Virus record (IMG/VR): IMGVR_UViG_3300008954_000003
Location: 95,630-159,629 of that record
Length of the DNA: 64,000 nt
Strand: one strand, 5' to 3'
DNA from: a virus
Shown in pieces: positions 1 to 64,000 of this stretch (the first letter of the stretch is position 1; every line of letters starts with the position of its first letter). The translations under genes and the position numbers were made by a program. Under the pieces are notes generated by a model. That model worked only from the letters and a program-made list of their open reading frames with translations, was not told the origin of the DNA and did no database searches.

Positions 1-2
1 CA

Positions 3-1157
3 TTTCCGTTTTCAGTTTATTCGGGGAACAATTATTTTTTAAGCGGTGCAGCAGAGCAGGTTGCATACACATACAAGAAACTTGGAGGCGATAGCCTTGG
101 TATCGAAATCAAGAATGAAAATGTTTATGCCGCATATGAAGAGGCCGTTCTTGAATACTCATACATAATCAACGTTCACCAATCAAAGAACGCTTTACCT
201 GTGATGCTTGGAAACACAACAGCAAGCTTTGATCACCGAGGACAAGTCATAAGCACGGAAAGCCTCGTTTCAGCAAGTGTTGAGCTTCGCTATCCAAGAT
301 TTGAAATGCCACAACCAATGCGTGTTGGCAAGGGTCTTGGTAAAGAGGCTTCTGTTGGAGGCGAAGTTCGCTATTATTCAGCATCATTTTCACCGACAGC
401 GAGCCAACAAGATTATGACCTTCAGACTCTTATTTCAAGTTCGAATAAAAATCTTGATATTGGGAATAAAAAGATTGTTATTCGTGACATGTATTATCGG
501 ACACCAAGATCCATGTGGAGGTTCTTTGCATACTATGGAGCACTGAACGTTATTGGAAACCTTCATGACTATGGTCAGTATAGTGATGAATCTTCATATG
601 AGGTTGTGCCTGCTTGGCAGAACAAACTGCAAGCCATGGCTTACGAAGACAGTTTGTATACAAGAATTTCACATTATTCATATGATATTGTGAACAACAG
701 GTTGAGATTGTTCCCAACACCGGGAACACACTCACCGGACAAATTCTTTTTAAGGTTTTATATTCCGCAGGATGCGTGGGTTGAAGAGGATGATCGCCAA
801 AGAGGCGGTCGTGGCGTAAACAACATGAACACGTTGCCATTTGCAAATATTCCATATAACAATATCAACGCTATTGGGAAGCAGTGGGTTCGAAGATATA
901 CTCTTGCACTTGTTAAAGAGACGCTTGGCCTTGTTCGAAGTCGTTTCGGGACGATCCCCATCCCAGGAGATTCGGTTACTCAAAACGGTGCGGAACTTAT
1001 ATCGAGTGCCAAAGAAGAACAAAAAGCTTTGAGAGACGAACTCAAAGAAATCCTTGATGAACTGACGTACAGCAAGATAACAGAAACGAATGCTGATATG
1101 GCAGACAAAACAAAGGATGCCTTAAGAGCAGCGCCACTGCCAATCTTTGTGGGGTAA
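3..1157 (+). CDS. Neck/head-tail adaptor structural protein (5' end outside window)
   Basis: The reading frame is open from base 3 through the window edge, so the ATG at 201 is internal and the gene begins upstream. The visible N-terminal part contains a helical stretch (KKLGG, then YEEAVLEYSY, then NVHQSKN) of the kind seen in phage head-tail connector and adaptor proteins. The C-terminal third is charged and probably helical. It lies at the head of a neck-terminator-sheath-tube gene order, which supports a connector role. The assignment is by resemblance and position, not by a catalytic motif. Confidence 0.5.
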   Translation, partial: FPFSVYSGNNYFLSGAAEQVAYTYKKLGGDSLGIEIKNENVYAAYEEAVLEYSYIINVHQSKNALPVMLGNTTASFDHRGQVISTESLVSASVELRYPRFEMPQPMRVGKGLGKEASVGGEVRYYSASFSPTASQQDYDLQTLISSSNKNLDIGNKKIVIRDMYYRTPRSMWRFFAYYGALNVIGNLHDYGQYSDESSYEVVPAWQNKLQAMAYEDSLYTRISHYSYDIVNNRLRLFPTPGTHSPDKFFLRFYIPQDAWVEEDDRQRGGRGVNNMNTLPFANIPYNNINAIGKQWVRRYTLALVKETLGLVRSRFGTIPIPGDSVTQNGAELISSAKEEQKALRDELKEILDELTYSKITETNADMADKTKDALRAAPLPIFVG

Positions 1158-1160
1158 CAG

Positions 1161-1643
1161 ATGGGAACTTTTAAAACACCGGATCATCCGCCACCATCCT
1201 TGTTTATAAACAAACAAGAGGTTGACTATGTTAAACAAGTTAACGATGAGGTGATTGAAGGAGTCGTTGGGCAGACAGTTTTATATTTTCCATTAAGTAT
1301 TGAAAAGACAAACTACCACCCTGTTTATGGGGAGGCGATTGAAAAGACATACCTCAGCCCTATCAGAGTTTACGCCCTTGTTTCACTGGATGAATATGGA
1401 ACGGAAACAGCAGAAATCGGTGTGGATAAAAAATCTTCAATAACCGTCCATTTTCACAAAAGACGCCTAACAGAAGATCAAAACCTGTTTGTTCGGGAAG
1501 GAGACTTTGTTCAGTATGGCGAGATATATTATGAAATCGTTACTTTAAGTGAACCAAAGCAGCTATTTGGAAAGCCAACACAAAGATTTGAAATTTCAGC
1601 GAAGTGCATCAGAGCGCGGGATGGCAAGTTTAATGCGGGATAA
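1161..1643 (+). CDS. Neck protein, head-closure-like
   Basis: This 160-aa protein starts three bases after the adaptor gene and lies immediately upstream of a tail-terminator-like gene. It is beta-rich, with a segment near residues 110-135 (VREGDFVQYGEIYYEIV) resembling the beta-barrel core of head-closure or stopper proteins. No enzyme motif is visible. In myoviruses this slot usually encodes the protein that seals the portal before tail joining. That role is inferred from position and fold type. Confidence 0.4.
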   Translation: MGTFKTPDHPPPSLFINKQEVDYVKQVNDEVIEGVVGQTVLYFPLSIEKTNYHPVYGEAIEKTYLSPIRVYALVSLDEYGTETAEIGVDKKSSITVHFHKRRLTEDQNLFVREGDFVQYGEIYYEIVTLSEPKQLFGKPTQRFEISAKCIRARDGKFNAG

Positions 1644-1649
1644 TGAAGT

Positions 1650-2480
1650 ATGACGAGAAGAATTATAAACACAAGACCCTCGACCATTGAAACGGTTGAT
1701 TCCGCTTTGTTTAATTGGTTGACGAAAGAACTCAAGCTTGGGACCACGACAAACAAAGGTTTTAAGGAAACACCCGTTCTTTGGATTTCAGCAGAGAGAG
1801 CGTTTCACGTCAAAATGAACCAAGAGCTTCGTGAAATTCGCGCAGATTCAATTGTGTTGCCGGTCATCACTGTTGAGAGAACAATAGTGGACAAAACAAG
1901 CGCGGATAAAAGACCAATACCTGCAAACGTGAGGCCGGTTAATGATTTTAGGGGTGGTGCGATAACATTCGCAAAAAGAATCAATCAGGTTAAGACGAGA
2001 AACTTCGCGAATGCTGATGCAAGACGTGTTCATGGACAATATAATTTCCCTTATAAAAACAATAAGATCGTTTATCAACATGTTTCAATTCCGTACCCTG
2101 TTTATCTCGACATGACGTATAAGATTAAGTTGAGGACAGAATACCTCCAACAGCTTAACGAGCTTTTAACTCCATTTCACACAGTGACAGGTGGAATCAA
2201 CAGAATCATTATAAAACATGATGGTTTTCGTTATGAAGCGTTTATTGAACCAAGCTCTTCTCTTGAGGTGAACGCAGCTTCTCTTGGTGAAGCAGAAAAG
2301 AAATATAGTTCCGACATTACAGTAAAAGTACTTGGTTTCGTTTCAAGTGATGGCGAAAACCAAGTTAAACCAAACGTTGTTATAAGAGAAAACACTGTGC
2401 AACTTCGTTTTCAAAGAGAGCGAGTTATTGTCGGGGATGAAAATATCCTGAATTCAAACGATGAACCGTTCCGGTCATAA
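1650..2480 (+). CDS. Tail terminator/completion-like protein
   Basis: A 276-aa protein between the neck gene and the tail sheath gene. The segment near residues 150-180 (PVYLDMTYKIKLRTEYLQQL, then NELLTPF) resembles the core of phage tail-terminator proteins, which cap the tail tube and sheath. The N-terminal region has a conserved-looking WISAERAF segment. Its place just before sheath and tube fits the T4 gp15 and gp3 functions, although direct homology cannot be shown by eye. Confidence 0.45.
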   Translation: MTRRIINTRPSTIETVDSALFNWLTKELKLGTTTNKGFKETPVLWISAERAFHVKMNQELREIRADSIVLPVITVERTIVDKTSADKRPIPANVRPVNDFRGGAITFAKRINQVKTRNFANADARRVHGQYNFPYKNNKIVYQHVSIPYPVYLDMTYKIKLRTEYLQQLNELLTPFHTVTGGINRIIIKHDGFRYEAFIEPSSSLEVNAASLGEAEKKYSSDITVKVLGFVSSDGENQVKPNVVIRENTVQLRFQRERVIVGDENILNSNDEPFRS

Positions 2481-2500
2481 GACTTTAGGTAATTTGCAAA

Positions 2501-2508
2501 CTATTTAT
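2501..2508 (+). promoter_or_regulatory. Candidate late promoter motif CTATTTAT (tail sheath)
   Basis: CTATTTAT sits in the 62-bp gap before the sheath gene, 42 bp upstream of its ATG. It is one of a recurrent set of CTANTTAT motifs in front of virion-type genes in this window (see Findings). Confidence 0.5.
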
Positions 2509-2542
2509 CATAGTAAACACCTATTCTTGGGAGCAAAATAGA

Positions 2543-5500
2543 ATGGCAGAATCAGCAAAGAACTTTAAATTTATATCCCCAGGTATCAAGATTCTTGAGA
2601 TCGATCGGTCACAAATCCCGGCAAGGCCGGAAGCCGTTGGTCCACTAATTATTGGTCGTGCCCGCAGAGGACCAGCTTTTAAGCCAGTCAAGATAAGCTC
2701 GTTTTCCGAGTTTGTTGAGATCTTTGGTGAACCCGTTGCTGGTGGCGAAAATAACGATGTATGGCGTGATGGAAACTTTACTTCCCCAATGTATGGCCCG
2801 TATGCTGTTCAGGCATGGTTGAAAAATGGTGAAGTCTGTTCATACATGAGAGTTCTTGGTGATGCAGACAGCAAAGCAACAACCGACGCAGGAAAAGCAG
2901 GTTGGAAAACTGGTGCAATCGACGGCCAGGGTAATACTGGTGGAGCTTATGGCCTCTTTGTGTTCCCATCATCGAGTGCCGGCCAGGCTGCCGCACTTTC
3001 AGGCTCACTTGCAGCCGTTTGGTATATGAGTGAAGGCGCTCCGATCTTGTCAGGTTCATTATATGGAACAGCATCTGCCGGAACACAGAATAAGGTTGGT
3101 GCGGGAACAAGCCATTTTATTGTAAGTGATACAAATGGTAACTTCACAATGCAGTTCTCAGGTTCGTCAGATCTTCCTTACAATCCTGAGATTGAAGATA
3201 CCAAGCTGAAATTCAGTCTAAATAAAGACAAAGGAAACTTTATCCGCAAGGTGTTTAACACAGACCCAACACTTCTTAATCGAAAAGACTCTGATAGTGG
3301 TCTTGTTAAGTATTTCCTTGGTGAGACATTTGAAAACACATACAATGACGCAAATTACTTCACAGCGTCGACAGGTCAAGAAACAGGAACGCAAGTTGGT
3401 GTTGTCCTTGGCTTGGCAAACGCTTTAAATGCGTTGAATCACAGTGTCAATCAGAGAAGAGCGTTGCAAAGCAACTCTCTTCCGAAGACGGGCTGGTTCT
3501 TCACACAGCATTTAAGCACAGATGCCTCAAGTTTCAATTCGACAACAGGTTCATTCTTTGCAGATGGTACTGCAAAGAAACTGTTCAGATTTGTCGGGCT
3601 TGACACTGGTGAGTGGATACAGAACAACCTTAAGATTGCCGTGACAAACATCCAGTTTTCAAAGAATGAGGATGTTGATCCTTATGGTACATTTGATGTT
3701 GTCGTGAGAAAACTGGAAGATACCGATGATAATCAAAAAATCGTTGAGAAGTTCACGCAGTGCAATCTCAATAGGAACTCTGAAAACTTCATTCTCAATA
3801 AGATTGGTGACAAGTACACTGATTGGGACTCTGTGAGAAAGCGTACAATTGAATATGGTTCATACCAGAATCGTTCAAAGTATGTTCGTGTTGAGGTGAA
3901 CCCTGAATACGAAGCGGGTTTTGATCCGACACATGTTCCGTTTGGTTTCACAGGTCCTACAAAATATAAGGACGTTTATGTCCGTAATAATGGCGAGTTT
4001 GATGCAAGATCGTTCCAAGACTCTGAAAATGCAAATGCAGGAAGACGAATGGTTGAACTTGGAACAGACATTGCTGCGAGCAACGCTGTAACTGTTATCA
4101 CAGGAGCTTCTTACATTCCGCCGTTGAGAATCGTATTCCCTGAAGCGCCAATTCGTTCAACAACATCGACGTTGAGCACTCCGAAGATTGCACACTGGGG
4201 AGTTCAGCCGACGCCTGATGGAACAAACACGTTTAAGGAAGACGTAAGAGATCTTTTGCGTGCGAAGCCAAATGGGATTTCGAATCACGACCCCGATAAT
4301 TACACAAAGTATCAGTGGATTGTCTCCCTTGACAACCTTGCGTATGCAGGTGCAGATAATATCCTCGATCTTGATTACGAGAGCGGCTCAAAGGGCCTTG
4401 GAACAATTGTTTATTCAACCGCTTCAAGAAATATTGGGTTCTCAATCACTGCAACGGGAACACTGCCAAGCGATTTCCCAGACAGAAGCAACGTTCAGGC
4501 TTCATATAAAGCGCCGTTGGTTCTTGGACTTGGAAACCTTATTTCACCATTCTATGGCGGAACAGACGGATTCGACATCAAAGATTCAGATCCACTGAGC
4601 AACCAAGGGTTTAATTCTTCACCAACACTGCTTAATGACCAGCAGTACTTCACTCTGCGAAGAGCGATTGATGCCGTGAAGAATCCTGAAGTTGCAGAGT
4701 ACAACATTGTTGCCATTCCGGGTTTGACAAATGTGAGCTTGAACAAGTCTCTCATAACAAACACAGAAGAGCGTGCAGACGCTTTGGCGATTATTGATGT
4801 CGACAAGGGATATATCCCACCGCATGAGTATCTGTATGACAGCTCATTGGCTTTGTCTATGGGTGATGTTTCCGATGCACAGTTGGACCACAGAGACAAC
4901 AAATATAACTCAAGTTATGGTGCGGCCTACTACCCATGGGTTCAGGTCCGCGACTCTGTGAGCAACAAAAATATCTGGATGCCACCATCAATTGCCGCAA
5001 TTGGTGCAATGGCCTATACAGATAGAGTTCAGGCTCCATGGTTTGCGCCAGCAGGCTTCAATCGTGGTGGTTTGTCAAGCGGTGTTGCAGGCTTGCCTGT
5101 GAACAATGTCGCCCTGAAGTTGTTTGCTGATGATCGTGATGACCTTTACGCGGTTAATCTTAACCCGATTGCCTCATTCCCGAACGAGGGTGTTGTAATC
5201 TTTGGTCAGAAGACTTTGGCAGCACAAGCAAGTGCGCTTGATCGCATTAACGTTCGAAGACTCCTTATTTTCTTGAAGAGAGGGATTACACGAATTGCAA
5301 ATACGGTTTTGTTTGACCAAAACGTCCAGGATACATGGAATAGGTTCACAAGTCAGGCCGAACCGTTCTTGGCAGATGTCAAAGCAAGATTTGGTTTGAC
5401 AGATTATCGACTCATTTTGGATGAATCGACAACGACACCTGATTTGATCGATCAGAATATCATGTATGCGAAGGTTTTCTTGAAGCCGGCGCGGGCGATT

Positions 5501-5557
5501 GAATTTATCGCAATTGATTTCTTTATCACCAACACAGGAGCTAGTTTCTCAGATTGA
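2543..5557 (+). CDS. Tail sheath protein
   Basis: This 1004-aa protein forms the contractile outer cylinder of the tail. The N-terminus (SPGIKILEIDRS, then GPLIIGRARRGPAFKPVKI) is the classic gp18-family opening. The C-terminal 150 residues (RRLLIFLKRGI, then VLFDQNVQDTWNRF, then the PARAIEFIAIDFFI strand) form the sheath-sheath interaction domain. It is much longer than T4 gp18 (659 aa). The extra sequence, rich in Ser, Gly and Thr, lies in the N-terminal half and middle and probably forms exposed insertion domains. An RBS (GGGAG) lies 9 bp before the ATG, and a candidate late promoter lies upstream. The tail tube gene follows directly, as in other myoviruses. Confidence 0.95.
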   Translation: MAESAKNFKFISPGIKILEIDRSQIPARPEAVGPLIIGRARRGPAFKPVKISSFSEFVEIFGEPVAGGENNDVWRDGNFTSPMYGPYAVQAWLKNGEVCSYMRVLGDADSKATTDAGKAGWKTGAIDGQGNTGGAYGLFVFPSSSAGQAAALSGSLAAVWYMSEGAPILSGSLYGTASAGTQNKVGAGTSHFIVSDTNGNFTMQFSGSSDLPYNPEIEDTKLKFSLNKDKGNFIRKVFNTDPTLLNRKDSDSGLVKYFLGETFENTYNDANYFTASTGQETGTQVGVVLGLANALNALNHSVNQRRALQSNSLPKTGWFFTQHLSTDASSFNSTTGSFFADGTAKKLFRFVGLDTGEWIQNNLKIAVTNIQFSKNEDVDPYGTFDVVVRKLEDTDDNQKIVEKFTQCNLNRNSENFILNKIGDKYTDWDSVRKRTIEYGSYQNRSKYVRVEVNPEYEAGFDPTHVPFGFTGPTKYKDVYVRNNGEFDARSFQDSENANAGRRMVELGTDIAASNAVTVITGASYIPPLRIVFPEAPIRSTTSTLSTPKIAHWGVQPTPDGTNTFKEDVRDLLRAKPNGISNHDPDNYTKYQWIVSLDNLAYAGADNILDLDYESGSKGLGTIVYSTASRNIGFSITATGTLPSDFPDRSNVQASYKAPLVLGLGNLISPFYGGTDGFDIKDSDPLSNQGFNSSPTLLNDQQYFTLRRAIDAVKNPEVAEYNIVAIPGLTNVSLNKSLITNTEERADALAIIDVDKGYIPPHEYLYDSSLALSMGDVSDAQLDHRDNKYNSSYGAAYYPWVQVRDSVSNKNIWMPPSIAAIGAMAYTDRVQAPWFAPAGFNRGGLSSGVAGLPVNNVALKLFADDRDDLYAVNLNPIASFPNEGVVIFGQKTLAAQASALDRINVRRLLIFLKRGITRIANTVLFDQNVQDTWNRFTSQAEPFLADVKARFGLTDYRLILDESTTTPDLIDQNIMYAKVFLKPARAIEFIAIDFFITNTGASFSD

Positions 5558-5559
5558 GT

Positions 5560-5567
5560 CTAGTTAT
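5560..5567 (+). promoter_or_regulatory. Candidate late promoter motif CTAGTTAT (tail tube)
   Basis: CTAGTTAT lies in the 29-bp gap between sheath and tube genes, 27 bp before the tube ATG, at the same distance as the motif copies at 7750 and 47896. Confidence 0.4.
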
Positions 5568-5586
5568 AACAAGGAGAGTACAATAG

Positions 5587-6108
5587 ATGCCTACACCAAT
5601 TTGGTCGCCACAAGCAGAGCCTAAGCGTAAATATGAATTTATTTTGAGATTGGCTGATATCCCAGTCGCTGTGATTGTATCGACGAACAGACCAAAAATG
5701 ACGATATCAGATGCAGCGAATCACAAATTCCTTGTTCACACTTTTAAATTCCCAGGACAGGTTACATGGAACGACATCACAATCAAACTTGTCGATCTTG
5801 TTGATCTTGATGCCTCAAAGAGGTTGCTCGATGTTGTTCGTGGAGCGGGTTATGTTTTGCCAGGAGATTTCAGCCCCAACGCTTCAGATGAAAACTATCT
5901 TCGAAAGACTCTTTCGAAGAGAAGCGCTGTGAACAGCCTTGGTCTTGTTACGATTGAGACAATTGATTCGGAAGGAATCACTGTTGAAACATGGAAACTT
6001 CACAATGCATGGGTCAAGGACATTGATTTTGACGAGGCAAGCTACACAGACGAAACACTTCTTAATCTTACATTGGTGCTTTCGTATGACTGGGCAGACA
6101 TTGTATAA
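5587..6108 (+). CDS. Tail tube protein, gp19-like
   Basis: A 173-aa protein forming the inner tube through which DNA passes. Family features are the start YEFILRLADIPVAVIVSTNRP, read here as a tube strand pair, then FPGQVTWNDITIKLVD, a central helix-loop, and the ending TLVLSYDWADIV with the tube-family YDWA motif. Its length matches T4 gp19 (163 aa). A strong RBS (AAGGAG) precedes the ATG. The next gene is a clear paralog. Confidence 0.9.
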   Translation: MPTPIWSPQAEPKRKYEFILRLADIPVAVIVSTNRPKMTISDAANHKFLVHTFKFPGQVTWNDITIKLVDLVDLDASKRLLDVVRGAGYVLPGDFSPNASDENYLRKTLSKRSAVNSLGLVTIETIDSEGITVETWKLHNAWVKDIDFDEASYTDETLLNLTLVLSYDWADIV

Positions 6109-6115
6109 ATAAGAG

Positions 6116-6742
6116 ATGCCAATATTTGGATTTGAACCACCCTCAATTGTTTCAAGACTTTTAAAAAGAAAAGAAATTAAACAAGCCCCCTTGTTTTCAA
6201 GGGATATGTTCATGGATGCTCAACAAGAGCATCGTTTTCTTTTGAGATTGGACGGAATACCAGCGGCGTTTATGACAAGCGCCGATCGCCCAAGTTATAA
6301 AATTGATGTTCAAGAAGAGGTCCTTTTGGGACACACATTAAGGTTCCCAAAGAGCGTGGTTTGGAATCCTGTAAAAGTCACAATGCATGAAATCTACACC
6401 CCAGCAGCTTTTGGCTCTGTTATGTCAAATATGATGAGCAAGTTGTTTGACATCGGGTATACACAACCACACAATGCAGAATCAACAGAAGAACGTTTTC
6501 TTTCCAAAGAAAACTTAACATTGGCAGCCGGTGTTGTGATAATTGAATCGCTAAGTGAAGACGGAAGTGTTCATGAATCGTGGAAACTTCACAACCCCAT
6601 GTTCACAGACGTTACTCCAAGCGCGCTTAAGTATGATGGAGATGCCTTGACAACAATTAGTGCCACAATAACATACGATTGGGCAGAATTCCTTTATAAA
6701 GGAGTTTCTGGTCAGGGTGGCAGCTTCACAATTAACTTCTAA
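6116..6742 (+). CDS. Second tail-tube-like protein (possible tube initiator)
   Basis: This 208-aa protein is a paralog of the tail tube encoded 8 bp upstream. Both contain a RLDGIP/RLADIP opening, FPKSVVWN/FPGQVTWN, ESWKLHNP/ETWKLHNA and ITYDWAEF/LSYDWADI. It differs by an extra N-terminal segment of about 35 residues and a Gly-rich tail. In T4 the baseplate proteins gp48 and gp54 share the tube fold and initiate tube polymerisation. This copy may play that role, or mixed tubes may exist. Paralogy is visible in the sequence; the initiator role is inference. Confidence 0.8.
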   Translation: MPIFGFEPPSIVSRLLKRKEIKQAPLFSRDMFMDAQQEHRFLLRLDGIPAAFMTSADRPSYKIDVQEEVLLGHTLRFPKSVVWNPVKVTMHEIYTPAAFGSVMSNMMSKLFDIGYTQPHNAESTEERFLSKENLTLAAGVVIIESLSEDGSVHESWKLHNPMFTDVTPSALKYDGDALTTISATITYDWAEFLYKGVSGQGGSFTINF

Positions 6743-6753
6743 TAAGAGGAAAC

Positions 6754-7605
6754 ATGAGAAACAACGAAGATCGGTTTCAAAAACCAGTCGAACAACCAAA
6801 ATATAACATCAATAAAGAGATGCAACAAGACACATCTCAATATCGAATCCCAACAGACTTTGTTGAGCTTCCATCGAGAGGAATGTTTTATCCAAAAGAA
6901 CACCCTCTTCATCGAAAAGGAAACGTTGAAATCAAATATATGACAACAAGAGAAGAAGACATTCTTTTGAGTCCAAGTCTATCAGAACAAGGCTTGACAA
7001 TGGATCGCCTCATTCACAGTCTTTTTGTCGACAAAAGAATTGATCCATCAACGTTGTTAACGGGAGATCGAAACGCCATAATTGTTAATGCAAGAAAAAA
7101 TGCTTATGGTGATAAGTATGAAGTCCCGCTTGAGTGTTCAAAGTGCGGGAAAGAGGCGACAGCAATGGTGGACCTAAGTTCAGAAAAGCACATGAAAAAG
7201 CTTCCTGAAGATGATGGTGTAGAATACACAGAAAGAGGGACTTTCTTTGTTGAATCCCCACTTAGAAAGGCCCGTGTTGAAATGAAGCTTTTAACTGGGG
7301 AAGACGAAAAAGCCATTGAGGATTCCATTGGGCGCAGAGTTCAGAAAGGACTCCCCGAAGAAGAGGTTACAACCAGATATCGCCGCATGATTGTGTCGGT
7401 GGACGGCAAAACAGAGTTCAGTCTCGTTGCAAGCTTCATCACAACGATGTCGATTTTTGAATCCAGGCAACTCAGAAAAATTTATGATAGGCAAATGCCA
7501 GATTTTCAACTGGTTGTTTCATTTGAGTGTGAAAACAAAAAATGTGGACATTTGAATGAAGGGGGTGCGCCGATTACTCGGAACTTTTTTTGGCCTGACA
7601 ATTGA
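6754..7605 (+). CDS. Baseplate hub/tail-assembly chaperone-like protein (T4 gp26-like family)
   Basis: A 283-aa protein with the hallmark run FVELPSRGMFYP, then MTTREEDILLS, then VDKRIDPSTLLTGDRNAI, typical of the phage baseplate family that includes T4 gp26. Two Cys pairs (CSKCG near residue 130; CENKKCG near 262) could bind zinc. It sits between the tube genes and the tape-measure-like gene, the standard slot for tail-assembly chaperones. The gene ends inside the run CTTTTTTTGG, and a second frame with a conserved-looking domain continues downstream, suggesting a frameshifted longer product (see Findings). Confidence 0.75.
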   Translation: MRNNEDRFQKPVEQPKYNINKEMQQDTSQYRIPTDFVELPSRGMFYPKEHPLHRKGNVEIKYMTTREEDILLSPSLSEQGLTMDRLIHSLFVDKRIDPSTLLTGDRNAIIVNARKNAYGDKYEVPLECSKCGKEATAMVDLSSEKHMKKLPEDDGVEYTERGTFFVESPLRKARVEMKLLTGEDEKAIEDSIGRRVQKGLPEEEVTTRYRRMIVSVDGKTEFSLVASFITTMSIFESRQLRKIYDRQMPDFQLVVSFECENKKCGHLNEGGAPITRNFFWPDN

Positions 7606-7738
7606 ACATTTAAACAACTGCTATAAAGGCTTGCTCATGATGAATGTCCGTGGAAACTGGGGGTTCTCTGAGGCGTACAATCTTCCTATTCCTTTGAGAG
7701 ATCTGATCCTTGAAGAGATGCACAAAGAGGGTAAATAA
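7586..7738 (+). CDS. Downstream domain of the gp26-like protein (frameshift extension or separate small protein)
   Basis: This frame begins within the seven-T run at 7585-7591 and continues past the upstream stop (7603-7605). It encodes a compact helical domain containing NWGFSEAYNLPIPLRDLILE, a pattern found in small phage tail-assembly proteins. An internal ATG at 7637, 7 bp after AAAGG, would give a 33-aa free peptide but would cut off the first helix (EHLNNCYKGLL). This makes synthesis as a +1/-2 frameshift fusion attractive. Both modes may occur. Confidence 0.5.
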   Translation, partial: FFGLTIEHLNNCYKGLLMMNVRGNWGFSEAYNLPIPLRDLILEEMHKEGK

Positions 7739-7749
7739 TCATCTTGTTT

Positions 7750-7757
7750 CTATTTAT
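7750..7757 (+). promoter_or_regulatory. Candidate late promoter motif CTATTTAT (tape-measure gene)
   Basis: CTATTTAT followed by AATCG lies in the 38-bp gap before the ATG at 7777, 27 bp upstream of it. Confidence 0.5.
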
Positions 7758-7776
7758 AATCGAAGAGGTGATTTAA

Positions 7777-9390
7777 ATGGCTGATATAGCTGATCTTGTT
7801 GCTGCGATATCTGGGGATCCTGCTGTAAGTGCTGCGGTTTCTAAGAGCAAAAGCGTGAGTGGCGTCCTTAAAAATCTTGTTGGAGGGTTTGTTGAAAAAC
7901 CAAATCAAGTAAAGGACCTCGCAATGGACTTTGCGGACTTAGATGGAAGCGTTACTGGCGTTGTAAAGTCTGCTACGAATTTATCTGAAATTATGACAGG
8001 GCAGTTCTGGAATGTGGCGATGAATACCACAAGGGGACTCCTACAAATAACAAAAAAACTTGCTTCTGAGAATGGAAAGAACCGTATTGCAATGCAAAAT
8101 ACGTTTGGAATTCCAATAAGGGAGGCAAGACTATATCAGCAAGAAATAAACAAATTAACCCATAGACTTCATAAGTATGGCGGAACAAATAAGGAGTTAA
8201 CGAAGACATCTCTTATGTTTTCAGATAGTCTGAACGTTTACTTGTCGAGAGATTTTCCGAAACATCGAGAAGGGTTCTTGAAAAACGCAACGGTATTAAA
8301 TCAGTATGGCGTTTCAACAGAAAACGTTATTAAGGTAACAAACAAACTAACAACTGGTTTTGAAAAAGGCATAGACAGAACAAAAACCTTGTCTGCTACG
8401 TTGATAAAATTTTCAAAAGAAACAGGTCAAAGTGTTAATAAAGTCTTTTCTTCTTTCGCAGAAAACATTGATAGATTTAATACAAGTGTCGGAGAAGGTT
8501 CTCTTGAATACGCAACAAAAGAATTCACAAAAATGCAAGCAGCTTCACAGCGTTCTGGTATGAGTATTAGCAAGTTGACAGACATGGTTCAGAAATATGA
8601 CACCATGGAAGGTATGAAAGCAGGTGGAAAGCTGAACATGCTTTTGAGCCAGTTGGGTTCAGGAATTGATCCGACAAAACTTATGGGCATGACCCAATCG
8701 GAAAGAGCTGCATATATGATTAGACAAGTCGGCGCGGCCAAAGGTGGTCTGTCAAAATTTGGAAGAGAAGGGCAAAGAGCAATCATTGGAGACATCTCAA
8801 AAGCGTTGGGAGTTCAGTCTGGTGAGGTTATGAAGATGCTGAATCCTGAAACAGCAGAAGGTGTTGGTCGGCAGATTCATAGAAAAGGCAGAGGAAAACT
8901 TGCAACACCCGATGATATGGTAACAATGGATAAGGGTGCAATAGAACGAGTCTCAAAAGAAACAATGCATAGGCAGCAAGTTGAAGGTCTTCAAAAAGCC
9001 TCGTTGCTTTATGAACAGTTTACAAGGCGTGCAGATAAGGCAATGGCAGAACGCATGAGAGGGGCCAACGTTGAAAGGTTTTCAACAGCGGCAGTTTCAA
9101 CAGTAGCAAGGGCCGCTGATAAAGGCGGCAAGGTGATGGGTGAACTTGTGGGGCCAACAACAAAAGTGAAAGATGAGGGTGGCTTTTTAGGGGTTAAGGC
9201 AGAAACAACAAAAGTGAAAGATGAGGGTGGCTTTTTAGGGGTTAAGGCAGAAACAGAGAGAAAAGAATTCAACAGTAGAATCTTGGAAGTAATAAAAGAA
9301 AGCAACAAAAACAACCAAGAAGTTGCCAAGATGCTTGCGAGATTAGATATGACTCTGAATAAGAAATCAACAATGTCAGGTATTAAATAA
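7777..9390 (+). CDS. Tape measure-like tail protein
   Basis: A 537-aa, mostly helical protein rich in Lys, Thr, Ser and Ala, placed after the tail tube and chaperone-like genes. Length and position match T4 gp29 (590 aa), the tape measure of a roughly 100-nm tail. Residues 1-70 hold Ala/Val-rich segments. The middle is long and helical. Near residues 460-492 there is an exact 16-residue tandem duplication (TTKVKDEGGFLGVKAE). The C-terminus is a short coiled-coil-like segment. Family membership rests on position and composition, since tape measures diverge strongly. Confidence 0.6.
   Translation: MADIADLVAAISGDPAVSAAVSKSKSVSGVLKNLVGGFVEKPNQVKDLAMDFADLDGSVTGVVKSATNLSEIMTGQFWNVAMNTTRGLLQITKKLASENGKNRIAMQNTFGIPIREARLYQQEINKLTHRLHKYGGTNKELTKTSLMFSDSLNVYLSRDFPKHREGFLKNATVLNQYGVSTENVIKVTNKLTTGFEKGIDRTKTLSATLIKFSKETGQSVNKVFSSFAENIDRFNTSVGEGSLEYATKEFTKMQAASQRSGMSISKLTDMVQKYDTMEGMKAGGKLNMLLSQLGSGIDPTKLMGMTQSERAAYMIRQVGAAKGGLSKFGREGQRAIIGDISKALGVQSGEVMKMLNPETAEGVGRQIHRKGRGKLATPDDMVTMDKGAIERVSKETMHRQQVEGLQKASLLYEQFTRRADKAMAERMRGANVERFSTAAVSTVARAADKGGKVMGELVGPTTKVKDEGGFLGVKAETTKVKDEGGFLGVKAETERKEFNSRILEVIKESNKNNQEVAKMLARLDMTLNKKSTMSGIK
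9156..9251 (+). repeat. 48-bp perfect tandem duplication in the tape-measure-like gene
   Basis: Two identical 48-bp units (9156-9203 and 9204-9251) encode two in-frame copies of a 16-residue segment containing KVKDEGGFLGVKAE. The absence of any synonymous change points to a recent slippage or recombination event. Confidence 0.9.
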
Positions 9391-9401
9391 GGGAGAAAGA
9401 G

Positions 9402-10211
9402 ATGCCAGAAGTTTTAGCAGGAGATGTTCAGTTAGCGTTGTTGTCAGCACATGCTTTGCCAGCAGAGACACAACTTGCTTCACGTTATCCTTTTTCAAAT
9501 ATTATCATAACGTTTCCAACGAGGGATAAGGCACCGCCGCTTGTGTTCCCTGCTTACATTTCAGATTTGAAAGACGCTTTCAACTCAGCCTATAATCAGG
9601 TTCCTGTCTATGGTCGAATGGACAACATCCCTGTATTCCAAAGAACAACGAGGAAGATAACGTTCACACTTGGCCTTCCAACGTTCAATGAGATTAATTC
9701 AAATCAGGTTTTAAAACAATTATCAGAATTGGCCAAAGGTCTTTATCCGACTTATGAAAAATACGGTGAAGAGTTTGGAACATACATCATCAATAGCCCC
9801 CCTTTGGTGCGAATCAAGTTTGGAAATCTTATCTGTAGTCCGCGAAACAACAAACTTGGCCTTCTTGGTTATCTTGGTGGTGGGATAACAGTCGATCACA
9901 AAATTAAAACAGTTGGCGTTCATGTTGTTGCAAAAAACGGTCGCGGTTTTTTAATTCCAAAAGCTTATGAGATTTCAATTAATTTCGATATCCTTCATGA
10001 GGATGAGGTTGGTTGGGTTCGAAGTGGTGACGACTATAGATTTAATACGAAACAACAGTTTCCATACAAAACAGACACATTCACATCAGATAACCCTGCC
10101 TTCTTTAGCCAGAAGGGCAGCAAAGGGCAGGCTCAAGACAACGACAACGATGTCAAGAGAAAGAAGGAGAATCCCAAATCAGCCAAGCTTGAGAAGGTGT
10201 TGGGGAAATAA
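9402..10211 (+). CDS. Baseplate/tail-tube-junction protein
   Basis: A 269-aa protein following the tape measure. It carries PVYGRMDNIPVFQRTTRKI, a middle segment YPTYEKYG, and SPPLVRIKFGNLICSP. This order of motifs is seen in baseplate or tube-associated proteins of contractile tails and related injection machines, which sit between tube and hub. The C-terminal 45 residues are charged and probably disordered. The exact T4 counterpart (gp48 or gp54, say) cannot be fixed by eye. Confidence 0.5.
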   Translation: MPEVLAGDVQLALLSAHALPAETQLASRYPFSNIIITFPTRDKAPPLVFPAYISDLKDAFNSAYNQVPVYGRMDNIPVFQRTTRKITFTLGLPTFNEINSNQVLKQLSELAKGLYPTYEKYGEEFGTYIINSPPLVRIKFGNLICSPRNNKLGLLGYLGGGITVDHKIKTVGVHVVAKNGRGFLIPKAYEISINFDILHEDEVGWVRSGDDYRFNTKQQFPYKTDTFTSDNPAFFSQKGSKGQAQDNDNDVKRKKENPKSAKLEKVLGK

Positions 10212-10216
10212 TAATT

Positions 10217-10561
10217 ATGGCAGTTTCAAGATATAAAACCGTGGATTTCATAAACAATGTTGATGAGGGGTATAGTAAGATTTTCAAGAAGAGGGTTCAT
10301 AAGAATGGCCTCGTTCAAATGCCAACTAATGAATTAACATATCCGTCTTTTGAGGAGCTAAAGGAGCTTCGAACTGTTGATGTCTTTTGGGGACTTGGCC
10401 ATAGGTTTTACAAACTTGCCAATCAATACTATGGAGATCCTCAATATTGGTGGGTGATCGCTTATTTCAACAAGGCCCCAACAGAGCACCATGTTCAGGT
10501 TGGAGACAGAATACAGATTCCATTACCGCTTGAAGAAGTTTTGAACCTCTATGGTCTATAA
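10217..10561 (+). CDS. Baseplate wedge protein, gp53-like (LysM-like fold)
   Basis: A 114-aa protein ending in a compact LysM-like module: HRFYKLANQYYGDPQYWWVI, then AYFNK, then VQVGDRIQIPLP. This matches the baseplate wedge gp53 and phage LysM adaptor proteins, which bind the central tube or wedge ring. It starts 5 bp after the previous gene, within the baseplate operon. T4 gp53 is longer (196 aa), so this is a compact version. Confidence 0.75.
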   Translation: MAVSRYKTVDFINNVDEGYSKIFKKRVHKNGLVQMPTNELTYPSFEELKELRTVDVFWGLGHRFYKLANQYYGDPQYWWVIAYFNKAPTEHHVQVGDRIQIPLPLEEVLNLYGL

Positions 10562-10572
10562 GGTTTTAACGC

Positions 10573-13275
10573 ATGAGTAATATTAAGATATTTTTTCCAC
10601 ATGAGAATTTAAACCCGCAGGGGTGGGTGACAGACTTTTTGACAAGTCAAATCAAAAGCACAGACACCCTTGCCCAGGTTCTATATCACCCAAACATTGA
10701 TCCCGTTGTTGCAAAAGAGTTCAACATAAGCCCTGACCTTCTAAAAGATATAAATCGCAAGAGGGTGATTAAAGATGAGCAAATGTTTTCATTGAACCCT
10801 TATCATCATGACGAGTTCGAATCGACAGTTTTGTCATCAAGAGATTCAAAATTTGAAAAGGTCAAGTACAAGGACTACGTTCAGTTTTTTTCAAACATTG
10901 ACGAATCACAACTTGCTGTTCTTTATCCAAGAATGCGATTCATTTATCGTTTCAAAAAGAAAGCAGAGGACAAAAACTGGACCGAAATCCCACTTCCATT
11001 TGAAATCAAAACAAATATAAAAGACATAACCGGAAACAGATTTTCGAGAGGTGATGGTGCGGGCATTGAAGGGATAACCGTCAAGAGAGATTTTTCAACG
11101 TATGCGTATTTGAAGGTCGTCAATGTAAGTGCAAGGTTTTATTTTCAAAGTATAAATATCCTGACAAGAGAACGCCCTCATTCAAAACTTCCAGCAGATA
11201 AGCCATTTAGTTTCATCAAACTAATCGGTTCATTACCTTCTAAGACGGAGCAGATCCTTTTAGAATATGGTTGGGGAGTTAATAAGGACGTTGACGCTTC
11301 AATAATCCCATCAGAGTTTCGAAGAGCAATTGAATTAAGAGAGAGAAAAAGATTCCCATTGAGATACGGAGGACACAACTTCAGTTTTGATCAGGATGGT
11401 TCGGTTAAATTGGGGGTTGAATACTTCTTGTCAGCAGAGGCCGATCTTTTTTCTGAAGGAGATACAGCTATCGTTGGGAACCCTGCTCTTATGGAGGCTA
11501 CAATAAAAAACAAGAGCACACGAGATGCAGCAAAGAGCTATCTCGGCGGCAAAAAGAGACTTGAAGAGATAAACAAAGAGTTGAATAAAGAAGGGCAGGC
11601 ATCTAAGAAGAAGGGAATCATTGAGGTCGGCAAAAAAGGTTCCGATGCCAAAAAGAACTCAAAGAAAAAAGATAAAAAAATGAAAGAGTTGGTTGACGAA
11701 CAGAGAGAGCTGTCAAAACAGGTTCAGGCTCTGAGAAAATTGTTGGCTCCAAAAGATTCTGAGATGTTTATCAATTATTTGATTGCAAAATATCAAATGT
11801 TCATGATCTCTTTTGAATCGAAAGAAGAAGAGAAGGATGATGATCCCGTGTTCACCGTTGATGGGAACCTTCACCTTGTTGTCCCTAAGAAAGGTACGAA
11901 AGATAGGGAGTTCCTTCGCTTGGCAAAGATTCACAACGAATATCGACTTGAAGATTTTGATTTTTCAAAAACCACAAACAAACTTGCAAATTTGACACCG
12001 GCAGAACGTGTGAAAGCTGTGAGTGGCGCAAGAGAAGCGGCATTGAAAATGTTTCGCACAACGTTTAATACTCCGGTTGGGTTTCAAAAGGGAAAAGAAT
12101 ACGGTCACACAATGTTCTTTCCATTGAGGGCTCTTGTTGGTGCCGTGCTTGATCTGTTGCCAGTAGAAGAGAGAAAGAAAGTTCCTTTTGTTGGCCTTGG
12201 GAACATGATTGGTCGTTCATTTAATAGAGAGTACTCTTTGAACATTGGGGACGTTCTTATTGAAGTGAAAACGTTCCAAAAATGGTATTATGAAAATGCA
12301 ATCAAAGCTCAAAGAGTTGAGTATTCCTTTATTGACTTCATGAACGACATCACAGACAAGCTCATCCCAGCCGCTGTGTATAACAATTCTACAATCCTTA
12401 GCAAGAGTAACATTGGCCCTGTTAAAAGGACGTTGCTGTATATCGATTCAAAGCCGAGTAGAGATCTTTTATTTGAGGTCTATAAGAGTTCTCATCGTGG
12501 AACATTTAAAAAGCTTTTGAATATTTGCCATGCACCAAACACTTTGGGAATAAGAGATGTCAAATCTTTGGTGTATTATCACCAAGTAACAAACGCGATG
12601 TCAAAAATAGTGAATCCATACCTTAGCGTGTCTGTTGGGTCGCTGAAGAACTTTAATGAATCAAGGGATGCAGCAAACGGAATTCCACATTTAAAGATCG
12701 GTGCAGCAAACGGAGTTTTGAAGTCTATGGACTTCTCTTCAGAAGATATGCCGGGTTTAAGAAAGGCTTTGTGGGATCAGACAAGATCAGATTCGGCTGC
12801 CACGGTTTTGAAATACACTTATACCGCAAACGCTAAAATGTTTGGAAGCAATTTGTTTTTTAAAGGCGGCTATTTCGCAGTCCCAGCAAACCCTCTTGGA
12901 ATTGTTGGGGCATACGATCCTGGTATTGTTGGATATTATGGTATTCACAACACAACAGATGTCATTGATGCCAACGGGAGTTATGAGACATCAATAGAGG
13001 GCATGTGGATTCACAACCCTGAAGATGTGAAGGAAAAGAAGAACAAAGCTGTTGCTGGGGATAACAAAACAACAGAAAAACTCAAAGATTTTGTGTGGTA
13101 CGATCCACTATCTTACATAAAGGATTCTTTTGAAAACGATCCAAACGTCCTTAAACGTCTTGGTCTAACAAAAGAGACAAAACCAGAAATCAAAAAGAAA
13201 TCACAACCTGCAAAAGAAAAGCAAAAAGCAGGCTCTGTTGCGGAGAAGGTGAAAGACTCTTCAGAGGGACTATAA
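10573..13275 (+). CDS. Large baseplate/virion structural protein, unknown
   Basis: A 900-aa protein I do not recognise by family. Visible parts are a globular N-terminal region, a highly charged segment at about residues 315-395 (EEINKELNKE, then KKKDKKMKELVDEQRELSKQ) likely to form a coiled coil, a long mixed region, and a Lys-rich disordered tail. It lies between the gp53-like wedge gene and another baseplate-type gene and ends 3 bp before it. A hub or wedge role is inferred from position alone. Confidence 0.5.
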   Translation: MSNIKIFFPHENLNPQGWVTDFLTSQIKSTDTLAQVLYHPNIDPVVAKEFNISPDLLKDINRKRVIKDEQMFSLNPYHHDEFESTVLSSRDSKFEKVKYKDYVQFFSNIDESQLAVLYPRMRFIYRFKKKAEDKNWTEIPLPFEIKTNIKDITGNRFSRGDGAGIEGITVKRDFSTYAYLKVVNVSARFYFQSINILTRERPHSKLPADKPFSFIKLIGSLPSKTEQILLEYGWGVNKDVDASIIPSEFRRAIELRERKRFPLRYGGHNFSFDQDGSVKLGVEYFLSAEADLFSEGDTAIVGNPALMEATIKNKSTRDAAKSYLGGKKRLEEINKELNKEGQASKKKGIIEVGKKGSDAKKNSKKKDKKMKELVDEQRELSKQVQALRKLLAPKDSEMFINYLIAKYQMFMISFESKEEEKDDDPVFTVDGNLHLVVPKKGTKDREFLRLAKIHNEYRLEDFDFSKTTNKLANLTPAERVKAVSGAREAALKMFRTTFNTPVGFQKGKEYGHTMFFPLRALVGAVLDLLPVEERKKVPFVGLGNMIGRSFNREYSLNIGDVLIEVKTFQKWYYENAIKAQRVEYSFIDFMNDITDKLIPAAVYNNSTILSKSNIGPVKRTLLYIDSKPSRDLLFEVYKSSHRGTFKKLLNICHAPNTLGIRDVKSLVYYHQVTNAMSKIVNPYLSVSVGSLKNFNESRDAANGIPHLKIGAANGVLKSMDFSSEDMPGLRKALWDQTRSDSAATVLKYTYTANAKMFGSNLFFKGGYFAVPANPLGIVGAYDPGIVGYYGIHNTTDVIDANGSYETSIEGMWIHNPEDVKEKKNKAVAGDNKTTEKLKDFVWYDPLSYIKDSFENDPNVLKRLGLTKETKPEIKKKSQPAKEKQKAGSVAEKVKDSSEGL

Positions 13276-13278
13276 TCC

Positions 13279-14571
13279 ATGGCTCTTATATCAACAGCGA
13301 AAAATGGTGTCGGGCCAAAAGAATTCTTCAATGAAAGAGAAGAATTTAACGAAGCTTTTCCAACGAAAAGAACACAAATCGATCTTTGGAAAGAGATTCC
13401 GTATTATGGCAAAGTTGACACGGAAGGTGATGTCATTCTTGTTCGGGAAAGTAGGTTGAAATATTTATCTCGCATTGGAGATCCTGAGATGCTTGCTTGT
13501 TTGGATTTTGTGACCGATGCTTTTGACGATTTAAGAACAAAATACGAATCAGAGTTTCGATCCGGCGTGATTAACCCCAATTCAAAGTTTTTCACAAACG
13601 ACCTTGTTCCAAAAAGAGCGTGGGAAAGCTCAAACTCTTTTTATGGTGGACACATTGACGAGTTTTACTTTGGACTCCTCGGAGACAGGCTGATCCCCGT
13701 TCAGCACTCAAATCAGATAAAGAACTTTGATGATTTTCTCAAGGTCCTCTTGTCTTATATAAGAGACACAGAAATTCCTATGTCGAGAGTAAGCTTTCAT
13801 GAAGGACCAGACGCATCATCATTGTCAACGGGGATGGTTATTGATCTCTTTGATCTTGATGAAGGGGATGATTCTATACGACAAGAATTCATGGGAGATC
13901 CAAACTTTGAGTTCTTTTGTAAGCGTTGTGTCGAGTTCGGCTTTAAACTTGATAAAGGAATGCCCTGGAGGCTTGTGTTCGACATAAGGTCGGAGAAGGC
14001 CCTTCCTTATATTTCGCGATACATAAAGATACCAGACAATCCTGTTGAAATGTATCAATCGATATTTGGCTTGTACTACTACCCTTTGTTTGGGGCTTTT
14101 GATGGTGGAAAAGAGGACTATTTTGCAGAGTTTCGTTCGATTGTTGAGACAATGTATAATGCGTTCAAGAACATTGCACCGTTTTATTACGAATTCATTG
14201 GCTCTGATGGTGTTTGTGGCAACATCATCAAAAAAGTGAACGAGCGTCCACCAATCGAGATTGAAGATCCAGCAGTGTTCTTTTTAAACTTTTTTTACAA
14301 GGTAAGACAGGTGGAAATCAATGCGAAATTAACTCTTCAAAGACAAAAGTTTCATGAAACATCATTTCTTCATATCTTGAAGACGTATCGATCTGTCAAA
14401 AAAGAGAAAGAGGGGCTCAATAAAGCTCTGAAATACATTAACTATAATTTGGGGACCTTAGCTGCCCGATATGATTCGCTGAACAACATTAACTTGCGTC
14501 GGAAGCAGGGATCTGGTACTATAATCAAGCCGGAATTGACGGCCAATAAGAAAAGCTTTCTAGGGTTCTAA
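13279..14571 (+). CDS. Baseplate-associated structural protein, unknown
   Basis: This 430-aa protein contains DKGMPWRLVFDIRSEKALPY near residues 230-250, a pattern I associate with large baseplate-region proteins of marine phages. It also has a Tyr/Phe-rich C-terminal half and a basic helical end. No enzymatic motif is seen. It is the last gene of the tail module, and its stop codon overlaps the ATG of the polymerase gene, so structural and replication genes are translationally contiguous here. Confidence 0.45.
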   Translation: MALISTAKNGVGPKEFFNEREEFNEAFPTKRTQIDLWKEIPYYGKVDTEGDVILVRESRLKYLSRIGDPEMLACLDFVTDAFDDLRTKYESEFRSGVINPNSKFFTNDLVPKRAWESSNSFYGGHIDEFYFGLLGDRLIPVQHSNQIKNFDDFLKVLLSYIRDTEIPMSRVSFHEGPDASSLSTGMVIDLFDLDEGDDSIRQEFMGDPNFEFFCKRCVEFGFKLDKGMPWRLVFDIRSEKALPYISRYIKIPDNPVEMYQSIFGLYYYPLFGAFDGGKEDYFAEFRSIVETMYNAFKNIAPFYYEFIGSDGVCGNIIKKVNERPPIEIEDPAVFFLNFFYKVRQVEINAKLTLQRQKFHETSFLHILKTYRSVKKEKEGLNKALKYINYNLGTLAARYDSLNNINLRRKQGSGTIIKPELTANKKSFLGF

Positions 14572-15755
14572 TGATTTTCAGTACAATGGATTCAAAAAAC
14601 GAATGTGTTGGTATATTCGCTGATGGCGAAATATACATGGATGACATCCCTGATGGGCTGTCTGCGACGTGGGAGTTCACCAAAAATTCAGACTTCCCTG
14701 GGGTTGAGTACGTTAAGCTTTATTGTTTGGGCAAAACCCTTAGTGATGTTTGCCCTGAGAGACTTGAAGAGGATTGGGAAGACTCCTGTAACAGAATGAA
14801 AGCTTTCATTAAGTCATTTAGGATTTCAAAAATTTCACTGAATGAGCATTGTTTTTACGATCTTGTCCCAGAGAGGTTTTTAAAGGAGTACTTCACTCTT
14901 AAAAATGAAATTGTTGGACATGTACTTGAAACCCATGAAAGACCAAAAGATTACGATCTTTTGTTAAGCTTGAGCAAACTCATTACAAGGATTTCAGAAC
15001 AGGAAATCTCTTTGAATAGAGATTCTTTGAAAGGGGAGCTTGCCGATAAACAAGTCCTTAAGTTTTACAAAGGGTCAAGGGATTTGAGCAAGTACATAAA
15101 GTATGTGATTGAAGGGACAAAAACAGGTAGGCTGGTAACTGAACGTGGAAGTTTTCCAATTTTAAACCTCGACAAAAAGGTTCGAAAGGCTATAATCCCA
15201 AAGAATGACAGGTTTGTTGAGCTAGATTTCAACGCCAACGAACTGAGAGTCTTTTGTTCTCTTGCGGGGCAGGAGCAACCACACTCTGACATTCATGAAT
15301 GGAACCGAAAGAATTTATTCAAGAATGGCCTGACAAGAGATCAGGCAAAGAAGAATATATTCACATGGTTCTATGACGTTGGACGAAATGACGAGCTGCT
15401 TGAGAAGTTTTATGATAGGCCCAAGGTCATCCAAAAGTTTTTCGATGGCCAGAGCGTCACCACAGTCTTTGGAAGGACCATTGAGTCGGATGATCGGTGT
15501 GCCTTCAACAACATCGTGCAGAGTACAGCGAGTGACAACTTTATGCGTCAGGTTATAAAGGTCGATGAGATGCTTGCAAAGAAGAAGTCTTTTGTTGCAT
15601 TCATGGTCCACGATTCAATCGTTCTTGACTTCTCTGTTGAAGATACGGGGACCTTAAAAGAACTCATCAAAACTTTCGAGGAAACAGAGCTTGGGAAATT
15701 CAAAGCAAATGTGAGTGTCGGCAAAAATTATGGGAGTATGAAAAGATATGATTAA
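14571..15755 (+). CDS. Small family A DNA polymerase, exonuclease-less
   Basis: A 394-aa protein covering only the polymerase core of the PolI family. Template-binding motif KTGRLVTERGSFPILN is at about 184-199, motif A FVELDFNANELR has catalytic Asp219, the fingers motif R256-x3-K260 precedes FTWFYD, FNNIVQSTASDNF is at about 312-324, and motif C is MVHDSI with Asp348. The usual HDE of motif C is HDS here. There is no 3'-5' or 5'-3' exonuclease domain; the first 150 residues are not recognisable. It overlaps the preceding structural gene by one base and the next gene by eight. Because the window also encodes a full DnaE, this enzyme may serve repair, lagging-strand or recombination synthesis. 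Confidence 0.85.
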   Translation: MIFSTMDSKNECVGIFADGEIYMDDIPDGLSATWEFTKNSDFPGVEYVKLYCLGKTLSDVCPERLEEDWEDSCNRMKAFIKSFRISKISLNEHCFYDLVPERFLKEYFTLKNEIVGHVLETHERPKDYDLLLSLSKLITRISEQEISLNRDSLKGELADKQVLKFYKGSRDLSKYIKYVIEGTKTGRLVTERGSFPILNLDKKVRKAIIPKNDRFVELDFNANELRVFCSLAGQEQPHSDIHEWNRKNLFKNGLTRDQAKKNIFTWFYDVGRNDELLEKFYDRPKVIQKFFDGQSVTTVFGRTIESDDRCAFNNIVQSTASDNFMRQVIKVDEMLAKKKSFVAFMVHDSIVLDFSVEDTGTLKELIKTFEETELGKFKANVSVGKNYGSMKRYD

Positions 15756-16578
15756 TGTTATTGGTTTGGGACATGCCGGGTGCGCTATTGCAACAAAATT
15801 CCTCTTTGACACCGCCAACTATAAAGTTCTTTTAATCGATGCGGAAGGATCCCTTGATGGCCCCGGAACTGTGCTTCTTGGCAAGCAAGAGTCGTTCAGG
15901 GCTTATGAGGAAAACACACCTTTTGTATCTGAATTCACAGAGCTGGAGGGGAAGGTATATTTTATCCTTGCTGGTGGTGGTGACGTGACGGGGAGCACGC
16001 TTGTTTTGTTGGAGCAATTGAAAAAGAAGGACATAACTGTTTTCTATATCAGACCAGACCTCGATCTTTGTTCTGAGGACCAAAGACTGAAAGCCAGGGC
16101 AACGTTCAAAATCCTTCAAGAGTTTTCACGTTCAGGTTTGTTGAGCAACATGGTTCTCTTTGATAACAAGAAGATAGAGAAAACTCTTGAAGACCTGTCC
16201 ATAATGGACTACAATAGAAGAATAAATGACGTGATAAGTTCAGCAATTTTGATGAGAGATTATGTCGTAAATACAGATTCGGTTGCCGGTGAGTTTGTTG
16301 AACCAAAAGAAATATCCAGGATTGCAACCATTGGAATGTGTAATATTGAGAGCGAAGAAGAAAACTATTTCTTTCCTTTTGAGAACATTCGTGAAAAGCA
16401 GTATGGATTTGCTGTCCCCTCTGAGGAACTTGAGGGTCGAAAGTTTATTTTCGGAGATGTTCGAAGGGTATTGGCCAAGAACGATGATGACCTATGTGTT
16501 TCGTATAAAATTGTGCCAACAGATTATCGCGAAAGATACGTTTATATTTACGCTTTTACCAACTTTATTCAAGATTAG
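15748..16578 (+). CDS. Tubulin/FtsZ-like fold protein (tentative)
   Basis: A 276-aa protein with a Rossmann-type start (MINVIGLGHAGCAIATKF), then VLLIDAEGS, then ILAGGGDVTGSTLVLLEQLK where FtsZ has its GGGTGTG nucleotide loop. Next come ITVFYIRPDLDL, a helix EFSRSGLLSNMVLFDN where FtsZ places its sugar-contacting helix, and a helix YNRRINDVISSAILM. The order matches the GTPase domain of FtsZ/tubulin. The G-loop is degenerate and the second domain is short. It is co-transcribed with PolA upstream and followed by ssb. It could equally be a divergent non-polymerising Rossmann protein. Confidence 0.4.
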   Translation: MINVIGLGHAGCAIATKFLFDTANYKVLLIDAEGSLDGPGTVLLGKQESFRAYEENTPFVSEFTELEGKVYFILAGGGDVTGSTLVLLEQLKKKDITVFYIRPDLDLCSEDQRLKARATFKILQEFSRSGLLSNMVLFDNKKIEKTLEDLSIMDYNRRINDVISSAILMRDYVVNTDSVAGEFVEPKEISRIATIGMCNIESEEENYFFPFENIREKQYGFAVPSEELEGRKFIFGDVRRVLAKNDDDLCVSYKIVPTDYRERYVYIYAFTNFIQD

Positions 16579-16581
16579 CCC

Positions 16582-16610
16582 TTGACACTTACCCAAAAGT
16601 TTGGTATAGT
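16582..16610 (+). promoter_or_regulatory. Sigma70-type promoter for ssb
   Basis: TTGACA (16582-16587), a 17-bp spacer and TATAGT (16605-16610) form a near-consensus promoter in the gap after the tubulin-like gene. The predicted start is near 16617. Confidence 0.85.
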
Positions 16611-16625
16611 GTGGGCATTCAAACA

Positions 16626-16639
16626 CGCCCTTACGGGCG
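16626..16639 (+). promoter_or_regulatory. 5'-UTR hairpin ahead of the ssb ribosome-binding site
   Basis: CGCCC-TTAC-GGGCG lies in the leader, two bases before AAGGAG. T4 gene 32 is autoregulated by its own protein on a structured leader. A similar role here is possible but unproven. Confidence 0.45.
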
Positions 16640-16656
16640 ACAAGGAGCAAAAATTT

Positions 16657-17403
16657 ATGTTAAACATGGAAAAACTTAAACAACGATACAACGATTTACA
16701 AAACAAGAATAGCGGCGGAAGCAAGTACCTGAAACTTCCTGAAAATGGAACAGCGGTCATTCGTTTGGTTCCGACACCGGATGGAGATCCCTTCCGAAGT
16801 TATTACGTTCACTACAGAGTTCTTGACAAGGGGTCTGTGCTTTGTCCCAAGAGAAATTTTGGTGACAAGTGTGCCATTTGTGACTTCACCTCAAAACTTT
16901 ACAATGAAGGAAGTGATGAGAGTAAGAAGGAAGCGTCGAAGATCGTTGCAAAGCAGCGGTTCTTCTCTATTGCTGTCAAGCGTGGTGAAGAGGAAGACGG
17001 TGTAAAATATTGGGGTTATAGTCCGACAGTCTATGCAGAACTGATGGGTTATTTCATGGACCCCGACTATGGTGATTTGTCACACCCTGATACAGGAACA
17101 GATCTCACCATCAAGCGTTATAAGGACGGTGGTTCTTACTTGAAAACAAAGGCCACTCCGAAGCGCAAGTCAACACCAGTTTCTGTTGATGATAAGATCA
17201 GAGGCAAGATTCTTGATTTTGAACCTGATTTTGAGTCACTGAATGTTCGACGCACATCTGATGAGGTCGCGACAATTCTTGATGAGTACCTGCTTGGAAG
17301 CAATTCTGAGTCTGAAGGAGGTGATGAGCCAGAAACTCAGAACATTCCGATGGATCAGCCACAATCAGTGGAAGATACTTTTAAGGACTTGCTTGGTGCT
17401 TAA
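16657..17403 (+). CDS. Single-stranded DNA-binding protein, gp32-like
   Basis: A 248-aa protein. The start at 16657 is chosen because AAGGAG lies 9 bp upstream and the promoter occupies the longer reading frame. The core has KYLKLPENGTAVIRLVPTPD, HYRV and a Cys cluster C-x7-C-x2-C (LCPKRNFGDKCAICDF), which together with the preceding His resembles the zinc site of T4 gp32. The C-terminal 45 residues are acidic, as in SSBs that recruit replication partners. It is followed by uvsX/recA, so the pair supplies coated ssDNA and recombinase. It coats ssDNA at forks and in recombination. Confidence 0.85.
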   Translation: MLNMEKLKQRYNDLQNKNSGGSKYLKLPENGTAVIRLVPTPDGDPFRSYYVHYRVLDKGSVLCPKRNFGDKCAICDFTSKLYNEGSDESKKEASKIVAKQRFFSIAVKRGEEEDGVKYWGYSPTVYAELMGYFMDPDYGDLSHPDTGTDLTIKRYKDGGSYLKTKATPKRKSTPVSVDDKIRGKILDFEPDFESLNVRRTSDEVATILDEYLLGSNSESEGGDEPETQNIPMDQPQSVEDTFKDLLGA

Positions 17404-17423
17404 GTAAATCAGAGGGTTGCGAA

Positions 17424-17455
17424 ATGGAGGGGGAGGCTTTTGCCTCCCCCTCCAT
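17424..17455 (+). terminator. Strong hairpin between ssb and recA, without U-tract
   Basis: A perfect 14-bp inverted repeat (ATGGAGGGGGAGGC / GCCTCCCCCTCCAT) with a TTTT loop lies between the two genes. No T-run follows the right arm, so it may attenuate or stabilise mRNA ends rather than fully terminate. The recA RBS (AGGAG at 17461) follows 5 bp later. Confidence 0.7.
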
Positions 17456-17470
17456 CATAAAGGAGAAGTC

Positions 17471-18631
17471 ATGGCAAAGAAAAAGAAAGTGAAAGCAGAA
17501 GGTCGTTTGTCAATTGCTGAGATGAGAAAGCTTGTGAACAAGAAGGCTGGCATCGACGTTGCTTATGATCTCACAAAAAAGAATCCGACAGATGTTTATG
17601 ATTGGATATCCACAGGCTCACGTTGGCTTGATTCGATTATCTGTCGTGGAAAATTGGCCGGCATTCCCATGGGGAAAGTTGTTGAACTCGCAGGGCTTGA
17701 AGCGACAGGCAAGAGTTATATGGCCGCACAAATCGCAAAGAACGCACAAGAGAGAGGGGTAGATGTTGTATATTTTGACGCAGAGTCTGCAATTGATACG
17801 GAGTTTCTTAAAAACACTGGTTGCGATATCGAAAATTTGCTATACGTTCAAGCAGCGTCTGTTGAATTTGTTCTTGAAACTATTGAAGATTTATTGGCAA
17901 ACAGTGGAAGTCCTATGCTCTTTGTATGGGATTCCATTGCGATGACACCAGCGGTGTCTGACGTTGAAGGAGACTTCAACCCCAATTCATCTGTTGGTGT
18001 CAAGGCGCGTGTGTTTGCAAAGGGAATGACAAAGATTATCCAACTGCTTGCAAACACAAGGTCAACGCTGCTCTGCCTGAATCAACTGAAGACCTTCATT
18101 CCGAAGGATAACGCACAAAGAATTCAAGCAATGATTGAACCGTATACGACACCGGGCGGCAAAGCTTTGAACTATTCATATTCACTAAGAATTTGGTTGA
18201 CGAATAGAAAATCAAAAGCAAGCTATCTAACGAACGAAGCAGGCTTCAGAATTGGTTCCGAGGTTAAGGCAAAGATTAAGAAGTCGCGCTTTGGAACAGA
18301 CGGAAGAACATGCGCCTTCAAGATTCTCTGGGGAACAGACGACGTTGCAGTCCGTGATGAAGAGTCTTGGTTCGAAGCAATCAAGAACTCAGAGAGGTTG
18401 AAGCTTGCTGGTTCGTGGTATACTCTCATGTTCAGAGATGGAAAAGAAAAGAGGTTCCAGTCAAAGCAATGGCTTACACTATTGAAAGATAAAGATTTCA
18501 AGAAAGAAGTAATGAACGTGATGGACGAAGAAGTAATTCAAAAGTTTGACGATAAAACAGGCAATGCTGAGTTGTTTTACGATGTCGACAAGGAGGAGAG
18601 TGGTGCCGAGTCTGTACGCGATGATGAATAA
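17471..18631 (+). CDS. uvsX: RecA/UvsX-type recombinase
   Basis: A 386-aa recombinase. The ATG at 17471 follows AGGAGAAGTC; the longer frame would run through the upstream hairpin. The N-terminus is Lys-rich. Walker A is GLEATGKS (about residues 75-82), Walker B is MLFVWDSIAM, and an L1/L2-type region NQLKTFIPK and TTPGGKALNYSYSLRIWL follows. The C-terminus is acidic. It catalyses homologous pairing and strand exchange on SSB-coated DNA and would support recombination-dependent replication with the neighbouring SSB, helicase and polymerases. Confidence 0.9.
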   Translation: MAKKKKVKAEGRLSIAEMRKLVNKKAGIDVAYDLTKKNPTDVYDWISTGSRWLDSIICRGKLAGIPMGKVVELAGLEATGKSYMAAQIAKNAQERGVDVVYFDAESAIDTEFLKNTGCDIENLLYVQAASVEFVLETIEDLLANSGSPMLFVWDSIAMTPAVSDVEGDFNPNSSVGVKARVFAKGMTKIIQLLANTRSTLLCLNQLKTFIPKDNAQRIQAMIEPYTTPGGKALNYSYSLRIWLTNRKSKASYLTNEAGFRIGSEVKAKIKKSRFGTDGRTCAFKILWGTDDVAVRDEESWFEAIKNSERLKLAGSWYTLMFRDGKEKRFQSKQWLTLLKDKDFKKEVMNVMDEEVIQKFDDKTGNAELFYDVDKEESGAESVRDDE

Positions 18632-18779
18632 AACGGTGCTTGATCAGGATCAGACGATTGAAAAATTGCAGGCAGAGATTAAACGTCTCCGAGAAGGCAT
18701 CAAGGCCGCATTGGAGGCTGATGATAGCGCCTGGGCAGATGATATATTGAGAGAGGCACTAAAGGAAAACAATGAATAA
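18603..18779 (+). CDS. Small coiled-coil protein
   Basis: A 58-aa protein. GTG 18603 is chosen because AGGAGG lies 6 bp before it; it overlaps the end of recA by 29 bp. The sequence is a heptad-rich coil (QTIEKLQAEIKRLREGI) with an acidic C-terminus. Its stop overlaps the ligase start by 8 bp. Function unknown; it could be a partner of its recombination neighbours. Confidence 0.6.
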   Translation: MPSLYAMMNKTVLDQDQTIEKLQAEIKRLREGIKAALEADDSAWADDILREALKENNE

Positions 18780-19866
18780 GATAACACTTTATAAAACTGA
18801 TTCAAAAGGAAAGACAAGGGTCTGGTCAATTTGGACAGAAGAAGACTCAATTTATACAGAGCATGGTTTGCTCGATGGCAAGACACAGATCTCTGAGAAG
18901 AAAGCTGTTGGCAAAAACATTGGAAAGGCCAACGAGACACTGCCTGAAGAACAGGCAGAACTTGAAGCAAAGTCTATTGCAAAAAAGAAGCAAGATAAAG
19001 GCTACGCTTCGTCTGTTGCAAAGAAAGGAACAGTGAGACTGAGCCCTATGCTTGCCCATAAGTGGGATCCCAAAAAGAAAAAACTCACCTACCCTGTTGA
19101 TACTCAACCAAAACTTGATGGCGTTCGTTGCCTTGCATATTGGAAAGACGGCAAGATTGCTCTTATGAGTCGTGGTGGTAAACCATATAATGTTCCTCAT
19201 ATCGCAAGCGAACTTGATCAAAAAGGTCTTCCAAAAAATATCGTATTGGATGGGGAGCTTTATATTCATGGAATGCCGTTTCAGCTTTTCATGAGGCTCG
19301 TAAAAAAGAACAGGCCGGAAAGCATTGAATTGAAATTCTATGTTTATGATGTTGTTGACCTCAAGAAATTGGATGATACATGGTCAGCTCGTAAAGACAC
19401 AATCGATGATGTCTTTGAGGAAACCTTGAATGATTGCGAATATATCTTTCCTATAAAAACAGGAACAGTGATTTCTGAAGAAGAGGTCTTTGATATGCAG
19501 GCTTATTATATCAAGAAGGGTTATGAAGGGCTCATCATCAGACTTGATGATGGCAAATATAAGCTTGGACATAGAAGCAGAGACTTGTTGAAATTCAAAA
19601 ACTTTGATGATGAAGAATTCACAATTGTTGGTAGCACCAATGGCAAAGGCAAGATGATAGACGCTGTGATTTGGACATGCGAGACAATAGATGGCCAACA
19701 ATTTCAGGTTGTTCCCGAGGGAACAATGGAACAACGAAAAGATTGGCTCAAATCAGCAGAAAGTTTTTATGGTAAACAACTCACAGTGCGATTCTTTGGG
19801 AAGAGTGAGGACAACATTCCACGTTTCCCAATTGGCAAAGCAATCCGAATTAAGGAGGACAAGTAA
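18772..19866 (+). CDS. ATP-dependent DNA ligase with N-terminal WGR-like domain
   Basis: A 364-aa ligase. Residues 1-80 look like a WGR domain (KITLYKTDSKGKTRVWSI, then a Lys/Glu-rich linker), a nucleic-acid-binding module. The nucleotidyltransferase core has motif I QPKLDGVRC with Lys114 as the AMP-accepting residue, LDGELYIHG, KFYVYDVVD, GYEGLIIRL, and LLKFKNF at the end of the core. A short OB-fold follows to RFPIGKAIRIKED. It seals nicks in phage DNA. The combination of WGR and ligase in one small polypeptide is unusual relative to T4 ligase. Confidence 0.9.
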   Translation: MNKITLYKTDSKGKTRVWSIWTEEDSIYTEHGLLDGKTQISEKKAVGKNIGKANETLPEEQAELEAKSIAKKKQDKGYASSVAKKGTVRLSPMLAHKWDPKKKKLTYPVDTQPKLDGVRCLAYWKDGKIALMSRGGKPYNVPHIASELDQKGLPKNIVLDGELYIHGMPFQLFMRLVKKNRPESIELKFYVYDVVDLKKLDDTWSARKDTIDDVFEETLNDCEYIFPIKTGTVISEEEVFDMQAYYIKKGYEGLIIRLDDGKYKLGHRSRDLLKFKNFDDEEFTIVGSTNGKGKMIDAVIWTCETIDGQQFQVVPEGTMEQRKDWLKSAESFYGKQLTVRFFGKSEDNIPRFPIGKAIRIKEDK

Positions 19867-20006
19867 TGGCCAGCAAGAAAAACTCTTCAAAGAGGAGTGA
19901 AACGAAAAGTAAAAAGACAAGACAGGGCAATGGAAAATTTTCCAAATACGCCCACAATAAGAAGAGCAAGCTATATAAAAAGAGGTATAAGGGACAAGGC
20001 AAATAA
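19866..20006 (+). CDS. Very small basic protein (YKGQGK family)
   Basis: A 46-aa protein starting at the TAATG overlap with the ligase stop. About 40% of residues are Lys or Arg. The ending KKRYKGQGK and the central TRQGNGKFSKY recall a small basic protein common in large phages. It may bind nucleic acid; function is not established. Confidence 0.65.
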   Translation: MASKKNSSKRSETKSKKTRQGNGKFSKYAHNKKSKLYKKRYKGQGK

Positions 20007-20028
20007 ATGTATACCCCAAGGAGAAGCC

Positions 20029-20502
20029 ATGAGTGAGGATTATATTTGGGACGACGGTTATGAGGAAATGGACGATGACGAATATGAAGAATGGCTTCTC
20101 GGTTACGATGAGGACTTGGAGCGACAAAATCTTGTTTTTGTCTATGGTTCTTTGATGAGCGGGATGGGAAACCATGGCCTTATGGAACATGAAGAAGCAA
20201 AATTTGTTGAAGAAACTTTTACAAAAGACAATTTCATTATGAAGGATCTTGGTTACTTCCCAGCAGCAAGCAAAGACAAGTCTGGTGTTCCAATAAAAGG
20301 TGAAGTTTACGATGTCGATATCGAAGCGATGATTTCTCTTGATCAGCTTGAAGGGCATCCAAATTTTTATGAAAGAATCAAGGTGCCCCTTGAAAACAAT
20401 ATGGAAGCTTGGATGTATCTTGTTCCAAGAGATCGGATTATGGGAATTAAAATTGAATCTGGTGACTGGCGACAATATGCCAAAGAAAGAGGACTTAAAT
20501 GA
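20029..20502 (+). CDS. Gamma-glutamylcyclotransferase-like (AIG2/GGCT fold) protein
   Basis: A 157-aa protein. ATG 20029 has AAGGAGAAG directly upstream. After an acidic N-terminal extension of about 30 residues, the GGCT fold starts with LVFVYGSLMSGMGNH (the YGSL substrate loop), followed by GYFPAASKDKS, PIKGEVYDV and LDQLEGHPNFYERI with the expected Glu. These enzymes act on gamma-glutamyl amines. The phage substrate is unknown. It immediately precedes the GC-rich insertion. Confidence 0.75.
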   Translation: MSEDYIWDDGYEEMDDDEYEEWLLGYDEDLERQNLVFVYGSLMSGMGNHGLMEHEEAKFVEETFTKDNFIMKDLGYFPAASKDKSGVPIKGEVYDVDIEAMISLDQLEGHPNFYERIKVPLENNMEAWMYLVPRDRIMGIKIESGDWRQYAKERGLK

Positions 20503-20744
20503 AGAATGATATTGAAATGTTGAACCTCGCCGACGCCCTTGACCGGGCGCAGGCTGAGATCGCGAAGTTGCGCGTCATCGAGGCGGCAAACCGGCGCTGG
20601 CGACAGCAGGTTATCAGCGCCTGTAATGACGACGAGCCCTGCCGCCACTTTGGCGGCGAACTGCACGCTGACGGCACCTGCTATGTGTGCGGTCGCGTTC
20701 CGCCGACTGCGGCAGACGCCACGCTGGAGGCCCGAGATGACTAG
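20499..20744 (+). CDS. Small zinc-ribbon-like protein, first gene of the GC-rich island
   Basis: An 81-aa protein: an Ala/Arg-rich coiled coil (ADALDRAQAEIAKLRVIEAA), then a Cys/His cluster CRHFGGELHADGTCYVCG. The first seven codons are AT-rich like the phage backbone; from codon 8 the DNA turns abruptly GC-rich. The start overlaps the upstream stop (ATGA). Origin is probably another phage; function unknown. Confidence 0.7.
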   Translation: MKNDIEMLNLADALDRAQAEIAKLRVIEAANRRWRQQVISACNDDEPCRHFGGELHADGTCYVCGRVPPTAADATLEARDD

Positions 20745-21222
20745 CAAACTGACACGTCAGATCGAAACCACCGCCCAGCAGACCCCGTGTCCCGCTGCCG
20801 TGGAATGGCTCGGCCGACGCCGGAGTCCCACACGGGCGTGGCGCGACTGCCAGCGCGGCGACTGGATGCTGTGGCTGCTCGGTCATTCTGGCGGTGACCA
20901 CCGGACACTGGTGCTGGCCGCGTGCGACTGCGCGGAGCTGGCGCTGGTGCATGTACCGGAGGGTGAGGAACGACCGAGGCGAGCGATCGAGACTGCCAGG
21001 GCGTGGGCTCGCGGTGACGACGGGGTGTCACTGCGGGATGTGCGGGCAGCCTATGCCGCCGCCTATGCCGCCGCCGATGCCGCCTATGCCGCCGCCGATG
21101 CCGCCTATGCCGCCGCCTATGCCGCCGATGCCGCCGCCGCCGCCCGCGCAGAGACGCACGCCCAGTGCGCCGACATCGTGCGCCGGCATTTTCCCGACCC
21201 GCCTGCGCTGGGAGGTGAGTGA
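20737..21222 (+). CDS. Ala/Tyr-repeat protein (RGDWMLWLLG family)
   Basis: A 161-aa protein, ATG 20737 preceded by GGAGG. It has ACDCAELALVHVPEGEERP, ARAWARGDDGVSL and a C-terminal run of AAYAA/DAAYAA repeats (about 21045-21140), then a His/Cys end QCADIVRRHFPDPP. The Trp-rich DWMLWLLG block plus Ala-rich repeats is a combination I recall from phages of GC-rich hosts. Function unknown. Its GC-rich codons are unlike those of the phage backbone. Confidence 0.75.
   Translation: MTSKLTRQIETTAQQTPCPAAVEWLGRRRSPTRAWRDCQRGDWMLWLLGHSGGDHRTLVLAACDCAELALVHVPEGEERPRRAIETARAWARGDDGVSLRDVRAAYAAAYAAADAAYAAADAAYAAAYAADAAAAARAETHAQCADIVRRHFPDPPALGGE
21045..21142 (+). repeat. GCC-rich short tandem repeats coding AAYAADAAY
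   Basis: Degenerate tandem units of GCCTATGCCGCC and GCCGATGCCGCC give alternating YAA and DAA triplets. Such repeats are prone to length change by slippage. Confidence 0.85.
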
Positions 21223-21455
21223 TGGGTGAGCACCCACGATGCCCGCGCTGCGGTGGTCCTGTCGTCTCGGCCATGATGACCAGCAATGCCATCGAGGCAG
21301 ACGGCAGCAAGCTGAAATACCCCTATCGAAACCGCACGCTGTACTACGCACCCGCCGCCTTGTCGGTCTACTGCTGCAACGCTGATTGCAACTACGATGC
21401 GCCGCTGGCGTCCATCCCATACCCGCCACGGGAGGCCCGAGATGAAACCGACTGA
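21222..21455 (+). CDS. Small zinc-ribbon protein in GC-rich island
   Basis: A 77-aa protein starting at a TGATG overlap. Two Cys pairs, CPRCGG near the N-terminus and CCNADC near residue 58, form a zinc ribbon. Probably nucleic-acid or protein binding; function unknown. Confidence 0.65.
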   Translation: MGEHPRCPRCGGPVVSAMMTSNAIEADGSKLKYPYRNRTLYYAPAALSVYCCNADCNYDAPLASIPYPPREARDETD

Positions 21456-21603
21456 GATCGAGCAGATGGACATCGTTGAGCGACTCTTGGAGCCAACCAA
21501 ATGCTCCGCAGCACGGTGCGAGAATCTCATGGACGCAGCCCACGAAGCCATCGTCCGCACACTCGACCCAGAAAAACAAAAGGAACAAAATGAAAAAGAA
21601 TAG
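21442..21603 (+). CDS. Small protein at the right edge of the GC-rich island
   Basis: A 53-aa protein, ATG 21442 preceded by GGGAGG. Two Cys residues (KCSAARC) sit in a helical body. The last ten residues (EKQKEQNEKE) are in AT-rich DNA like the backbone, so the recombination junction lies inside this gene. It overlaps the FEN1-like gene by 14 bp. Confidence 0.6.
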   Translation: MKPTEIEQMDIVERLLEPTKCSAARCENLMDAAHEAIVRTLDPEKQKEQNEKE

Positions 21604-22564
21604 AGTACTGATTATAGATGGCCTCAATAGCTACTACAGATCACTTATTGTAAATCCCACACTCACCCCCAACGGCTTACCTGTCGGGGGTGTTGTTGGT
21701 TTTTTAAAAACAATGCAAGTCTTTTTAAGAGAGATACGACCAGACCATATTATTGTTTGTTGGGATGGCCCCGGAGGGTCACAGAAACGACGAGCAATGA
21801 GCAGTGGTTATAAAGAGGGCCGCAAACCAATGCGGTTTAACAGAAGAGAAGTCCAGCTAACACCTGAACAGGAAGATGAAAACAAACTGTGGCAGCAGAC
21901 ACACCTTATTGAATACCTGAGTAACATGCCACTGACACAGTTCATCTTTGATGGTATCGAAGCTGATGATATCATTGCATCTGTTATAAAAGAGTATCCC
22001 GGATGGGAAAAAGTTATTGTGTCAAGCGACAAAGATTTTTTCCAGTTGGCCGATGAAGAGACAATCATTTACCGCCCTATTCAAAAGAAGTTTGTCTCAA
22101 GAAAAACTCTTGTTGAAGATTTTAAAATTCACCCAACAAACTTTGCATTGGCAAAGGCGATTGTTGGCGATAAGAGCGATAATGTTGAGGGTATCCGTGG
22201 GGCAGGGTTCACAACCCTTGCAAAGAAGATCCCCCTCTTCATCGAAGAGGACACAAAGACAATCACAGACATTGTTCAGTTTTGCAAGGACTATGAAGGC
22301 AAGCTGAAACTCTTTGATAAGATTGTTGAACAGGAAGAGAAAATCAAAGAGAACTATAAGATTGTGCAGTTATATTCACCTCTTGTATCTGGTGGGGTGA
22401 GAATGAAAATCAGAAATTTGCTGTCAAAGTATCCGTTCGATCTTAACAAGACACAAATTACAAAAATGATGATCCTTGACGGGATCGCCCAGTACAACTG
22501 GACAGGCATGTTCGCAAATTTGCAAAACATTTCATACAACAAGACACCATTCAGATCGTCTTGA
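21590..22564 (+). CDS. 5'-3' exonuclease/flap endonuclease (FEN1/T4 RNase H-like)
   Basis: A 324-aa protein starting at 21590 after AAAGGAAC. The start MKKNRVLIIDGLNSYYRSL holds the first metal-binding Asp. Further conserved acidic sites are CWDGPGGSQKRR, DGIEADDIIAS and VIVSSDKDFFQL. GDKSDNVEGIRGAGFTTLAKK is the helix-hairpin-helix DNA-binding motif. It removes RNA primers and 5' flaps and complements the polymerases and ligase. It stands just after the GC-rich island. Confidence 0.9.
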   Translation: MKKNRVLIIDGLNSYYRSLIVNPTLTPNGLPVGGVVGFLKTMQVFLREIRPDHIIVCWDGPGGSQKRRAMSSGYKEGRKPMRFNRREVQLTPEQEDENKLWQQTHLIEYLSNMPLTQFIFDGIEADDIIASVIKEYPGWEKVIVSSDKDFFQLADEETIIYRPIQKKFVSRKTLVEDFKIHPTNFALAKAIVGDKSDNVEGIRGAGFTTLAKKIPLFIEEDTKTITDIVQFCKDYEGKLKLFDKIVEQEEKIKENYKIVQLYSPLVSGGVRMKIRNLLSKYPFDLNKTQITKMMILDGIAQYNWTGMFANLQNISYNKTPFRSS

Positions 22565-22589
22565 CTAGAACACTCAGATTCAGTATAAT
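22561..22589 (+). promoter_or_regulatory. Sigma70-type promoter for the helicase gene
   Basis: TTGACT (22561-22566), 17 bp, TATAAT (22584-22589), 24 bp before the ATG at 22613, with AGGAGG in between. Confidence 0.8.
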
Positions 22590-22612
22590 ATCCAACACAC
22601 AGGAGGGAGATA

Positions 22613-23998
22613 ATGGACTTCGACCAAAAGGTTGATTTTTCACGTTTTGGAAAGCTCTTTCAAGAGAAGCTTGTTCACATTATGTATCAGGATCGCCCTT
22701 TTTGCGATCAATTTCGAGAGGTTCTTGATGTTAACTTTCTTGAACTGAAACATCTGCAAGTTTTTGTTTTGAAACTGCTCGATTATAAAGACAAATATAG
22801 CACACACCCGTCAGATTCAGCAATGATCACGATGTTGCGTGCAGATCTTGACGATGAAAACGAAGCAACACAAAAAATGGTGCGTGAATATTTTGCGAGA
22901 TGCCTTGCGAACAAGGCGATTGAAGATGAAATGTTCATCAAAGAGACGGCGCTTGACTTTTGCAAGAAGCAGAAGCTCAAGACTGCCCTCATAAAGTCCG
23001 CACAATTGCTTCAGAAGGCTTCGTTTGATGAAATCAGTTCCCTCATCGGGGAAGCACTCAAACTCGGCATGAACAACGATATAGGCTATGATTACATCAA
23101 AGACTTTGAGCAGAGATATATGATGAAGTCGAGAAACCCCATCACAACAGGCTGGGATCTTGTTGATAAGCTGACAAAGGGTGGTCATGGCAAGGGAGAA
23201 CTTGGCGTTGTCATTGCTCCAACAGGAGCAGGTAAATCTATGGCCCTTGTTCATCTTGGTGCCGCTGCATTGAAGGCGGGCAAATCCATTGTTCATTATA
23301 CAATGGAACTCAGTGAAACTGTTATCGGAACACGTTACGATGCGTGTTTGACAAACTATTCTTTGAAAGATTTGTTTACATTTAAAGAAGATGTGTTCGA
23401 TGAAGTTAAGAAGTACAAAGACAAGCTTATTATCAAGGAATATCCAACAAAGAAGGCGACAACAGCAACGTTGAGAAATCATCTTGAAAAACTCAAGAAT
23501 ATCAACCACGATGTTGATCTTGTCATTGTTGATTATGGCGATCTGTTAAGACCGATCAAGGTGTACCGTGAAAAACGCATGGAACTTGAGACAATCTATG
23601 AGGATTTGAGAGGCATCGCACAGGAACTTGAGTGCCCTGTGTGGACGGCTTCACAGACAAACAGATCCGGCCTCAATGCTGAAGTTATTACAATGGAAAG
23701 CATTGCAGAAGCATTTAGCAAGTGTTATGTTGCCGATCTTATTCTCACACTGTCGAGAACAATTGAAGATAAGAACGCCAATGGTGGTCGTGTTTTCATT
23801 GCGAAAAATCGTAACGGTCCTGATGGCTTGGTGTATCCTGTTTTCATGGACACAGCCTCAATTAGGATTGAGGTTCTTGAACCAACAGGTGAAACAGTTG
23901 AAGACATAAAAGAGAATGCTTTGAAGAAACAAAAGAATCGTATCAAAGAATTATATAAAGATTTCAAAAAGAATGGAGGTGATAAGGATGAAGAGTGA
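22613..23998 (+). CDS. Replicative DNA helicase, DnaB/gp41-type
   Basis: A 461-aa helicase with Walker A GVVIAPTGAGKSMALVHLG (residue about 205), a DnaB-type segment SIVHYTMELSETVIGTRYDA, Walker B VDLVIVDYGDLLRP, WTASQTNRSG (motif H3) and IAKNRNGPDG (motif H4, with arginine finger). The first 170 residues are the helical N-terminal domain. It unwinds DNA 5'-3' as a hexameric ring at the fork. No primase fusion is present. It has its own promoter. Confidence 0.9.
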   Translation: MDFDQKVDFSRFGKLFQEKLVHIMYQDRPFCDQFREVLDVNFLELKHLQVFVLKLLDYKDKYSTHPSDSAMITMLRADLDDENEATQKMVREYFARCLANKAIEDEMFIKETALDFCKKQKLKTALIKSAQLLQKASFDEISSLIGEALKLGMNNDIGYDYIKDFEQRYMMKSRNPITTGWDLVDKLTKGGHGKGELGVVIAPTGAGKSMALVHLGAAALKAGKSIVHYTMELSETVIGTRYDACLTNYSLKDLFTFKEDVFDEVKKYKDKLIIKEYPTKKATTATLRNHLEKLKNINHDVDLVIVDYGDLLRPIKVYREKRMELETIYEDLRGIAQELECPVWTASQTNRSGLNAEVITMESIAEAFSKCYVADLILTLSRTIEDKNANGGRVFIAKNRNGPDGLVYPVFMDTASIRIEVLEPTGETVEDIKENALKKQKNRIKELYKDFKKNGGDKDEE

Positions 23999-24215
23999 TT
24001 ATGTTGTGCCAGTGTTTCTTGTGCTGTTTATTAGTGCGATACTTATTGGAAGCGGGTTCCTCATAAAAAGAGATGCGGATTGGTCCGTTAAGTGTGCAGA
24101 AATATGTATGCCAGATCCCCACACTAAGATAAACTTCAGCGAAGTAAAGCACTGTGTTTGTTTTAAGGATGGCGTCTGGCATCCAAAAGATTGGTTGGGG
24201 GGTGAAAATGAGTGA
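23988..24215 (+). CDS. Small membrane protein with C-x3-C...C-x-C motif (copy 1)
   Basis: A 75-aa protein. ATG 23988 follows GGAGG. One membrane helix (residues 6-26), then CAEIC, and 20 residues later CVC. The same layout occurs at 32566 and 53534, so these are paralogs or a repeated design. The Cys-rich part would face the periplasm or cytoplasm depending on topology. Function unknown. Confidence 0.7.
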   Translation: MKSDYVVPVFLVLFISAILIGSGFLIKRDADWSVKCAEICMPDPHTKINFSEVKHCVCFKDGVWHPKDWLGGENE

Positions 24216-24561
24216 CAAGAAGGATATCATTGTGGACCTCAAAGCGGTTGCCAGACAACAACGGTATTTTTCCAAGAAAGAGAAGATATGGACAGCGGTT
24301 GTTTGTGATGATGCTGTGTCTGAAATTGAAAGACTCAAAAAAGAGGTCAAAAGACTTCAAGGTGTTGTAGATGTGCTTGAACGCGAAAGCGCGTTTAAAA
24401 TAAAACTGAGAGGTGTAAGAAGGTTGGAGTTTAGTTCTGTCGGCGACGAGTTTAAAGTCGATCCAATGTACTTTGGCAGTTGCCCTGTTTGTATGTCTGT
24501 TCCGACACCAACAGCTTCGCTTTGTAAGGATTGCGAAAAGGATATTGCAAATGAGTATTAA
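24208..24561 (+). CDS. Unknown protein with C-terminal zinc-ribbon-like Cys pairs
   Basis: A 117-aa protein, ATG 24208 overlapping the previous stop. A central coiled coil (EIERLKKEVKRLQGVVDVLE) is followed by CPVC and, 16 residues later, CKDC. This layout suggests a coiled-coil dimer with a zinc ribbon. Function unknown. Confidence 0.6.
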   Translation: MSDKKDIIVDLKAVARQQRYFSKKEKIWTAVVCDDAVSEIERLKKEVKRLQGVVDVLERESAFKIKLRGVRRLEFSSVGDEFKVDPMYFGSCPVCMSVPTPTASLCKDCEKDIANEY

Positions 24562-24733
24562 AAAATTGATTATATTTGCGGCACTGTTGTTGTTCTCTTG
24601 TTCATCGGCACCTGTTGCCTCTGCGAAGGGCTGTTGTTCACATCATGGTGGTATCGTTGGCTGCTCTTTTGGGAAGTTCAAGTGTTATGACGGGACGTAT
24701 AGTATGACTTGCAAATGTGGAGATAAAAAATGA
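24551..24733 (+). CDS. Small secreted Cys-rich (lipo)protein
   Basis: A 60-aa protein. A signal peptide (MSIKKLIIFAALLLF) ends in SCSSAP, which could be a lipobox (LFSC), or in ASA before KGCC. The mature part is CCSHHGG, then CSFGKFKC, then CKC, resembling small bacterial proteins with a CSHHGG motif. ATG 24551 overlaps the previous gene. Probably exported to the envelope. Confidence 0.65.
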   Translation: MSIKKLIIFAALLLFSCSSAPVASAKGCCSHHGGIVGCSFGKFKCYDGTYSMTCKCGDKK

Positions 24734-24849
24734 ATCTTAAAAAAACATACGTTTATAGAACGGCAATGACATTGATATGGAGAGCTGCGTATCGTACATA
24801 TTGCTGGGCTGAAGATAGAAGGCCGGCAGGAGGGTGGTTGAATGACTAA
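24730..24849 (+). CDS. 39-aa basic protein, unknown
   Basis: ATG 24730 overlaps the previous stop, with GGAG 8 bp before. The Tyr/Arg/Trp-rich sequence (YRTAMTLIWRAAYR, CWAEDRRP) overlaps the next gene by 8 bp. Coding is inferred from the tight overlaps and RBS. Confidence 0.45.
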   Translation: MNLKKTYVYRTAMTLIWRAAYRTYCWAEDRRPAGGWLND

Positions 24850-25126
24850 GCTTGTAAGAGATAAAATACCAGACTTATTCCCAGGGGGACAGTATCATAC
24901 TGCGGACGATGCAGAGTTTAGACAGCGACTCATCGACAAAGTGAAGGAAGAAGTTCAAGAGTTTGAAGAGAATCCTTGTCTTGAGGAAGCCGCTGATATA
25001 TATGAAGTTTTTATGGCAATGATAAGAGCGCACAATATGTTTTTGTCAGATGTTATTTTTGAGGCGCATAAAAAGAAATTAAGTAGGGGCGGCTTTAATA
25101 AAAAAGCTGTATGGGTGAAAGAATGA
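24842..25126 (+). CDS. MazG-like/PRA-PH-like nucleotide pyrophosphohydrolase
   Basis: A 94-aa all-alpha protein. The MTKLVRDKIPDLF opening, then KVKEEVQEFEENP, then EEAADIYEVF and the ending KKLSRGGFNKK match the small NTP pyrophosphohydrolase family with E-x2-E...E-x2-D metal sites. Possible roles are removal of damaged nucleotides or (p)ppGpp control. It sits in the nucleotide-metabolism segment. Confidence 0.75.
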   Translation: MTKLVRDKIPDLFPGGQYHTADDAEFRQRLIDKVKEEVQEFEENPCLEEAADIYEVFMAMIRAHNMFLSDVIFEAHKKKLSRGGFNKKAVWVKE

Positions 25127-25548
25127 ATATTGGAATAACAGGAAGTAGAAAAGAACCAACAGAAAAACAACAACAGGTTCTCAAAGAAAAGCTGAAAGAG
25201 GTTTGCCCCGATTGGATTCACCACGGTGATTGTCTTGGCGCAGATCGAATGGCTCATGATATTGCAGTGAGGTTTGGGATAAAGACGCACATTCATCCCC
25301 CAACTAATGGAAAATATAGAGCCTTCTGCAAGGGAGATCAAAAAGAAAAGAGATATGATTATCTTGTTAGGGATCAAAACATCGTTAACAGAAGCGAAAT
25401 GCTGATCGCAATCCCATCCCATCCAGAAACTTTGCGAAGTGGCACCTGGGCAACGGTACGAAGGGCAAGAAAAAAGGGTATAGAGATCCATATAATATGG
25501 ACAGATGGTAACATCACAATCGAAGGAGAACAAGATGAACAAAGTTGA
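25123..25548 (+). CDS. SLOG/DprA-like Rossmann nucleotide-binding protein
   Basis: A 141-aa protein starting at the ATGA overlap 25123. MNIGITGSRKEPTEKQ, then WIHHGDCLGADRMAHD, HIHPPTNGKYRAF and MLIAIPSHPETLRSGTW are typical of the SLOG superfamily, which binds nucleotides or their derivatives. In phages such proteins may sense or process nucleotide signals. The ligand is unknown. Confidence 0.75.
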   Translation: MNIGITGSRKEPTEKQQQVLKEKLKEVCPDWIHHGDCLGADRMAHDIAVRFGIKTHIHPPTNGKYRAFCKGDQKEKRYDYLVRDQNIVNRSEMLIAIPSHPETLRSGTWATVRRARKKGIEIHIIWTDGNITIEGEQDEQS

Positions 25549-25744
25549 ATGCGGGCCGACTCATTATGAGGGCTGCTCTTGTCATGAGAAGGAAAGAAAC
25601 GACAAGATTGAAAGCCTTGAGGCAAAGAGGGCCATATTAGAAACTCAACTTGAGAAGCTAACCTTGCAGCTTCAAACACAATGGGCAAGAACACAGGTTC
25701 TTGAAAGAGAGATCGAAAGGTTACAACAAGGAGAAACAAACTAA
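25535..25744 (+). CDS. Small coiled-coil protein with CGPTHYEGCSCHE motif
   Basis: A 69-aa protein, ATG 25535 after AAGGAG. The N-terminal Cys/His cluster CGPTHYEGCSCHE may bind metal. The rest is a long coil (ESLEAKRAILETQLEKLTLQ). The cluster recurs in small phage proteins. Function unknown. It ends immediately before nrdJ. Confidence 0.6.
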   Translation: MNKVECGPTHYEGCSCHEKERNDKIESLEAKRAILETQLEKLTLQLQTQWARTQVLEREIERLQQGETN

Positions 25745-27601
25745 ATGGATATTGCAAGCAAAATTTTATCAGACATAACCGTGCATATGAAGTACGCCAA
25801 GTACATTGACGCGATCAATCGTCGTGAAGTTTGGGAAGAACTTGTTGCACGCAATAAATCGATGCACCTCAAAAAATATCCGACCCAAAAATTTGAGATT
25901 TTGAAAAATTATAAATTGGTTGAACAAAAGAAGGTTCTGCCATCGATGAGAAGCTTGCAGTTTGGCGGGAAACCTATCGAAATCAATCCAAGCAGGATTT
26001 TTAACTGTGCTTATTTGCCAATGGATCACCAACTGGCCTTTTGTGAAGTAATGTTCCTTCTTTTGGGGGGAACAGGGGTTGGTTATTCTGTTCAACGACA
26101 CCATGTTGAGAAATTGCCCGAAATTCGCAAACCAAGCGAAAAAAGAACACGGCGATATCTCATCGCTGACTCAATTGAGGGCTGGGCAGATGCGATTAAG
26201 GTTTTGACCAATTCTTACTTCAAGGGTGGCTCAAAGATTCGCTTTGATTATAGTGATATCCGCTCAAAAGGCGCAAGACTGGTCACAACAGGTGGAAAGG
26301 CCCCTGGCCCACAACCGCTAAAGGAGTGCCTTGTCAAATTGGACGGAATGCTCTCTCAAAAGGAGGAGGGTGATAAATTGACCCCAATTGAGGTTCATGA
26401 CATGGTTTGCTATATTGCAGATGCGGTGCTTGCCGGCGGAATCCGTAGAGCAGCACTAATTTCACTATTTTCAGCAGATGACAATGAAATGCTTGCTTGC
26501 AAGACAGGTGCATGGTGGGAAAAGAACCCTCAAAGAGGTCGTGCCAACAATTCTGTTGTTTTATTGAGACACCTCATAACAAGGGAGTTTTTCTTTGATT
26601 TGTGGGATCGTGTCAAAGCATCAGGTTGTGGAGAACCAGGGTTTTATTTCAGCAATGATAAAGACTGGCTTTGCAATCCATGTGCAGAGATTTCACTAAG
26701 GCCAAATCAGTTTTGTAACCTTGTTGAGGTTAACGTATCAGATGTTCAGTCTCAGGAGGAGCTTAACGAAAGAGCAAGAGCAGCAGCATTTATTGCAACA
26801 TTGCAGGCTGGATATACAGACTTTCATTATCTGCGTGATGTATGGCGTCGAACAACAGAGAAAGATGCCCTTATCGGTGTCAGCATGACAGGCATTGCAT
26901 CTGGAGGGGTTTTGACACTTGATCTAAAGCAAGCTGCAAAAATTGTTGTCGAAGAAAATAAGCGCGTTGCAGATTTAATCGGAATTAAGCCGGCTGCAAG
27001 AACAACGTGTGTTAAGCCTGCGGGAACAACGAGCCTTGTGCTTGGAACCAGTTCAGGTATCCATGCTTGGCATGATATGTACTACGTTCGTAGGACCAGG
27101 GTGGGTAAAGGGGAGGCTATATACAAGTACCTCGCAAAGAATCACCCTGAGCTTGTTGAAGACGAATACTTCAGACCACACGACACTGCAATCATTTCAG
27201 TGCCACAAAAAGCACCGGAAGGGGCAATTCTAAGATCAGAAAGCGCCTTGCAGCTTCTCAAGAGGGTCGCAAAGGTTAGCCAGGAATGGATCAAGGGAGG
27301 GCACAACAAGGGCCAAAACTCTCACAATGTATCTGCAACTATTTCCGTGAAAGATGCTGAGTGGGCCGATGTTGGTGAGTGGATGTGGGAAAACAGAAAG
27401 GTTTATAATGGCTTGGCAGTTCTTCCATACTCTGATCACACATATACCCAAGCACCTTTTGAATCTTGTTCAAAAGAAAGGTATGAAGCTCTTATGGCTT
27501 CTTTGACAAAAGTGGACCTCTTGAAGGTCGTTGAGGAAGAAGACAATACAGATCTTCAGGGCGAACTTGCATGTTCAAGTGGACAGTGCGATTTGGTGTG
27601 A
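25745..27601 (+). CDS. nrdJ: Adenosylcobalamin-dependent (class II) ribonucleotide reductase
   Basis: A 618-aa enzyme making deoxynucleotides. Visible are the specificity-region opening VLPSMRSLQFGG, the first redox Cys in RIFNCAYLPMD, the long catalytic barrel with CNPCAEISLRPNQFCNL carrying the active-site radical Cys, CVKPAGTTSL, and the C-terminal shuttle pair CSSGQC. There is no ATP-cone or small subunit nearby, consistent with a monomeric B12 type. This type works with or without oxygen if cobalamin is available. It is clustered with ThyX and other nucleotide enzymes. Confidence 0.85.
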   Translation: MDIASKILSDITVHMKYAKYIDAINRREVWEELVARNKSMHLKKYPTQKFEILKNYKLVEQKKVLPSMRSLQFGGKPIEINPSRIFNCAYLPMDHQLAFCEVMFLLLGGTGVGYSVQRHHVEKLPEIRKPSEKRTRRYLIADSIEGWADAIKVLTNSYFKGGSKIRFDYSDIRSKGARLVTTGGKAPGPQPLKECLVKLDGMLSQKEEGDKLTPIEVHDMVCYIADAVLAGGIRRAALISLFSADDNEMLACKTGAWWEKNPQRGRANNSVVLLRHLITREFFFDLWDRVKASGCGEPGFYFSNDKDWLCNPCAEISLRPNQFCNLVEVNVSDVQSQEELNERARAAAFIATLQAGYTDFHYLRDVWRRTTEKDALIGVSMTGIASGGVLTLDLKQAAKIVVEENKRVADLIGIKPAARTTCVKPAGTTSLVLGTSSGIHAWHDMYYVRRTRVGKGEAIYKYLAKNHPELVEDEYFRPHDTAIISVPQKAPEGAILRSESALQLLKRVAKVSQEWIKGGHNKGQNSHNVSATISVKDAEWADVGEWMWENRKVYNGLAVLPYSDHTYTQAPFESCSKERYEALMASLTKVDLLKVVEEEDNTDLQGELACSSGQCDLV

Positions 27602-27608
27602 CATTTGA

Positions 27609-27616
27609 CTATTTAT
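27609..27616 (+). promoter_or_regulatory. Candidate late promoter motif CTATTTAT (27632 gene)
   Basis: CTATTTAT lies just after the nrdJ stop, 23 bp before the ATG at 27632, separating early nucleotide metabolism from a presumably late gene. Confidence 0.45.
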
Positions 27617-27631
27617 ATTGGAGAACACACC

Positions 27632-28102
27632 ATGGGCGATGACAATCAACACGCAGAACTTTTAGTTCTTTTGAAAACATTAAATGAAACTGTCGGCAAG
27701 ACGCTAACAACCGTTGAAGAGGTTAAAACATCACTTTCTGACATGAATGCGAGGGTCACATCTCTTGAAACAACAAGATCGAGTCAACAAGTTGAAGACC
27801 AAAGGTTTTGGAACCAGACATGGCCATCGCAAGAAGAGCTTATAAAAAGTGTTGAGGCAAGAGTCCAGGCCATTGAAAGAGAGCGTGTTACAATCAAGAA
27901 GTTTGAAGACATCGAAAGTAAAATAACAACAGCGGCAACACAACTAACGGTATTAAATCCGAGAATAGAAGCTGTTGAGAAAAAAGTTGATGATGTCGAC
28001 AAACTTAGTTCAAAAGTCAAAGTCATCATGGGGGCTCTCATTTTTGTCTCTACAATCATTTCATCGACAGCAACAGCATTAATCGTCAGAGCTTTAGGTT
28101 AA
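27632..28102 (+). CDS. Coiled-coil protein with C-terminal membrane anchor
   Basis: A 156-aa protein, ATG 27632 preceded by GGAG. About 125 residues of coiled coil (EEVKTSLSDMNARVTSLE, then RIEAVEKKVDDVDKLSSKV) lead to one C-terminal membrane helix (IMGALIFVSTIISSTATALIV). The design resembles XhlA-type haemolysin or holin-associated proteins, so a lysis or membrane role is possible. A candidate late promoter lies just upstream. Confidence 0.6.
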   Translation: MGDDNQHAELLVLLKTLNETVGKTLTTVEEVKTSLSDMNARVTSLETTRSSQQVEDQRFWNQTWPSQEELIKSVEARVQAIERERVTIKKFEDIESKITTAATQLTVLNPRIEAVEKKVDDVDKLSSKVKVIMGALIFVSTIISSTATALIVRALG

Positions 28103-28152
28103 CATACAGCCTCAAATCGTGGTACAAACATGGGACCACAAAGGAGTTTGTT

Positions 28153-28413
28153 ATGTCTATCAAGACGAAATCGAGAAAAGAGCACATGGCCGATTACATC
28201 AGAGAATTTGCTGAGTTGGATGTTGTTTCTGAGCAATACAAAGAGAAAAAGAGAGAGTTAAAGAAATCTTATCAGTCGCAAAAATTAACTGGTGAAGATT
28301 TGCGTGTTGCATTGAAGATTTATAGGTTCTTGAAGAAGGATGAAGATTTCTATTCTTTAGTGAGTGACTATGAAAAAGTTGTCGAGCACATAAAAGAGAA
28401 GGGGGAGTTATGA
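28153..28413 (+). CDS. Small charged helical protein, unknown
   Basis: An 86-aa protein, RBS AAGGAG 8 bp before the ATG. Highly charged and helical (SEQYKEKKRELKKSYQSQ), with no Cys or membrane segment. Its stop overlaps the start of the next small gene. Confidence 0.6.
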   Translation: MSIKTKSRKEHMADYIREFAELDVVSEQYKEKKRELKKSYQSQKLTGEDLRVALKIYRFLKKDEDFYSLVSDYEKVVEHIKEKGEL

Positions 28414-28610
28414 TACAAACAATTATCGTTGTTGCTTTGACCATTGCGATTATGCGTGGTTCACTGCAATTAATAAAAGAAGGACTAATGGAGGAGAGAA
28501 ATGAAAATCGTACCGTTCAACAGAACGCTTTTGGTGAAGTTGGAAAATTTGACGAAAAAACAAAGCGAACATTTTGGTTTTATCATACCGGAAGATCCGG
28601 TAACAGCTAA
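28410..28610 (+). CDS. Small membrane protein overlapping the GroES-like gene
   Basis: A 66-aa frame with GGGGGAG before its ATG and one N-terminal membrane helix (MIQTIIVVALTIAIM). The last 35 residues overlap the GroES-like gene in another frame, which is unusual. The N-terminal membrane part is probably real; the C-terminal part may be an incidental extension. Confidence 0.45.
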   Translation: MIQTIIVVALTIAIMRGSLQLIKEGLMEERNENRTVQQNAFGEVGKFDEKTKRTFWFYHTGRSGNS

Positions 28611-28779
28611 AAAGAGTCGGTTTGTTCCGGTTCGTGTTGTCGAGCAATCTGATGATTGTGAAAGAAAATGGAAAGATAAGCTTCTTCTTGTGGAGAGAGC
28701 TTTTTTGCAGAGAATAGATGTTTCAGACGAGGAACTTCATATGATCTCTGAGAATAATGTGAGAGCCCGCATATTGTGA
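28501..28779 (+). CDS. GroES/gp31-like co-chaperonin (divergent)
   Basis: A 92-aa protein, start preceded by GGAGGAG. It follows the GroES plan: MKIVPFNRTLLVKLE (first strand), a mobile-loop-like segment LTKKQSEHFGFIIPED where FII would take the place of the GroEL-contacting IVL, then VPVRVVEQ, KLLLVER, and the ending EELHMISENNVRARIL, which parallels GroES EEVLIMSESDILAIV. Length is close to GroES (97 aa). The phage also encodes GroEL at 44104. T4 gp31 is a precedent for a phage co-chaperonin. Divergent enough that a structure prediction is desirable. Confidence 0.55.
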   Translation: MKIVPFNRTLLVKLENLTKKQSEHFGFIIPEDPVTAKKSRFVPVRVVEQSDDCERKWKDKLLLVERAFLQRIDVSDEELHMISENNVRARIL

Positions 28780-28800
28780 TATTCAAGACTAATTACTTGT

Positions 28801-29898
28801 ATGAATACTAATCGTTGGAAAGAATTTTTAAAAGAAAGTGAAGAGTGGGACCCCGATGATCAAAGTTTTGATGAGTTTTGGGACGATGCAGAGTGGAGGC
28901 GAGATCCCCCAGGCAATGAAGATGTAACCAAACAATTGTCAACGACAAGACCTGGAAGACCACCACACCCAGCAGAGGATCTCCCTGAAGAGCTGACAGA
29001 AACTGAAAAAAACAATGTTCATTGGATAGGGGAGTCTCCGGGGTCTGTTGAGTTCTTTAGAAGAGTTGACGCTTATGACTTCTTGAGAAACGTCAAAAAA
29101 ATTGTTCAAGATAATGAGATTTTGGGACAGGTGAAGATTATTAATTTCCTTGGTGCCGGTTCATTCGGCGCTGTATATGCCCTTGACAACGATCACGCTT
29201 TAAAGCTTTATATTGGCTCCTTTGATCCTCGTTCAGATAATTTTGATGCAGAGGCCAAGTCAGACAGACAAAGATATCAGGAAGAAACTGAAGAGATTTA
29301 TTCAGGGGAAGGCAAACAAACCAACCTTATGATTTATGAAGAGGGGGAGTTGAAGTTACCATCTTGGATTTCACATAAAGTTTTTTATGCAGAAATGCCC
29401 CAGCTTATTCCACTTGGAGATTATTTAGAATTTGAAGTGGACCAAAGAGCGAAAAAGCATGACTATTCATCAGAAGATGTTGAAGGATTAAAAGACAATC
29501 TGTGGATGCAAGTGGAAGGGGACATTCGAGCATATCAAGTGTTCTCTTATTTGGAGCAGTTATTGGAAAAACACCCTGATGACACTGCTGCGAAACTGTA
29601 TACGAGAATGATTCAACAAATCATAGGAGATGAATATTGGGGTGCGGCATTAAACCCCACATTCTTGAAACAATTGTTTCAATTCTTTGTCCTCCTGATT
29701 CAGGAGGGCCACATCTCAATTGAGGAATACCTTATAGGAAGGGCGCACCTTTTTAATAAAGAAATGGCTTTGAGCCTTTATCGACAGATAAGAAAGGTTG
29801 TTCGTGAAAAGGGACCAGCCGCCGTTGCCGATGTCAGAATAGCGAATATCGGCCTGTTGAAGCAGAATCTTTCCGTGCCAATCCTGTTTGATTATTGA
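28801..29898 (+). CDS. Protein kinase-like protein, possible virion/internal protein
   Basis: A 365-aa protein. After an acidic N-terminal 95 residues comes a kinase-like N-lobe: GAGSFGAVYALDNDHALKLY (Gly-rich loop near 118, Lys near 135). The C-terminus VADVRIANIGLLKQNLSVPILFDY has the D-x4-N catalytic-loop spacing and an FDY in place of DFG, as in phage and ABC1-like kinases. The N-terminus MNTNRWKEFLKES resembles the leaders of other late proteins here. No SD is seen before ATG 28801 (CTAATTAC lies only 12 bp upstream), so translation could be leaderless. The substrate is unknown. Confidence 0.6.
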   Translation: MNTNRWKEFLKESEEWDPDDQSFDEFWDDAEWRRDPPGNEDVTKQLSTTRPGRPPHPAEDLPEELTETEKNNVHWIGESPGSVEFFRRVDAYDFLRNVKKIVQDNEILGQVKIINFLGAGSFGAVYALDNDHALKLYIGSFDPRSDNFDAEAKSDRQRYQEETEEIYSGEGKQTNLMIYEEGELKLPSWISHKVFYAEMPQLIPLGDYLEFEVDQRAKKHDYSSEDVEGLKDNLWMQVEGDIRAYQVFSYLEQLLEKHPDDTAAKLYTRMIQQIIGDEYWGAALNPTFLKQLFQFFVLLIQEGHISIEEYLIGRAHLFNKEMALSLYRQIRKVVREKGPAAVADVRIANIGLLKQNLSVPILFDY

Positions 29899-29910
29899 TA
29901 AAATTTGCCC

Positions 29911-29939
29911 TTGACAGAGGCCCCTTTCTTTGAGATACT
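29911..29939 (+). promoter_or_regulatory. Sigma70-type promoter for gene 29962
   Basis: TTGACA (29911-29916), 17 bp, GATACT (29934-29939). The AGGAGAGG RBS and ATG 29962 follow within 25 bp. Confidence 0.7.
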
Positions 29940-29961
29940 GTTCTCACAGGAGAGGATTGTT

Positions 29962-30309
29962 ATGGGATTTATATTTCACAGAGCTGTCGTTGTCACAGGG
30001 TGGGACGACAAGCTTAAAATGGCTCACGAAGCTGCCTTAAAAACATTTAAAAACACATGTGTTTCAAATATCGTTGCGAGTGTATCAAACGGATATGCCT
30101 CATTTTTCATTGCGCCAGATGGCAGCAAAGAAGGGTGGGAAACAAGTAGTGAGTATGATGACATGGCACAGGCTTTTGCAAGGCTGATGACGACTGAGCC
30201 TTGGGGTCCATATTGTGATTGGATATTTATTCGTTATGGAGAGGGTGAACCATATATTGAAGCTTCGAACGGTACAGGTAGTTTGTTTGATGAAGGGAGG
30301 TTATGGTGA
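29962..30309 (+). CDS. Conserved phage hypothetical (FIAPDGSKEGW family)
   Basis: A 115-aa protein; ATG 29962 is chosen because the promoter occupies the longer frame and AGGAGAGG precedes it. It has RAVVVTGWDDKLKMAHEAA, NGYASFFIAPDGSKEGWE and DWIFIRYGEGEPYIE, a pattern seen in small cytoplasmic phage proteins of unknown function. It has a private promoter and probably early expression. Confidence 0.65.
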   Translation: MGFIFHRAVVVTGWDDKLKMAHEAALKTFKNTCVSNIVASVSNGYASFFIAPDGSKEGWETSSEYDDMAQAFARLMTTEPWGPYCDWIFIRYGEGEPYIEASNGTGSLFDEGRLW

Positions 30310-30354
30310 AAAAACTCAATTCGGGCAACTCACGACCAACTCTGGGGAAATAAA

Positions 30355-31089
30355 ATGACTGATTTAAACAAACCAATTTTCCTATATAACGACGACATCG
30401 GTTCGGTGTCTTATGTCCAGCACATGGGAAACGACAAGATGGCAGTCAACGCTGCTCGCGTGTCCTTTGGGCAAGACAACAACAAGCCGTTGACAAAGAA
30501 AGACAAAAAACTGATTAAGTATCTGCTTGAACACAAACATACATCACCGTTTGAACATTCAACAATCACGTTTAAGTTTGTTGTTCCTTTATTTGTGAGG
30601 TCACAGCATCACAGACATAGAACCTGGGCATACAATGAGATTTCCAGACGTTACACAGAGAAAGATATAAAGTTCTATGAACCCGATATGTTCAGAACAC
30701 AACACGAATCAAACAGACAAGCAAGCATCGAGGGTGAGCCAATAAACCCAGGCATAACAGGCAAAGAAGGCCCATCAGGGTTTTGTTGGTCAGGTTTTAG
30801 AGCGGACCTTGGGATGCAAATATTCAACCAGGGAGCTTTGCAGTTTTATGAGGCTCTGTTGCGAGAAGGTGTCTGCCGCGAACAAGCACGAATGGTGCTA
30901 CCTCAGAGCATGTATACTGAATATTATGGTACGGTTAGTTTGCACAACCTGTTGAAGTTCATTGAGCTTCGGACACACGAAGGAGCCCAGTGGGAAATTG
31001 TTAAGGTAGCAGAGGCATTATTGGAAATTGCCACAGATTTATGGCCGGAAGTAATTTCGGCATGGAAGGAAATAAAAGATGAACGGTAA
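30355..31089 (+). CDS. thyX: Flavin-dependent thymidylate synthase
   Basis: A 244-aa enzyme converting dUMP to dTMP with FAD and methylene-tetrahydrofolate. The signature RHRTWAYNEISRRY (RHR-x7-S type) is at about residue 86, preceded by TSPFEHSTITFKFVVPLFVRSQ, here split as the substrate-binding lead-in. CREQARMVLPQSMYTEYYG and FIELRTHEGAQWEI are also family segments. GGGG-AAATAAA precedes the ATG. It acts with NrdJ, dUTPase and the deaminase to supply dTTP. Confidence 0.95.
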   Translation: MTDLNKPIFLYNDDIGSVSYVQHMGNDKMAVNAARVSFGQDNNKPLTKKDKKLIKYLLEHKHTSPFEHSTITFKFVVPLFVRSQHHRHRTWAYNEISRRYTEKDIKFYEPDMFRTQHESNRQASIEGEPINPGITGKEGPSGFCWSGFRADLGMQIFNQGALQFYEALLREGVCREQARMVLPQSMYTEYYGTVSLHNLLKFIELRTHEGAQWEIVKVAEALLEIATDLWPEVISAWKEIKDER

Positions 31090-31288
31090 GTGGTTGTTGT
31101 TGGCTTGGTGCAAATATTACCCAGCAGGGGGATTGAACAATATACGCGGTGTTTTTGACACAGAAGAAGAAGCAGATAGTGTTGCTAGTAAATTAAGAGC
31201 GCAAAAACACGGCTTTGATTATGTTGAGGTTCTTCCGATTGAAGAAATATTAATGAACGCTAGTGACTGGAAGAGTTGGTTGGAATGA
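31079..31288 (+). CDS. Small unknown protein downstream of thyX
   Basis: A 69-aa protein overlapping the thyX end by 11 bp. A compact alpha/beta pattern: WLLLAWCKYYPAGGLNNIRG, then FDTEEEADSVASKL, then FDYVEVLPIEE. Similar small proteins occur in other large phages. Function unknown. Confidence 0.6.
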   Translation: MNGKWLLLAWCKYYPAGGLNNIRGVFDTEEEADSVASKLRAQKHGFDYVEVLPIEEILMNASDWKSWLE

Positions 31289-31506
31289 AAAGCCCATGGA
31301 AAACAGAATTTCGTTGTCGAGGGTGTCGTAAGCCTATAAGCTTTTACACAATGATGTATTCTCATGGAACTTGTCCTATGTGCGGACGCACTTGCAGAAG
31401 CACAGTGTGCGAGACTTATTCTGTGGCGTTTCGCTTTGTTAAGACAGGGCCATGGTGGAAGATTTGGTCTTGGGAGAAGGAGTTTAAGAATGATCGAAAA
31501 CGATAA
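31285..31506 (+). CDS. Small zinc-ribbon protein
   Basis: A 73-aa protein, ATG 31285 overlapping the previous stop. CRGCRKP, then CPMCGRTC, then C form a zinc ribbon, followed by an aromatic basic tail (GPWWKIWSWEKE). Possibly nucleic-acid or membrane interacting. Function unknown. Confidence 0.6.
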   Translation: MKSPWKTEFRCRGCRKPISFYTMMYSHGTCPMCGRTCRSTVCETYSVAFRFVKTGPWWKIWSWEKEFKNDRKR

Positions 31507-31696
31507 TGGTATTACAATCGGAGAACTTAAAAAGTTTTTAGAACAATTTCCTGATGATGGCGAAGTTTGGGTTGTAACAAAACATTTAGGTGGCGGCTGT
31601 GGTCTTACAAACGTTTCTGTAAAAGTAAGCAGGCTAAATAAAGGCGATGTATTGGTAGAAACAAGAGAGAAATTAGAAGGAGTTGAAAATGATTAA
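31490..31696 (+). CDS. Small unknown protein
   Basis: A 68-aa protein, ATG 31490 with GAAGGAG upstream. It contains ITIGELKKFLEQFPDDGEVW, a fold opening found in many small phage proteins, then a beta-rich C-terminus. Function unknown. Confidence 0.6.
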   Translation: MIENDNGITIGELKKFLEQFPDDGEVWVVTKHLGGGCGLTNVSVKVSRLNKGDVLVETREKLEGVEND

Positions 31697-31916
31697 AAAT
31701 CCTGTAAATCAAAAAAGAGTGCGTGTTATAAAAGAACATTGTGAAGGACGTTTTAAGGTGGGCATGGAAGGACTTTGTACGGCAGACCTTCTTTATGAGT
31801 CTCAATATCAAGAAGATACTTTTGCCGTATGGTTTGATGAAAAGGTGCGTGATGTGAGTTTTCATACATTCCAGCAAATGAATGCTAGGGAATATTACGA
31901 GGTGATTGATGAATAA
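31689..31916 (+). CDS. Small unknown protein
   Basis: A 75-aa protein, ATG 31689 preceded by AGAAGGAG. Beta-rich with FKVGMEGLCTADLLYE and TFAVWFDEKVRDVSF, reminiscent of a small SH3-like barrel. Its stop overlaps the next ATG. Confidence 0.55.
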   Translation: MIKNPVNQKRVRVIKEHCEGRFKVGMEGLCTADLLYESQYQEDTFAVWFDEKVRDVSFHTFQQMNAREYYEVIDE

Positions 31917-32286
31917 GTGTAATTATTGTGATTTTAATTACAGTGATATTGATGAACTTGGAGTACACTTAAACGCCAAACATTTTAAATGTATGTGTGG
32001 AACTGTATTTGATATCGATGAGTTTGGTGACGATTTGATTATTTGCAAGCAGTGCAGAAGCAGAAGAGAGAAGAAGAAAGTGGGTGATAGAGTGAAAGAT
32101 GGCCTCATTAATAGAGGTTACGGAACGGTCATAAAAAGAGAACCACTCAATATTGAACCACTGGGCCACTTCTTGGTAACTGTCAAATGGGACGACTCAA
32201 TTGCTGACAGCCCATTTCCAGGCTATGATGATAATACATCAGAAGAATGTGAAGACGATTTGGAGCTAATTGATGACAAAATATAA
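31909..32286 (+). CDS. C2H2 zinc-finger-like protein
   Basis: A 125-aa protein. The N-terminus CNYCDFNYSDIDELGVHLN, then AKH, fits a classical C2H2 finger, followed by CMCG and CKQC, a second zinc site. The C-terminal half (VGDRVKDGL, GHFLVTVKWDDS) looks like an SH3-type barrel with an acidic tail. It may bind nucleic acid or protein. Function unknown. Confidence 0.6.
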   Translation: MNKCNYCDFNYSDIDELGVHLNAKHFKCMCGTVFDIDEFGDDLIICKQCRSRREKKKVGDRVKDGLINRGYGTVIKREPLNIEPLGHFLVTVKWDDSIADSPFPGYDDNTSEECEDDLELIDDKI

Positions 32287-32569
32287 TCCCGAAATCGGAA
32301 AGTCATATAAAGTTGTGGCAAAAGAAAGAGGTGGAAGCCTTCGTATTGAAAAAGAAGTTTTTGTCTATGAAATGAAAGAACAACTTTACTGTACAGGGCC
32401 GACCACACCAATGATTGCACATCACTTTAACACACCGTTAACGTTGTTTGACTTAGAAGAGGGGTTTAAGGGCTCTATAGATTATTATCCTTTTGGTGAT
32501 TATTGGTGGGTAACAGATAGAGAATATCCTGGAAAACATTTTGAACTTGAAGGGCTGGAGGAATTGTGA
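32273..32569 (+). CDS. Small unknown protein
   Basis: A 98-aa protein, ATG 32273 overlapping the previous gene. It begins with a beta-barrel-like IGKSYKVVAKERGGSL and ends in an aromatic acidic segment (GDYWWVTDREYPGK). No motif recognised. Confidence 0.55.
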   Translation: MTKYNPEIGKSYKVVAKERGGSLRIEKEVFVYEMKEQLYCTGPTTPMIAHHFNTPLTLFDLEEGFKGSIDYYPFGDYWWVTDREYPGKHFELEGLEEL

Positions 32570-32799
32570 AAAAGATTTGGAATTGGTTGATTTATGAGGA
32601 AAACTTGATGTGGCTCTTCATATCCCTAGTGGTTATTGTAATGGTAATGGTAATGGGGATGAGGGAAGCGTTTGTTCAAGATAAAATCGTTGAAATGAAA
32701 ATAAACCAATGCATCAAACAATGCCTCCCGTATAAATCAGAATTGTATAGAGGGTATTGTTATTGCGATAAGACCAGGGAGGTTTTGAATGATAATTGA
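32566..32799 (+). CDS. Small membrane protein with C-x3-C...C-x-C motif (copy 2)
   Basis: A 77-aa protein with GTG start 32566 at an overlap, GGAGG just before. One membrane helix (LMWLFISLVVIVMVMVMGM), then CIKQC and CYC 14 residues later. Same layout as genes 23988 and 53534. Confidence 0.7.
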   Translation: MKKIWNWLIYEENLMWLFISLVVIVMVMVMGMREAFVQDKIVEMKINQCIKQCLPYKSELYRGYCYCDKTREVLNDN

Positions 32800-32878
32800 T
32801 AATGTTATATTTGCATTGATTTGTGTTGCGGTTGCTGGATTGCTTTATATAAGCCTTCGCGATGGTGACGATTTTTAG
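32789..32878 (+). CDS. 29-aa single-helix membrane microprotein
   Basis: ATG 32789 follows GGGAGG and overlaps the previous gene. The product is one hydrophobic helix (NVIFALICVAVAGLLYISL) with an acidic end (RDGDDF). Too short for normal gene calling; the RBS and overlap support it. Confidence 0.5.
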   Translation: MIIDNVIFALICVAVAGLLYISLRDGDDF

Positions 32879-32998
32879 CTGTGGTAAGAAGACGCCAAGC
32901 AAAAATGGTGTGAAAGACAGAGTAATTTGGAATATATGAGTAATTTAATTTTAGAATAAAAGATATAGAATCATAGCATAACCATGGAGGGTTTTGTT

Positions 32999-33130
32999 AT
33001 GGACATGTCAGTTATGTCGGAATTGTTTTTGAGCGTGTTGATTTTTGCACCCGGTGCAGTATTGCTCGGAGCAACAGGTTTTGTTGGTGTATTGATTCTG
33101 CTTGAAAAGATGGGGGTTTTAGGAAAATGA
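32999..33130 (+). CDS. 43-aa membrane microprotein
   Basis: ATG 32999 follows GGAGGG. It is hydrophobic almost throughout (ELFLSVLIFAPGAVLLGATG, then FVGVLILLE) and could form two short helices. The 120 bp before it are non-coding. It overlaps the next gene at ATGA. Confidence 0.5.
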   Translation: MDMSVMSELFLSVLIFAPGAVLLGATGFVGVLILLEKMGVLGK

Positions 33131-33288
33131 AAGATGAGAGCTGGTTTGATTTTATAAAGTTTTTTGTTATGTTGGGGGTGACGGTGTTTGTTTTGATTCA
33201 AATATCAAGAAGCTGCAATAACCCAAGGGGCTATTCTGTAGAATCAGATAAAACAGAAATTGAAATGAAGTACGCTGTACCAAGATAA
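33127..33288 (+). CDS. 53-aa membrane protein with single Cys
   Basis: ATG 33127 overlaps the previous stop. One membrane helix (FIKFFVMLGVTVFVLIQI), then RSCNN and a polar tail. Two consecutive membrane microproteins with translational coupling could act as a pair, for example in lysis or envelope modification. This is inference only. Confidence 0.5.
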   Translation: MKDESWFDFIKFFVMLGVTVFVLIQISRSCNNPRGYSVESDKTEIEMKYAVPR

Positions 33289-33298
33289 GGAGGGAAAA

Positions 33299-33769
33299 GT
33301 GAACAAAATAGAAGGGACAAATATTTGGCTCGGAGATATCGATGATGCAGAGAACATTGCTGCTCTCGATGAAAACAAAATTGATGTGGTTGTAAACATG
33401 GCAAAGGGTTTATATCCACCAGTATATCGTAATCAAGAAATGATTATGTTTGGAATGTATGATGATGGTCAAGCAGAAGACTTGACATATTACCTTGCCG
33501 CAAGGACAGTCCTTGAACTGAACAAGGCTGGAAAGAACATTTTGCTTCATTGCTATGCGGGTGCTTCACGCACAGCAGCAATTGCAACCATCGTGTCCAC
33601 AGTCCTGTTTAAATTTGATGGAACTCTATACGATCAAATCAAAAAAGCGTATGATCTGGTGTGTGATTCAAGGTATGAATGCACATACATGCTTAGGCGG
33701 CATGTCAACCATTTCGTTCCTGTTTTGAAGAGATTGTTTGAGGAAAACTCAATTGATATTCAACTATGA
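33299..33769 (+). CDS. Dual-specificity/tyrosine phosphatase-like protein
   Basis: A 156-aa protein with GTG start 33299 after AGGAGGG. The P-loop signature HCYAGASRT (HC-x5-R-T) is at about 83-91. The upstream general acid could be Asp in YDDGQAED. The overall plan (IWLGDIDDAEN, DVVVNMAKG, then P-loop) is the small DSP fold. It dephosphorylates proteins, RNA 5' ends or other phosphoesters. With the kinase-like gene at 28801, the phage encodes both halves of a phosphorylation switch. Confidence 0.85.
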   Translation: MNKIEGTNIWLGDIDDAENIAALDENKIDVVVNMAKGLYPPVYRNQEMIMFGMYDDGQAEDLTYYLAARTVLELNKAGKNILLHCYAGASRTAAIATIVSTVLFKFDGTLYDQIKKAYDLVCDSRYECTYMLRRHVNHFVPVLKRLFEENSIDIQL

Positions 33770-34604
33770 TAAGTTGGTTGTGGGTTCAACGCTGTCAGCG
33801 TTGTTGTACTCTTATATAAATCATGTGCCGGTGGTGTTTGTTGAGAAGGCAGCGCCGCTGGCACATGATTTATTTGAAGAAAGAGTCGACCTTTCATACT
33901 TTAAGTTGAAATGTGATGAGGTCAAGATATTATCACCAACATGTGAAACCATAAAATACAGTGGAAAACAATGTCTGTTTGACCACCTTGCATACTGTCT
34001 GAGCCTTGCAGGGCTCATTCCCTTCTCAACAAACTTAACAGGAATTCGCCTTGACTCTGACAACACCATCAGGGTGTCGACAAGAACATGTTCGTACACT
34101 GTTGGATTCAATGAGCTTTTGATATTCAACAGGCACGACATATCAGGATTACCTGTTACCGAACGAAAAAAGAAAAAACCCCTCATTCTTGATTTCATGA
34201 GGGTCGAATATATAAAGAAAACAAACCCATATCAATTATGGGAAACAGATGAAGACTTCCTGAAAAGAATATGGTTCATGGAATATGGCAAAGCCGTGGG
34301 GGAATCGTATTTAACAGAGAAACAGTCACAGTCTTTTGATTATTCAAATTTTTATATCAAAAAGAAGTTGCGTTATGTTGCAGATGAACTGAGCATAAAA
34401 TCTCATTTCGCAAAGAAGAGAGCAACCTTTATTCCCGAAGAGCGGAAAATTATAAACAGAGATGAGGAAACCTTTGACCTTCCAGAGAATATAAGCTTTC
34501 CCCTTCTTAAAGAGGAGACACTATGCCAGCTTTCACCCTTGCAGGAATCATTCCTTTCGAGAATCGCAAAAAACAATTTGGATTCCCTTGGAATGATGCC
34601 CTGA
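33753..34604 (+). CDS. Rossmann/FAD-like protein, unknown
   Basis: A 283-aa protein. TTG 33753 is chosen because GAGGA lies 8 bp upstream and the protein then starts at a natural strand, IFNYDKLVVGSTLSALLYSY. That opening, then VPVVFVEKAAP, looks like the dinucleotide-binding beta-alpha-beta of FAD-dependent proteins, though the Gly-rich loop is imperfect. The rest is unrecognised. It overlaps the nucleotidyltransferase gene by 82 bp, suggesting coupled expression. Cofactor and substrate unknown. Confidence 0.45.
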   Translation: MIFNYDKLVVGSTLSALLYSYINHVPVVFVEKAAPLAHDLFEERVDLSYFKLKCDEVKILSPTCETIKYSGKQCLFDHLAYCLSLAGLIPFSTNLTGIRLDSDNTIRVSTRTCSYTVGFNELLIFNRHDISGLPVTERKKKKPLILDFMRVEYIKKTNPYQLWETDEDFLKRIWFMEYGKAVGESYLTEKQSQSFDYSNFYIKKKLRYVADELSIKSHFAKKRATFIPEERKIINRDEETFDLPENISFPLLKEETLCQLSPLQESFLSRIAKNNLDSLGMMP

Positions 34605-35392
34605 TTCCAATTGATTATGGCTTGACAGCTTTGCATGGCTCTCTTATGGAGTGTGCCAAGGTTGGCTGTTCAAGTATTTGGATAACAGTTGACCCTGAGA
34701 ACGCGGCGCTTGTTCAAAAACTGACAGGTGAGTATATGCTTGATCCTTCAAGCATTTTGAAGAGGGGGAGGTGGGCACTCGATCCAGCTTCATTTTTTCT
34801 ATATATTCCAATCTTTTTGGTTCCCACGCAGGCAAGAGATATGGGGATTCGTGATTGTTTTGGAATGTCAATCATTACGGCAGCCCACGCTGCAAAGCAT
34901 GTGAACAGTTCACTGAGCAAACACTTTCAACCAGACAGATTTTATGTTTCTTTTCCACAAGGGATATACGATGTCAACGAACTCAACCATCACCGTGTTC
35001 ACTTGAAAACCAGCAAAAGTTTTTGTATAAAGTATGAAGGAAAGACTGTCAAAGATAATTTGCTGCTCGGTTTCACAGCAACACCGGAAGAGTTGCGAGA
35101 GTGTGAAAAACACGTTCGAAAAGTGAGCACTATTAAAGTTTTTAAAGCTGAAGACGGGACCATAAAGAGGTTGCCGATTTCCGAAAGGTATTCGGGTAGA
35201 TATTTCGACTTGAGTGAAGTCTTAAAACATGTCATACTAGATGAAGGTCACGAATACGAAGTCGATTGGTACTACAACATTGATAACTGGGAGGGGTACA
35301 GGGATTACCTCACATCAGGCAACAAGATGATTGTAGATGAAAAGCTGTTCCGAAAGGGACCATTAGCAAAAATAGGAGGGCAGGATGATTAG
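34523..35392 (+). CDS. Nucleotidyltransferase-like protein (GT-A fold)
   Basis: A 289-aa protein, ATG 34523 after GAGGAG. The opening TLAGIIPFENRKKQFGFPWN, then DALIPIDYGLTALHGSL, ECAKVGCSSIWITVDPEN and KLTGEYMLDPSS follow the nucleoside-diphosphate-sugar pyrophosphorylase pattern (loop, substrate, helix, acidic metal site). The usual G-x-G-x-R loop is altered. It could activate a sugar or modify a nucleotide. It probably works with the upstream Rossmann protein. Confidence 0.55.
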   Translation: MPAFTLAGIIPFENRKKQFGFPWNDALIPIDYGLTALHGSLMECAKVGCSSIWITVDPENAALVQKLTGEYMLDPSSILKRGRWALDPASFFLYIPIFLVPTQARDMGIRDCFGMSIITAAHAAKHVNSSLSKHFQPDRFYVSFPQGIYDVNELNHHRVHLKTSKSFCIKYEGKTVKDNLLLGFTATPEELRECEKHVRKVSTIKVFKAEDGTIKRLPISERYSGRYFDLSEVLKHVILDEGHEYEVDWYYNIDNWEGYRDYLTSGNKMIVDEKLFRKGPLAKIGGQDD

Positions 35393-35654
35393 AAGAGAAC
35401 ATGAGGATTATTCATCAACAGAGGATGTATATGATAACATTGAGGGATCCTTTGAATTGAAGAAGAGAGTAGGATTTCCAGAATATTACATGAATTTATC
35501 ACCGGAACAAAAGGAGTTTGTCGATATCTTAATTGGCGAGAAGCCTTCTTTGTTGCAAAAGGTGGTTGAACTCGGATACAGACTTCTGGACAAAGAAGAC
35601 GAACTTGAAGAACATAAAAACAGATTGCATCAGGAGGGAATATATGACATCTGA
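35385..35654 (+). CDS. Small acidic helical protein before dnaE
   Basis: An 89-aa protein starting at an overlap (35385) and overlapping dnaE by 11 bp. It has EYYMNLSPEQKEFVDILIGE and a coiled-coil C-terminus. Function unknown; coupling to dnaE suggests a replication accessory role. Confidence 0.55.
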   Translation: MIRREHEDYSSTEDVYDNIEGSFELKKRVGFPEYYMNLSPEQKEFVDILIGEKPSLLQKVVELGYRLLDKEDELEEHKNRLHQEGIYDI

Positions 35655-38600
35655 AATACCATTCGTTGGATTGCACGCACACAGTGTGCTAAGTGTGTTC
35701 GATGCTCTAGGCTATCCAGCAGAGCATATGGACTTCGCTTATGAAAATGGCTGTGATGCCATGGCCATAACAGATCATGGGAACATGAATGCTTTATCAT
35801 ATCAGGTTCTCCATGCAAAGAAAATGAATGCGGAAGGAAAGACATTCAAGCCAATCTATGGTATTGAAGCTTATTTCCTTGACTCAATTGCTCTTTGGGC
35901 TCTTGACTATGCAGAATATCAAAAGAAGAATAAGAGAAAGAAAAAGGAAGAGGTCGGTCTTGTCATTGAAGATGAGCAGGCAACAAAAAAGAAAGAGAAG
36001 CTCACAATCAATCGAAGAGCCCATCTTGTTATATTGGCACAGAATGAAACGGGTCTGAAGAACTTGTTCAAACTTATCTCTCTGTCGTATAAGCCTGGAA
36101 AGTTTTATCGTTATCCTCGTATGGATTTTGCCATGCTCGCTAGATACTCGGAGGGGCTGATTGTCTCATCTGCTTGTATGGGTGGGCCATTGGCGAAGTG
36201 TTATTGGCGTAATAAGGAGAAGGGGCATGATTTTATACAAGACTCAATGGTCGAAACCATTGAAAAATTTAAAGGGATCTTTGGTGATCGATTTTACGGT
36301 GAGGTGCAATGGAACAGCATCCCAGAACAACACGAAATCAACCAACATATTATTGAAGCGTGTGGCAAAACAGATTGCGAAATTATCTCAACAGCAGATA
36401 GTCACTATCCTTCACCAGATAAGTGGAAAGACAGAGAGTTATATAAAAGATTAGGGTGGCTCGGTAAGTCAAAAGAACAACAGCCGCTTCCTGAAGAAAC
36501 CCTATACGAACTGTATCCTAAGAATGGTGATCAGATGTACGAGTCTTATCAGAGGCATTCTGAGAAGTGTGGGTTCACTTACGATGATGACTTCATCAAA
36601 GAGACAATCACACGGACATACGATATCGCCCACAATAGAATTGAAACGTTCTATCCTGATGATTCAATCAAACTGCCGAGTTTCATTGTTCCAGAAGGAG
36701 AATCGGCAATTGATAGATTGCGTTCTTTTTGTGAGCAGGGGATGAAAGACAAGGGGTTCTCTAATAAGCCCAAGTACGTTTCACAGCTTGAAGAAGAATT
36801 ATCTGTTATTGATAGCAGAAACTTTGGAGAGTACTTCCTAACAATGAAAGAAATTTCCGACAACATTTCAAGTGTTCAGCTTGTGGGTGCGGGAAGAGGA
36901 AGTGCGGCAGGTTCTCTTGTTTCATATGTGCTTGGAATTACACAGGTCGATCCCTTGAAGTATGGCTTGTTGTTCAGCAGGTTTCTTAGAAAGGATGCGA
37001 AGGATTACCCTGATATCGATTATGATTGTTCAGATCCAATGTCAGCAAAGAAGCACCTTGCAGAGCTGTGGGGTGAGAACTGTGTTGTTCCAATTTCAAA
37101 CTTCAACACATTGAAGTTGCGAAGCTTGGTCAAGGACATTTCAAAGTTCTATGGCATCAACTATTCAGAGGTTAACAGAGTTACTTCTGTGATGAACAAA
37201 GAGGCCACAGCACCAGCAAAGAAAGATAGAGGAATCTCTGCCGGTGCATACACGCCCACATTTGAAGAACTTTTGAAGTATTCGAGTTCTTTAAGGCAGT
37301 TCTTGAGGAAGTATCCCGAGGTTGAGACACACATTAAGTCTCTTCATGGACAGGTGCGTTCTGTTTCAAGACATGCAGGGGGGATTCTTGTTGCTGATGA
37401 TCTTGATGAGAAGATGCCGCTCATTAATAGTGGCGGAACACAACAAACTCCATGGACAGAGGGTCAAAACGTAAGACACCTTGAACCATTGGGTTTTATT
37501 AAGTTTGATATCCTTGGTCTTGCAACGTTGGCAATGATTGAGGCTTGTGTTGCACGAATTTTGAAGAGGCACCACGGCATCAAAGAACCAACTTTTGAAG
37601 ACATCAAAGAATATTATATGAAGACTCTTCACCCTGATGTGATCGATCTTAAAGATCAAAGCGTTTATAAAAACATTTTTCACAAGGGGAAGTGGGCAGG
37701 GGTGTTCCAGTTCACTGAGAAGGGGGCACAGGATTTTTGTTCAAGGGCAAAGCCTCGTTCAATCAATGATTTGTCTGCGATCACAGCAATTTATAGGCCC
37801 GGTCCTTTGTCAGCGAATGTGCATGAACAATATATCGATGCAAAGAACAACGTCAAACATGTTCACTACATCAACAATATTGTGAAGAAGGAGACAAAAG
37901 AAACTCTCGGTTTCCTTGTCTTTCAGGAGCAAATTGCTTTGCTTGCTCACAAACTTGGTGGGCTTACTTTGGATGAGGGAAACCTCTTGAGAAAGTTGTT
38001 GATTAAGAAGGGCACAGGAGAGCAGGCGCAAAAGAAGCTCAAGCTTTACAACAAGTTTCTTGATGGCTGTGAAGAAAACAAGATGTCAAGAGACGCAGCA
38101 GATAAGCTGTGGAAAAAGTTTGAGTTCTTCAACGCTTATGGTTTCAACAAGAGCCATGCGGTGAGCTACTGTCTTTTGAGTTACCAGTGTGCATGGTTGT
38201 TGAATTATTTCCAAGATGAATGGGTTGCCTCTTTCCTTGACAAAGAGCCTGAATCAAGAAAAGAGCAGGCAATCAACATCGCAAAGAGTTTGGGGTATAC
38301 AATTTTACCACCCAACATCAATAAGTCTGGGCGTGATTGGGAAATTGCAGCCAACAGAACTCTCTTGTTGCCGTTGAGTTATATCAAGGGCTTGGGAGAC
38401 AAAGCTGTAGCTCAGATTGAAGCTAATCGCCCGTTTAATACAGTTGAGGAACTCATCTTCAACAAGAACATTGTTTATTCAAAGCTCAACAAAAAATGCC
38501 TTGACGTTTTGATTAGAACAAGAGCTGTTGATGAGCTTGTGGACGATAGGTTCACAGGATTGAAACATTTTTGGACAGCCGTTGCGGTTGATCGTCCCAA

Positions 38601-39030
38601 GACTGCAAAAAAGTTTGCCAAAAATATTGAAACATACGCCCCGGAAGGGGGCTTCACAAAGGAAGAATTATTTCAATATCAAGTGTCGTTGACGGGGCTG
38701 TACCCTCTTGATTCTGTTATACTTCCAGAGATAAGAGCAGAGCTTAAAAAGTATTGTATCCCCCCTGTGGGGAGTTGGGATGAGGCGATTGGAATTGCTT
38801 GGTTTGTTCCAAGAGAAGTTGTTCAAAAGAAAACTTCAAACGGAAGAGACTATTGGATTGTCAAAGTTGTTGATGAGACAAGCAAACAAACGGAAATCAA
38901 ATGTTGGGGAGTAAACCCTGAAAAGGATAGGATTCAACTTGATCGTCCGTATGTTGCGAAGCTTGACCACAGTGACGTGTGGGGTTTCTCTTCAAGACAA
39001 TTTACAAAGACCTGGAGGTTGCTTGGATAA
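35644..39030 (+). CDS. dnaE: DNA polymerase III alpha subunit (DnaE-type)
   Basis: A 1128-aa polymerase. ATG 35644 follows CAGGAGGGAA; the longer frame has no RBS. The N-terminal PHP domain (GLHAHSVLS, AITDHGNMN, YGIEAYF, SACMGG, ADSHYP) keeps the metal-ligand pattern of DnaE enzymes with PHP exonuclease activity. The palm has GAGRGSAAGSLVSYVLGITQ and the catalytic PDIDYD (Asp457, Asp459), with KFDILGL (Asp622) as third acid. The fingers have YRPGPLS and the segment FNAYGFNKSHAVSYCLLSYQ. The C-terminus ends in an OB-like region. Length is close to bacterial DnaE (about 1160 aa). It is probably the main replicase. Confidence 0.92.
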   Translation: MTSEIPFVGLHAHSVLSVFDALGYPAEHMDFAYENGCDAMAITDHGNMNALSYQVLHAKKMNAEGKTFKPIYGIEAYFLDSIALWALDYAEYQKKNKRKKKEEVGLVIEDEQATKKKEKLTINRRAHLVILAQNETGLKNLFKLISLSYKPGKFYRYPRMDFAMLARYSEGLIVSSACMGGPLAKCYWRNKEKGHDFIQDSMVETIEKFKGIFGDRFYGEVQWNSIPEQHEINQHIIEACGKTDCEIISTADSHYPSPDKWKDRELYKRLGWLGKSKEQQPLPEETLYELYPKNGDQMYESYQRHSEKCGFTYDDDFIKETITRTYDIAHNRIETFYPDDSIKLPSFIVPEGESAIDRLRSFCEQGMKDKGFSNKPKYVSQLEEELSVIDSRNFGEYFLTMKEISDNISSVQLVGAGRGSAAGSLVSYVLGITQVDPLKYGLLFSRFLRKDAKDYPDIDYDCSDPMSAKKHLAELWGENCVVPISNFNTLKLRSLVKDISKFYGINYSEVNRVTSVMNKEATAPAKKDRGISAGAYTPTFEELLKYSSSLRQFLRKYPEVETHIKSLHGQVRSVSRHAGGILVADDLDEKMPLINSGGTQQTPWTEGQNVRHLEPLGFIKFDILGLATLAMIEACVARILKRHHGIKEPTFEDIKEYYMKTLHPDVIDLKDQSVYKNIFHKGKWAGVFQFTEKGAQDFCSRAKPRSINDLSAITAIYRPGPLSANVHEQYIDAKNNVKHVHYINNIVKKETKETLGFLVFQEQIALLAHKLGGLTLDEGNLLRKLLIKKGTGEQAQKKLKLYNKFLDGCEENKMSRDAADKLWKKFEFFNAYGFNKSHAVSYCLLSYQCAWLLNYFQDEWVASFLDKEPESRKEQAINIAKSLGYTILPPNINKSGRDWEIAANRTLLLPLSYIKGLGDKAVAQIEANRPFNTVEELIFNKNIVYSKLNKKCLDVLIRTRAVDELVDDRFTGLKHFWTAVAVDRPKTAKKFAKNIETYAPEGGFTKEELFQYQVSLTGLYPLDSVILPEIRAELKKYCIPPVGSWDEAIGIAWFVPREVVQKKTSNGRDYWIVKVVDETSKQTEIKCWGVNPEKDRIQLDRPYVAKLDHSDVWGFSSRQFTKTWRLLG

Positions 39031-39047
39031 GATAGGCATGTTGGGCA

Positions 39048-39055
39048 CTAATTAT
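39048..39055 (+). promoter_or_regulatory. Candidate late promoter motif CTAATTAT (distal copy)
   Basis: CTAATTAT lies 68 bp before ATG 39116 and 31 bp upstream of a second copy at 39079. Confidence 0.35.
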
Positions 39056-39078
39056 GATGCACTTTGAATATTTCAATA

Positions 39079-39086
39079 CTATTTAT
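39079..39086 (+). promoter_or_regulatory. Candidate late promoter motif CTATTTAT (39116 gene)
   Basis: CTATTTATAATAG lies 37 bp before ATG 39116 in the gap between dnaE and a virion-type gene. Confidence 0.5.
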
Positions 39087-39115
39087 AATAGTTAATCGTA
39101 GGAGAGTACTTTAAC

Positions 39116-39925
39116 ATGCCTAGTCCAAGAAAACGAAGAATTCGCAAGAGAATCATTGGAGATCGTTTATTTTTATCTTCAAGTTTAAGTTCATCAGTGG
39201 CAATCACCGATGATCAAAACCTTTTTAAGCTTGCCATGTATGGTAGCGGAGGTGTCAAAAACACATTCAAAGATGGGAGCACAACCCTTCTGTCTGACGC
39301 CGTTTCTGATGAAACGGGTTTGTGGTCAAGTGGCTCTGGTAACTTTTCAACAGGGGAAACAACAGATTTAGATGTGACTGGCGAAACAGTGAGACACTAC
39401 TGGATGCCAAGACCAAAAGCTGGTTTATGGACAGCAGACATTTCTGGTTCTGCAACATCACCATTGGCGATTATCTACAGTTGGAATGGGCCGCAGGCAA
39501 GAATGAATGCGCGCTACTACTTCACAGGTTCAGAAGCGGGCTCTGATGAGCAAGTAGGACGTGCAGGAACTTCATCGATTAGTTTCGCAAAAGATGCATT
39601 AACCTCATCAGTTGACGATACCCAACAGTTGTTGTGGTTGTATTACTCTGGTCGGATTCCCGAGGGTGATCGCATTGATGTCTATACAGGGTCAAGTGAT
39701 TTGGATAGATCAAGCTTTGTGACTGCAAGCCTTTCAGGTTCAGGGAACTACCTGTCAGGGAACCTTTACATCCCAACAGAAAGTATTGGTGACACCTTGC
39801 ACATCGTGTTTAGTGCGTCCGCAACAACAACAAGTGCTTGGAAAGAGGGCTTCTTCATTTACTTGACAAGCTCAGACTCCCTTGAGCCAAACGCTCGTAC
39901 AGGTTCTTGGAACGAATACGCATAA
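39116..39925 (+). CDS. Virion-type beta-rich protein, unknown
   Basis: A 269-aa protein with a very basic N-terminus (PRKRRIRKRIIG), then a Ser/Gly/Thr-rich beta-type body (SGNFSTGETTDLDVTGETVR, FTGSEAGSDEQ, SLSGSGNYLSG). The composition is typical of decoration, fibre or fibritin-like proteins. A candidate late promoter and AGGAGAG precede it. It stands alone between dnaE and dut, with a terminator right after. Confidence 0.5.
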   Translation: MPSPRKRRIRKRIIGDRLFLSSSLSSSVAITDDQNLFKLAMYGSGGVKNTFKDGSTTLLSDAVSDETGLWSSGSGNFSTGETTDLDVTGETVRHYWMPRPKAGLWTADISGSATSPLAIIYSWNGPQARMNARYYFTGSEAGSDEQVGRAGTSSISFAKDALTSSVDDTQQLLWLYYSGRIPEGDRIDVYTGSSDLDRSSFVTASLSGSGNYLSGNLYIPTESIGDTLHIVFSASATTTSAWKEGFFIYLTSSDSLEPNARTGSWNEYA

Positions 39926-39930
39926 CAGTG

Positions 39931-39959
39931 TTGACAAATAATAAGACCTCCCGTATAAT
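39931..39959 (+). promoter_or_regulatory. Consensus sigma70 promoter for dut
   Basis: TTGACA (39931-39936), 17 bp, TATAAT (39954-39959): a full-consensus promoter whose -10 lies inside the left arm of the terminator hairpin at 39947-39985. Confidence 0.9.
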
Positions 39960-39985
39960 GGACGAAATTATACGGGAGGTTTTTT
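39947..39985 (+). terminator. Intrinsic terminator interlaced with the dut promoter
   Basis: A perfect 13-bp inverted repeat (CCTCCCGTATAAT / ATTATACGGGAGG) with a 7-base loop is followed by six T. RNA reading in from upstream forms the hairpin, which also traps the GGGAGG RBS of dut. RNA starting at the dut promoter (about 39966) contains only the right arm, so it neither terminates nor hides the RBS. Confidence 0.85.
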
Positions 39986-40447
39986 ATGATTTTGAGATAT
40001 AACAAGGTTCGTGCTTGGGCGAAGCCGCCGCAGAGAGCGAACCCATCTGATGCAGGAGCCGATTTGTTTTATTGTCCGGTTGGTGGCGACAGCAGTGGCG
40101 TTGTTATCGGTGAAGGAAAGAGTGTTCTTATCCCAACAGGTTTAAAGATCGAAGTCCCACATGGATATATGCTTGAAATAAAGAACAAGTCAGGTATCGC
40201 TTCAAGGAAGAAGCTTGTCGTTGGAGCGTGTGTCGTTGACTCTGGATACAATGGAGAAGTCTTTGTTAACCTTCACAACATTGGGAATGAACCTCAAAAA
40301 ATTCGCAATGGAGAAAAGGTTGCACAAGCAGTGCTGATCCCTGTTGTTCATTGTAGATTTGTTGAAAGTCATGCTGAACTATATGCTGAACCGGGTGTTA
40401 CAATTTCAAATAGAGGTGACGGTGCCTTGGGGAGTACAGGTAAATGA
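39986..40447 (+). CDS. dut: dUTPase
   Basis: A 153-aa trimeric-type dUTP pyrophosphatase. All five motifs are visible: DAGADL, KNKSGIASRK, VVDSGYNGEVFVNLHN, GEKVAQAVLIPV, and the C-terminal NRGDGALGSTG (arginine/Gly-rich lid). It prevents uracil incorporation and yields dUMP for ThyX. RBS GGGAGG then T6 then ATG. It has its own interlaced promoter. Confidence 0.95.
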   Translation: MILRYNKVRAWAKPPQRANPSDAGADLFYCPVGGDSSGVVIGEGKSVLIPTGLKIEVPHGYMLEIKNKSGIASRKKLVVGACVVDSGYNGEVFVNLHNIGNEPQKIRNGEKVAQAVLIPVVHCRFVESHAELYAEPGVTISNRGDGALGSTGK

Positions 40448-40938
40448 TGGAAAACACTGAAAGAGCACAATTGAACAGGTTTGCTGTTCATTTTTCAAGT
40501 GATAGCGAAGAGTGGGAAACGCCACAAGCATTCTTTGATAAGTTGCACAAAAAATTCGACTTTACATTGGACCCATGCGCCTCAGAACAGAATTATAAAT
40601 GCAATTATTATTTTACAGAAAAAGATGAAGGTCTTAAGTTGTCTTGGAAGGGGCATAGAGTGTTTATGAACCCGCCATATGGTCGGGAAATCGGTAAGTG
40701 GATAAAGAAAGCGTATGAAGAGTCCAAGCAGTCAAACACCTTGGTGGTTGCGCTGATACCGGCGAGAACAGACACAGTATATTGGCACGACTATGTTATG
40801 AAATCGAGTTGTATTTATTTCATCAAAGGCAGGTTGAAATTTGGCCAGTCAAAGAACAGCGCCCCGTTTCCATCTGCCGTTGTTGTCTTTAATGGCTATA
40901 CAAATACGCCCGTTGTTACCACTATGGAAAGATCATGA
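40444..40938 (+). CDS. DNA N6-adenine methyltransferase (Dam-like phage family)
   Basis: A 164-aa protein overlapping the dut stop. ETPQAFFDKLHKKFDFTLDPCA is the phage adenine-methylase opening (here kept in pieces: ETPQAFF, FDFTLDPCA). The catalytic motif is MNPPYGREIGKWIKKA (NPPY), and the family end is GRLKFGQSKNSAPFPSAVVV. It methylates adenine using SAM, probably protecting phage DNA from restriction or marking it. Target sequence unknown. Confidence 0.85.
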   Translation: MMENTERAQLNRFAVHFSSDSEEWETPQAFFDKLHKKFDFTLDPCASEQNYKCNYYFTEKDEGLKLSWKGHRVFMNPPYGREIGKWIKKAYEESKQSNTLVVALIPARTDTVYWHDYVMKSSCIYFIKGRLKFGQSKNSAPFPSAVVVFNGYTNTPVVTTMERS

Positions 40939-41264
40939 CAGATCATAGAAAAAGAAGTATGAAGAATTCTGTTGATGAGTATACTTACGCTAAATTTAAA
41001 CTATTGGTCTTGCAAGATCAGATTCCTTATACTAAACTGATGACAGAACTTTTGGAAGGATACGTCCGTCGAGATCCAAGGATTGTTGAGTTTATTGAAG
41101 ACTATAAACAAACAAGAAAAAAGAAGCAAAGCAAGATACGAAAGCAAAGACTTGAGAGAAGGGAAACTTTAGCTAAGAGAAATCAAAAACTATTTGGCCT
41201 GGACAAATCAGAGGTTATGGACGTATATGACCTCATTGAAATCCCACCCAACTCAGAGTTATAA
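40935..41264 (+). CDS. Small basic phage protein, unknown
   Basis: A 109-aa protein overlapping the methyltransferase stop. It starts like a ribbon-helix-helix or phage-regulatory family (YTYAKFKLLVLQDQIPYTKL, then TELLEGYVRRDPRIVEFIED), has a very basic helical middle (TRKKKQSKIRKQRLERRE), and ends KSEVMDVYDLIE. Such proteins are common upstream of late regions in marine phages. A DNA-binding role is likely by composition. Confidence 0.55.
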   Translation: MTDHRKRSMKNSVDEYTYAKFKLLVLQDQIPYTKLMTELLEGYVRRDPRIVEFIEDYKQTRKKKQSKIRKQRLERRETLAKRNQKLFGLDKSEVMDVYDLIEIPPNSEL

Positions 41265-41265
41265 A

Positions 41266-41490
41266 ATGAAATGCAAAGAACAATGTGAGAAAACAAATAC
41301 ACCCTGCGAGAACATGAGCTGTCGTCACTGGATGAACTATGACGAGGATTTAAACTGTGTTCTTGCCTGTGTTGACAAAAATGGAGAGCTGTCTTTGCGC
41401 GAAGTTGCGAAGAGACTCGGAGTCAGCTACGTCCGAATAAAGCAGATTGAGGACAAGGCTTTGAGTAAATTACACGGCCTGAAAGAATAA
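41266..41490 (+). CDS. Cys-rich protein with sigma region 4-like HTH
   Basis: A 74-aa protein, ATG 41266. The N-terminal half is Cys-rich (CKEQCEKTNTPCENMSCRHW, then NC), a possible zinc site. The C-terminal half, LREVAKRLGVSYVRIKQIED, then KALSKL, matches the helix-turn-helix of sigma70 region 4, which contacts -35 DNA. It lies immediately before a candidate late promoter and may be a late transcription factor analogous in role to T4 gp55/gp33. That function is inference. Confidence 0.65.
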   Translation: MKCKEQCEKTNTPCENMSCRHWMNYDEDLNCVLACVDKNGELSLREVAKRLGVSYVRIKQIEDKALSKLHGLKE

Positions 41491-41513
41491 AAGGATTTTC
41501 CCTTGTTTGAGTA

Positions 41514-41521
41514 CTATTTAT
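41514..41521 (+). promoter_or_regulatory. Candidate late promoter motif CTATTTAT (acidic core protein)
   Basis: CTATTTAT lies 35 bp before ATG 41549. Confidence 0.5.
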
Positions 41522-41548
41522 TGTAGTATCGCGGAGGTATAGGATATT

Positions 41549-42598
41549 ATGGCCAAGAAGAATAAAGTATTATTGGAAAACAACGTCATTGCTAATTTCA
41601 TGCGTCATGCAGGTCTTTCTGAACATTCACAAGAGTTCTTAACGGAACAAAAAGAGCTTGAAGAAGATGAAGAGCTTGAAGAAGGTTGCGAGATGGACGA
41701 AGACAAGTATGAAGAGAGTGAGTACCCTGGGAGAAAGAAAAAGAAGACTCCTTGGGACAGAGCAAGGAAGAAAATTGATGACCTTAAAGAAGGTGACGAA
41801 GAGTTGGAAGAGGCAATTAATATCAAGACTGGTGAAAAAGGTCTTGCTGCTAAAGGCCCCAACAACAAACAGGACAAAGAAGGCACTCGCAAAGCTAAGA
41901 ACCCTGAAGGTTTGGCTGGCAAGAGCGGTGGTGGAAAAGACACTTCACATCACAAGCGTAAGTCGAGCAAGCGCCCAACTGTTGACGGAACCGATCTGAG
42001 TAAGATGGGTGGTGGCCCAAAGAAGTTAAAAGAAGAAGAGGAACTTGAGGAAGAAGAGGATCTTGTCGAGAGCCTCATGAGTTTACTCCGCGAAATGCCC
42101 GAAGAAGACATGCTTGATGACGAAGAAGATGTCGAAATGGGTGGTGAAGAAGACCTTGGCATGGATGACATGGGCGGTGAAGATGATGACGACCTGGAAA
42201 TGGGCGATGATGAAATGGAAATGGAAGACGACCTCGGTGAAGAGGGCGGAATGGACGCTGCTAAAGTTGAAGCCGCACTTGAATCAGGACTAAAGGCATT
42301 TGCTGAAGCCGTTTCAGAAGAGCTTGGAATTCGCATCGATGTTAAACAAGGTGGCGAAGAAGAGCTTGGTGGCGAAGAGGACGAAATGGACTTCGGTGGC
42401 GAAGAGGACGAAATGGACTTCGGTGGCGAAGAAGAAGAAGAGCCAATGCTTGAAGAAGCCGTCCGCAAGGTGGTGAAGCAGGTTCAGGCCCGCCTCTCAA
42501 AGAAGGGCAAAGGAAAGAAGAGTTCACAGATTGCAGAACGTGTTGCGAAGCGTGTTGCAAAGAGACTCGTTGAAAGCAAGAGAAAGAAAAGACGTTAA
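41549..42598 (+). CDS. Acidic prohead core/virion protein
   Basis: A 349-aa protein. The leader NNVIANFMRHAGLSEHSQEF, then LTEQ, resembles leaders of other late proteins here. The middle is extremely acidic (Glu/Asp repeats, GGEEDEMDFGGEEDEMDFGG), and a compact segment KAFAEAVSEELGIRI precedes a very basic C-terminus (ERVAKRVAKRLVESKRKKRR). Such bipolar proteins occur in phage prohead cores and scaffolds. A candidate late promoter precedes it and a strong terminator follows. The scaffolding role is inferred from composition. Confidence 0.55.
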   Translation: MAKKNKVLLENNVIANFMRHAGLSEHSQEFLTEQKELEEDEELEEGCEMDEDKYEESEYPGRKKKKTPWDRARKKIDDLKEGDEELEEAINIKTGEKGLAAKGPNNKQDKEGTRKAKNPEGLAGKSGGGKDTSHHKRKSSKRPTVDGTDLSKMGGGPKKLKEEEELEEEEDLVESLMSLLREMPEEDMLDDEEDVEMGGEEDLGMDDMGGEDDDDLEMGDDEMEMEDDLGEEGGMDAAKVEAALESGLKAFAEAVSEELGIRIDVKQGGEEELGGEEDEMDFGGEEDEMDFGGEEEEEPMLEEAVRKVVKQVQARLSKKGKGKKSSQIAERVAKRVAKRLVESKRKKRR

Positions 42599-42617
42599 AA
42601 TATCTCCCCTGCAAAAA

Positions 42618-42644
42618 AAGAGCCGGCCTTGTGCCGGCTCTTTT
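42618..42644 (+). terminator. Intrinsic terminator after the acidic core gene
   Basis: A perfect 10-bp stem (AAGAGCCGGC / GCCGGCTCTT) with loop CTTGT, preceded by an A-run and followed by TTTTGTTTT. A-run and T-run make it usable in both directions. Confidence 0.9.
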
Positions 42645-42657
42645 GTTTTGTGAGGTT

Positions 42658-42665
42658 CTAATTAT
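42658..42665 (+). promoter_or_regulatory. Candidate late promoter motif CTAATTAT (42681 gene)
   Basis: CTAATTAT directly follows the terminator and lies 23 bp before ATG 42681, restarting transcription after it. Confidence 0.45.
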
Positions 42666-42680
42666 AAAGTGGAGCACATC

Positions 42681-44096
42681 ATGAACGAATCAGAACAAAT
42701 CTTTAAAAAATTCCTGTTGAAAAAGAAGACGAGAGATTTCTCTTTGATTGACGAACTTATCAACGAGGAGTTGAAGCAAAGAGATTTGCTGATTGAGTCA
42801 AATTTTTATGTCGATGGGTTTGAGGACCTGAGACTGAAATTTCCTTTGTTTAAGATTGGACGAAAAGTTGGGGAAGCCCCTAGAACAGAAACTGGTGAAC
42901 TTCTTAAATCAGAAGAGCGGGAAGTTTTTGATAAACTTATTGCAGGGGTTAAAGGAGATGTTGTAAGAGACAGACTTGCTTTTATACAGAATGTGATATC
43001 GGGGCAAGATATAAATTTTGCGCTTGATGAAGCCGTTTCATCTCTTATTGTTGTTGACATGTTGTCAGGTCTGCTTGAAGATTTTGAAGCCAGTTCGGCA
43101 GGTTTTTTGTTTGAGCAATTTTTTGCAGCACTGTTTAAGGGGACCACTGAAGGTTGGGGAGGTGTAAAAGCAATTCCCGATGCAGAAGTTCGCGCAGTGG
43201 CCTTGGCACATTTAGGAGATGAGTTTGAAGGGGTTGAAGAGGCTTTGTTGCCCTTGACACCAGTGAGCTTAAAACTTAGAAGACCGGAAAAGTTTTTGAC
43301 TGGAAGTTTCACAAATTTGTTGATTTATTTTTTGGGAAAAAACAAAGAAGCCTATGAAGAACAAGATTCACCTGAGAAATTGCTGCATATTTACGCTGAA
43401 AAAGTGAAAGGAGGAAGGGGAACGTCAAGAGTTGATTTCTTTGGGTTTTCTTTAGCAGGTTCAGCAAGTTCTTTTAAACTTAAAATTTTTAATCTTGGAG
43501 AATTGCTGCAAGATGATCCAAACAAATACAAAACCCTGGGTGCTATGGCAAATAGATATTTCGATATTGCCAAAAGTTCCAAAGAATTAAGAACCATAGA
43601 AAAGCAGAAACAAGAGGTTGAAGCCCATCTTTACAACTTTTATGATGAGGCCGAAACACTAAGCGCCAGTGGAGAACGAGAGGGGGTTGAGCAGGTGAAG
43701 AAGGAAATTGACAAGCTAAAGTCGACATTGGAAAAATTAACCAAACACAAAGAAGAGTTGATTAACAGATACGGTGGAGAAATAAATGTTCCACCTGCAC
43801 AATTTAAGATTTCTTCTGAGGCTTGGCGAGACAAAGAAGATAGAAGAAAATTCCTTGGTTCACTCATCCTCGATCCCCAGGAGATTTCTAAAAGAACGCA
43901 AGTTTTGCTGGGAAATACAACATCAAAAATTCGTGAGATATTTCACCTCTTAAAGACCTTAACAGAACAGATAACCTTCTTCTATACTGACATCGAAAAC
44001 AAGCCCGATCATGGTTACGAGGCGTATGAAGCAGCAGGGAAACTTAAGGATGCTGTGGATGTGGAAACCGGAAGAGGGTCTACGAACAAATTATAG
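42681..44096 (+). CDS. Late virion-type protein, unknown
   Basis: A 471-aa protein. ATG 42681 has GGAG 6 bp upstream; the in-frame GTG at 42669 lacks an RBS. The leader EQIFKKFLLKKKTRDFSLID and a helical segment SSAGFLFEQFFAALFKGTTE (residues about 150-170) are visible. The middle has a coiled coil (KSTLEKLTKHKEELIN). Not recognised by family. The late motif and head-type leader suggest a packaged or core protein. GroEL follows 7 bp later, so both may be transcribed together. Confidence 0.5.
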   Translation: MNESEQIFKKFLLKKKTRDFSLIDELINEELKQRDLLIESNFYVDGFEDLRLKFPLFKIGRKVGEAPRTETGELLKSEEREVFDKLIAGVKGDVVRDRLAFIQNVISGQDINFALDEAVSSLIVVDMLSGLLEDFEASSAGFLFEQFFAALFKGTTEGWGGVKAIPDAEVRAVALAHLGDEFEGVEEALLPLTPVSLKLRRPEKFLTGSFTNLLIYFLGKNKEAYEEQDSPEKLLHIYAEKVKGGRGTSRVDFFGFSLAGSASSFKLKIFNLGELLQDDPNKYKTLGAMANRYFDIAKSSKELRTIEKQKQEVEAHLYNFYDEAETLSASGEREGVEQVKKEIDKLKSTLEKLTKHKEELINRYGGEINVPPAQFKISSEAWRDKEDRRKFLGSLILDPQEISKRTQVLLGNTTSKIREIFHLLKTLTEQITFFYTDIENKPDHGYEAYEAAGKLKDAVDVETGRGSTNKL

Positions 44097-44103
44097 GTGA
44101 AAA

Positions 44104-45678
44104 ATGAGTGTCAAAAAATATTGTCGTTCCGATGCTTTGCAAGACAAAGTGTTAAACGGTGTCGACAAACTTGTATCAAATGTGTCTGTCACGCTTGGAC
44201 CTTGTGGTCGAAACGTGATCCTTCAAGAAAAGAATAAAGTTCCAATCATCACAAAGGACGGTGTGACCGTTGCAAAGTTTGTTGACTATGAAGACCCCTT
44301 CGAAAATGCCGGGGCTCAGATCATCAAACAGGTGGCTTCGCAGACCAATACACAGGTCGGTGATGGGACAACAACTTCAACCGTTCTTGCGGGTGACATG
44401 CTTCAAAGAGCACAGAGGTTCATTAAGTCAGGGTATGAACCTGTCGAGTTAAAGGCTGGAATGGACCTTGCGGTCAAAGATGTCGTGAGTACTCTGAAAA
44501 AGAACGCCATTGAAATTCAAAGTCTTGCAGACATTGAACATGTCGCAACAATTTCAGCAAACAATGATCATACGATCGGAAAGCTTGTTTCAATGGCTGT
44601 CGATCAAGCAGGCAAGAACGGTGCCATCTCAATTGAAGAGGCAAGGTCTGTTGAGACTTCCCTTGAGATTGTTGAGGGTTTTGTCATCGAAGCGGGCTAT
44701 GTTTCCCCTCAGTTCATCACCGATGAAAGAGCGCGTATTGCAAAGTATGATGATTGTCTTATTTTCATGACAGACCACAAGCTGGAGTTCCTTGAGCCCG
44801 TTTTGCCTGTTCTTGAAATTGCAGCGAGAGAAAACCGACCCCTTATCATTGTTGCAGATGATATCGTTGGTCAGTTCCTTGCGGCCCTTATTATGAACAC
44901 TGCAAGAGGTTCAATGAGAATTGTCGCAATTAAAGCCCCTCACTACGGAGAAGAGAGAAGAAGTGTTCTTGATGACCTTGCTATCTCAACCGGAGGCGAA
45001 GTCTTAAAAAGGGAAAGTGGCAAAAAATTTAGCGACCTAAAATTGTCAGATTTTGGAAGGGTGAAGTCTATTGAGGTCACAAAGAAACAAACAACCTTTA
45101 TGGGCGGAAGAGGCTCTCAAGAAACAATTGAGGCTCGCATTGAAGCCATTGAAAGTGAAATCAGAATGACGGATAGCATTAAAGAGTGTGAAAGGCTTCA
45201 AAAACGAATAACAGGGCTTGCAAGCGGCATTGCCGTCATTAGAGTTGGTGCTGCAACAGAAGTCGAAATGATTGAAAAGAAATATCGCATTGAAGACAGC
45301 TTATCCGCTGTTAAAGCTGCACAGCTTGGAGGCATCCATGTTGGCGGGGGAATTCCATTTGTTAGAGCAGCAAAAACCCTCAAAAAACTAAAGGGTAAAA
45401 CAAGTGCTGAAAAGGTCGGATATGGCATTGTGATTGATTCTCTTGGTTCTCCAATTCGTCAAATGGCAAAGAATGCGGGTCTACCCCCCGATGTTATTTA
45501 TGACAGATCATTGAGGCTTAGTTCTGATAAGGGATTTGATTTTAAAACAGGAAAGGTTGTGAATATGACCGAAGCAGGGATCATTGATCCTGTTGAGGTT
45601 TCATGTGCCGCATTGATCAATGCCACTTCTGCTGTATCAACATTGATAAGCACCGAGTGCGCTATCGTGCAGACATAA
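44104..45678 (+). CDS. groL: Phage chaperonin GroEL
   Basis: A 524-aa Hsp60. The equatorial ATP site is VTLGPCGRNVIL, TKDGVTVAK and GDGTTTSTVLAG (catalytic-type Asp in GDGTTT). The apical domain has a substrate-binding groove with FVIEAGYVSPQFITDE. The second catalytic Asp lies in YRIEDSLSAVKAAQLGG, followed by GGGIPF. The hydrophobic/Gly-Met tail typical of bacterial GroEL is missing. It folds phage proteins, most likely capsid or replication proteins, inside the host. A divergent GroES-like partner is encoded at 28501. RBS AGGTGA precedes the ATG. Confidence 0.95.
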   Translation: MSVKKYCRSDALQDKVLNGVDKLVSNVSVTLGPCGRNVILQEKNKVPIITKDGVTVAKFVDYEDPFENAGAQIIKQVASQTNTQVGDGTTTSTVLAGDMLQRAQRFIKSGYEPVELKAGMDLAVKDVVSTLKKNAIEIQSLADIEHVATISANNDHTIGKLVSMAVDQAGKNGAISIEEARSVETSLEIVEGFVIEAGYVSPQFITDERARIAKYDDCLIFMTDHKLEFLEPVLPVLEIAARENRPLIIVADDIVGQFLAALIMNTARGSMRIVAIKAPHYGEERRSVLDDLAISTGGEVLKRESGKKFSDLKLSDFGRVKSIEVTKKQTTFMGGRGSQETIEARIEAIESEIRMTDSIKECERLQKRITGLASGIAVIRVGAATEVEMIEKKYRIEDSLSAVKAAQLGGIHVGGGIPFVRAAKTLKKLKGKTSAEKVGYGIVIDSLGSPIRQMAKNAGLPPDVIYDRSLRLSSDKGFDFKTGKVVNMTEAGIIDPVEVSCAALINATSAVSTLISTECAIVQT

Positions 45679-45682
45679 GGGG

Positions 45683-45711
45683 TTGACAGGAAAAGCGGGG
45701 AGTGTTACACT
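45683..45711 (+). promoter_or_regulatory. Sigma70-type promoter for gene 45734
   Basis: TTGACA (45683-45688), 17 bp, TACACT (45706-45711). The -10 lies in the inverted repeat GGGGAGTG-TTA-CACT-A-CCCC (45697-45716), which could be an operator. Confidence 0.75.
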
Positions 45712-45733
45712 ACCCCCAACAAAGGAGGTGAAT

Positions 45734-46147
45734 ATGCAAGTTAAATTCGCAATTATTGAGGACGCGGACAAGGTTTCTGAAGCCTTGGCTGATAGGCTTG
45801 GAGAACTCCGGTTTAAGATGGAGGCCGTCAAAGATGGGCTTTATAGCTTACAAGGGGTAATGACCCCGCAACTTTTTGATCCCGTAGCGTCTTCAACAAT
45901 TTTAACAAAAATTAAAAACGAACAAATCAAGATTCTTAATGTAATGGACAGCATTTCCGAAACATTGGAATCGATGATACCAAACGAACAGACCCCTAAC
46001 AGAGAGGATGAAGAGCAGGCAATTGTTCAGCCACAAGTAGGTGTGAACATGGGCAAGGTTGGAGAGCTTATAAATCAAATGAAAGAGCTTCAAGAAGTGA
46101 GAGATTCCCTATCGCCAGAAGGAGTCGAAATTGAAAGCGACAGCTAA
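45734..46147 (+). CDS. Small helical protein, unknown
   Basis: A 137-aa protein. ATG 45734 has a perfect AAAGGAGGTGA RBS; the longer frame overlaps the promoter. Helical and acidic (EALADRLGELRFKMEAVKDG, NMGKVGELINQMKELQEV), probably oligomeric coiled coil. No motif recognised. Confidence 0.6.
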   Translation: MQVKFAIIEDADKVSEALADRLGELRFKMEAVKDGLYSLQGVMTPQLFDPVASSTILTKIKNEQIKILNVMDSISETLESMIPNEQTPNREDEEQAIVQPQVGVNMGKVGELINQMKELQEVRDSLSPEGVEIESDS

Positions 46148-46880
46148 GGCTTTATTCCTTGGCGTCCTTTTGTCCCTGCTCTTTGTTCCCTCTGTCTCTA
46201 ATTCGTTGCAAGGTATGGAGTGTGTTCGGCTCTATATCAAGCATAAAATCATTGTTCGTACAGATATCGATACGAACGACTTCTCAACAAAGTATTGGAA
46301 TTCAGCATATCGCGTGGAGCGTGTAAAAAAGAATCAATTTCCAAAAGTCTGTTTTGCCGTTGAGAGTTTTTATAAGAAATACCCAATCTTGATTGATAAA
46401 AACCTTGTTTCAATCAATGTCGTGAATGATATTCGTTATCGAGAAAGAATAACGATGTCTGGAACATATAAGAATGGAGTAATATACCTAAAATCCCAAC
46501 ACTCAGGGCATACGGCAGAATATCTTGAAAAGATCCTTCATCATGAATTTTCAAGCATTATGACGAAGACCTATCCATTCCCTTGGGGTATCGAGTGGGT
46601 GGGTGCCAGTGCAAAAAGATACAATTTTGACTATACAGTTCTTGAGGTTGGTCGCTATGATGCAAGAGATGAACGTCATGAGTTATTGAGAGATGGATTT
46701 GTTAATGTTTATGCAGCAAGAGATTTCGAAAATGATTTCAATATGTGTGCTGAATATTTGTGGACCATGCCGAAAAGATTCAAAGAGCTTGGGCGTAAAT
46801 ATCCAAGAATTGAAACAAAGAGAAGACTTATCAAAAAATATTATGAGAGGATGATTCGATCTCATAAAAAACTGCCTTGA
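46131..46880 (+). CDS. Secreted Mx1-like putative metallopeptidase
   Basis: A 249-aa protein with TTG start 46131 (AAGGAG 7 bp before). A signal peptide (ALFLGVLLSLLFVPSVSNS) directs export. The helix KILHHEFSSIMTK has the HE of a zinc helix, but the second His of HExxH is replaced by Ser. Downstream GFVNVYAARDFENDFNMCAE could supply the Glu ligand. This HHEFSS/ENDFN pair is a known variant pattern of putative zinc peptidases from bacteria. It could act on the host envelope. Activity is uncertain. Confidence 0.6.
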   Translation: MKATAKALFLGVLLSLLFVPSVSNSLQGMECVRLYIKHKIIVRTDIDTNDFSTKYWNSAYRVERVKKNQFPKVCFAVESFYKKYPILIDKNLVSINVVNDIRYRERITMSGTYKNGVIYLKSQHSGHTAEYLEKILHHEFSSIMTKTYPFPWGIEWVGASAKRYNFDYTVLEVGRYDARDERHELLRDGFVNVYAARDFENDFNMCAEYLWTMPKRFKELGRKYPRIETKRRLIKKYYERMIRSHKKLP

Positions 46881-46905
46881 CATAAATTTGGGGTTCGTGT
46901 AGAAT
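46877..46905 (+). promoter_or_regulatory. Sigma70-type promoter for gene 46946
   Basis: TTGACA (46877-46882), 17 bp, TAGAAT (46900-46905); the end of the -10 overlaps the left arm of the terminator at 46903-46936. Confidence 0.8.
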
Positions 46906-46936
46906 GACAAGTGCGAGAGCACTTGTCATTTTTTTT
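46903..46936 (+). terminator. Intrinsic terminator interlaced with the 46946 promoter
   Basis: A perfect 12-bp stem (AATGACAAGTGC / GCACTTGTCATT) with a GAGA tetraloop is followed by eight T. Local transcripts start at about 46912 inside the left arm, so only read-through RNA from upstream forms the full hairpin. Confidence 0.9.
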
Positions 46937-46945
46937 GGAGAAAAG

Positions 46946-47155
46946 ATGAATGAAGCGAAATATAAGCTTGGAGAACTGATTGCAACAAAGAGCTTTTATG
47001 ATGAGTTAGCAATTATTATAAGAATTCATGAACATGCAGATCCAGACAAGGCTTTCTATTTATTGAAATACCCGAATTCAAACAAAGAGGTCTGGAAGTC
47101 AGAAGAAGAATTGATAAAACCAACAATTAAAGGAGAGAAAAATGGGAATGTTTGA
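46946..47155 (+). CDS. Small unknown protein
   Basis: A 69-aa protein; ATG 46946 preceded by TTTGGAG. It begins KYKLGELIATKSFYDELAII, then a strand-rich segment and KEVWKSEEELIKP, resembling small SH3-like barrel proteins of phages. It overlaps the next gene by 14 bp. Confidence 0.55.
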   Translation: MNEAKYKLGELIATKSFYDELAIIIRIHEHADPDKAFYLLKYPNSNKEVWKSEEELIKPTIKGEKNGNV

Positions 47156-47492
47156 TACAATTAATTTTGCCGAAGATCAGCCAAATGGGCCTAAAGCCGG
47201 CCAGTATCAAACCAAAGATCTTCCTTGTAATCTCGACATTTATCACGTTATTGATGGCGAACTTTGTGTAGAATTTACTGTTTTGGTTGAAGACCGCGAA
47301 GAGAAAGAGAAAAACGCCTTTTGGGATCCTGGTTGGCAACTCAAGACCGTTGGTCTTGAGAAGTGCCCTGAAGTGTCTGGAAAAATAGTGTTTTACTGGT
47401 ATAGAGGAGAACCAGGTGGTGGTGTTGAGTGGGAAGGAACGTTTGAAAAAGGAAGGGTTGTGAGTTATAAGAAGTTGGAAACGAAATGGTGA
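47142..47492 (+). CDS. Conserved phage hypothetical (MGMFDTI family)
   Basis: A 116-aa protein. The opening MGMFDTINFAE and QYQTKDLPCNLDIYHVIDGE belong to a family common in phages of many hosts. The body is beta-rich with aromatic residues (GKIVFYWYRGEPGG). Function unknown. Confidence 0.7.
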   Translation: MGMFDTINFAEDQPNGPKAGQYQTKDLPCNLDIYHVIDGELCVEFTVLVEDREEKEKNAFWDPGWQLKTVGLEKCPEVSGKIVFYWYRGEPGGGVEWEGTFEKGRVVSYKKLETKW

Positions 47493-47623
47493 GTGAAAAG
47501 AAATGGAATTTGATATTGTTTGTTGTGTTTCTTTTCATTTTGTTCATGCCGCTTCTTCCGATCGTGGCTCTTCTTTATCTGTTGATAGGACAAGTAAACG
47601 AGGAGGAAGAAGATGACTGTTGA
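47486..47623 (+). CDS. 45-aa membrane microprotein
   Basis: ATG 47486 overlaps the previous gene. Two hydrophobic stretches separated by a Pro (LILFVVFLFILF and LPIVALLYLLIG) and an acidic tail (NEEEEDDC). It overlaps the next gene by 11 bp. Confidence 0.5.
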   Translation: MVSEKKWNLILFVVFLFILFMPLLPIVALLYLLIGQVNEEEEDDC

Positions 47624-47894
47624 GGTTGGAGACATTATTTATGATAATAGGGATCTGGAATCTGGTGGAACACATTCTGTATACGCTTATGTTACGGATG
47701 TGACCACCAAAGGCTCTGTTGTTTGTTGGATTTATGATTCTTATAAAGATAAATGGAGACATGAAACTTTTACAAAGAAAAAGTTAAAAACACTTCTTTT
47801 TTGTCACAAACACTTTAAGATGAGCGAGTATTCTCATTTGACCGAAGAAGAGCGACATGAAAAGATTCAAAAAGAGATTCTAAACATTCTTTAA
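47613..47894 (+). CDS. Small unknown protein
   Basis: A 93-aa protein after GAGGAGGAAG. The first 55 residues are beta-rich (GDIIYDNRD, YVTDVTTKGSVVCWIYD) and the end is helical and charged (LTEEERHEKIQKEILNIL). Not recognised. Confidence 0.55.
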   Translation: MTVEVGDIIYDNRDLESGGTHSVYAYVTDVTTKGSVVCWIYDSYKDKWRHETFTKKKLKTLLFCHKHFKMSEYSHLTEEERHEKIQKEILNIL

Positions 47895-47895
47895 A

Positions 47896-47903
47896 CTAGT
47901 TAT
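47896..47903 (+). promoter_or_regulatory. Candidate late promoter motif CTAGTTAT (exonuclease gene)
   Basis: CTAGTTAT lies in the 28-bp gap before ATG 47923, 27 bp upstream of it. Confidence 0.45.
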
Positions 47904-47922
47904 TGTATCACGGAGAAACTCA

Positions 47923-49218
47923 ATGAAGCTTTTGATGGAAAACTTTAGGAACTTTACGACGAAACAGCTCCTAACAGAAGAAAACCTTGCGGGAATGACA
48001 ATCACTGAAATATTGGAGTTGTTGAAAGAATATGGCCAAAGAACTTGGGTTGTTTTCGATACAGAAACATTGGGCTTTGACCCTCTAAAACATCAATTAA
48101 CAGAAATTGCAGCAATTGCACTTGATCCTCGTGGGTGGGAAAGCGAACCAGAAGAGGTTGGCCAATTCCACAAGAAGGTGAAACTTCAGGCACCAGCGAG
48201 GTGGCGAATGCACTTTGAACTTAAGAAAGATCCATTTGCAAAAATAGAAAGTGTTGCAGATAAAATGTTTTGGAATGATTTTATCCAATCAAATGTGAAG
48301 AACGCACCAAAGGACGAGAGGGGCCGAAAATGGCTTGCTCACTTTGCAAGGTATGCCCTTGCTGAAAAGAAAAAAGCTGAAGCCGGACATGAGCCTGGAA
48401 AAAAACTTGGAGCACACGACCTCTTGAAGATGACGGGTTATTTTGCCAAAGACAGTGAAGGGAATATGCTCCCAGGTATTGAAGAAGCTGGGGTTGATTA
48501 TATTGACGAACAGCAGGCAATGAAAGAGTTTTACGATTTTGTGAACTCTTTTGGCGACCCCGTTATGTGTGCTCAAAATGCGTCGTTTGACATGAAGATG
48601 GTCAACACAAGATATCAAGGAGAAATCCCAAGATACCGCGTGTTTGATACGATGATGTTGTTCCAGTTGTTTTTGATTCCAGCTCTCCAAAGCCTTGGAG
48701 ATCAGGGAGATGAAGAGGCATTGAGAAAACTTGAGATGCTTAAAACAAGGTTTGGCTTTTCATCGTCACTTGGAAAAGTTCGTGATGTATATGAAGTCAC
48801 AGGGGATTGGCATAGTGCAATTGCTGATGTTCGCATGACAATTGAAGTTACTGGTCATGTTATAAGAGAGTTGAAGGCGAACCCCGATCTTGATATTGAA
48901 CAACACCACGCAAAAAAGGCCGCCTCTCTTCATAGGAGAAAGGTGGGTGCTGGCAAGAAAGAAAAAGCAGCAAAGACAGCAGACGAAATCGACGCCATGG
49001 CAGACACCCTAATTCAATATGCAGCCGATGCAGGAAAAGACCTTTCTCAGGGTGATGCCATTGTTCTTGCAAAGAACATCGCGGCGTTATGGAAGATGGA
49101 AAAGGAAATTGAAAAGAAGGGTCGCTATTTTGGCAAGCGTCAAAAGAGAGGTTGGAAACAAAAGGCAAAAGAGAAATTCAGGCAATATCAGGATAAATAT
49201 GCAAAACAAGAAGGGTAA
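47923..49218 (+). CDS. DEDDh 3'-5' exonuclease (DnaQ/RNase T-like) with late leader
   Basis: A 431-aa protein. A 30-residue leader (MENFRNFTTKQLLTEENLAG) precedes the nuclease: Exo I VFDTETLGFDP with HQLTEIAAIAL (Asp/Glu near 46-48), Exo II MCAQNASFDMKMVN, and Exo III WHSAIADVRMTIEV (His...Asp). A helical insert lies between Exo I and II. The C-terminal 100 residues are Lys-rich and may bind nucleic acid. It could proofread for the exonuclease-less PolA or, if packaged, act on host DNA or RNA on entry. The candidate late promoter favours a virion or late role. Confidence 0.8.
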   Translation: MKLLMENFRNFTTKQLLTEENLAGMTITEILELLKEYGQRTWVVFDTETLGFDPLKHQLTEIAAIALDPRGWESEPEEVGQFHKKVKLQAPARWRMHFELKKDPFAKIESVADKMFWNDFIQSNVKNAPKDERGRKWLAHFARYALAEKKKAEAGHEPGKKLGAHDLLKMTGYFAKDSEGNMLPGIEEAGVDYIDEQQAMKEFYDFVNSFGDPVMCAQNASFDMKMVNTRYQGEIPRYRVFDTMMLFQLFLIPALQSLGDQGDEEALRKLEMLKTRFGFSSSLGKVRDVYEVTGDWHSAIADVRMTIEVTGHVIRELKANPDLDIEQHHAKKAASLHRRKVGAGKKEKAAKTADEIDAMADTLIQYAADAGKDLSQGDAIVLAKNIAALWKMEKEIEKKGRYFGKRQKRGWKQKAKEKFRQYQDKYAKQEG

Positions 49219-49224
49219 ATAGCA

Positions 49225-51861
49225 ATGGACGATCTTTTTCGCAAATGGCGAGGCTTTAAGAAAGACCTTCTTCTTGAGTTTAATAACCAAGATAAGAACG
49301 AAATTCTTGAGAATGGTGGCGACTTTAATGTTTCATACGAGCTTGAGCTTGAATCCCACGATCGCATTTATTGGGATGATGATGATTATGATGATTATGA
49401 TGATTATGATTATGACGACGAATATGAAAGAGTTTCAAATCTTGTTCGAGAGAACGAAGGATATGAAGAATTCGGATACACCACAGAAGACATAACCAAC
49501 GATCTTTTTGAAAAGGTGTATGGTCCTGATTATGATTATGCAGAAATCGGATTGACAATGGCGGGTCTGGAATCTGATGAAAGAGAATACCTACTGCGTC
49601 GTCGTCATGATTCGCCTGGCGAAAAACCTCTTTTTCAAGAATTTAATGAGGTTGTAGACAACATTTACCAAGTCGGCACTCCTGAGAACAAGAAATTCAT
49701 TGAACTTTTGTTCTCTTTTGAAAGGATTAGAGAATTCCTTGAAGAAGAGGGTGAGTATGAGTTAGGCGTTGAGGGGTTGGTCAATTATCAAAAAGATCTG
49801 TATAAGTCGGACTCTGATATTGTTCCCGGCGAACAAGCCTATTCTTCAGCAGAAGATTTGTTTAAAATATTTGTCTTTGTTCGAGATGGCGAACAACTTA
49901 TAAGCTTTGATTATGTGCCAGGGGTTGTACACGAATACAAAGAGGCTGATCTGCCCCTTGTTTCATTGAGGAACGTCTTTCTTTTGTTTGAAAAAGAGCA
50001 TGTTATTGATGAACTTATCGAGAAGGGAAAGCTAAAAGTGTCCAACGTTTTTAGGGATGGGAACTTTGAAGACCAGTTTGAGTCTGATAAAAACATGGTT
50101 TCAGACCTTTGGACAAAAGTTGCTGAAGAGTTCATCGACAGACTAAATGACGAACATTTTCCCGCAGCCGTCAGTGATGCTCTCGACTACGAGACTTATC
50201 CGAGAGAGTCGAGAAACGATGGGGGTACAAGTAGCGGCGAAGATATGGTTGCAGACCATTTGCCGAATTTCTATCGGAAATACGCTCACCTTCTTTCTTT
50301 CAAAAAAGATGGTTCGTTATCTTCCGGTATTGAGATGGCTCACCAAACATACTTTGAAAGCCTTGAAGAAGCCTTTCAATTTCTTGATGTTTTCTATAAA
50401 GACTATGATGACCAAAGCAATTTTTATATGTCAAGTAACACAGGATTGCATACAAATATTTCAATGAGGGTTCCGGGAAAGCGGGGAAAGCAGGAAGCCA
50501 GTGCTGACGAGTTTAACCTTATGAAGGCGTTGCTGTTCTTGAGCGAGCCGAAGAGTGAAGGACAAAGAGACGCAAAGGTTTATGCTGCGTTTAAAGGAAT
50601 CGAAAGCCGTATCAATAGTGGTTGGACAGGAGAGCTGAAACATAAATTCATTGGAAAGATTGAAACAATCCTAAAGGATATTATGTATGGCAAGAAACAA
50701 AACCCAATGTCAAGGGAGGCGACTGTTGCACAGTTTGTTGAAACATTACGAGAGCCGGACAACTACATCATTGATTCTTTAAATGGCCTCATAAAACAAG
50801 TCGCAACAGGAATTGGCAGATGCTCTCTTGGTTTCAACGTGACATATGTTGATGAAAGAGAGTATATCGAGTTCAGATACCCAGGACATGATGTTACGAA
50901 AGAGGTTCTGAAAGAGCTGACCTTGTATTATTGTTATATTGTTAAGCTTTCTCTGGAAAAAGAATATAAGGACCTTGAATACAAGAAGAAGCTTATCGGA
51001 CTTTTATCAACGATTAAAGCCGCTGCAAAGAAAGATCTAAAAAAGGATCGAAAGAAAATCAGAAAAGGTTTGCTGTATAAAACATCACATCTGGTTGAAG
51101 GTGGTGAAATGTTGAGAAAGTTTAAGTATCTTGTGGAAGAGGATTTTTCACCGCCTTCAACCAGAGCCTTCTTTGAGAAGGCATATTCTCGCCTTTACCA
51201 CCATTCCCCAGATGTGTTTACGTCTTTTGAGGTCATAGATGTTGATCACAAAAAGAAGCTTGTCACCCTGGCAGGGATTGATGTTCTTAATCGAAATTTA
51301 AGAGAAGATATGAAAATTGCATATGTTGAAAAAACTGTTTCATATTATGAATTTTTGCAAACATTTTTTGGTTGGCAGGGAAGAAAGCCAGAGGTTAAGG
51401 ATATGAACAACCCTGAAGTAATTTTAAGAGAAAAAGCGATTCAAGTGTTAAAGCGAGAGTCTTTCTCGGTTGAGGACATGAATGCCGTTTTTGAAAGAGT
51501 TTTTGTTGAACTCAGAAACAAAGAAGGACAACCCGATTCTCCTATGTGGGACCTTGTTTTTAGGAACTATAAACACGGTCAGACAGGTCCGGCAAATAGG
51601 TTATTTTCGATTATAGCACAAACAACAACATTTGAAGATTTGGTCGAAAAAATTCATCATGTGGGCGCTTGGAGAGTTTATTCCGCAATGAACGATGCCA
51701 CTCGGAATATTTGGGGGGACGATAAGGCGTATCGTTTTTATGAAAACTATAAAGCTAAAATCGCTGAAGCTGTTAATAAATATATTGATGACGAAGAGGA
51801 TAGGATAATAGCCGCTGCTAAAGCTGATTTGGAAAAACGGAGAGCTGATCAGGAGAAATAG
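49225..51861 (+). CDS. Amidoligase-like large virion protein (tentative)
   Basis: An 878-aa protein. The leader DDLFRKWRGFKKDLLLEFN resembles those of neighbouring late proteins. An Asp/Tyr-repeat tract follows (DDDDYDDYDDYDYDDEY, near residues 52-68). Around residues 400-600, SSNTGLHTNISMRVP, then FNLMKALLFLSE, then EYIEFRYPGHDV match the core order (H-x-N/H strand, helix, E-x-R strand) of putative amidoligases with a glutamine-synthetase-like fold. The C-terminal 270 residues are helical. A peptide-ligating role is inference. It is transcribed with the exonuclease gene 6 bp upstream. Confidence 0.45.
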   Translation: MDDLFRKWRGFKKDLLLEFNNQDKNEILENGGDFNVSYELELESHDRIYWDDDDYDDYDDYDYDDEYERVSNLVRENEGYEEFGYTTEDITNDLFEKVYGPDYDYAEIGLTMAGLESDEREYLLRRRHDSPGEKPLFQEFNEVVDNIYQVGTPENKKFIELLFSFERIREFLEEEGEYELGVEGLVNYQKDLYKSDSDIVPGEQAYSSAEDLFKIFVFVRDGEQLISFDYVPGVVHEYKEADLPLVSLRNVFLLFEKEHVIDELIEKGKLKVSNVFRDGNFEDQFESDKNMVSDLWTKVAEEFIDRLNDEHFPAAVSDALDYETYPRESRNDGGTSSGEDMVADHLPNFYRKYAHLLSFKKDGSLSSGIEMAHQTYFESLEEAFQFLDVFYKDYDDQSNFYMSSNTGLHTNISMRVPGKRGKQEASADEFNLMKALLFLSEPKSEGQRDAKVYAAFKGIESRINSGWTGELKHKFIGKIETILKDIMYGKKQNPMSREATVAQFVETLREPDNYIIDSLNGLIKQVATGIGRCSLGFNVTYVDEREYIEFRYPGHDVTKEVLKELTLYYCYIVKLSLEKEYKDLEYKKKLIGLLSTIKAAAKKDLKKDRKKIRKGLLYKTSHLVEGGEMLRKFKYLVEEDFSPPSTRAFFEKAYSRLYHHSPDVFTSFEVIDVDHKKKLVTLAGIDVLNRNLREDMKIAYVEKTVSYYEFLQTFFGWQGRKPEVKDMNNPEVILREKAIQVLKRESFSVEDMNAVFERVFVELRNKEGQPDSPMWDLVFRNYKHGQTGPANRLFSIIAQTTTFEDLVEKIHHVGAWRVYSAMNDATRNIWGDDKAYRFYENYKAKIAEAVNKYIDDEEDRIIAAAKADLEKRRADQEK
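49374..49425 (+). repeat. GAT/TAT microsatellite coding an Asp/Tyr tract
   Basis: An irregular GATGATTAT repeat encodes an acidic Asp/Tyr stretch in the amidoligase-like protein. It is prone to slippage length variation in whole codons. Confidence 0.8.
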
Positions 51862-51973
51862 TCTGACATAATCAGAACAGCTTTAAACTTCGAACCTCAT
51901 GATATGGACGAAGACGGCGTTTGGTGATGTAGGACACCACCCCAGCACCAGGGCACCCAGGTAGGAGGGGGTC

Positions 51974-52318
51974 GTGAATATTGAAATGGAAGAGATAACC
52001 ACAGATAATCTGGCAAGAATGGCGAATGCCCAACCACGGTGTTTGGCTGATTTATTTTTCAATGGGGAGGTCGATCCCATAACGGCAACTTTTGGTGCAG
52101 AGATCCTTGGGAATAGCTGTGAGGACACATCTATTGTTATTCATGGTTGCAGAAACCTTCTTAATCATGAAAAAGCCTATGTTCGTGAAGGTGCCCTTTT
52201 GGGACTTGCAGGTCACATTGGTGACAAAAGAGCGCAGGCTCTTGTTAAAAGACTCTCTGAAGAAGATGAGTCCAAAATCTTGAGAGATTTCGCTGAAGAG
52301 ATTTTAGAGGGAGTCTGA
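51974..52318 (+). CDS. Small HEAT-like repeat protein
   Basis: A 114-aa protein with GTG start 51974 after AGGAGGGGG. Its helical pairs (IVIHGCRNLLNHEKAYVREG, then LLGLAGHIGDKRAQALVKRL) follow a HEAT-repeat rhythm. Probably a protein-interaction module; partner unknown. The 112 bp before it hold short inverted repeats but no gene. Confidence 0.55.
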   Translation: MNIEMEEITTDNLARMANAQPRCLADLFFNGEVDPITATFGAEILGNSCEDTSIVIHGCRNLLNHEKAYVREGALLGLAGHIGDKRAQALVKRLSEEDESKILRDFAEEILEGV

Positions 52319-52479
52319 TCCAGAATCGTTTGAAAACAAAGCAGATTATTAGGAACCTAAGTAATTCTGCCTGTTCATTCAGCTACTTTACAGGCATCAA
52401 CTGTCTACTTTATAAGTGTCTAGTCGCGGATATATGTCAACTAGATGTTTGGCTAGTGAAATCTTTGGCTAATGTGGCT

Positions 52480-52509
52480 AGTATACCACGCAAAACCATT
52501 CCCTGTCAA
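52480..52509 (-). promoter_or_regulatory. Sigma70-type promoter on the minus strand
   Basis: Read on the minus strand: TTGACA (52509-52504), 18 bp, TATACT (52485-52480). It would start RNA at about 52473 running toward lower coordinates, antisense to the plus-strand genes, with no minus-strand gene visible. Confidence 0.55.
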
Positions 52510-52606
52510 GTTCACTGTAACTCTTTATGATCATTGAGGAATCGTTTTATACCTGTTCATCTTGCCGCTAACCCCCCGGAATGATCACCGCCCAGGGCGA
52601 TATGGC

Positions 52607-52635
52607 TTGACTGGAACGGTCGTTTTTGGTATACT
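52607..52635 (+). promoter_or_regulatory. Sigma70-type promoter for gene 52666
   Basis: TTGACT (52607-52612), 17 bp, TATACT (52630-52635), followed by AAGGAGG and ATG 52666. Confidence 0.8.
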
Positions 52636-52665
52636 GGATACGTCGACCAGCAGAAGGAGGTTCGG

Positions 52666-53109
52666 ATGGCAAGGGCAAGACGATGTGGTCATTGTAGACA
52701 AACAGGGCACGATAGACGTACCTGTCCCTCAATGAAAGAAGAGAAAAGAAAGGAAAAACAGAGAGTTCTTCAGTTTCGCAGAGATATGAAAGACTATTTT
52801 GCGGAAATTGGACTTGGTGTTGGAGCAATTGTTCAGGAAAGAGTTTATGAAAGGGATACATACAGTAAAAAAGAAAAGGTGTTGCTTGTTTCCAAGATTG
52901 TTTGGGATGAATTTTCACCGAATCATCCTGCTGCGATTAAGTGTCTTGATATGGAAAACCTTAGCGCAGAGTACAGGCTTGATTTTGGAAAACATAAAGA
53001 GTGGAACGTTTATGGCTCAAGGTCTTTTTGTGTGAAAGTCGCTGTTCCTGCAACAGAAGTCAAGCGCCAGTTTGACGAAGCATATGGTTCATGGACAATG
53101 CGGAGATAA
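52666..53109 (+). CDS. CCHC zinc-knuckle protein
   Basis: A 147-aa protein. The N-terminus RRCGHCRQTGHDRRTCP is a perfect C-x2-C-x4-H-x4-C zinc knuckle, a single-stranded nucleic-acid binding module best known from retroviral Gag and RNA-binding proteins. A charged helix and a beta-rich C-terminal domain follow. It probably binds RNA or ssDNA. It has its own promoter and is followed by the deaminase gene. Confidence 0.65.
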   Translation: MARARRCGHCRQTGHDRRTCPSMKEEKRKEKQRVLQFRRDMKDYFAEIGLGVGAIVQERVYERDTYSKKEKVLLVSKIVWDEFSPNHPAAIKCLDMENLSAEYRLDFGKHKEWNVYGSRSFCVKVAVPATEVKRQFDEAYGSWTMRR

Positions 53110-53115
53110 GAAACA

Positions 53116-53541
53116 ATGTCGCGCATAACAAGAGCGAGCAAAAAGAAGCGTCGTTACTTTGAGTTGGCGCGACGTATTGCATACAACAGTAATTATGGCA
53201 AAATGCGACACGGTGCCGTTCTCGTAAAGGGCGGCAGCGTGATTAACGTGTCTTTTAACAAGGACATGTTTTCAGCATTTGGTGGCAGATTCAGAGAAGG
53301 TGATTGTACCCACGCAACACAACATGCTGAAATTGGGTGTATTCTTGGTCTACCACGAAGTGCAACAAATGGTTCAACAATCTATGTTGTTCGAATCAAC
53401 AAAGAAGGTGAATTTCGAATGTCAAAGCCCTGTCCAATGTGTGAATCTGTATTGGATTTCGTTGGGGTAAAGAGGGCTGTTTATACAATTGGTGAGGGTC
53501 GCTTTGATTCTCACAAGATTGGGAGAGAAAACGATGGATGA
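53116..53541 (+). CDS. Cytidine/dCMP deaminase-family protein
   Basis: A 141-aa protein with the zinc-deaminase signatures HAEIG (His70, Glu72 as proton shuttle) and PCPMC (about 104-108). KMRHGAVLVKGGSVIN is the substrate-side strand. In phages this fold usually makes dUMP from dCMP for thymidylate synthesis, fitting ThyX and dUTPase here. A role on RNA or another nucleotide is possible. Confidence 0.8.
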   Translation: MSRITRASKKKRRYFELARRIAYNSNYGKMRHGAVLVKGGSVINVSFNKDMFSAFGGRFREGDCTHATQHAEIGCILGLPRSATNGSTIYVVRINKEGEFRMSKPCPMCESVLDFVGVKRAVYTIGEGRFDSHKIGRENDG

Positions 53542-53722
53542 TTTATTGAAACTTGTTGTTATTGTGCTGTTCCTCTTTGCAGTCTTCTTTATCTGGACAG
53601 GCAAAGATAAGTGGCAGTCATGTATGGATAAGTGTGATAGCAATGTTGTTGTCGTTGATGGAAACGATGAATGTTATTGTGTTTTGAACAAAACCGAGAA
53701 GGAGAAGAAGAATGAGAAGTGA
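53534..53722 (+). CDS. Small membrane protein with C-x3-C...C-x-C motif (copy 3)
   Basis: A 62-aa protein, ATG 53534 overlapping the deaminase stop. One membrane helix ([18 protein letters not shown]), then CMDKC and CYC 14 residues later, then a Lys/Glu tail. Third member of the set with genes 23988 and 32566. Confidence 0.7.
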
Positions 53723-53801
53723 AATTGAGAACGTTGTGTTGTCTGAACTTATTGAGGAAGACGATGGCTATCTTTGTGAACCACGGGATTGGTTGGGCTG
53801 A
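53712..53801 (+). CDS. 29-aa acidic peptide, tentative
   Basis: ATG 53712 follows GGAGAAG. The peptide ([20 protein letters not shown] core) overlaps the next small frame. Coding is supported only by the RBS and overlaps. Confidence 0.35.
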
Positions 53802-53910
53802 AAAAATTCGGACATATCATTTTCCGAGGGGCTTGGTCAAAGACCATCGAACCGGCAAAACTGCTAACATTGATAAGGTTTTGGATGGGGATATTGATTG
53901 TTTGAGATAA
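53764..53910 (+). CDS. 48-aa unknown protein
   Basis: ATG 53764 with GAGGAAG upstream. Basic and aromatic ([20 protein letters not shown]). It overlaps the preceding peptide in another frame; one of the two may be spurious. Confidence 0.4.
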
Positions 53911-53914
53911 TAAT

Positions 53915-54157
53915 ATGAAAGAATATAAGGTTCAAAGTGTTTTGCCGAGTGGCAAAGTCGAAGTCTTGGTGGTTAAAGCCTGGGTGAATAAAGACCTTGT
54001 TACAAGGTTTATTTTTCGACTAAAAGAGTTTAGGTTTTTGCATCGTTCGTGTGGACCCGCTTCGACAATCCATAACTTGTATTATGTTAATGGGTTTTCG
54101 ATTGCCTCGCACAACCTTGAAGAAGCGGTAAAGGAATATGAAAGACGAAATTCGTGA
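53915..54157 (+). CDS. Small GPA-motif protein (family 1)
   Basis: An 80-aa protein containing HRSCGPASTIHNLYYVNG, a pattern shared with genes 55683, 58524-58725 and 59985 (C/D-GPA-x-I, then Y/W-x2-G). The C-terminus is helical (LEEAVKEYERR). Function unknown. Confidence 0.55.
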   Translation: MKEYKVQSVLPSGKVEVLVVKAWVNKDLVTRFIFRLKEFRFLHRSCGPASTIHNLYYVNGFSIASHNLEEAVKEYERRNS

Positions 54158-54287
54158 AGAAGCAGAACTTTTCATTGATTTTATGAAAAACGGCTGCAAT
54201 ATTAAATTGACAGAGAAACAGGAAAAGGCAATAAGAGGCTATTTGATTGCCTTTTTCTCAAGGGGGGTTAAAAGTGGGTCACGTTAA
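54138..54287 (+). CDS. 49-aa helical protein
   Basis: ATG 54138 with AAAGGA upstream. Helical (EIREEAELFIDFMKNG, KQEKAIRGYLIAFFSRG). It overlaps both neighbours, consistent with translational coupling. Function unknown. Confidence 0.5.
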   Translation: MKDEIREEAELFIDFMKNGCNIKLTEKQEKAIRGYLIAFFSRGVKSGSR

Positions 54288-54561
54288 AAACTATGAAGTG
54301 CCCGCTATTCTTTCTAACAGAGAGCACATCACTTATTGTGTAAGGCTCTGGAGTAGTGGCGATTTTGTGTTTCAAGTCAACGGCTTTTGTAATGAATGCG
54401 AAAAAGAACATGGAATAGGTTTTCGTGAATGTGGTTTCTCTGCGAGAACCACAAGGTACTTTGATGACCCTGACGATCTTGAGGTTTTGAGAGTTTATGA
54501 ACTTGATAAGGTTTTCACATTTGATTTTAATGTAAAAGAAGGAGGTAAAGAAAATGTGTGA
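54274..54561 (+). CDS. Small unknown protein with Cys pairs
   Basis: A 95-aa protein. GTG 54274 follows AAGGGGGG. Beta-rich with CNECEKEHGIGFRECG, a possible zinc site. Overlaps the next gene by 8 bp. Confidence 0.5.
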   Translation: MGHVKNYEVPAILSNREHITYCVRLWSSGDFVFQVNGFCNECEKEHGIGFRECGFSARTTRYFDDPDDLEVLRVYELDKVFTFDFNVKEGGKENV

Positions 54562-54913
54562 AGGTAAGTGTGGTAATAAGGAAACAGAGAGAAGTGAACG
54601 GGTGATTTACACCTATGATAAGAGTGGCCCCGGTGTGGTGACTTTTGCATACAAGGTATCAGAAGCTTGTTGTGATGGTGAAAGGGTTGTCTCTTGGGGA
54701 GTTGCGTTCTGTTCTCCAAAGGATAACTTTAGTAAGAAAATTGGCCGTGCAATTGCAGAGGGCCGACTTCAGAAGGGAACAGAGGACTTTTCAGGGGTGA
54801 TCACACTCCTTGATAACAAAGAGGAAGGGCTCTTCAAACAGGTGAACGCGGCAATTCATGGTTGTTATAACCAGGGAACAATCGCCAGTATTCGACCACG
54901 TTGGTTGAAGTAA
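54554..54913 (+). CDS. Unknown protein
   Basis: A 119-aa protein after AAGGAGG. It starts CEGKCGNKE, has a beta-rich centre (YTYDKSGPGVVTFAYKV, SWGVAFCSPKDNF) and then a helical segment with KGTEDFSGVITL. Not recognised. Confidence 0.55.
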   Translation: MCEGKCGNKETERSERVIYTYDKSGPGVVTFAYKVSEACCDGERVVSWGVAFCSPKDNFSKKIGRAIAEGRLQKGTEDFSGVITLLDNKEEGLFKQVNAAIHGCYNQGTIASIRPRWLK

Positions 54914-54960
54914 TATGGAGGTGCGAAATGACCGATTTTATTGTTTTTGCGGATTGAATT

Positions 54961-55212
54961 ATGAGACTCGTTAGGAAAAAAATACTGCTCTGTGAAGGCA
55001 TTCGTGGTGTTCATTATTTTTTTGATGCGGGATATGTCAATTTCAGTGTTCAAGTTTGGGAAGATGGCTTTCACTTTATTAGTTCCCCATGGGGGGATTA
55101 TTCAGATGCTTTTGGTAAACAGAGAAGCCTCAAAAACGGCCTGAAAGTCGTTTCCAAAAATTTAGAAGAGTTGGCACCGATTTGGAGCAAATATGAAAAA
55201 GGTCAAACCTAA
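54961..55212 (+). CDS. Small unknown protein related to family 1
   Basis: An 83-aa protein with a beta-rich N-terminus (YFFDAGYVNFSVQVWEDG) and an ending KVVSKNLEELAPIWSKY similar to the C-terminus of gene 53915 (ASHNLEEAVKEY). A nine-codon frame with RBS precedes it (54928-54957) and may be a remnant or leader. Confidence 0.5.
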   Translation: MRLVRKKILLCEGIRGVHYFFDAGYVNFSVQVWEDGFHFISSPWGDYSDAFGKQRSLKNGLKVVSKNLEELAPIWSKYEKGQT

Positions 55213-55390
55213 ACGTTTGTTTGCAAGCCCCGAAGGGGCAGATTATCATATTATTGGGCCTTTTGAAATGACCATCTGGTATGGGAAAAGTGGACAGAAA
55301 AACAATGCTTTGTATTTCTATCATAGGGAGAGTTTAGACCCCGAGTTGTTTCATAAAATGTTGGAAGAATACTTAAATGAAGAAGATTGA
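55193..55390 (+). CDS. Small unknown protein
   Basis: A 65-aa protein overlapping the previous gene by 20 bp. Strand-rich (GADYHIIGPFEMTIWYGKSG) with an acidic helical tail (DPELFHKMLEEYL). Not recognised. Confidence 0.5.
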   Translation: MKKVKPKRLFASPEGADYHIIGPFEMTIWYGKSGQKNNALYFYHRESLDPELFHKMLEEYLNEED

Positions 55391-55523
55391 GGTTAAACTT
55401 GAATACCGTGGTAAATATTTTCACCGTGACGAAAGGTTTTCGTCATATTTTGTTCACGATCGGTTTCAATTGATTGTTGAAGAAAGTGGTGATCATATGT
55501 ATTATTATTATCCTCCGGGGTAA
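55377..55523 (+). CDS. 48-aa unknown protein
   Basis: ATG 55377 overlaps the previous gene. Strand-rich and Tyr-rich (VKLEYRGKYFHRDERF, ending MYYYYPPG). Too short to classify. Confidence 0.45.
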   Translation: MKKIEVKLEYRGKYFHRDERFSSYFVHDRFQLIVEESGDHMYYYYPPG

Positions 55524-55531
55524 GCAATGCC

Positions 55532-55603
55532 ATGGTTGATTATGCTGAAGAATGGACAAAAGAAGGGTGGTTTGAAAAGTTAAACGAATATTTGGGGGTA
55601 TAG
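55532..55603 (+). CDS. 23-aa peptide ahead of tRNA-Ile, tentative
   Basis: ATG 55532 opens a short acidic frame (DYAEEWTKEGWFEKLNEYLG) whose stop lies inside the tRNA acceptor stem. Weak RBS; low confidence. Confidence 0.25.
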   Translation: MVDYAEEWTKEGWFEKLNEYLGV

Positions 55604-55670
55604 CTCAGTTGGTTAGAGTGCAGAGCTTATATCTCTGTGGTCGCAGGTTCAAGTCCTGCTACCCCTACCA
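55594..55670 (+). tRNA. tRNA-Ile (anticodon UAU)
   Basis: A 77-base cloverleaf: acceptor GGGGGTA / TACCCCT, D-arm GCTC/GAGT, anticodon stem CAGAG/CTCTG with loop CTTATAT (anticodon TAT), T-arm GCAGG-TTCAAGT-CCTGC, and an encoded CCA end. It reads AUA, a codon that suits an AT-rich phage and is poorly served in many bacteria. Confidence 0.9.
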
Positions 55671-55682
55671 AAAGGAAAAACA

Positions 55683-55928
55683 ATGAAGCTTGTTAAAAGA
55701 ACAAAATGTAATGGTTTTATCAGGTATCATTTTGATAACGGTATGTATTGCAAAATGTGGGAAGGTGATCAGGTGTCGTGGTGGGACAAAGATTGCAACA
55801 GACATTGTGATTTCGGTCCTGCAATAATCAACAGAATAGCAGGGTTTTCAAATCATTACTATCTTCATGGTGCGTACTATACTTTTAAGAGTTGGAAAAG
55901 GGCCATAAGAGAAAATGCCGATCTTTGA
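55683..55928 (+). CDS. Small GPA-motif protein (family 1)
   Basis: An 81-aa protein 12 bp after tRNA-Ile. CDFGPAIINRIAGFSNHYYL, then HG, is the family core. The N-terminus (MKLVKRTKCNG, DNGMYCKMWEG) aligns well with the broken copy at 58524-58725. Function unknown. Confidence 0.6.
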   Translation: MKLVKRTKCNGFIRYHFDNGMYCKMWEGDQVSWWDKDCNRHCDFGPAIINRIAGFSNHYYLHGAYYTFKSWKRAIRENADL

Positions 55929-55930
55929 AA

Positions 55931-55938
55931 CTATTTAT
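55931..55938 (+). promoter_or_regulatory. Candidate late promoter motif CTATTTAT (55964 gene)
   Basis: CTATTTAT lies just after the previous stop, 33 bp before ATG 55964. Confidence 0.5.
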
Positions 55939-55963
55939 GTTTGCATAACATGAGGGTTTCATA

Positions 55964-57046
55964 ATGACTGGTTTTTCAAGTGGTGGTGGTGAGTTAAAGG
56001 TTGGTGTTACAGGATCTGCATTACAGGTTACATTGGAAGCGACAGGTTCCGGTTTGCCCATAAAAACAGAGACAGGCACAGCTTTGTTTATCACTCCGAC
56101 AGGTTCGGCCTTGCCGGTCAGTATTCCCGGCAGCGTTGAGGTGGAAAACACAACAAGCACAGCTTTGTTTATCACTCCGACAGGTTCGGCCTTGCCGGTC
56201 AGCATTGTCGGCAGTCTCAGTACAAACTTATCAGGATCGTCCTTTCCAGCGAATGCCACTTTGGCAAGAGAAGTTTTAAGTCTTCCTGTAAGGGATGTAA
56301 CCGACAAATTTATTGATATGGTTGCCGGTAAATCAACCGGATGTTCAACTCAAAGAAAGTTTGGCAGCAATGGAGATGTTGGCAATGGAGATTATGAAGT
56401 TGTATGTCAATTAGGCACATCTTTTAATGGGTTCCTCACTTCTTCAATCGAAGTGAGGGTAAAAGCTGGAGATGCCGATGATGATGTGGCAGGGGCAGGG
56501 GCGCGAGAAATAACGGTAGTAGGCTTGGATGAAAACGCATTTGAAGTCACCGAATCATTAGATCCCGCAGGGGCTTCTGGTGGGCCTCTCTCAACAACAA
56601 CTTTTACAAGAGTCAACCGAGCTTTTGTTTCGTCTGCTGGAACGTATAACGATGCCAATGTTGGCGCGGTTGTTATTCAAACAAAGGGTGGTGTGGATCT
56701 TGTTCAAATAGCCGCTGAAGAAGGACAAAGTGAAGTAGCGTTTTGGACAGTGCCATCTGGTAAGACAGCGTATCTTAAGCGAGTTATAATTTCTTCTGAC
56801 TCGGGGTCAACAGATGAAGCAAACTTCAAACTATATCAAAGGCGAAGTTATAGAGATGCAACGGCCCCGGTCAAATCAAAAAGGATTGTTTCACGATTTG
56901 TTGGAGTTTCCGGTTTTCGCGATTTGCAGTTTGATGTGCCAATCGATTTTCCAGCAGAAACAGATATCTGGATGGAAGCAATTGATGCTGGTGTCGGCAC
57001 CATTGCTGTGAGTGTAGAAATGCACTTCATCATTCTTGACGATTGA
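55964..57046 (+). CDS. Virion fibre/decoration-like protein
   Basis: A 360-aa protein with a Gly/Thr/Ser-rich repetitive N-terminal 90 residues, including two copies of TALFITPTGSALPVSI, and a beta-type C-terminal domain (EVAFWTVPSGKTAYLKRVII, VPIDFPAETDIWMEAIDAG) of a kind found in phage head fibres and receptor-binding proteins. It stands alone within the accessory region with its own candidate late promoter. A surface virion role is inferred. Confidence 0.55.
   Translation: MTGFSSGGGELKVGVTGSALQVTLEATGSGLPIKTETGTALFITPTGSALPVSIPGSVEVENTTSTALFITPTGSALPVSIVGSLSTNLSGSSFPANATLAREVLSLPVRDVTDKFIDMVAGKSTGCSTQRKFGSNGDVGNGDYEVVCQLGTSFNGFLTSSIEVRVKAGDADDDVAGAGAREITVVGLDENAFEVTESLDPAGASGGPLSTTTFTRVNRAFVSSAGTYNDANVGAVVIQTKGGVDLVQIAAEEGQSEVAFWTVPSGKTAYLKRVIISSDSGSTDEANFKLYQRRSYRDATAPVKSKRIVSRFVGVSGFRDLQFDVPIDFPAETDIWMEAIDAGVGTIAVSVEMHFIILDD
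56076..56202 (+). repeat. Direct repeat (2 x 46 bp) in fibre-like gene
   Basis: Identical 46-bp units at 56076-56121 and 56157-56202, 81 bp apart (27 codons, in frame). Perfect identity suggests recent duplication or conversion. Confidence 0.85.
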
Positions 57047-57060
57047 TGATAGGAAAGAAA

Positions 57061-57306
57061 ATGAGTAGGTCATATAGAAGAACACCAATATTCGGAATTG
57101 CCTCTGCACCTTCGGAGAAAGCCGACAAACAGCGGGCAAACAGGACTCTTCGCAGAAAGAATCGTCAAATCATGCACCTAGCACCTCTTGACAAGGACGG
57201 TGGACCTGTGCCATACTTGCTCTTAGAAGTGTCGGATCCGTGGCTGATGGCCAAAGACGGCAGAAGGTTTTGGATCGATGCGGAAGAAGAAGATATGAGA
57301 AAATAA
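57061..57306 (+). CDS. Small basic protein (SYRRTPIFG family)
   Basis: An 81-aa protein, ATG 57061. MSRSYRRTPIFGIASAPSEK, then ADKQRANRTLRRKNRQ is a pattern found in small proteins of phages and bacteria. The basic N-terminal half could bind nucleic acid. Function unknown. Confidence 0.65.
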   Translation: MSRSYRRTPIFGIASAPSEKADKQRANRTLRRKNRQIMHLAPLDKDGGPVPYLLLEVSDPWLMAKDGRRFWIDAEEEDMRK

Positions 57307-57358
57307 TTTTGATATATTTATATATGGGTTAATATTTAACTCATAATTTTACGAGACT

Positions 57359-57391
57359 TGAGCCCTTCTCAGCGGATAGGGCTCACTTTTT
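57359..57391 (+). terminator. Intrinsic terminator upstream of tRNA-Ser
   Basis: TGAGCCCT / AGGGCTCA, an 8-bp perfect stem with an 11-base loop, followed by CTTTTT. Confidence 0.75.
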
Positions 57392-57393
57392 AT

Positions 57394-57478
57394 GGAAGTA
57401 GTCCGGTTGGTCGAGGGCGCAGTCTTGAAAACTGTTGGTGGTGAAAGTCACTCAGGGGTTCGATTCCCTTTGCTTCCG
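57394..57478 (+). tRNA. tRNA-Ser (anticodon UGA)
   Basis: An 85-base class II tRNA: acceptor GGAAGTA / TGCTTCC, anticodon stem GCAGT/ACTGT with loop CTTGAAA (anticodon TGA), a long variable arm (GGTGGTGAAAGTCACTC), T-arm GGGGTTCGATTCCC region, discriminator G. CCA is not encoded. Reads UCA. Confidence 0.9.
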
Positions 57479-57494
57479 CTGATAAGGAGCAACA

Positions 57495-57695
57495 GTGAAA
57501 CTTGTTGGAACAAGAAAGTTGCACAGAGGTAAGACCTATATCCTTCAGCACGAAGGCAAGACTTATGAAGCTGATGTGCATGAAGGCGATGAACACCCCG
57601 CGTTTTACTTCTACCGCATTGATGGTGACGACGAACACTTTGACGACGAACCAATTAACCATGAAACACTTTTGAGGAAACATGAAGCTGATTAA
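57495..57695 (+). CDS. Small KTYEAD protein (family 2, copy 1)
   Basis: A 66-aa protein with GTG start 57495 after AAGGAGC. It has MKLVGTRKL, ILQHEGKTYEADVHEG, FYFYRIDGD and NHETLLRK. It is the first of four tandem relatives (57495, 57682, 57884, 58325). Function unknown. Confidence 0.6.
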   Translation: MKLVGTRKLHRGKTYILQHEGKTYEADVHEGDEHPAFYFYRIDGDDEHFDDEPINHETLLRKHEAD

Positions 57696-57882
57696 ATCAA
57701 AAGAGCCGCCCGATTCGGCCTTTGGCGCTTTGAAAACCTATGTTTTTGAGCACGAAAGCAAGACCTATGAAGCCGACTTGTCCGATGGGGAGTGTCCCTA
57801 TTTTTACCGCATTGTCGGCGACACCAACAACCCTGATCATGATAATATTCTTATTTGTTGGAAGACATTGGAAGAGCTTTGA
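57682..57882 (+). CDS. Small KTYEAD protein (family 2, copy 2)
   Basis: A 66-aa protein starting inside the end of copy 1. It has MKLIKSKE, VFEHESKTYEADLSDG, FYRIVGD and CWKTLEEL, clearly paralogous to copy 1. Confidence 0.6.
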   Translation: MKLIKSKEPPDSAFGALKTYVFEHESKTYEADLSDGECPYFYRIVGDTNNPDHDNILICWKTLEEL

Positions 57883-57883
57883 A

Positions 57884-58108
57884 ATGAAACTTATTGAAGC
57901 AAGAAAGTTTGCCAAAAATATTGAAACAGTCGGCAAGGTTTACAAGTTTGAGCATGAAGGACGGATTTACGAGGCTGATATCCTTGCCAATTGCACACAC
58001 CACTTTTATCTTGTGAAAGAGGAAAATGGATTACAAAGAAGTATTTTGGTTGATCCCGACACATTACAAGAAATTGGCTACAACGCAACGATCTTAAAAG
58101 ATCACTAA
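57884..58108 (+). CDS. Small KTYEAD protein (family 2, copy 3)
   Basis: A 74-aa protein, ATG 57884 directly after copy 2. It has MKLIEARKF, KFEHEGRIYEADILAN, FYLVKEENG and DPDTLQEI. It ends 2 bp before tRNA-Lys. Confidence 0.6.
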   Translation: MKLIEARKFAKNIETVGKVYKFEHEGRIYEADILANCTHHFYLVKEENGLQRSILVDPDTLQEIGYNATILKDH

Positions 58109-58110
58109 AA

Positions 58111-58183
58111 ACCTCCATAGCTCAATTGGTAGAGTAGCGGACTCTTAATCCGTTTGTTGCAGGTTCAAGTCCTGCTGGGGGTA
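58111..58183 (+). tRNA. tRNA-Lys (anticodon CUU)
   Basis: A 73-base cloverleaf: acceptor ACCTCCA / TGGGGGT (one T-G pair), D-arm GCTC/GAGT, anticodon stem GCGGA/TCCGT with loop CTCTTAA (anticodon CTT), T-arm GCAGG-TTCAAGT-CCTGC, discriminator A. CCA is not encoded. Reads AAG. Confidence 0.9.
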
Positions 58184-58193
58184 CTTAAAAGAT

Positions 58194-58328
58194 ATGAAAA
58201 CGTATCGCATCAAAACAAAACAACATGGTAATATATTGTTTCTTGTGGAGAGCAGTGGGTTTCACAAAATTAATATGATGGACAAATGGTGGGAATGGCA
58301 ATTTGTAAGGCACTTTTTCAAAGAATGA
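58194..58328 (+). CDS. 44-aa unknown protein
   Basis: ATG 58194 just after tRNA-Lys. Basic and aromatic (MKTYRIKTKQHGNILFLVES, WWEWQFVRHFFKE). The VES-centred start resembles a truncated family 2 member. Overlaps the next gene at ATGA. Confidence 0.45.
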   Translation: MKTYRIKTKQHGNILFLVESSGFHKINMMDKWWEWQFVRHFFKE

Positions 58329-58537
58329 CGAATGAAATTGATTGGAAGAAAAAAAGTATTCACATTGACGATGCAATAACCTATATTTTTGTGTCTGACG
58401 ACGACGAGATATACGAAGTGGATGCTTACAAATTAGGCGGTTGGACTTTTTGGAAAATGATAGAGCCTGACCCCTCTAGGGGGACAGAAATTGAGATTTC
58501 CATGGAAACGTTTTTGAGTGAAAATGAAATTGATTAG
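58325..58537 (+). CDS. Small KTYEAD-related protein (family 2, copy 4)
   Basis: A 70-aa protein, ATG 58325. It has ITYIFVSDDDEIYEVDAYKL, FWKMIEPD and ISMETFLSE, which follow the family 2 order (TY-x-F, IYE-x-D, Y/F-x-K/R-I, ETL). More diverged than copies 1-3. Confidence 0.5.
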   Translation: MTNEIDWKKKSIHIDDAITYIFVSDDDEIYEVDAYKLGGWTFWKMIEPDPSRGTEIEISMETFLSENEID

Positions 58538-58725
58538 CAAAAAAGTATCACAGAGGAACTCTGTATTCTTTTAGCAACAATATGACTTGTGCTGTTTGGA
58601 AAGTTGGCTATATAGTGTGGGAAATGCACGATGGACCTCATTGTGATTTTGGGCCGGCAAAGATATGGCCAAATGGTTACAGAGAATGGTGGATTCACGG
58701 GAAATTCCAAAGGATGGAAAAATAA
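58524..58725 (+). pseudogene. GPA-motif gene (family 1) interrupted by a +1 shift
   Basis: Frame one (ATG 58524) gives MKLISKKVSQRNSVFF then a stop at 58572-58574. The next frame continues SNN, then MTCAVWKVGYIVWEMHDG and CDFGPAKIWPNGYREWWIHG to 58725. Joined at the TTCTTTT run (58566-58572), the product aligns with the intact 55683 protein from end to end. One extra T explains the break. It may be a real pseudogene, a programmed shift or a sequencing error. The ORF at ATG 58582 alone (47 aa) may still be made. Confidence 0.6.
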
Positions 58726-59237
58726 TGATATATTACACCTCAGACAACCACTTTAACCACCACAACATCATTGGCTATTGTTTTAGGCCGTTTGATAATG
58801 TGCGACACATGAACGAAGCAATGATTCGCAATTGGAACAAGATCGTCAAAGATGATGATATTGTTTATCATCTTGGTGACTTTGCCATGGGCAACCCGGC
58901 AAGTATTCCCTTTATTCTTCAGGAACTTAAGGGGAACATTGTTCTTATCGCCGGAAACCATGATCGCAAACGAAACGATAAGTATTTTCCAGAGGTTATC
59001 AGGCGACCATTTGTTATTGAAGATGAAGGTCGGCGAATTGAACTTGTTCACAACCCAAAGGATTCCCGCGAAATCAAAGGGGATGTTTTTTGTGGGCACG
59101 TTCATGAAAGATGGCGAACAAAAGAAACAACCAAGCGGGTCTTTTATAACGTCGGTGTTGATGTTAGATTTTTTAAGCCCGTGACTGCAAAACAGATATT
59201 TGAGGCATATAATGGAAACAACATTTTGGATTCCTAA
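58725..59237 (+). CDS. Metallophosphoesterase
   Basis: A 170-aa protein. ATG 58725 (TAATG overlap) is chosen because the family N-terminus IYYTSDNHFNHHNIIGYC begins right there. Metal-site motifs are D-x-H (SDNHF), YHLGDFAMG (GDF), LIAGNHDRK (GNHD) and CGHVHERW (GHVH). It hydrolyses phosphoesters, possibly nucleotides, RNA ends or cyclic signals. Similar small enzymes occur in many phages. Confidence 0.85.
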   Translation: MIYYTSDNHFNHHNIIGYCFRPFDNVRHMNEAMIRNWNKIVKDDDIVYHLGDFAMGNPASIPFILQELKGNIVLIAGNHDRKRNDKYFPEVIRRPFVIEDEGRRIELVHNPKDSREIKGDVFCGHVHERWRTKETTKRVFYNVGVDVRFFKPVTAKQIFEAYNGNNILDS

Positions 59238-59457
59238 AGAGGAACTTCAAGGTCTTTTGAATGCAAAGGTCACTGTGGTTGAGAAAAGACTTGCTGCGAT
59301 GAACAAGAGAACTCTTCATGAGCATGAGCGCGATGTAAACAGAACTCTTTATAAATGGCTTGAGTGGGCAGATGCATTCAAGGTGGCGCTTGAATATAAC
59401 GCAACAAAAACGATTCCCATCACTTTCAGCGATTTTAATAAAATAATAAGTGCGTGA
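59212..59457 (+). CDS. Small helical protein
   Basis: An 81-aa protein, ATG 59212 with GAGG 6 bp before, overlapping the phosphoesterase end. Helical throughout (KVTVVEKRLAAMNKRTLHEH, LYKWLEWADAFKVALEYNA). Not recognised. Confidence 0.5.
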   Translation: METTFWIPKEELQGLLNAKVTVVEKRLAAMNKRTLHEHERDVNRTLYKWLEWADAFKVALEYNATKTIPITFSDFNKIISA

Positions 59458-59761
59458 GGCACAAGGGCAGCAGGGTGGGAGGACCCCAATTCCAAACGGG
59501 TTGTTTTGCCGGGGTATGCTTAAAATAAAAAACCAACCACAAACCTGATCAGTCTGTGGTTATCTGGAGTTATATTGAGAAGTGAGGCGATGAAAGATAT
59601 GCAGGCCAGTCTTCAAGCTGCCCGATCTGCAATATACGAGGCTTGACCCTAACTTGGAGTAGGGTGTCAATCCCGTCGGATTCTCAAGCGTAATCGTCTT
59701 TGGGTGTTAAAATCTGAGACAACGAATCAGCCCCTTCATTTCGATATGTAGCAGAAAGAAG

Positions 59762-59790
59762 TTGACCTTTGGGGTTATACAACATAAAAT
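59762..59790 (+). promoter_or_regulatory. Sigma70-like promoter for gene 59828
   Basis: TTGACC (59762-59767), 17 bp, TAAAAT (59785-59790). The spacer and -10 lie in the left arm and loop of the terminator-like hairpin at 59767-59815. Confidence 0.55.
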
Positions 59791-59815
59791 CAGGTCAAAC
59801 CCCCAAGACTTTTTT
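59767..59815 (+). terminator. Terminator-like hairpin interlaced with the 59828 promoter
   Basis: CTTTGGGGTT / AACCCCCAAG (one mismatch) with a 21-base loop is followed by ACTTTTTT. Local transcripts start at about 59797 and contain only the right arm. Confidence 0.6.
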
Positions 59816-59827
59816 GAGGATAAAACG

Positions 59828-60001
59828 ATGAAAACTTTTGATATTGTAATAGAAAATACAAAGATTGAGTTTTATATTTCGAGAGTGGCCAACGAGTGGT
59901 GTTTTTTGCTTCCTAAAGATGAAGTTGGTTATGTGTATCAAAAGAACAGCTTTATGAATATATTGCAGAGGTACATAAGAGATCATGGGAAAGAAGTATA
60001 A
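59828..60001 (+). CDS. Small unknown protein
   Basis: A 57-aa protein, ATG 59828 with GAGGA upstream. Strand-rich (KTFDIVIENTKIEFYIS), then aromatic and helical (FMNILQRYIRDHG). Not recognised. Confidence 0.55.
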   Translation: MKTFDIVIENTKIEFYISRVANEWCFLLPKDEVGYVYQKNSFMNILQRYIRDHGKEV

Positions 60002-60263
60002 AGTTTCAAAGTACACTGTTCATATCAGCGAAGCACTCTCTTGTCTTTGGCTTAACGAAGACAATCAAAACCATCGAGAATGCGGCCCATCAGTTATATG
60101 GTCCGATGGTGGAAAAGAATGGTGGCTAAAGGGCGAACTCATCATGTATAAGCTGCCAGACGGCAAAATGTATTTGTCGATGGAAAACTTTTTCGGATAC
60201 AAACGCTGTCATAATGAAAGAGTGTTTTATGAAGAATTTGAAAGGAGATTGAAAAATGTTTGA
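59985..60263 (+). CDS. Small GPA-motif protein (family 1)
   Basis: A 92-aa protein overlapping the previous gene by 17 bp. HRECGPSVIWSDGGKEWWLK, then GEL, is the family core (CGPS in place of GPA). Longer C-terminus than its relatives. Function unknown. Confidence 0.55.
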   Translation: MGKKYKVSKYTVHISEALSCLWLNEDNQNHRECGPSVIWSDGGKEWWLKGELIMYKLPDGKMYLSMENFFGYKRCHNERVFYEEFERRLKNV

Positions 60264-60615
60264 AAACACAACTTTCCCGATGGTGCCACATACCATTGAA
60301 AAGCTTTGTGATAAGACCATTGAGGTTTTACAAAGAAAAATTCGTGATCGTGTGGAACTAAGGGATAAACTTATAGAAAAAGAGGGATCAGATAACACAT
60401 TTGTGGTGGCAATTTTTAGAGATGAATGTCGCCATGATACAGCCAAAAACAGGTTTGATCTCCAAAGGGTCATGATCCTAAAAAAAGCTGCAATTTTGAG
60501 TGAGTGGAGAGAGCCTGTCAGGCTCGATTTTAGTACGGTTGAGCTTCTACTAACGCACCTGCAAGAAGCTGATCTGATTGACTGTTTCCCCGGAAAGCCA
60601 TCGGGCTTGACATGA
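60256..60615 (+). CDS. Unknown helical protein
   Basis: A 119-aa protein after AAGGAGA. Charged and helical (EKLCDKTIEVLQRKIRDRVE, TVELLLTHLQEADLIDC). Its stop overlaps the region of the next promoter (-35 at 60607). Confidence 0.55.
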   Translation: MFENTTFPMVPHTIEKLCDKTIEVLQRKIRDRVELRDKLIEKEGSDNTFVVAIFRDECRHDTAKNRFDLQRVMILKKAAILSEWREPVRLDFSTVELLLTHLQEADLIDCFPGKPSGLT

Positions 60616-60634
60616 GCCGGGGGATCTGTATAAT
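60607..60634 (+). promoter_or_regulatory. Sigma70-type promoter for gene 60682
   Basis: TTGACA (60607-60612), 16 bp, TATAAT (60629-60634). The -35 overlaps the last codons of the preceding gene. Confidence 0.85.
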
Positions 60635-60643
60635 GGGTGCATC

Positions 60644-60659
60644 GCTGGCGAGGGCCAGC
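60644..60659 (+). promoter_or_regulatory. 5'-UTR hairpin of gene 60682
   Basis: GCTGGC-GAGG-GCCAGC lies at the start of the transcript, a possible mRNA stabiliser like the ssb leader hairpin. Confidence 0.5.
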
Positions 60660-60681
60660 CAATTTAATGGAGGAAAATAGA

Positions 60682-60960
60682 ATGTCGGTTGAAAATCGTT
60701 TGAAGGATATTGTGGGTCGCCTTAGTGAAGCTTCCCAGGATTCGGTCAAGTTTGATCTTGGCAATGCATCGGCAGGAGTTCGCGTGCGAAAGGTGGCTTC
60801 TGAGGTTGCGAAAGAGTTGAAAGAGTTCCGCAAGGAAGTTCTTTCTCTTGCGAAGGAGCGCAAGGCTGATAAGGAAAAGCGTCTTAATGGCGGCACTTCC
60901 GATGAGCCGGAAGCTGTTTCAGCAACGGAACACTCCGAGCCTGATTTGCTTGAGGAGTAA
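60682..60960 (+). CDS. Histone H1-like small basic protein
   Basis: A 92-aa protein. ATG 60682 is 8 bp after GGAGG. The family core is FDLGNASAGVRVRKVASEVA, then KELKEFRKEVLSLAKERKA, similar to small phage and bacterial proteins annotated as histone H1-like (N-x-S/A-A-G-x-R-x-R-K). An acidic tail follows. It may bind DNA or RNA. Strong promoter and leader hairpin suggest high expression. Confidence 0.6.
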   Translation: MSVENRLKDIVGRLSEASQDSVKFDLGNASAGVRVRKVASEVAKELKEFRKEVLSLAKERKADKEKRLNGGTSDEPEAVSATEHSEPDLLEE

Positions 60961-60966
60961 TAACCA

Positions 60967-61374
60967 ATGGGCACAAGAGCCTTGATCCTCTTGAAAGAAG
61001 AAGAGGGTTCACCAGAAACTTGCGTCATATATAAACATTGGGACGGGTATATTGAGGGACTTGGTTACGGTTTAATCGAATACCTCAGTGAAATTAGAGT
61101 AGTAAACGGACTCTCAGCAACAAAAGAAACGGCAAAAGTAGCAAACGGCATGTCATGCCTATTCGCACAGTTAGTCGCACACATGAAAAAAGAACCTGGA
61201 GACGTTTACCTCTATGCACCCGAAACTCGTGATATTGGCGAGGAATTTGTTTATACAATTTTTGAGAAAGAAGACTCGATTTATTTAGCGTGTGAAGACG
61301 CCTTCTCTAACGAGTTGATCTTCATGGGTGAATGCAACGAGAGCCTTCTGGAGACTATCGCGGCTGACCGTTAG
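60967..61374 (+). CDS. Conserved phage hypothetical (HWDGY family)
   Basis: A 135-aa protein, GAGGAG upstream. MGTRALILLKEEEGSPE, VIYKHWDGYIEGLGYGLIEY and YTIFEKEDSIYL follow a family widespread in phages and bacteria whose hallmark is a HWDGY motif. Function unknown. Confidence 0.7.
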   Translation: MGTRALILLKEEEGSPETCVIYKHWDGYIEGLGYGLIEYLSEIRVVNGLSATKETAKVANGMSCLFAQLVAHMKKEPGDVYLYAPETRDIGEEFVYTIFEKEDSIYLACEDAFSNELIFMGECNESLLETIAADR

Positions 61375-61404
61375 AGCGATTTCTCCTATATCTCCGGTGT
61401 GTTG

Positions 61405-61433
61405 GGGCTGGGCTTGACAGGAGAGCCCAGCCC
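61405..61433 (+). promoter_or_regulatory. Inverted repeat framing the -35 of the MoxR-gene promoter
   Basis: GGGCTGGGC / GCCCAGCCC, a perfect 9-bp repeat with an 11-base loop holding the -35 TTGACA. It could terminate RNA from upstream (only a weak T-run follows) or act as an operator. Confidence 0.7.
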
Positions 61434-61442
61434 TGGCATACT
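61414..61442 (+). promoter_or_regulatory. Sigma70-type promoter for the MoxR-like gene
   Basis: TTGACA (61414-61419), 17 bp, CATACT (61437-61442). The leader runs about 58 bp to ATG 61507, with CCAGGAGA as RBS. Confidence 0.75.
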
Positions 61443-61506
61443 GTTTTAGTCGTCTGGGGGAACGTCCAGTCGAATTCGAGTTAACCTTTAAGCCAGGAGA
61501 TAATAA

Positions 61507-62622
61507 ATGGCTATTGACTTCAAGACGTTTACTGAAGATGTTCAGTATGTTATCGAAAACCGCTTTCCAATTTTGTTGAGAGGGCGACACGGTATTGGTA
61601 AGTCGCAGCTTGTTTATCAGCTTGCAGAAAGACTTGGGCTTCCTGTGGTTGAAAGACGCGCTTCGCAAATGACCGAGGGTGATCTTTTGGGGCTTCCCGA
61701 AAAGAGTGAAGGAAAAACGGTTTGGTTGGAACCGGATTGGTTGAAGTTCGCATGTGAAAATGCTTGCGTTCTTTTCCTTGACGAAGTTGACCGTGCAACC
61801 CTGGAAGTGAAACAGGGAATCTTTGAGTTGAATGACTCTCGTAAGATTAACGGCAATTACCTTCACAAAGACACAATCGTTTTTGCTGCTGTAAATGGTG
61901 GTGAACACGGTTCACAGTATCAGGTATCTGATATGGACCCTGCGGAGCAGGATCGTTACACTTGCTTCGACCTTGATCCCTCAGTTGAGGATTTCCTTGA
62001 TTGGGGTAAACTTCTGAATAAGAAGACAGGAGACGTAAACATTCACCCGATTGTTTGGGATTTCCTGAATCAGAACAGGCAGCACCTTGAACACAAAGAG
62101 GATTTTGAGCCTAATAGGATCTATCCTTCCCGTCGCTCATGGCACCGCTTCAGCGACACACTTGTTTCATCAGGCTTGCTTGATAAGGGTGCGTCACCAA
62201 CCATTTATCGTCTTGGAACCGCGTTTGTTGGACGTGAAGCGGGTGTTGCGTTCAACGATTTTGTTCTCAACTATGATCGACAGATTACCGTTGAGGATCT
62301 TGTTGAAGGCAAGGTGACAAAGAGCCTGATCAAGAAGATGGATATTAACTCCCACAACACTTTGATTGAGAAATTCGAGCATAGTGACTATGGGATGGGC
62401 GTTCCGCTCACAGTGCAACACGTTCAGAACATTTGCGAGTACTTCGTGAATATCCCTGGTGAGCCTGCGCGTAAACTGTGGGAAACCTTCTCTCGTAAGG
62501 ATGAGAATGGTAAGGCAAAGCACAAGTATCCATTGATGGCGCATACCACAAAAACCTCAAAGGGTTTGGCTGGTGAGTGGATCATCAAGATCACAAGTGG
62601 CGAAGATGTTAACTTGCTGTAA
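61507..62622 (+). CDS. MoxR-type AAA+ ATPase
   Basis: A 371-aa ATPase. Walker A is LRGRHGIGKSQLVYQLAERL (residues 24-43), then SQMTEGDLLGLPE, Walker B CVLFLDEVDRATLEVKQGIF, sensor 1 VFAAVNGGEHG and an arginine-finger-like DPAEQDRYTCFDLDPS. MoxR ATPases act with von Willebrand A (VWA) partners to remodel or insert metals into target proteins. The partner gene follows 16 bp downstream. In phages such pairs are recurrent but their target is unknown. Confidence 0.85.
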   Translation: MAIDFKTFTEDVQYVIENRFPILLRGRHGIGKSQLVYQLAERLGLPVVERRASQMTEGDLLGLPEKSEGKTVWLEPDWLKFACENACVLFLDEVDRATLEVKQGIFELNDSRKINGNYLHKDTIVFAAVNGGEHGSQYQVSDMDPAEQDRYTCFDLDPSVEDFLDWGKLLNKKTGDVNIHPIVWDFLNQNRQHLEHKEDFEPNRIYPSRRSWHRFSDTLVSSGLLDKGASPTIYRLGTAFVGREAGVAFNDFVLNYDRQITVEDLVEGKVTKSLIKKMDINSHNTLIEKFEHSDYGMGVPLTVQHVQNICEYFVNIPGEPARKLWETFSRKDENGKAKHKYPLMAHTTKTSKGLAGEWIIKITSGEDVNLL

Positions 62623-62638
62623 TTAAAAGGAGGATGGC

Positions 62639-63973
62639 ATGACTCTCAAAACAAAAAACATTGAAGAGATCATTGAAGACGTTAAGAAACAGATGGGAGA
62701 AGCCCTTGAAAAGGCAAAGTGCTTCGACCTGAATACACATATCAGTCGTCTGCTTTTTGACGAGCCGTTCTTCTCGGTATTGAGCAGGAGAATTACAAAG
62801 ATTCCAACCTTTGCAATTCCAACGGCGGGTGTGCGCGTGAACCCTGAATCATTTCAGTTTGAACTCGCGTACAACCCGTTGTTCCTTTCTCAACTCCCAG
62901 AAAAGCAAGTGTTGGGAATTCTAATTCATGAGTTTTACCATATTGTATTTGAGCACGTTACTTCACGTCGGAATACTGAGGTCGATCCCAAGATTTGGAA
63001 TGTTGCTATGGACCTCTCGATTAATTGCCTTATTAATCGAGACATGTTGCCGGATGGATTGTGTAATCCGGGTGAGGCACCTTTTGAAAAATACCCCGCA
63101 GGCTTGACTGCCGAAGCTTACTTGAAGCTTCTCCTTGACGATCCTGAGTTGTGTCAACAGCTTACAGGTGGCGGTGAAGGTGAAGGTGGAGAATGCGATG
63201 GCAATTGTCAAAGCGGTGAAGGTGGTGAAGGAGAAGGTGGCAAATGCACATGTGGTGCGGGGAAACCCAATGGCAAAAACGGGCAATTCGATTCCCACAA
63301 ATGGGATGATGCCGGTGAAGGTGCTGCTGATGCAGCGAAAGATCGGCTTAAAGATATGCTTGGCGAAGCCTCTGAAAAGTGTGATGCCAATTCATCCTGG
63401 GGTACGGTAAGTTCCCAAACGGCAGCGGATATTCGAAAGCGTTTGAGAGGAACAGTTGATTGGAAGAAAATCTTGCGGTTCTTCATTGGCCAGTCTCAGA
63501 GAGCCAACAAGAGTGGCACTGTAAGAAAGATCAACAAGCGTTTTCCGTATATTCACCCTGGCAGAAAGGTTAACCGTGTGGCAAACATCGCGGTCAGTGT
63601 CGATCAGTCAGGATCGGTTAACAATGAGATGCTTGCAAAGTTCTATGCGGAACTTGACAAGTTTTCCTCAATTGCCACGTTTACTGTGGTTCCCTTTGAT
63701 CACAGGGTCTTCGAAGAGAAGGTCTATGTCTGGAAGAAGGGACAGAAAAAGAATCCTATGCGGGTTCTTTGCGGAGGGACTTGCTTTGACGCTCCTACAC
63801 AATACGTCAATGAACGTCCCGTCTTCGATGGTCACATTGTTCTGACCGACATGTGTGCCCCGAAACCAAAACCTTCAAGATGTCAGCGAATGTGGATGAC
63901 AACTCGGTACTGCCGAGATAATTACGCATTCCAGACAAACGAGAGGATTGTGGTTGTCGAAGATCCACAGTAA
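62639..63973 (+). CDS. VWA-domain metallopeptidase-like partner of MoxR
   Basis: A 444-aa protein. The N-terminal domain has a zinc-type helix LIHEFYHIVFEHV (His97, Glu98, His101) followed by NVAMDLSINCLIN. A Gly/Glu/Cys-rich linker follows at about 178-215 (GGEGEGGECDGNCQ and repeats). The C-terminal VWA domain has the MIDAS motif VDQSGSV (Asp322) and HIVLTDM. This is the DUF2201-plus-VWA architecture found with MoxR genes. AGGAGG precedes the ATG. It is complete, ending 27 bp before the window end. Confidence 0.85.
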   Translation: MTLKTKNIEEIIEDVKKQMGEALEKAKCFDLNTHISRLLFDEPFFSVLSRRITKIPTFAIPTAGVRVNPESFQFELAYNPLFLSQLPEKQVLGILIHEFYHIVFEHVTSRRNTEVDPKIWNVAMDLSINCLINRDMLPDGLCNPGEAPFEKYPAGLTAEAYLKLLLDDPELCQQLTGGGEGEGGECDGNCQSGEGGEGEGGKCTCGAGKPNGKNGQFDSHKWDDAGEGAADAAKDRLKDMLGEASEKCDANSSWGTVSSQTAADIRKRLRGTVDWKKILRFFIGQSQRANKSGTVRKINKRFPYIHPGRKVNRVANIAVSVDQSGSVNNEMLAKFYAELDKFSSIATFTVVPFDHRVFEEKVYVWKKGQKKNPMRVLCGGTCFDAPTQYVNERPVFDGHIVLTDMCAPKPKPSRCQRMWMTTRYCRDNYAFQTNERIVVVEDPQ

Positions 63974-64000
63974 ACAAATGATGGGGTTGGCAGGGTCGTG

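What the first reader, a model, noticed from the sequence alone, without database searches (positions are those of the whole stretch)
39931..39990. Promoter and intrinsic terminator woven together upstream of dut
A full-consensus sigma70 promoter (TTGACA, 17 bp, TATAAT) has its -10 inside the left arm of a perfect 13-bp hairpin that ends in T6 and whose right arm contains the dut RBS. Upstream RNA would terminate and, if it read through, would mask the RBS. RNA starting at about 39966 has only the right arm, so it escapes both. This makes dut expression depend on its own early promoter even when late transcription passes through.
Basis: partly seen in the sequence, partly recalled or inferred. 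Interest (0 to 1): 0.75.

Follow-up and report, generated by a model that had tools for sequence, protein, structure and literature searches.

The report
Promoter hidden inside a terminator hairpin
In a marine bacterial virus, the 60 bases before a nucleotide-metabolism gene (dut) appear to end any RNA arriving from the gene before, hide the ribosome site in RNA that slips through, and start a fresh RNA that escapes both; this is a tidy example of a compact phage gene-insulation device whose kind is already known.

Summary
Neither part is a chance match. Folding supports the proposed logic: opening the ribosome site costs 19.4 kcal/mol in read-through RNA but 1.5-2.6 in RNA begun at 39964-39968.

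It is not unique. Promoters sit inside terminators far more often than at other offsets in related phages. The same layout, ribosome site in the right arm, occurs before dnaE in two relatives and before modB in RB49-like coliphages, where promoter, terminator and RBS are already annotated in separate records. The upstream gene carries a putative phage late promoter (39078-39092), and relatives with dut directly behind dnaE lack a promoter there (0/21, versus 10/41 with inserts). The most likely job is 'stop late transcripts, restart dut'. It is a new member of the composite promoter-terminator kind (T4-like PeSLs), with RBS masking as in T4 gene e. No RNA data exist; termination, start site and timing are inferred.

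The parts
39931..39936 (+). -35 hexamer TTGACA
   Evidence: exact consensus
39954..39959 (+). -10 hexamer TATAAT, end of the left arm of the hairpin
   Evidence: exact consensus, spacer 17
39947..39959 (+). left arm CCTCCCGTATAAT of the 13-bp perfect stem (anti-Shine-Dalgarno CCTCCC plus -10)
39960..39966 (+). hairpin loop GGACGAA; predicted transcription start about 39965-39967
   Evidence: start inferred from usual -10 to +1 distance; sequence
39967..39979 (+). right arm ATTATACGGGAGG; GGGAGG at 39974-39979 is the dut ribosome binding site
39980..39985 (+). T6 tract of the intrinsic terminator, also the RBS-to-start spacer
39986..40447 (+). dut, dUTPase (153 aa)
   Evidence: phrog_135 5.7e-39
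39116..39925 (+). orf269 (269 aa, no known family), the gene inserted between dnaE and dut; stop codon at 39923-39925, 5 nt before the -35
39078..39092 (+). ACTATTTATAATAGT, putative phage late promoter of orf269
   Evidence: motif 17 copies on + strand vs 2 on -, before structural ORFs; same motif before the orf269 homologue in L073
46877..46945 (+). second nested element: TTGACA-17-TAGAAT, hairpin TGACAAGTGC-gaga-GCACTTGTCA overlapping the -10, T8, then GGAG and ATG at 46946; RBS not masked
59762..59827 (+). third, weaker nested element: TTGACC-17-TAAAAT in the loop between TTGGGGTT and AACCCCCAA arms, T6, GAGGA, ATG 59828; RBS not masked
   Evidence: hairpin -10.6 kcal/mol

Best explanation
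An insulated-restart element. RNA polymerase coming from orf269 (probably late transcription from 39078-39092) makes the full hairpin and T6 and mostly terminates at about 39980-39986. RNA that reads through keeps GGGAGG buried in the stem, so dut is poorly translated from it. Host sigma70 polymerase starting at about 39966 makes RNA with only the right arm: it can form neither the terminator nor the mask, and its leader of about 20 nt exposes the ribosome site. dut is therefore expressed from its own host-type (presumably early) promoter and uncoupled from the inserted gene. Shown: sequence anatomy, non-chance occurrence, calculated folding difference, recurrence in other phages. Inferred: start site, termination efficiency, translation block, timing.
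For: Anatomy and chance tests. Ribosome site opening cost 19.4 vs 1.5-2.6 kcal/mol. In 319 non-redundant terminators of related phages, the predicted start of a promoter scoring 11/12 or better falls 1-15 nt before the right arm in 13, against 0-1 in nearly all other 15-nt bins except a second peak of 6 at +45..59. Same layout before dnaE in L118 and L125; all three variable stem pairs stay paired through G-U on the sense RNA, which a DNA palindrome would not need. Same layout and masking in unrelated contigs L181, L205, L244, L418 and in RB49 modB (11-17 vs 1-5 kcal/mol). dut directly behind dnaE: 0/21 have a promoter of 10/12 or better; with an insert 10/41 (Fisher p=0.012). L073, which also has an orf269 homologue between dnaE and dut, has a terminator followed by a promoter before dut, and L074 has a nested element before dut. 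A late-type motif precedes orf269 in both this phage and L073.
Against: No RNA 5' or 3' ends. TSS and termination are predicted from consensus. Host is unknown; fit to the E. coli consensus is assumed to be meaningful. The late role of orf269 rests on a motif and on low-complexity, structural-looking sequence, not on a family match. The p=0.012 treats related phages as independent. RBS masking is not universal: elements at 46877 and 59762 and in L074 leave the RBS free.
Confidence: 0.8

Rival explanations
1. Terminator and promoter only. The hairpin is simply a compact terminator that shares bases with the promoter and the RBS to save space; masking of the RBS is a by-product without regulatory weight.
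For: Other nested elements in the same genome (46877, 59762) and in L074 terminate without masking the RBS. In the CCTCC vs GGAGG spacer comparison in viral contigs, palindromes are only slightly commoner with CCTCC (9/111 vs 5/104, not significant).
Against: RBS-in-arm elements recur in unrelated phages (L086 even without a T tract, so masking alone), and hairpins whose right arm is an RBS are the ones that hold a promoter inside (15/37 vs 2/53).
Confidence: 0.12
2. Operator: the inverted repeat over the -10 is a DNA binding site for a dimeric regulator of dut.
For: A 13-14 bp inverted repeat with a 7-nt centre over a -10 is also what an operator looks like.
Against: No copy of the arms elsewhere in the genome beyond 12-14 nt chance matches; the other nested elements have unrelated arm sequences; the T6 and RBS placement would be coincidence; variation between L118 and L125 keeps pairing by G-U on the sense RNA only.
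Confidence: 0.05
3. Recombination cassette: the element is mainly a mobile junction (PeSL-type) that mediates gene shuffling, and regulation is secondary.
For: It sits at the edge of a variable insert between dnaE and dut (58 loci adjacent, 86 with 0.25-3.9 kb between); in coliphage JSE the upstream neighbour of the modB element is a different gene, a homing endonuclease.
Against: The nested elements of this genome share no sequence long enough for homologous recombination.
Confidence: 0.03

Closest known systems
PeSL (promoter-early stem-loop) composite promoter-terminator cassettes of T4-like phages RB49, phi1, PST, nt-1 (Arbiol 2010 doi 10.1093/gbe/evq006; Comeau 2014 doi 10.1093/gbe/evu129; both cited in PMC4503421, texts not held here)
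   Same: Strong sigma70-like promoter combined with a stem-loop terminator between genes of a phage with a T4-type capsid protein, at the edge of a variable insert.
   Different: Here promoter and terminator overlap rather than follow one another, the RBS is in the stem, and no sequence is shared between elements, so a shuffling role is not supported.
Element before modB in RB49 and other Krischvirus phages
   Same: Promoter, hairpin beginning right after the -10, GGAGG in the right arm, T6, ATG. GEC-3S annotates the promoter and Ec_Makalu_002 the terminator with the RBS inside it.
   Different: In modB the -10 abuts the left arm instead of lying in it, and the start is predicted within the distal left arm; different gene and no sequence relation.
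[quoted passage not shown]
   Same: Upstream-started RNA folds a hairpin over the RBS; for gene e, RNA from an internal promoter lacks the 5' arm and is translated.
   Different: There the internal promoters are T4 late promoters and the masked gene is late; no terminator role is described in that review. Here the internal promoter is host type and the hairpin also ends in T6.

Membership tests
PeSL composite promoter-terminator | strong sigma70-like early promoter | tested here: met
   12/12 with spacer 17; 'early' timing not testable
PeSL composite promoter-terminator | stem-loop that is an effective terminator | tested here: inconclusive
   hairpin plus T6 present, -23.9 kcal/mol; termination itself not measured
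PeSL composite promoter-terminator | in an intergenic, variable region of a T4-related phage | tested here: met
   60-nt intergenic gap next to a variable insert; capsid protein matches T4-type major capsid proteins and RM378. It is a distant relative: the polymerase is DnaE type
PeSL composite promoter-terminator | copies similar enough to recombine and shuffle genes | tested here: not met
   no shared sequence beyond 16 nt among elements of this genome
T4 gene e-type RBS-masking leader with internal promoter | RBS paired in upstream-started RNA, free in RNA from the internal promoter | tested here: met
   19.4 vs 1.5-2.6 kcal/mol by folding only
T4 gene e-type RBS-masking leader with internal promoter | internal promoter is a phage late promoter | tested here: not met
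   the internal promoter is host sigma70 consensus

The most novel reading that the evidence does not exclude
Hairpins that are at once terminator, RBS mask and carrier of the gene's own promoter are a widespread, repeatedly evolved phage device, with a host-sigma version for early genes (this element, L118, L125, L181, L418, RB49 modB) and a phage-late-promoter version (TAAATA/TACATA inside 12 of 37 RBS-type hairpins, 0 of 53 others), allowing early and late genes to be interleaved on one strand.
Probability: 0.4. Interest if true: 0.6.

Novelty: new member of a known kind. Interest (0 to 1): 0.4.

Why it matters
Phages with nearly all genes on one strand must keep neighbouring genes of different timing apart. 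This element does so in 60 nt and links transcription start, transcription stop and translation in a single hairpin. If it works as inferred, it is a compact insulator part for synthetic operons, and it predicts from sequence which early genes escape late read-through. It also warns annotation programs: calling only the promoter, only the terminator or only the RBS, as in the two coliphage records, hides the device.

Tried and rejected
Minus-strand function: the minus strand also carries a TATAAT and a hairpin, but its -35 is 3-4 of 6 and its T tract is broken; rejected. Rfam match in 35000-64000: only two tRNAs. Finding orf269 or a T4-type gp55 by similarity: no match for orf269 in annotated phages; RB49 gp55 gave no match in this genome, which shows little. 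Reading CCTCC in the spacer as itself enriched for palindromes: 9/111 vs 5/104 for the GGAGG control, not significant. RBS-type CCTCC..GGAGG-T hairpins carry sigma70 promoters only a little more often than others (5/56 vs 2/58 at 10/12 or better); the clear signal came from late-like TA[AC]ATA motifs (shuffle mean 1.5, maximum 6 of 37), partly from one gene family, so not independent. ATG after such hairpins is 16/60 against a 6.5% background, but GGAGG attracts start codons anyway, so this is weak. The two PeSL papers are not in the library; what is said of their content rests on their titles and on PMC4503421.

Full report
What is there. The 60 nt between the stop codon of orf269 (39923-39925) and the ATG of dut (39986) hold TTGACA (39931-39936), TATAAT (39954-39959, spacer 17), a perfect 13-bp stem (39947-39959 with 39967-39979, loop GGACGAA), T6 (39980-39985) and the RBS GGGAGG (39974-39979) in the right arm. 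The chance expectation is very low for each part: 2 exact promoters vs 0.04 in shuffles, and 1 such terminator vs 0.

Where it lies. The window is the last 64 kb of a 159.6-kb virus record. The phage is a myovirus: tail sheath, baseplate wedge, portal, terminase and a T4-type major capsid protein whose best annotated matches are Flavobacterium phage immuto, Microcystis phage Mel-JY01 and Rhodothermus phage RM378. It has a DnaE-type polymerase. By a simple non-overlap choice of ORFs, 161 of 172 are on the + strand, so transcripts can easily run from one gene into the next.

Folding. In read-through RNA (39880-40060) the GGGAGG has an unpaired probability of 0.0 and costs 19.4 kcal/mol to open. 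In RNA starting at 39964, 39966 or 39968 the cost is 1.5 to 2.6 kcal/mol. A start anywhere downstream of the -10 removes the whole left arm, so the result does not depend on the exact start.

It recurs. In this genome a second element (46877-46945) and a weaker third (59762-59827) also hold the promoter inside a terminator, with the RBS outside the stem. In 1.9 Mb of related contigs (plus this genome) there are 319 non-redundant terminator-like hairpins; the start predicted from promoters of 11/12 or better lies 1-15 nt before the right arm in 13 of them, while other 15-nt bins hold 0-1, apart from a second peak of 6 where the promoter follows the terminator. Two relatives (L118, L125) have the full device, RBS in the right arm and T7 before ATG, in front of dnaE. 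Their three differing stem pairs all remain paired on the sense RNA by G-U, which points to an RNA structure in the transcript and not to a DNA operator. Unrelated contigs L181, L205, L231, L244 and L418 show RBS-masking palindromes around a sigma70 -10.

Known kind. Coliphage RB49 has the same layout before modB: TTGACA-17-TATTAT, GCCTCCCGTC/GATTGGAGGC, T6, ATG. At least 55 annotated phage records carry most of that region. GEC-3S annotates its promoter; Ec_Makalu_002 annotates its terminator and an RBS inside it. PeSLs, composite promoter-terminator motifs of T4-like phages, are a named kind (titles cited in PMC4503421). RBS masking relieved by an internal promoter is established for T4 gene e (PMC3014915). 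The present element combines both.

Why here. In relatives dut usually follows dnaE directly (58 loci) or after a variable insert (86 loci). None of 21 distinct directly adjacent dut genes has a promoter of 10/12 or better within 120 nt; 10 of 41 with an insert do (p=0.012, not corrected for relatedness). The insert here is orf269. It is preceded by ACTATTTATAATAGT (39078-39092), a motif found 17 times on the + strand and twice on the - strand, at 27-42 nt before structural and other ORFs such as the tail sheath; I take it as the phage's late promoter. L073 has an orf269 homologue at the same place, the same motif before it, and a terminator followed by a promoter before dut. L074 has a nested promoter-terminator before dut. 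Three lineages thus stop and restart transcription before dut by different sequences, which argues that stopping and restarting is what is selected.

Mechanism and limits. The most likely mechanism is: late RNA from orf269 terminates at the T6; what reads through is masked; the host-type promoter makes an unmasked, unterminated dut RNA. Sequence and folding are shown; start site, termination efficiency, translation block and timing are inferred. One limit follows from the geometry: the terminator ends downstream of the promoter it contains, so passing polymerases still cross the promoter, unlike the tandem arrangement in L073.

Generality. Among CCTCC..GGAGG-T6 hairpins in viral contigs, those whose GGAGG stands before an ORF hold a T4-late-like TA[AC]ATA in 12 of 37 cases against 0 of 53 for the others (base-shuffled loops give a mean of 1.5, maximum 6). 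Several belong to one gene family, so the number of independent cases is smaller, but it suggests that the same trick exists with phage late promoters.

Verdict. Observation confirmed, interpretation supported by computation and comparison, novelty limited: a new member of a known kind with an unusually complete overlap of its parts.

Noticed in passing
window 2500, 7749, 39078, 41513, 55930 and record positions 64981, 90844, 95504: Putative phage late promoter ACTATTTATNNTAG: core CTATTTA 17 times on the + strand against 2 on the -, mostly 27-42 nt before start codons of structural and other ORFs; ACTATTTAT 98 times in related contigs against 14.5 expected.
   Followed up: partly
window 46877-46945: Second nested promoter-terminator with T8 and GGAG just after it; the stop codon of the upstream ORF (46131-46880) overlaps the -35.
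   Followed up: partly
window 59762-59827: Weaker nested element, -10 in the loop, left arm in the promoter spacer, before a 57-aa ORF.
   Followed up: partly
window 61402-61442 and 45683-45711: Strong inverted repeats overlapping promoter hexamers but without T tracts (GGGCTGGGCT..AGCCCAGCCC around a -35; GGGGAGTGTTACACTaCCCC around a -10).
   Followed up: no
window 34235-34170, - strand: TTGATA-17-TATATT followed at once by a hairpin and T6 on the minus strand, inside a + strand ORF; may be chance.
   Followed up: no
window 41549-42598: 349-aa very acidic protein (long E/D runs) with a late-type motif before it and no family match; possibly a head scaffold protein.
   Followed up: no
L422, L502, L506, L512, L518, L527, L528 (viral contigs): A family of ORFs of about 195 aa (phrog_30607 in L422) starting right after CCTCCCagcTACATAcTGGGAGG-N-T6 hairpins: RBS inside a terminator without a sigma70 promoter, perhaps a late-promoter version of the device.
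   Followed up: partly
L607 (coliphage JSE): The modB element is kept while the upstream neighbour is a homing endonuclease gene; the sequence junction lies within the promoter.
   Followed up: no
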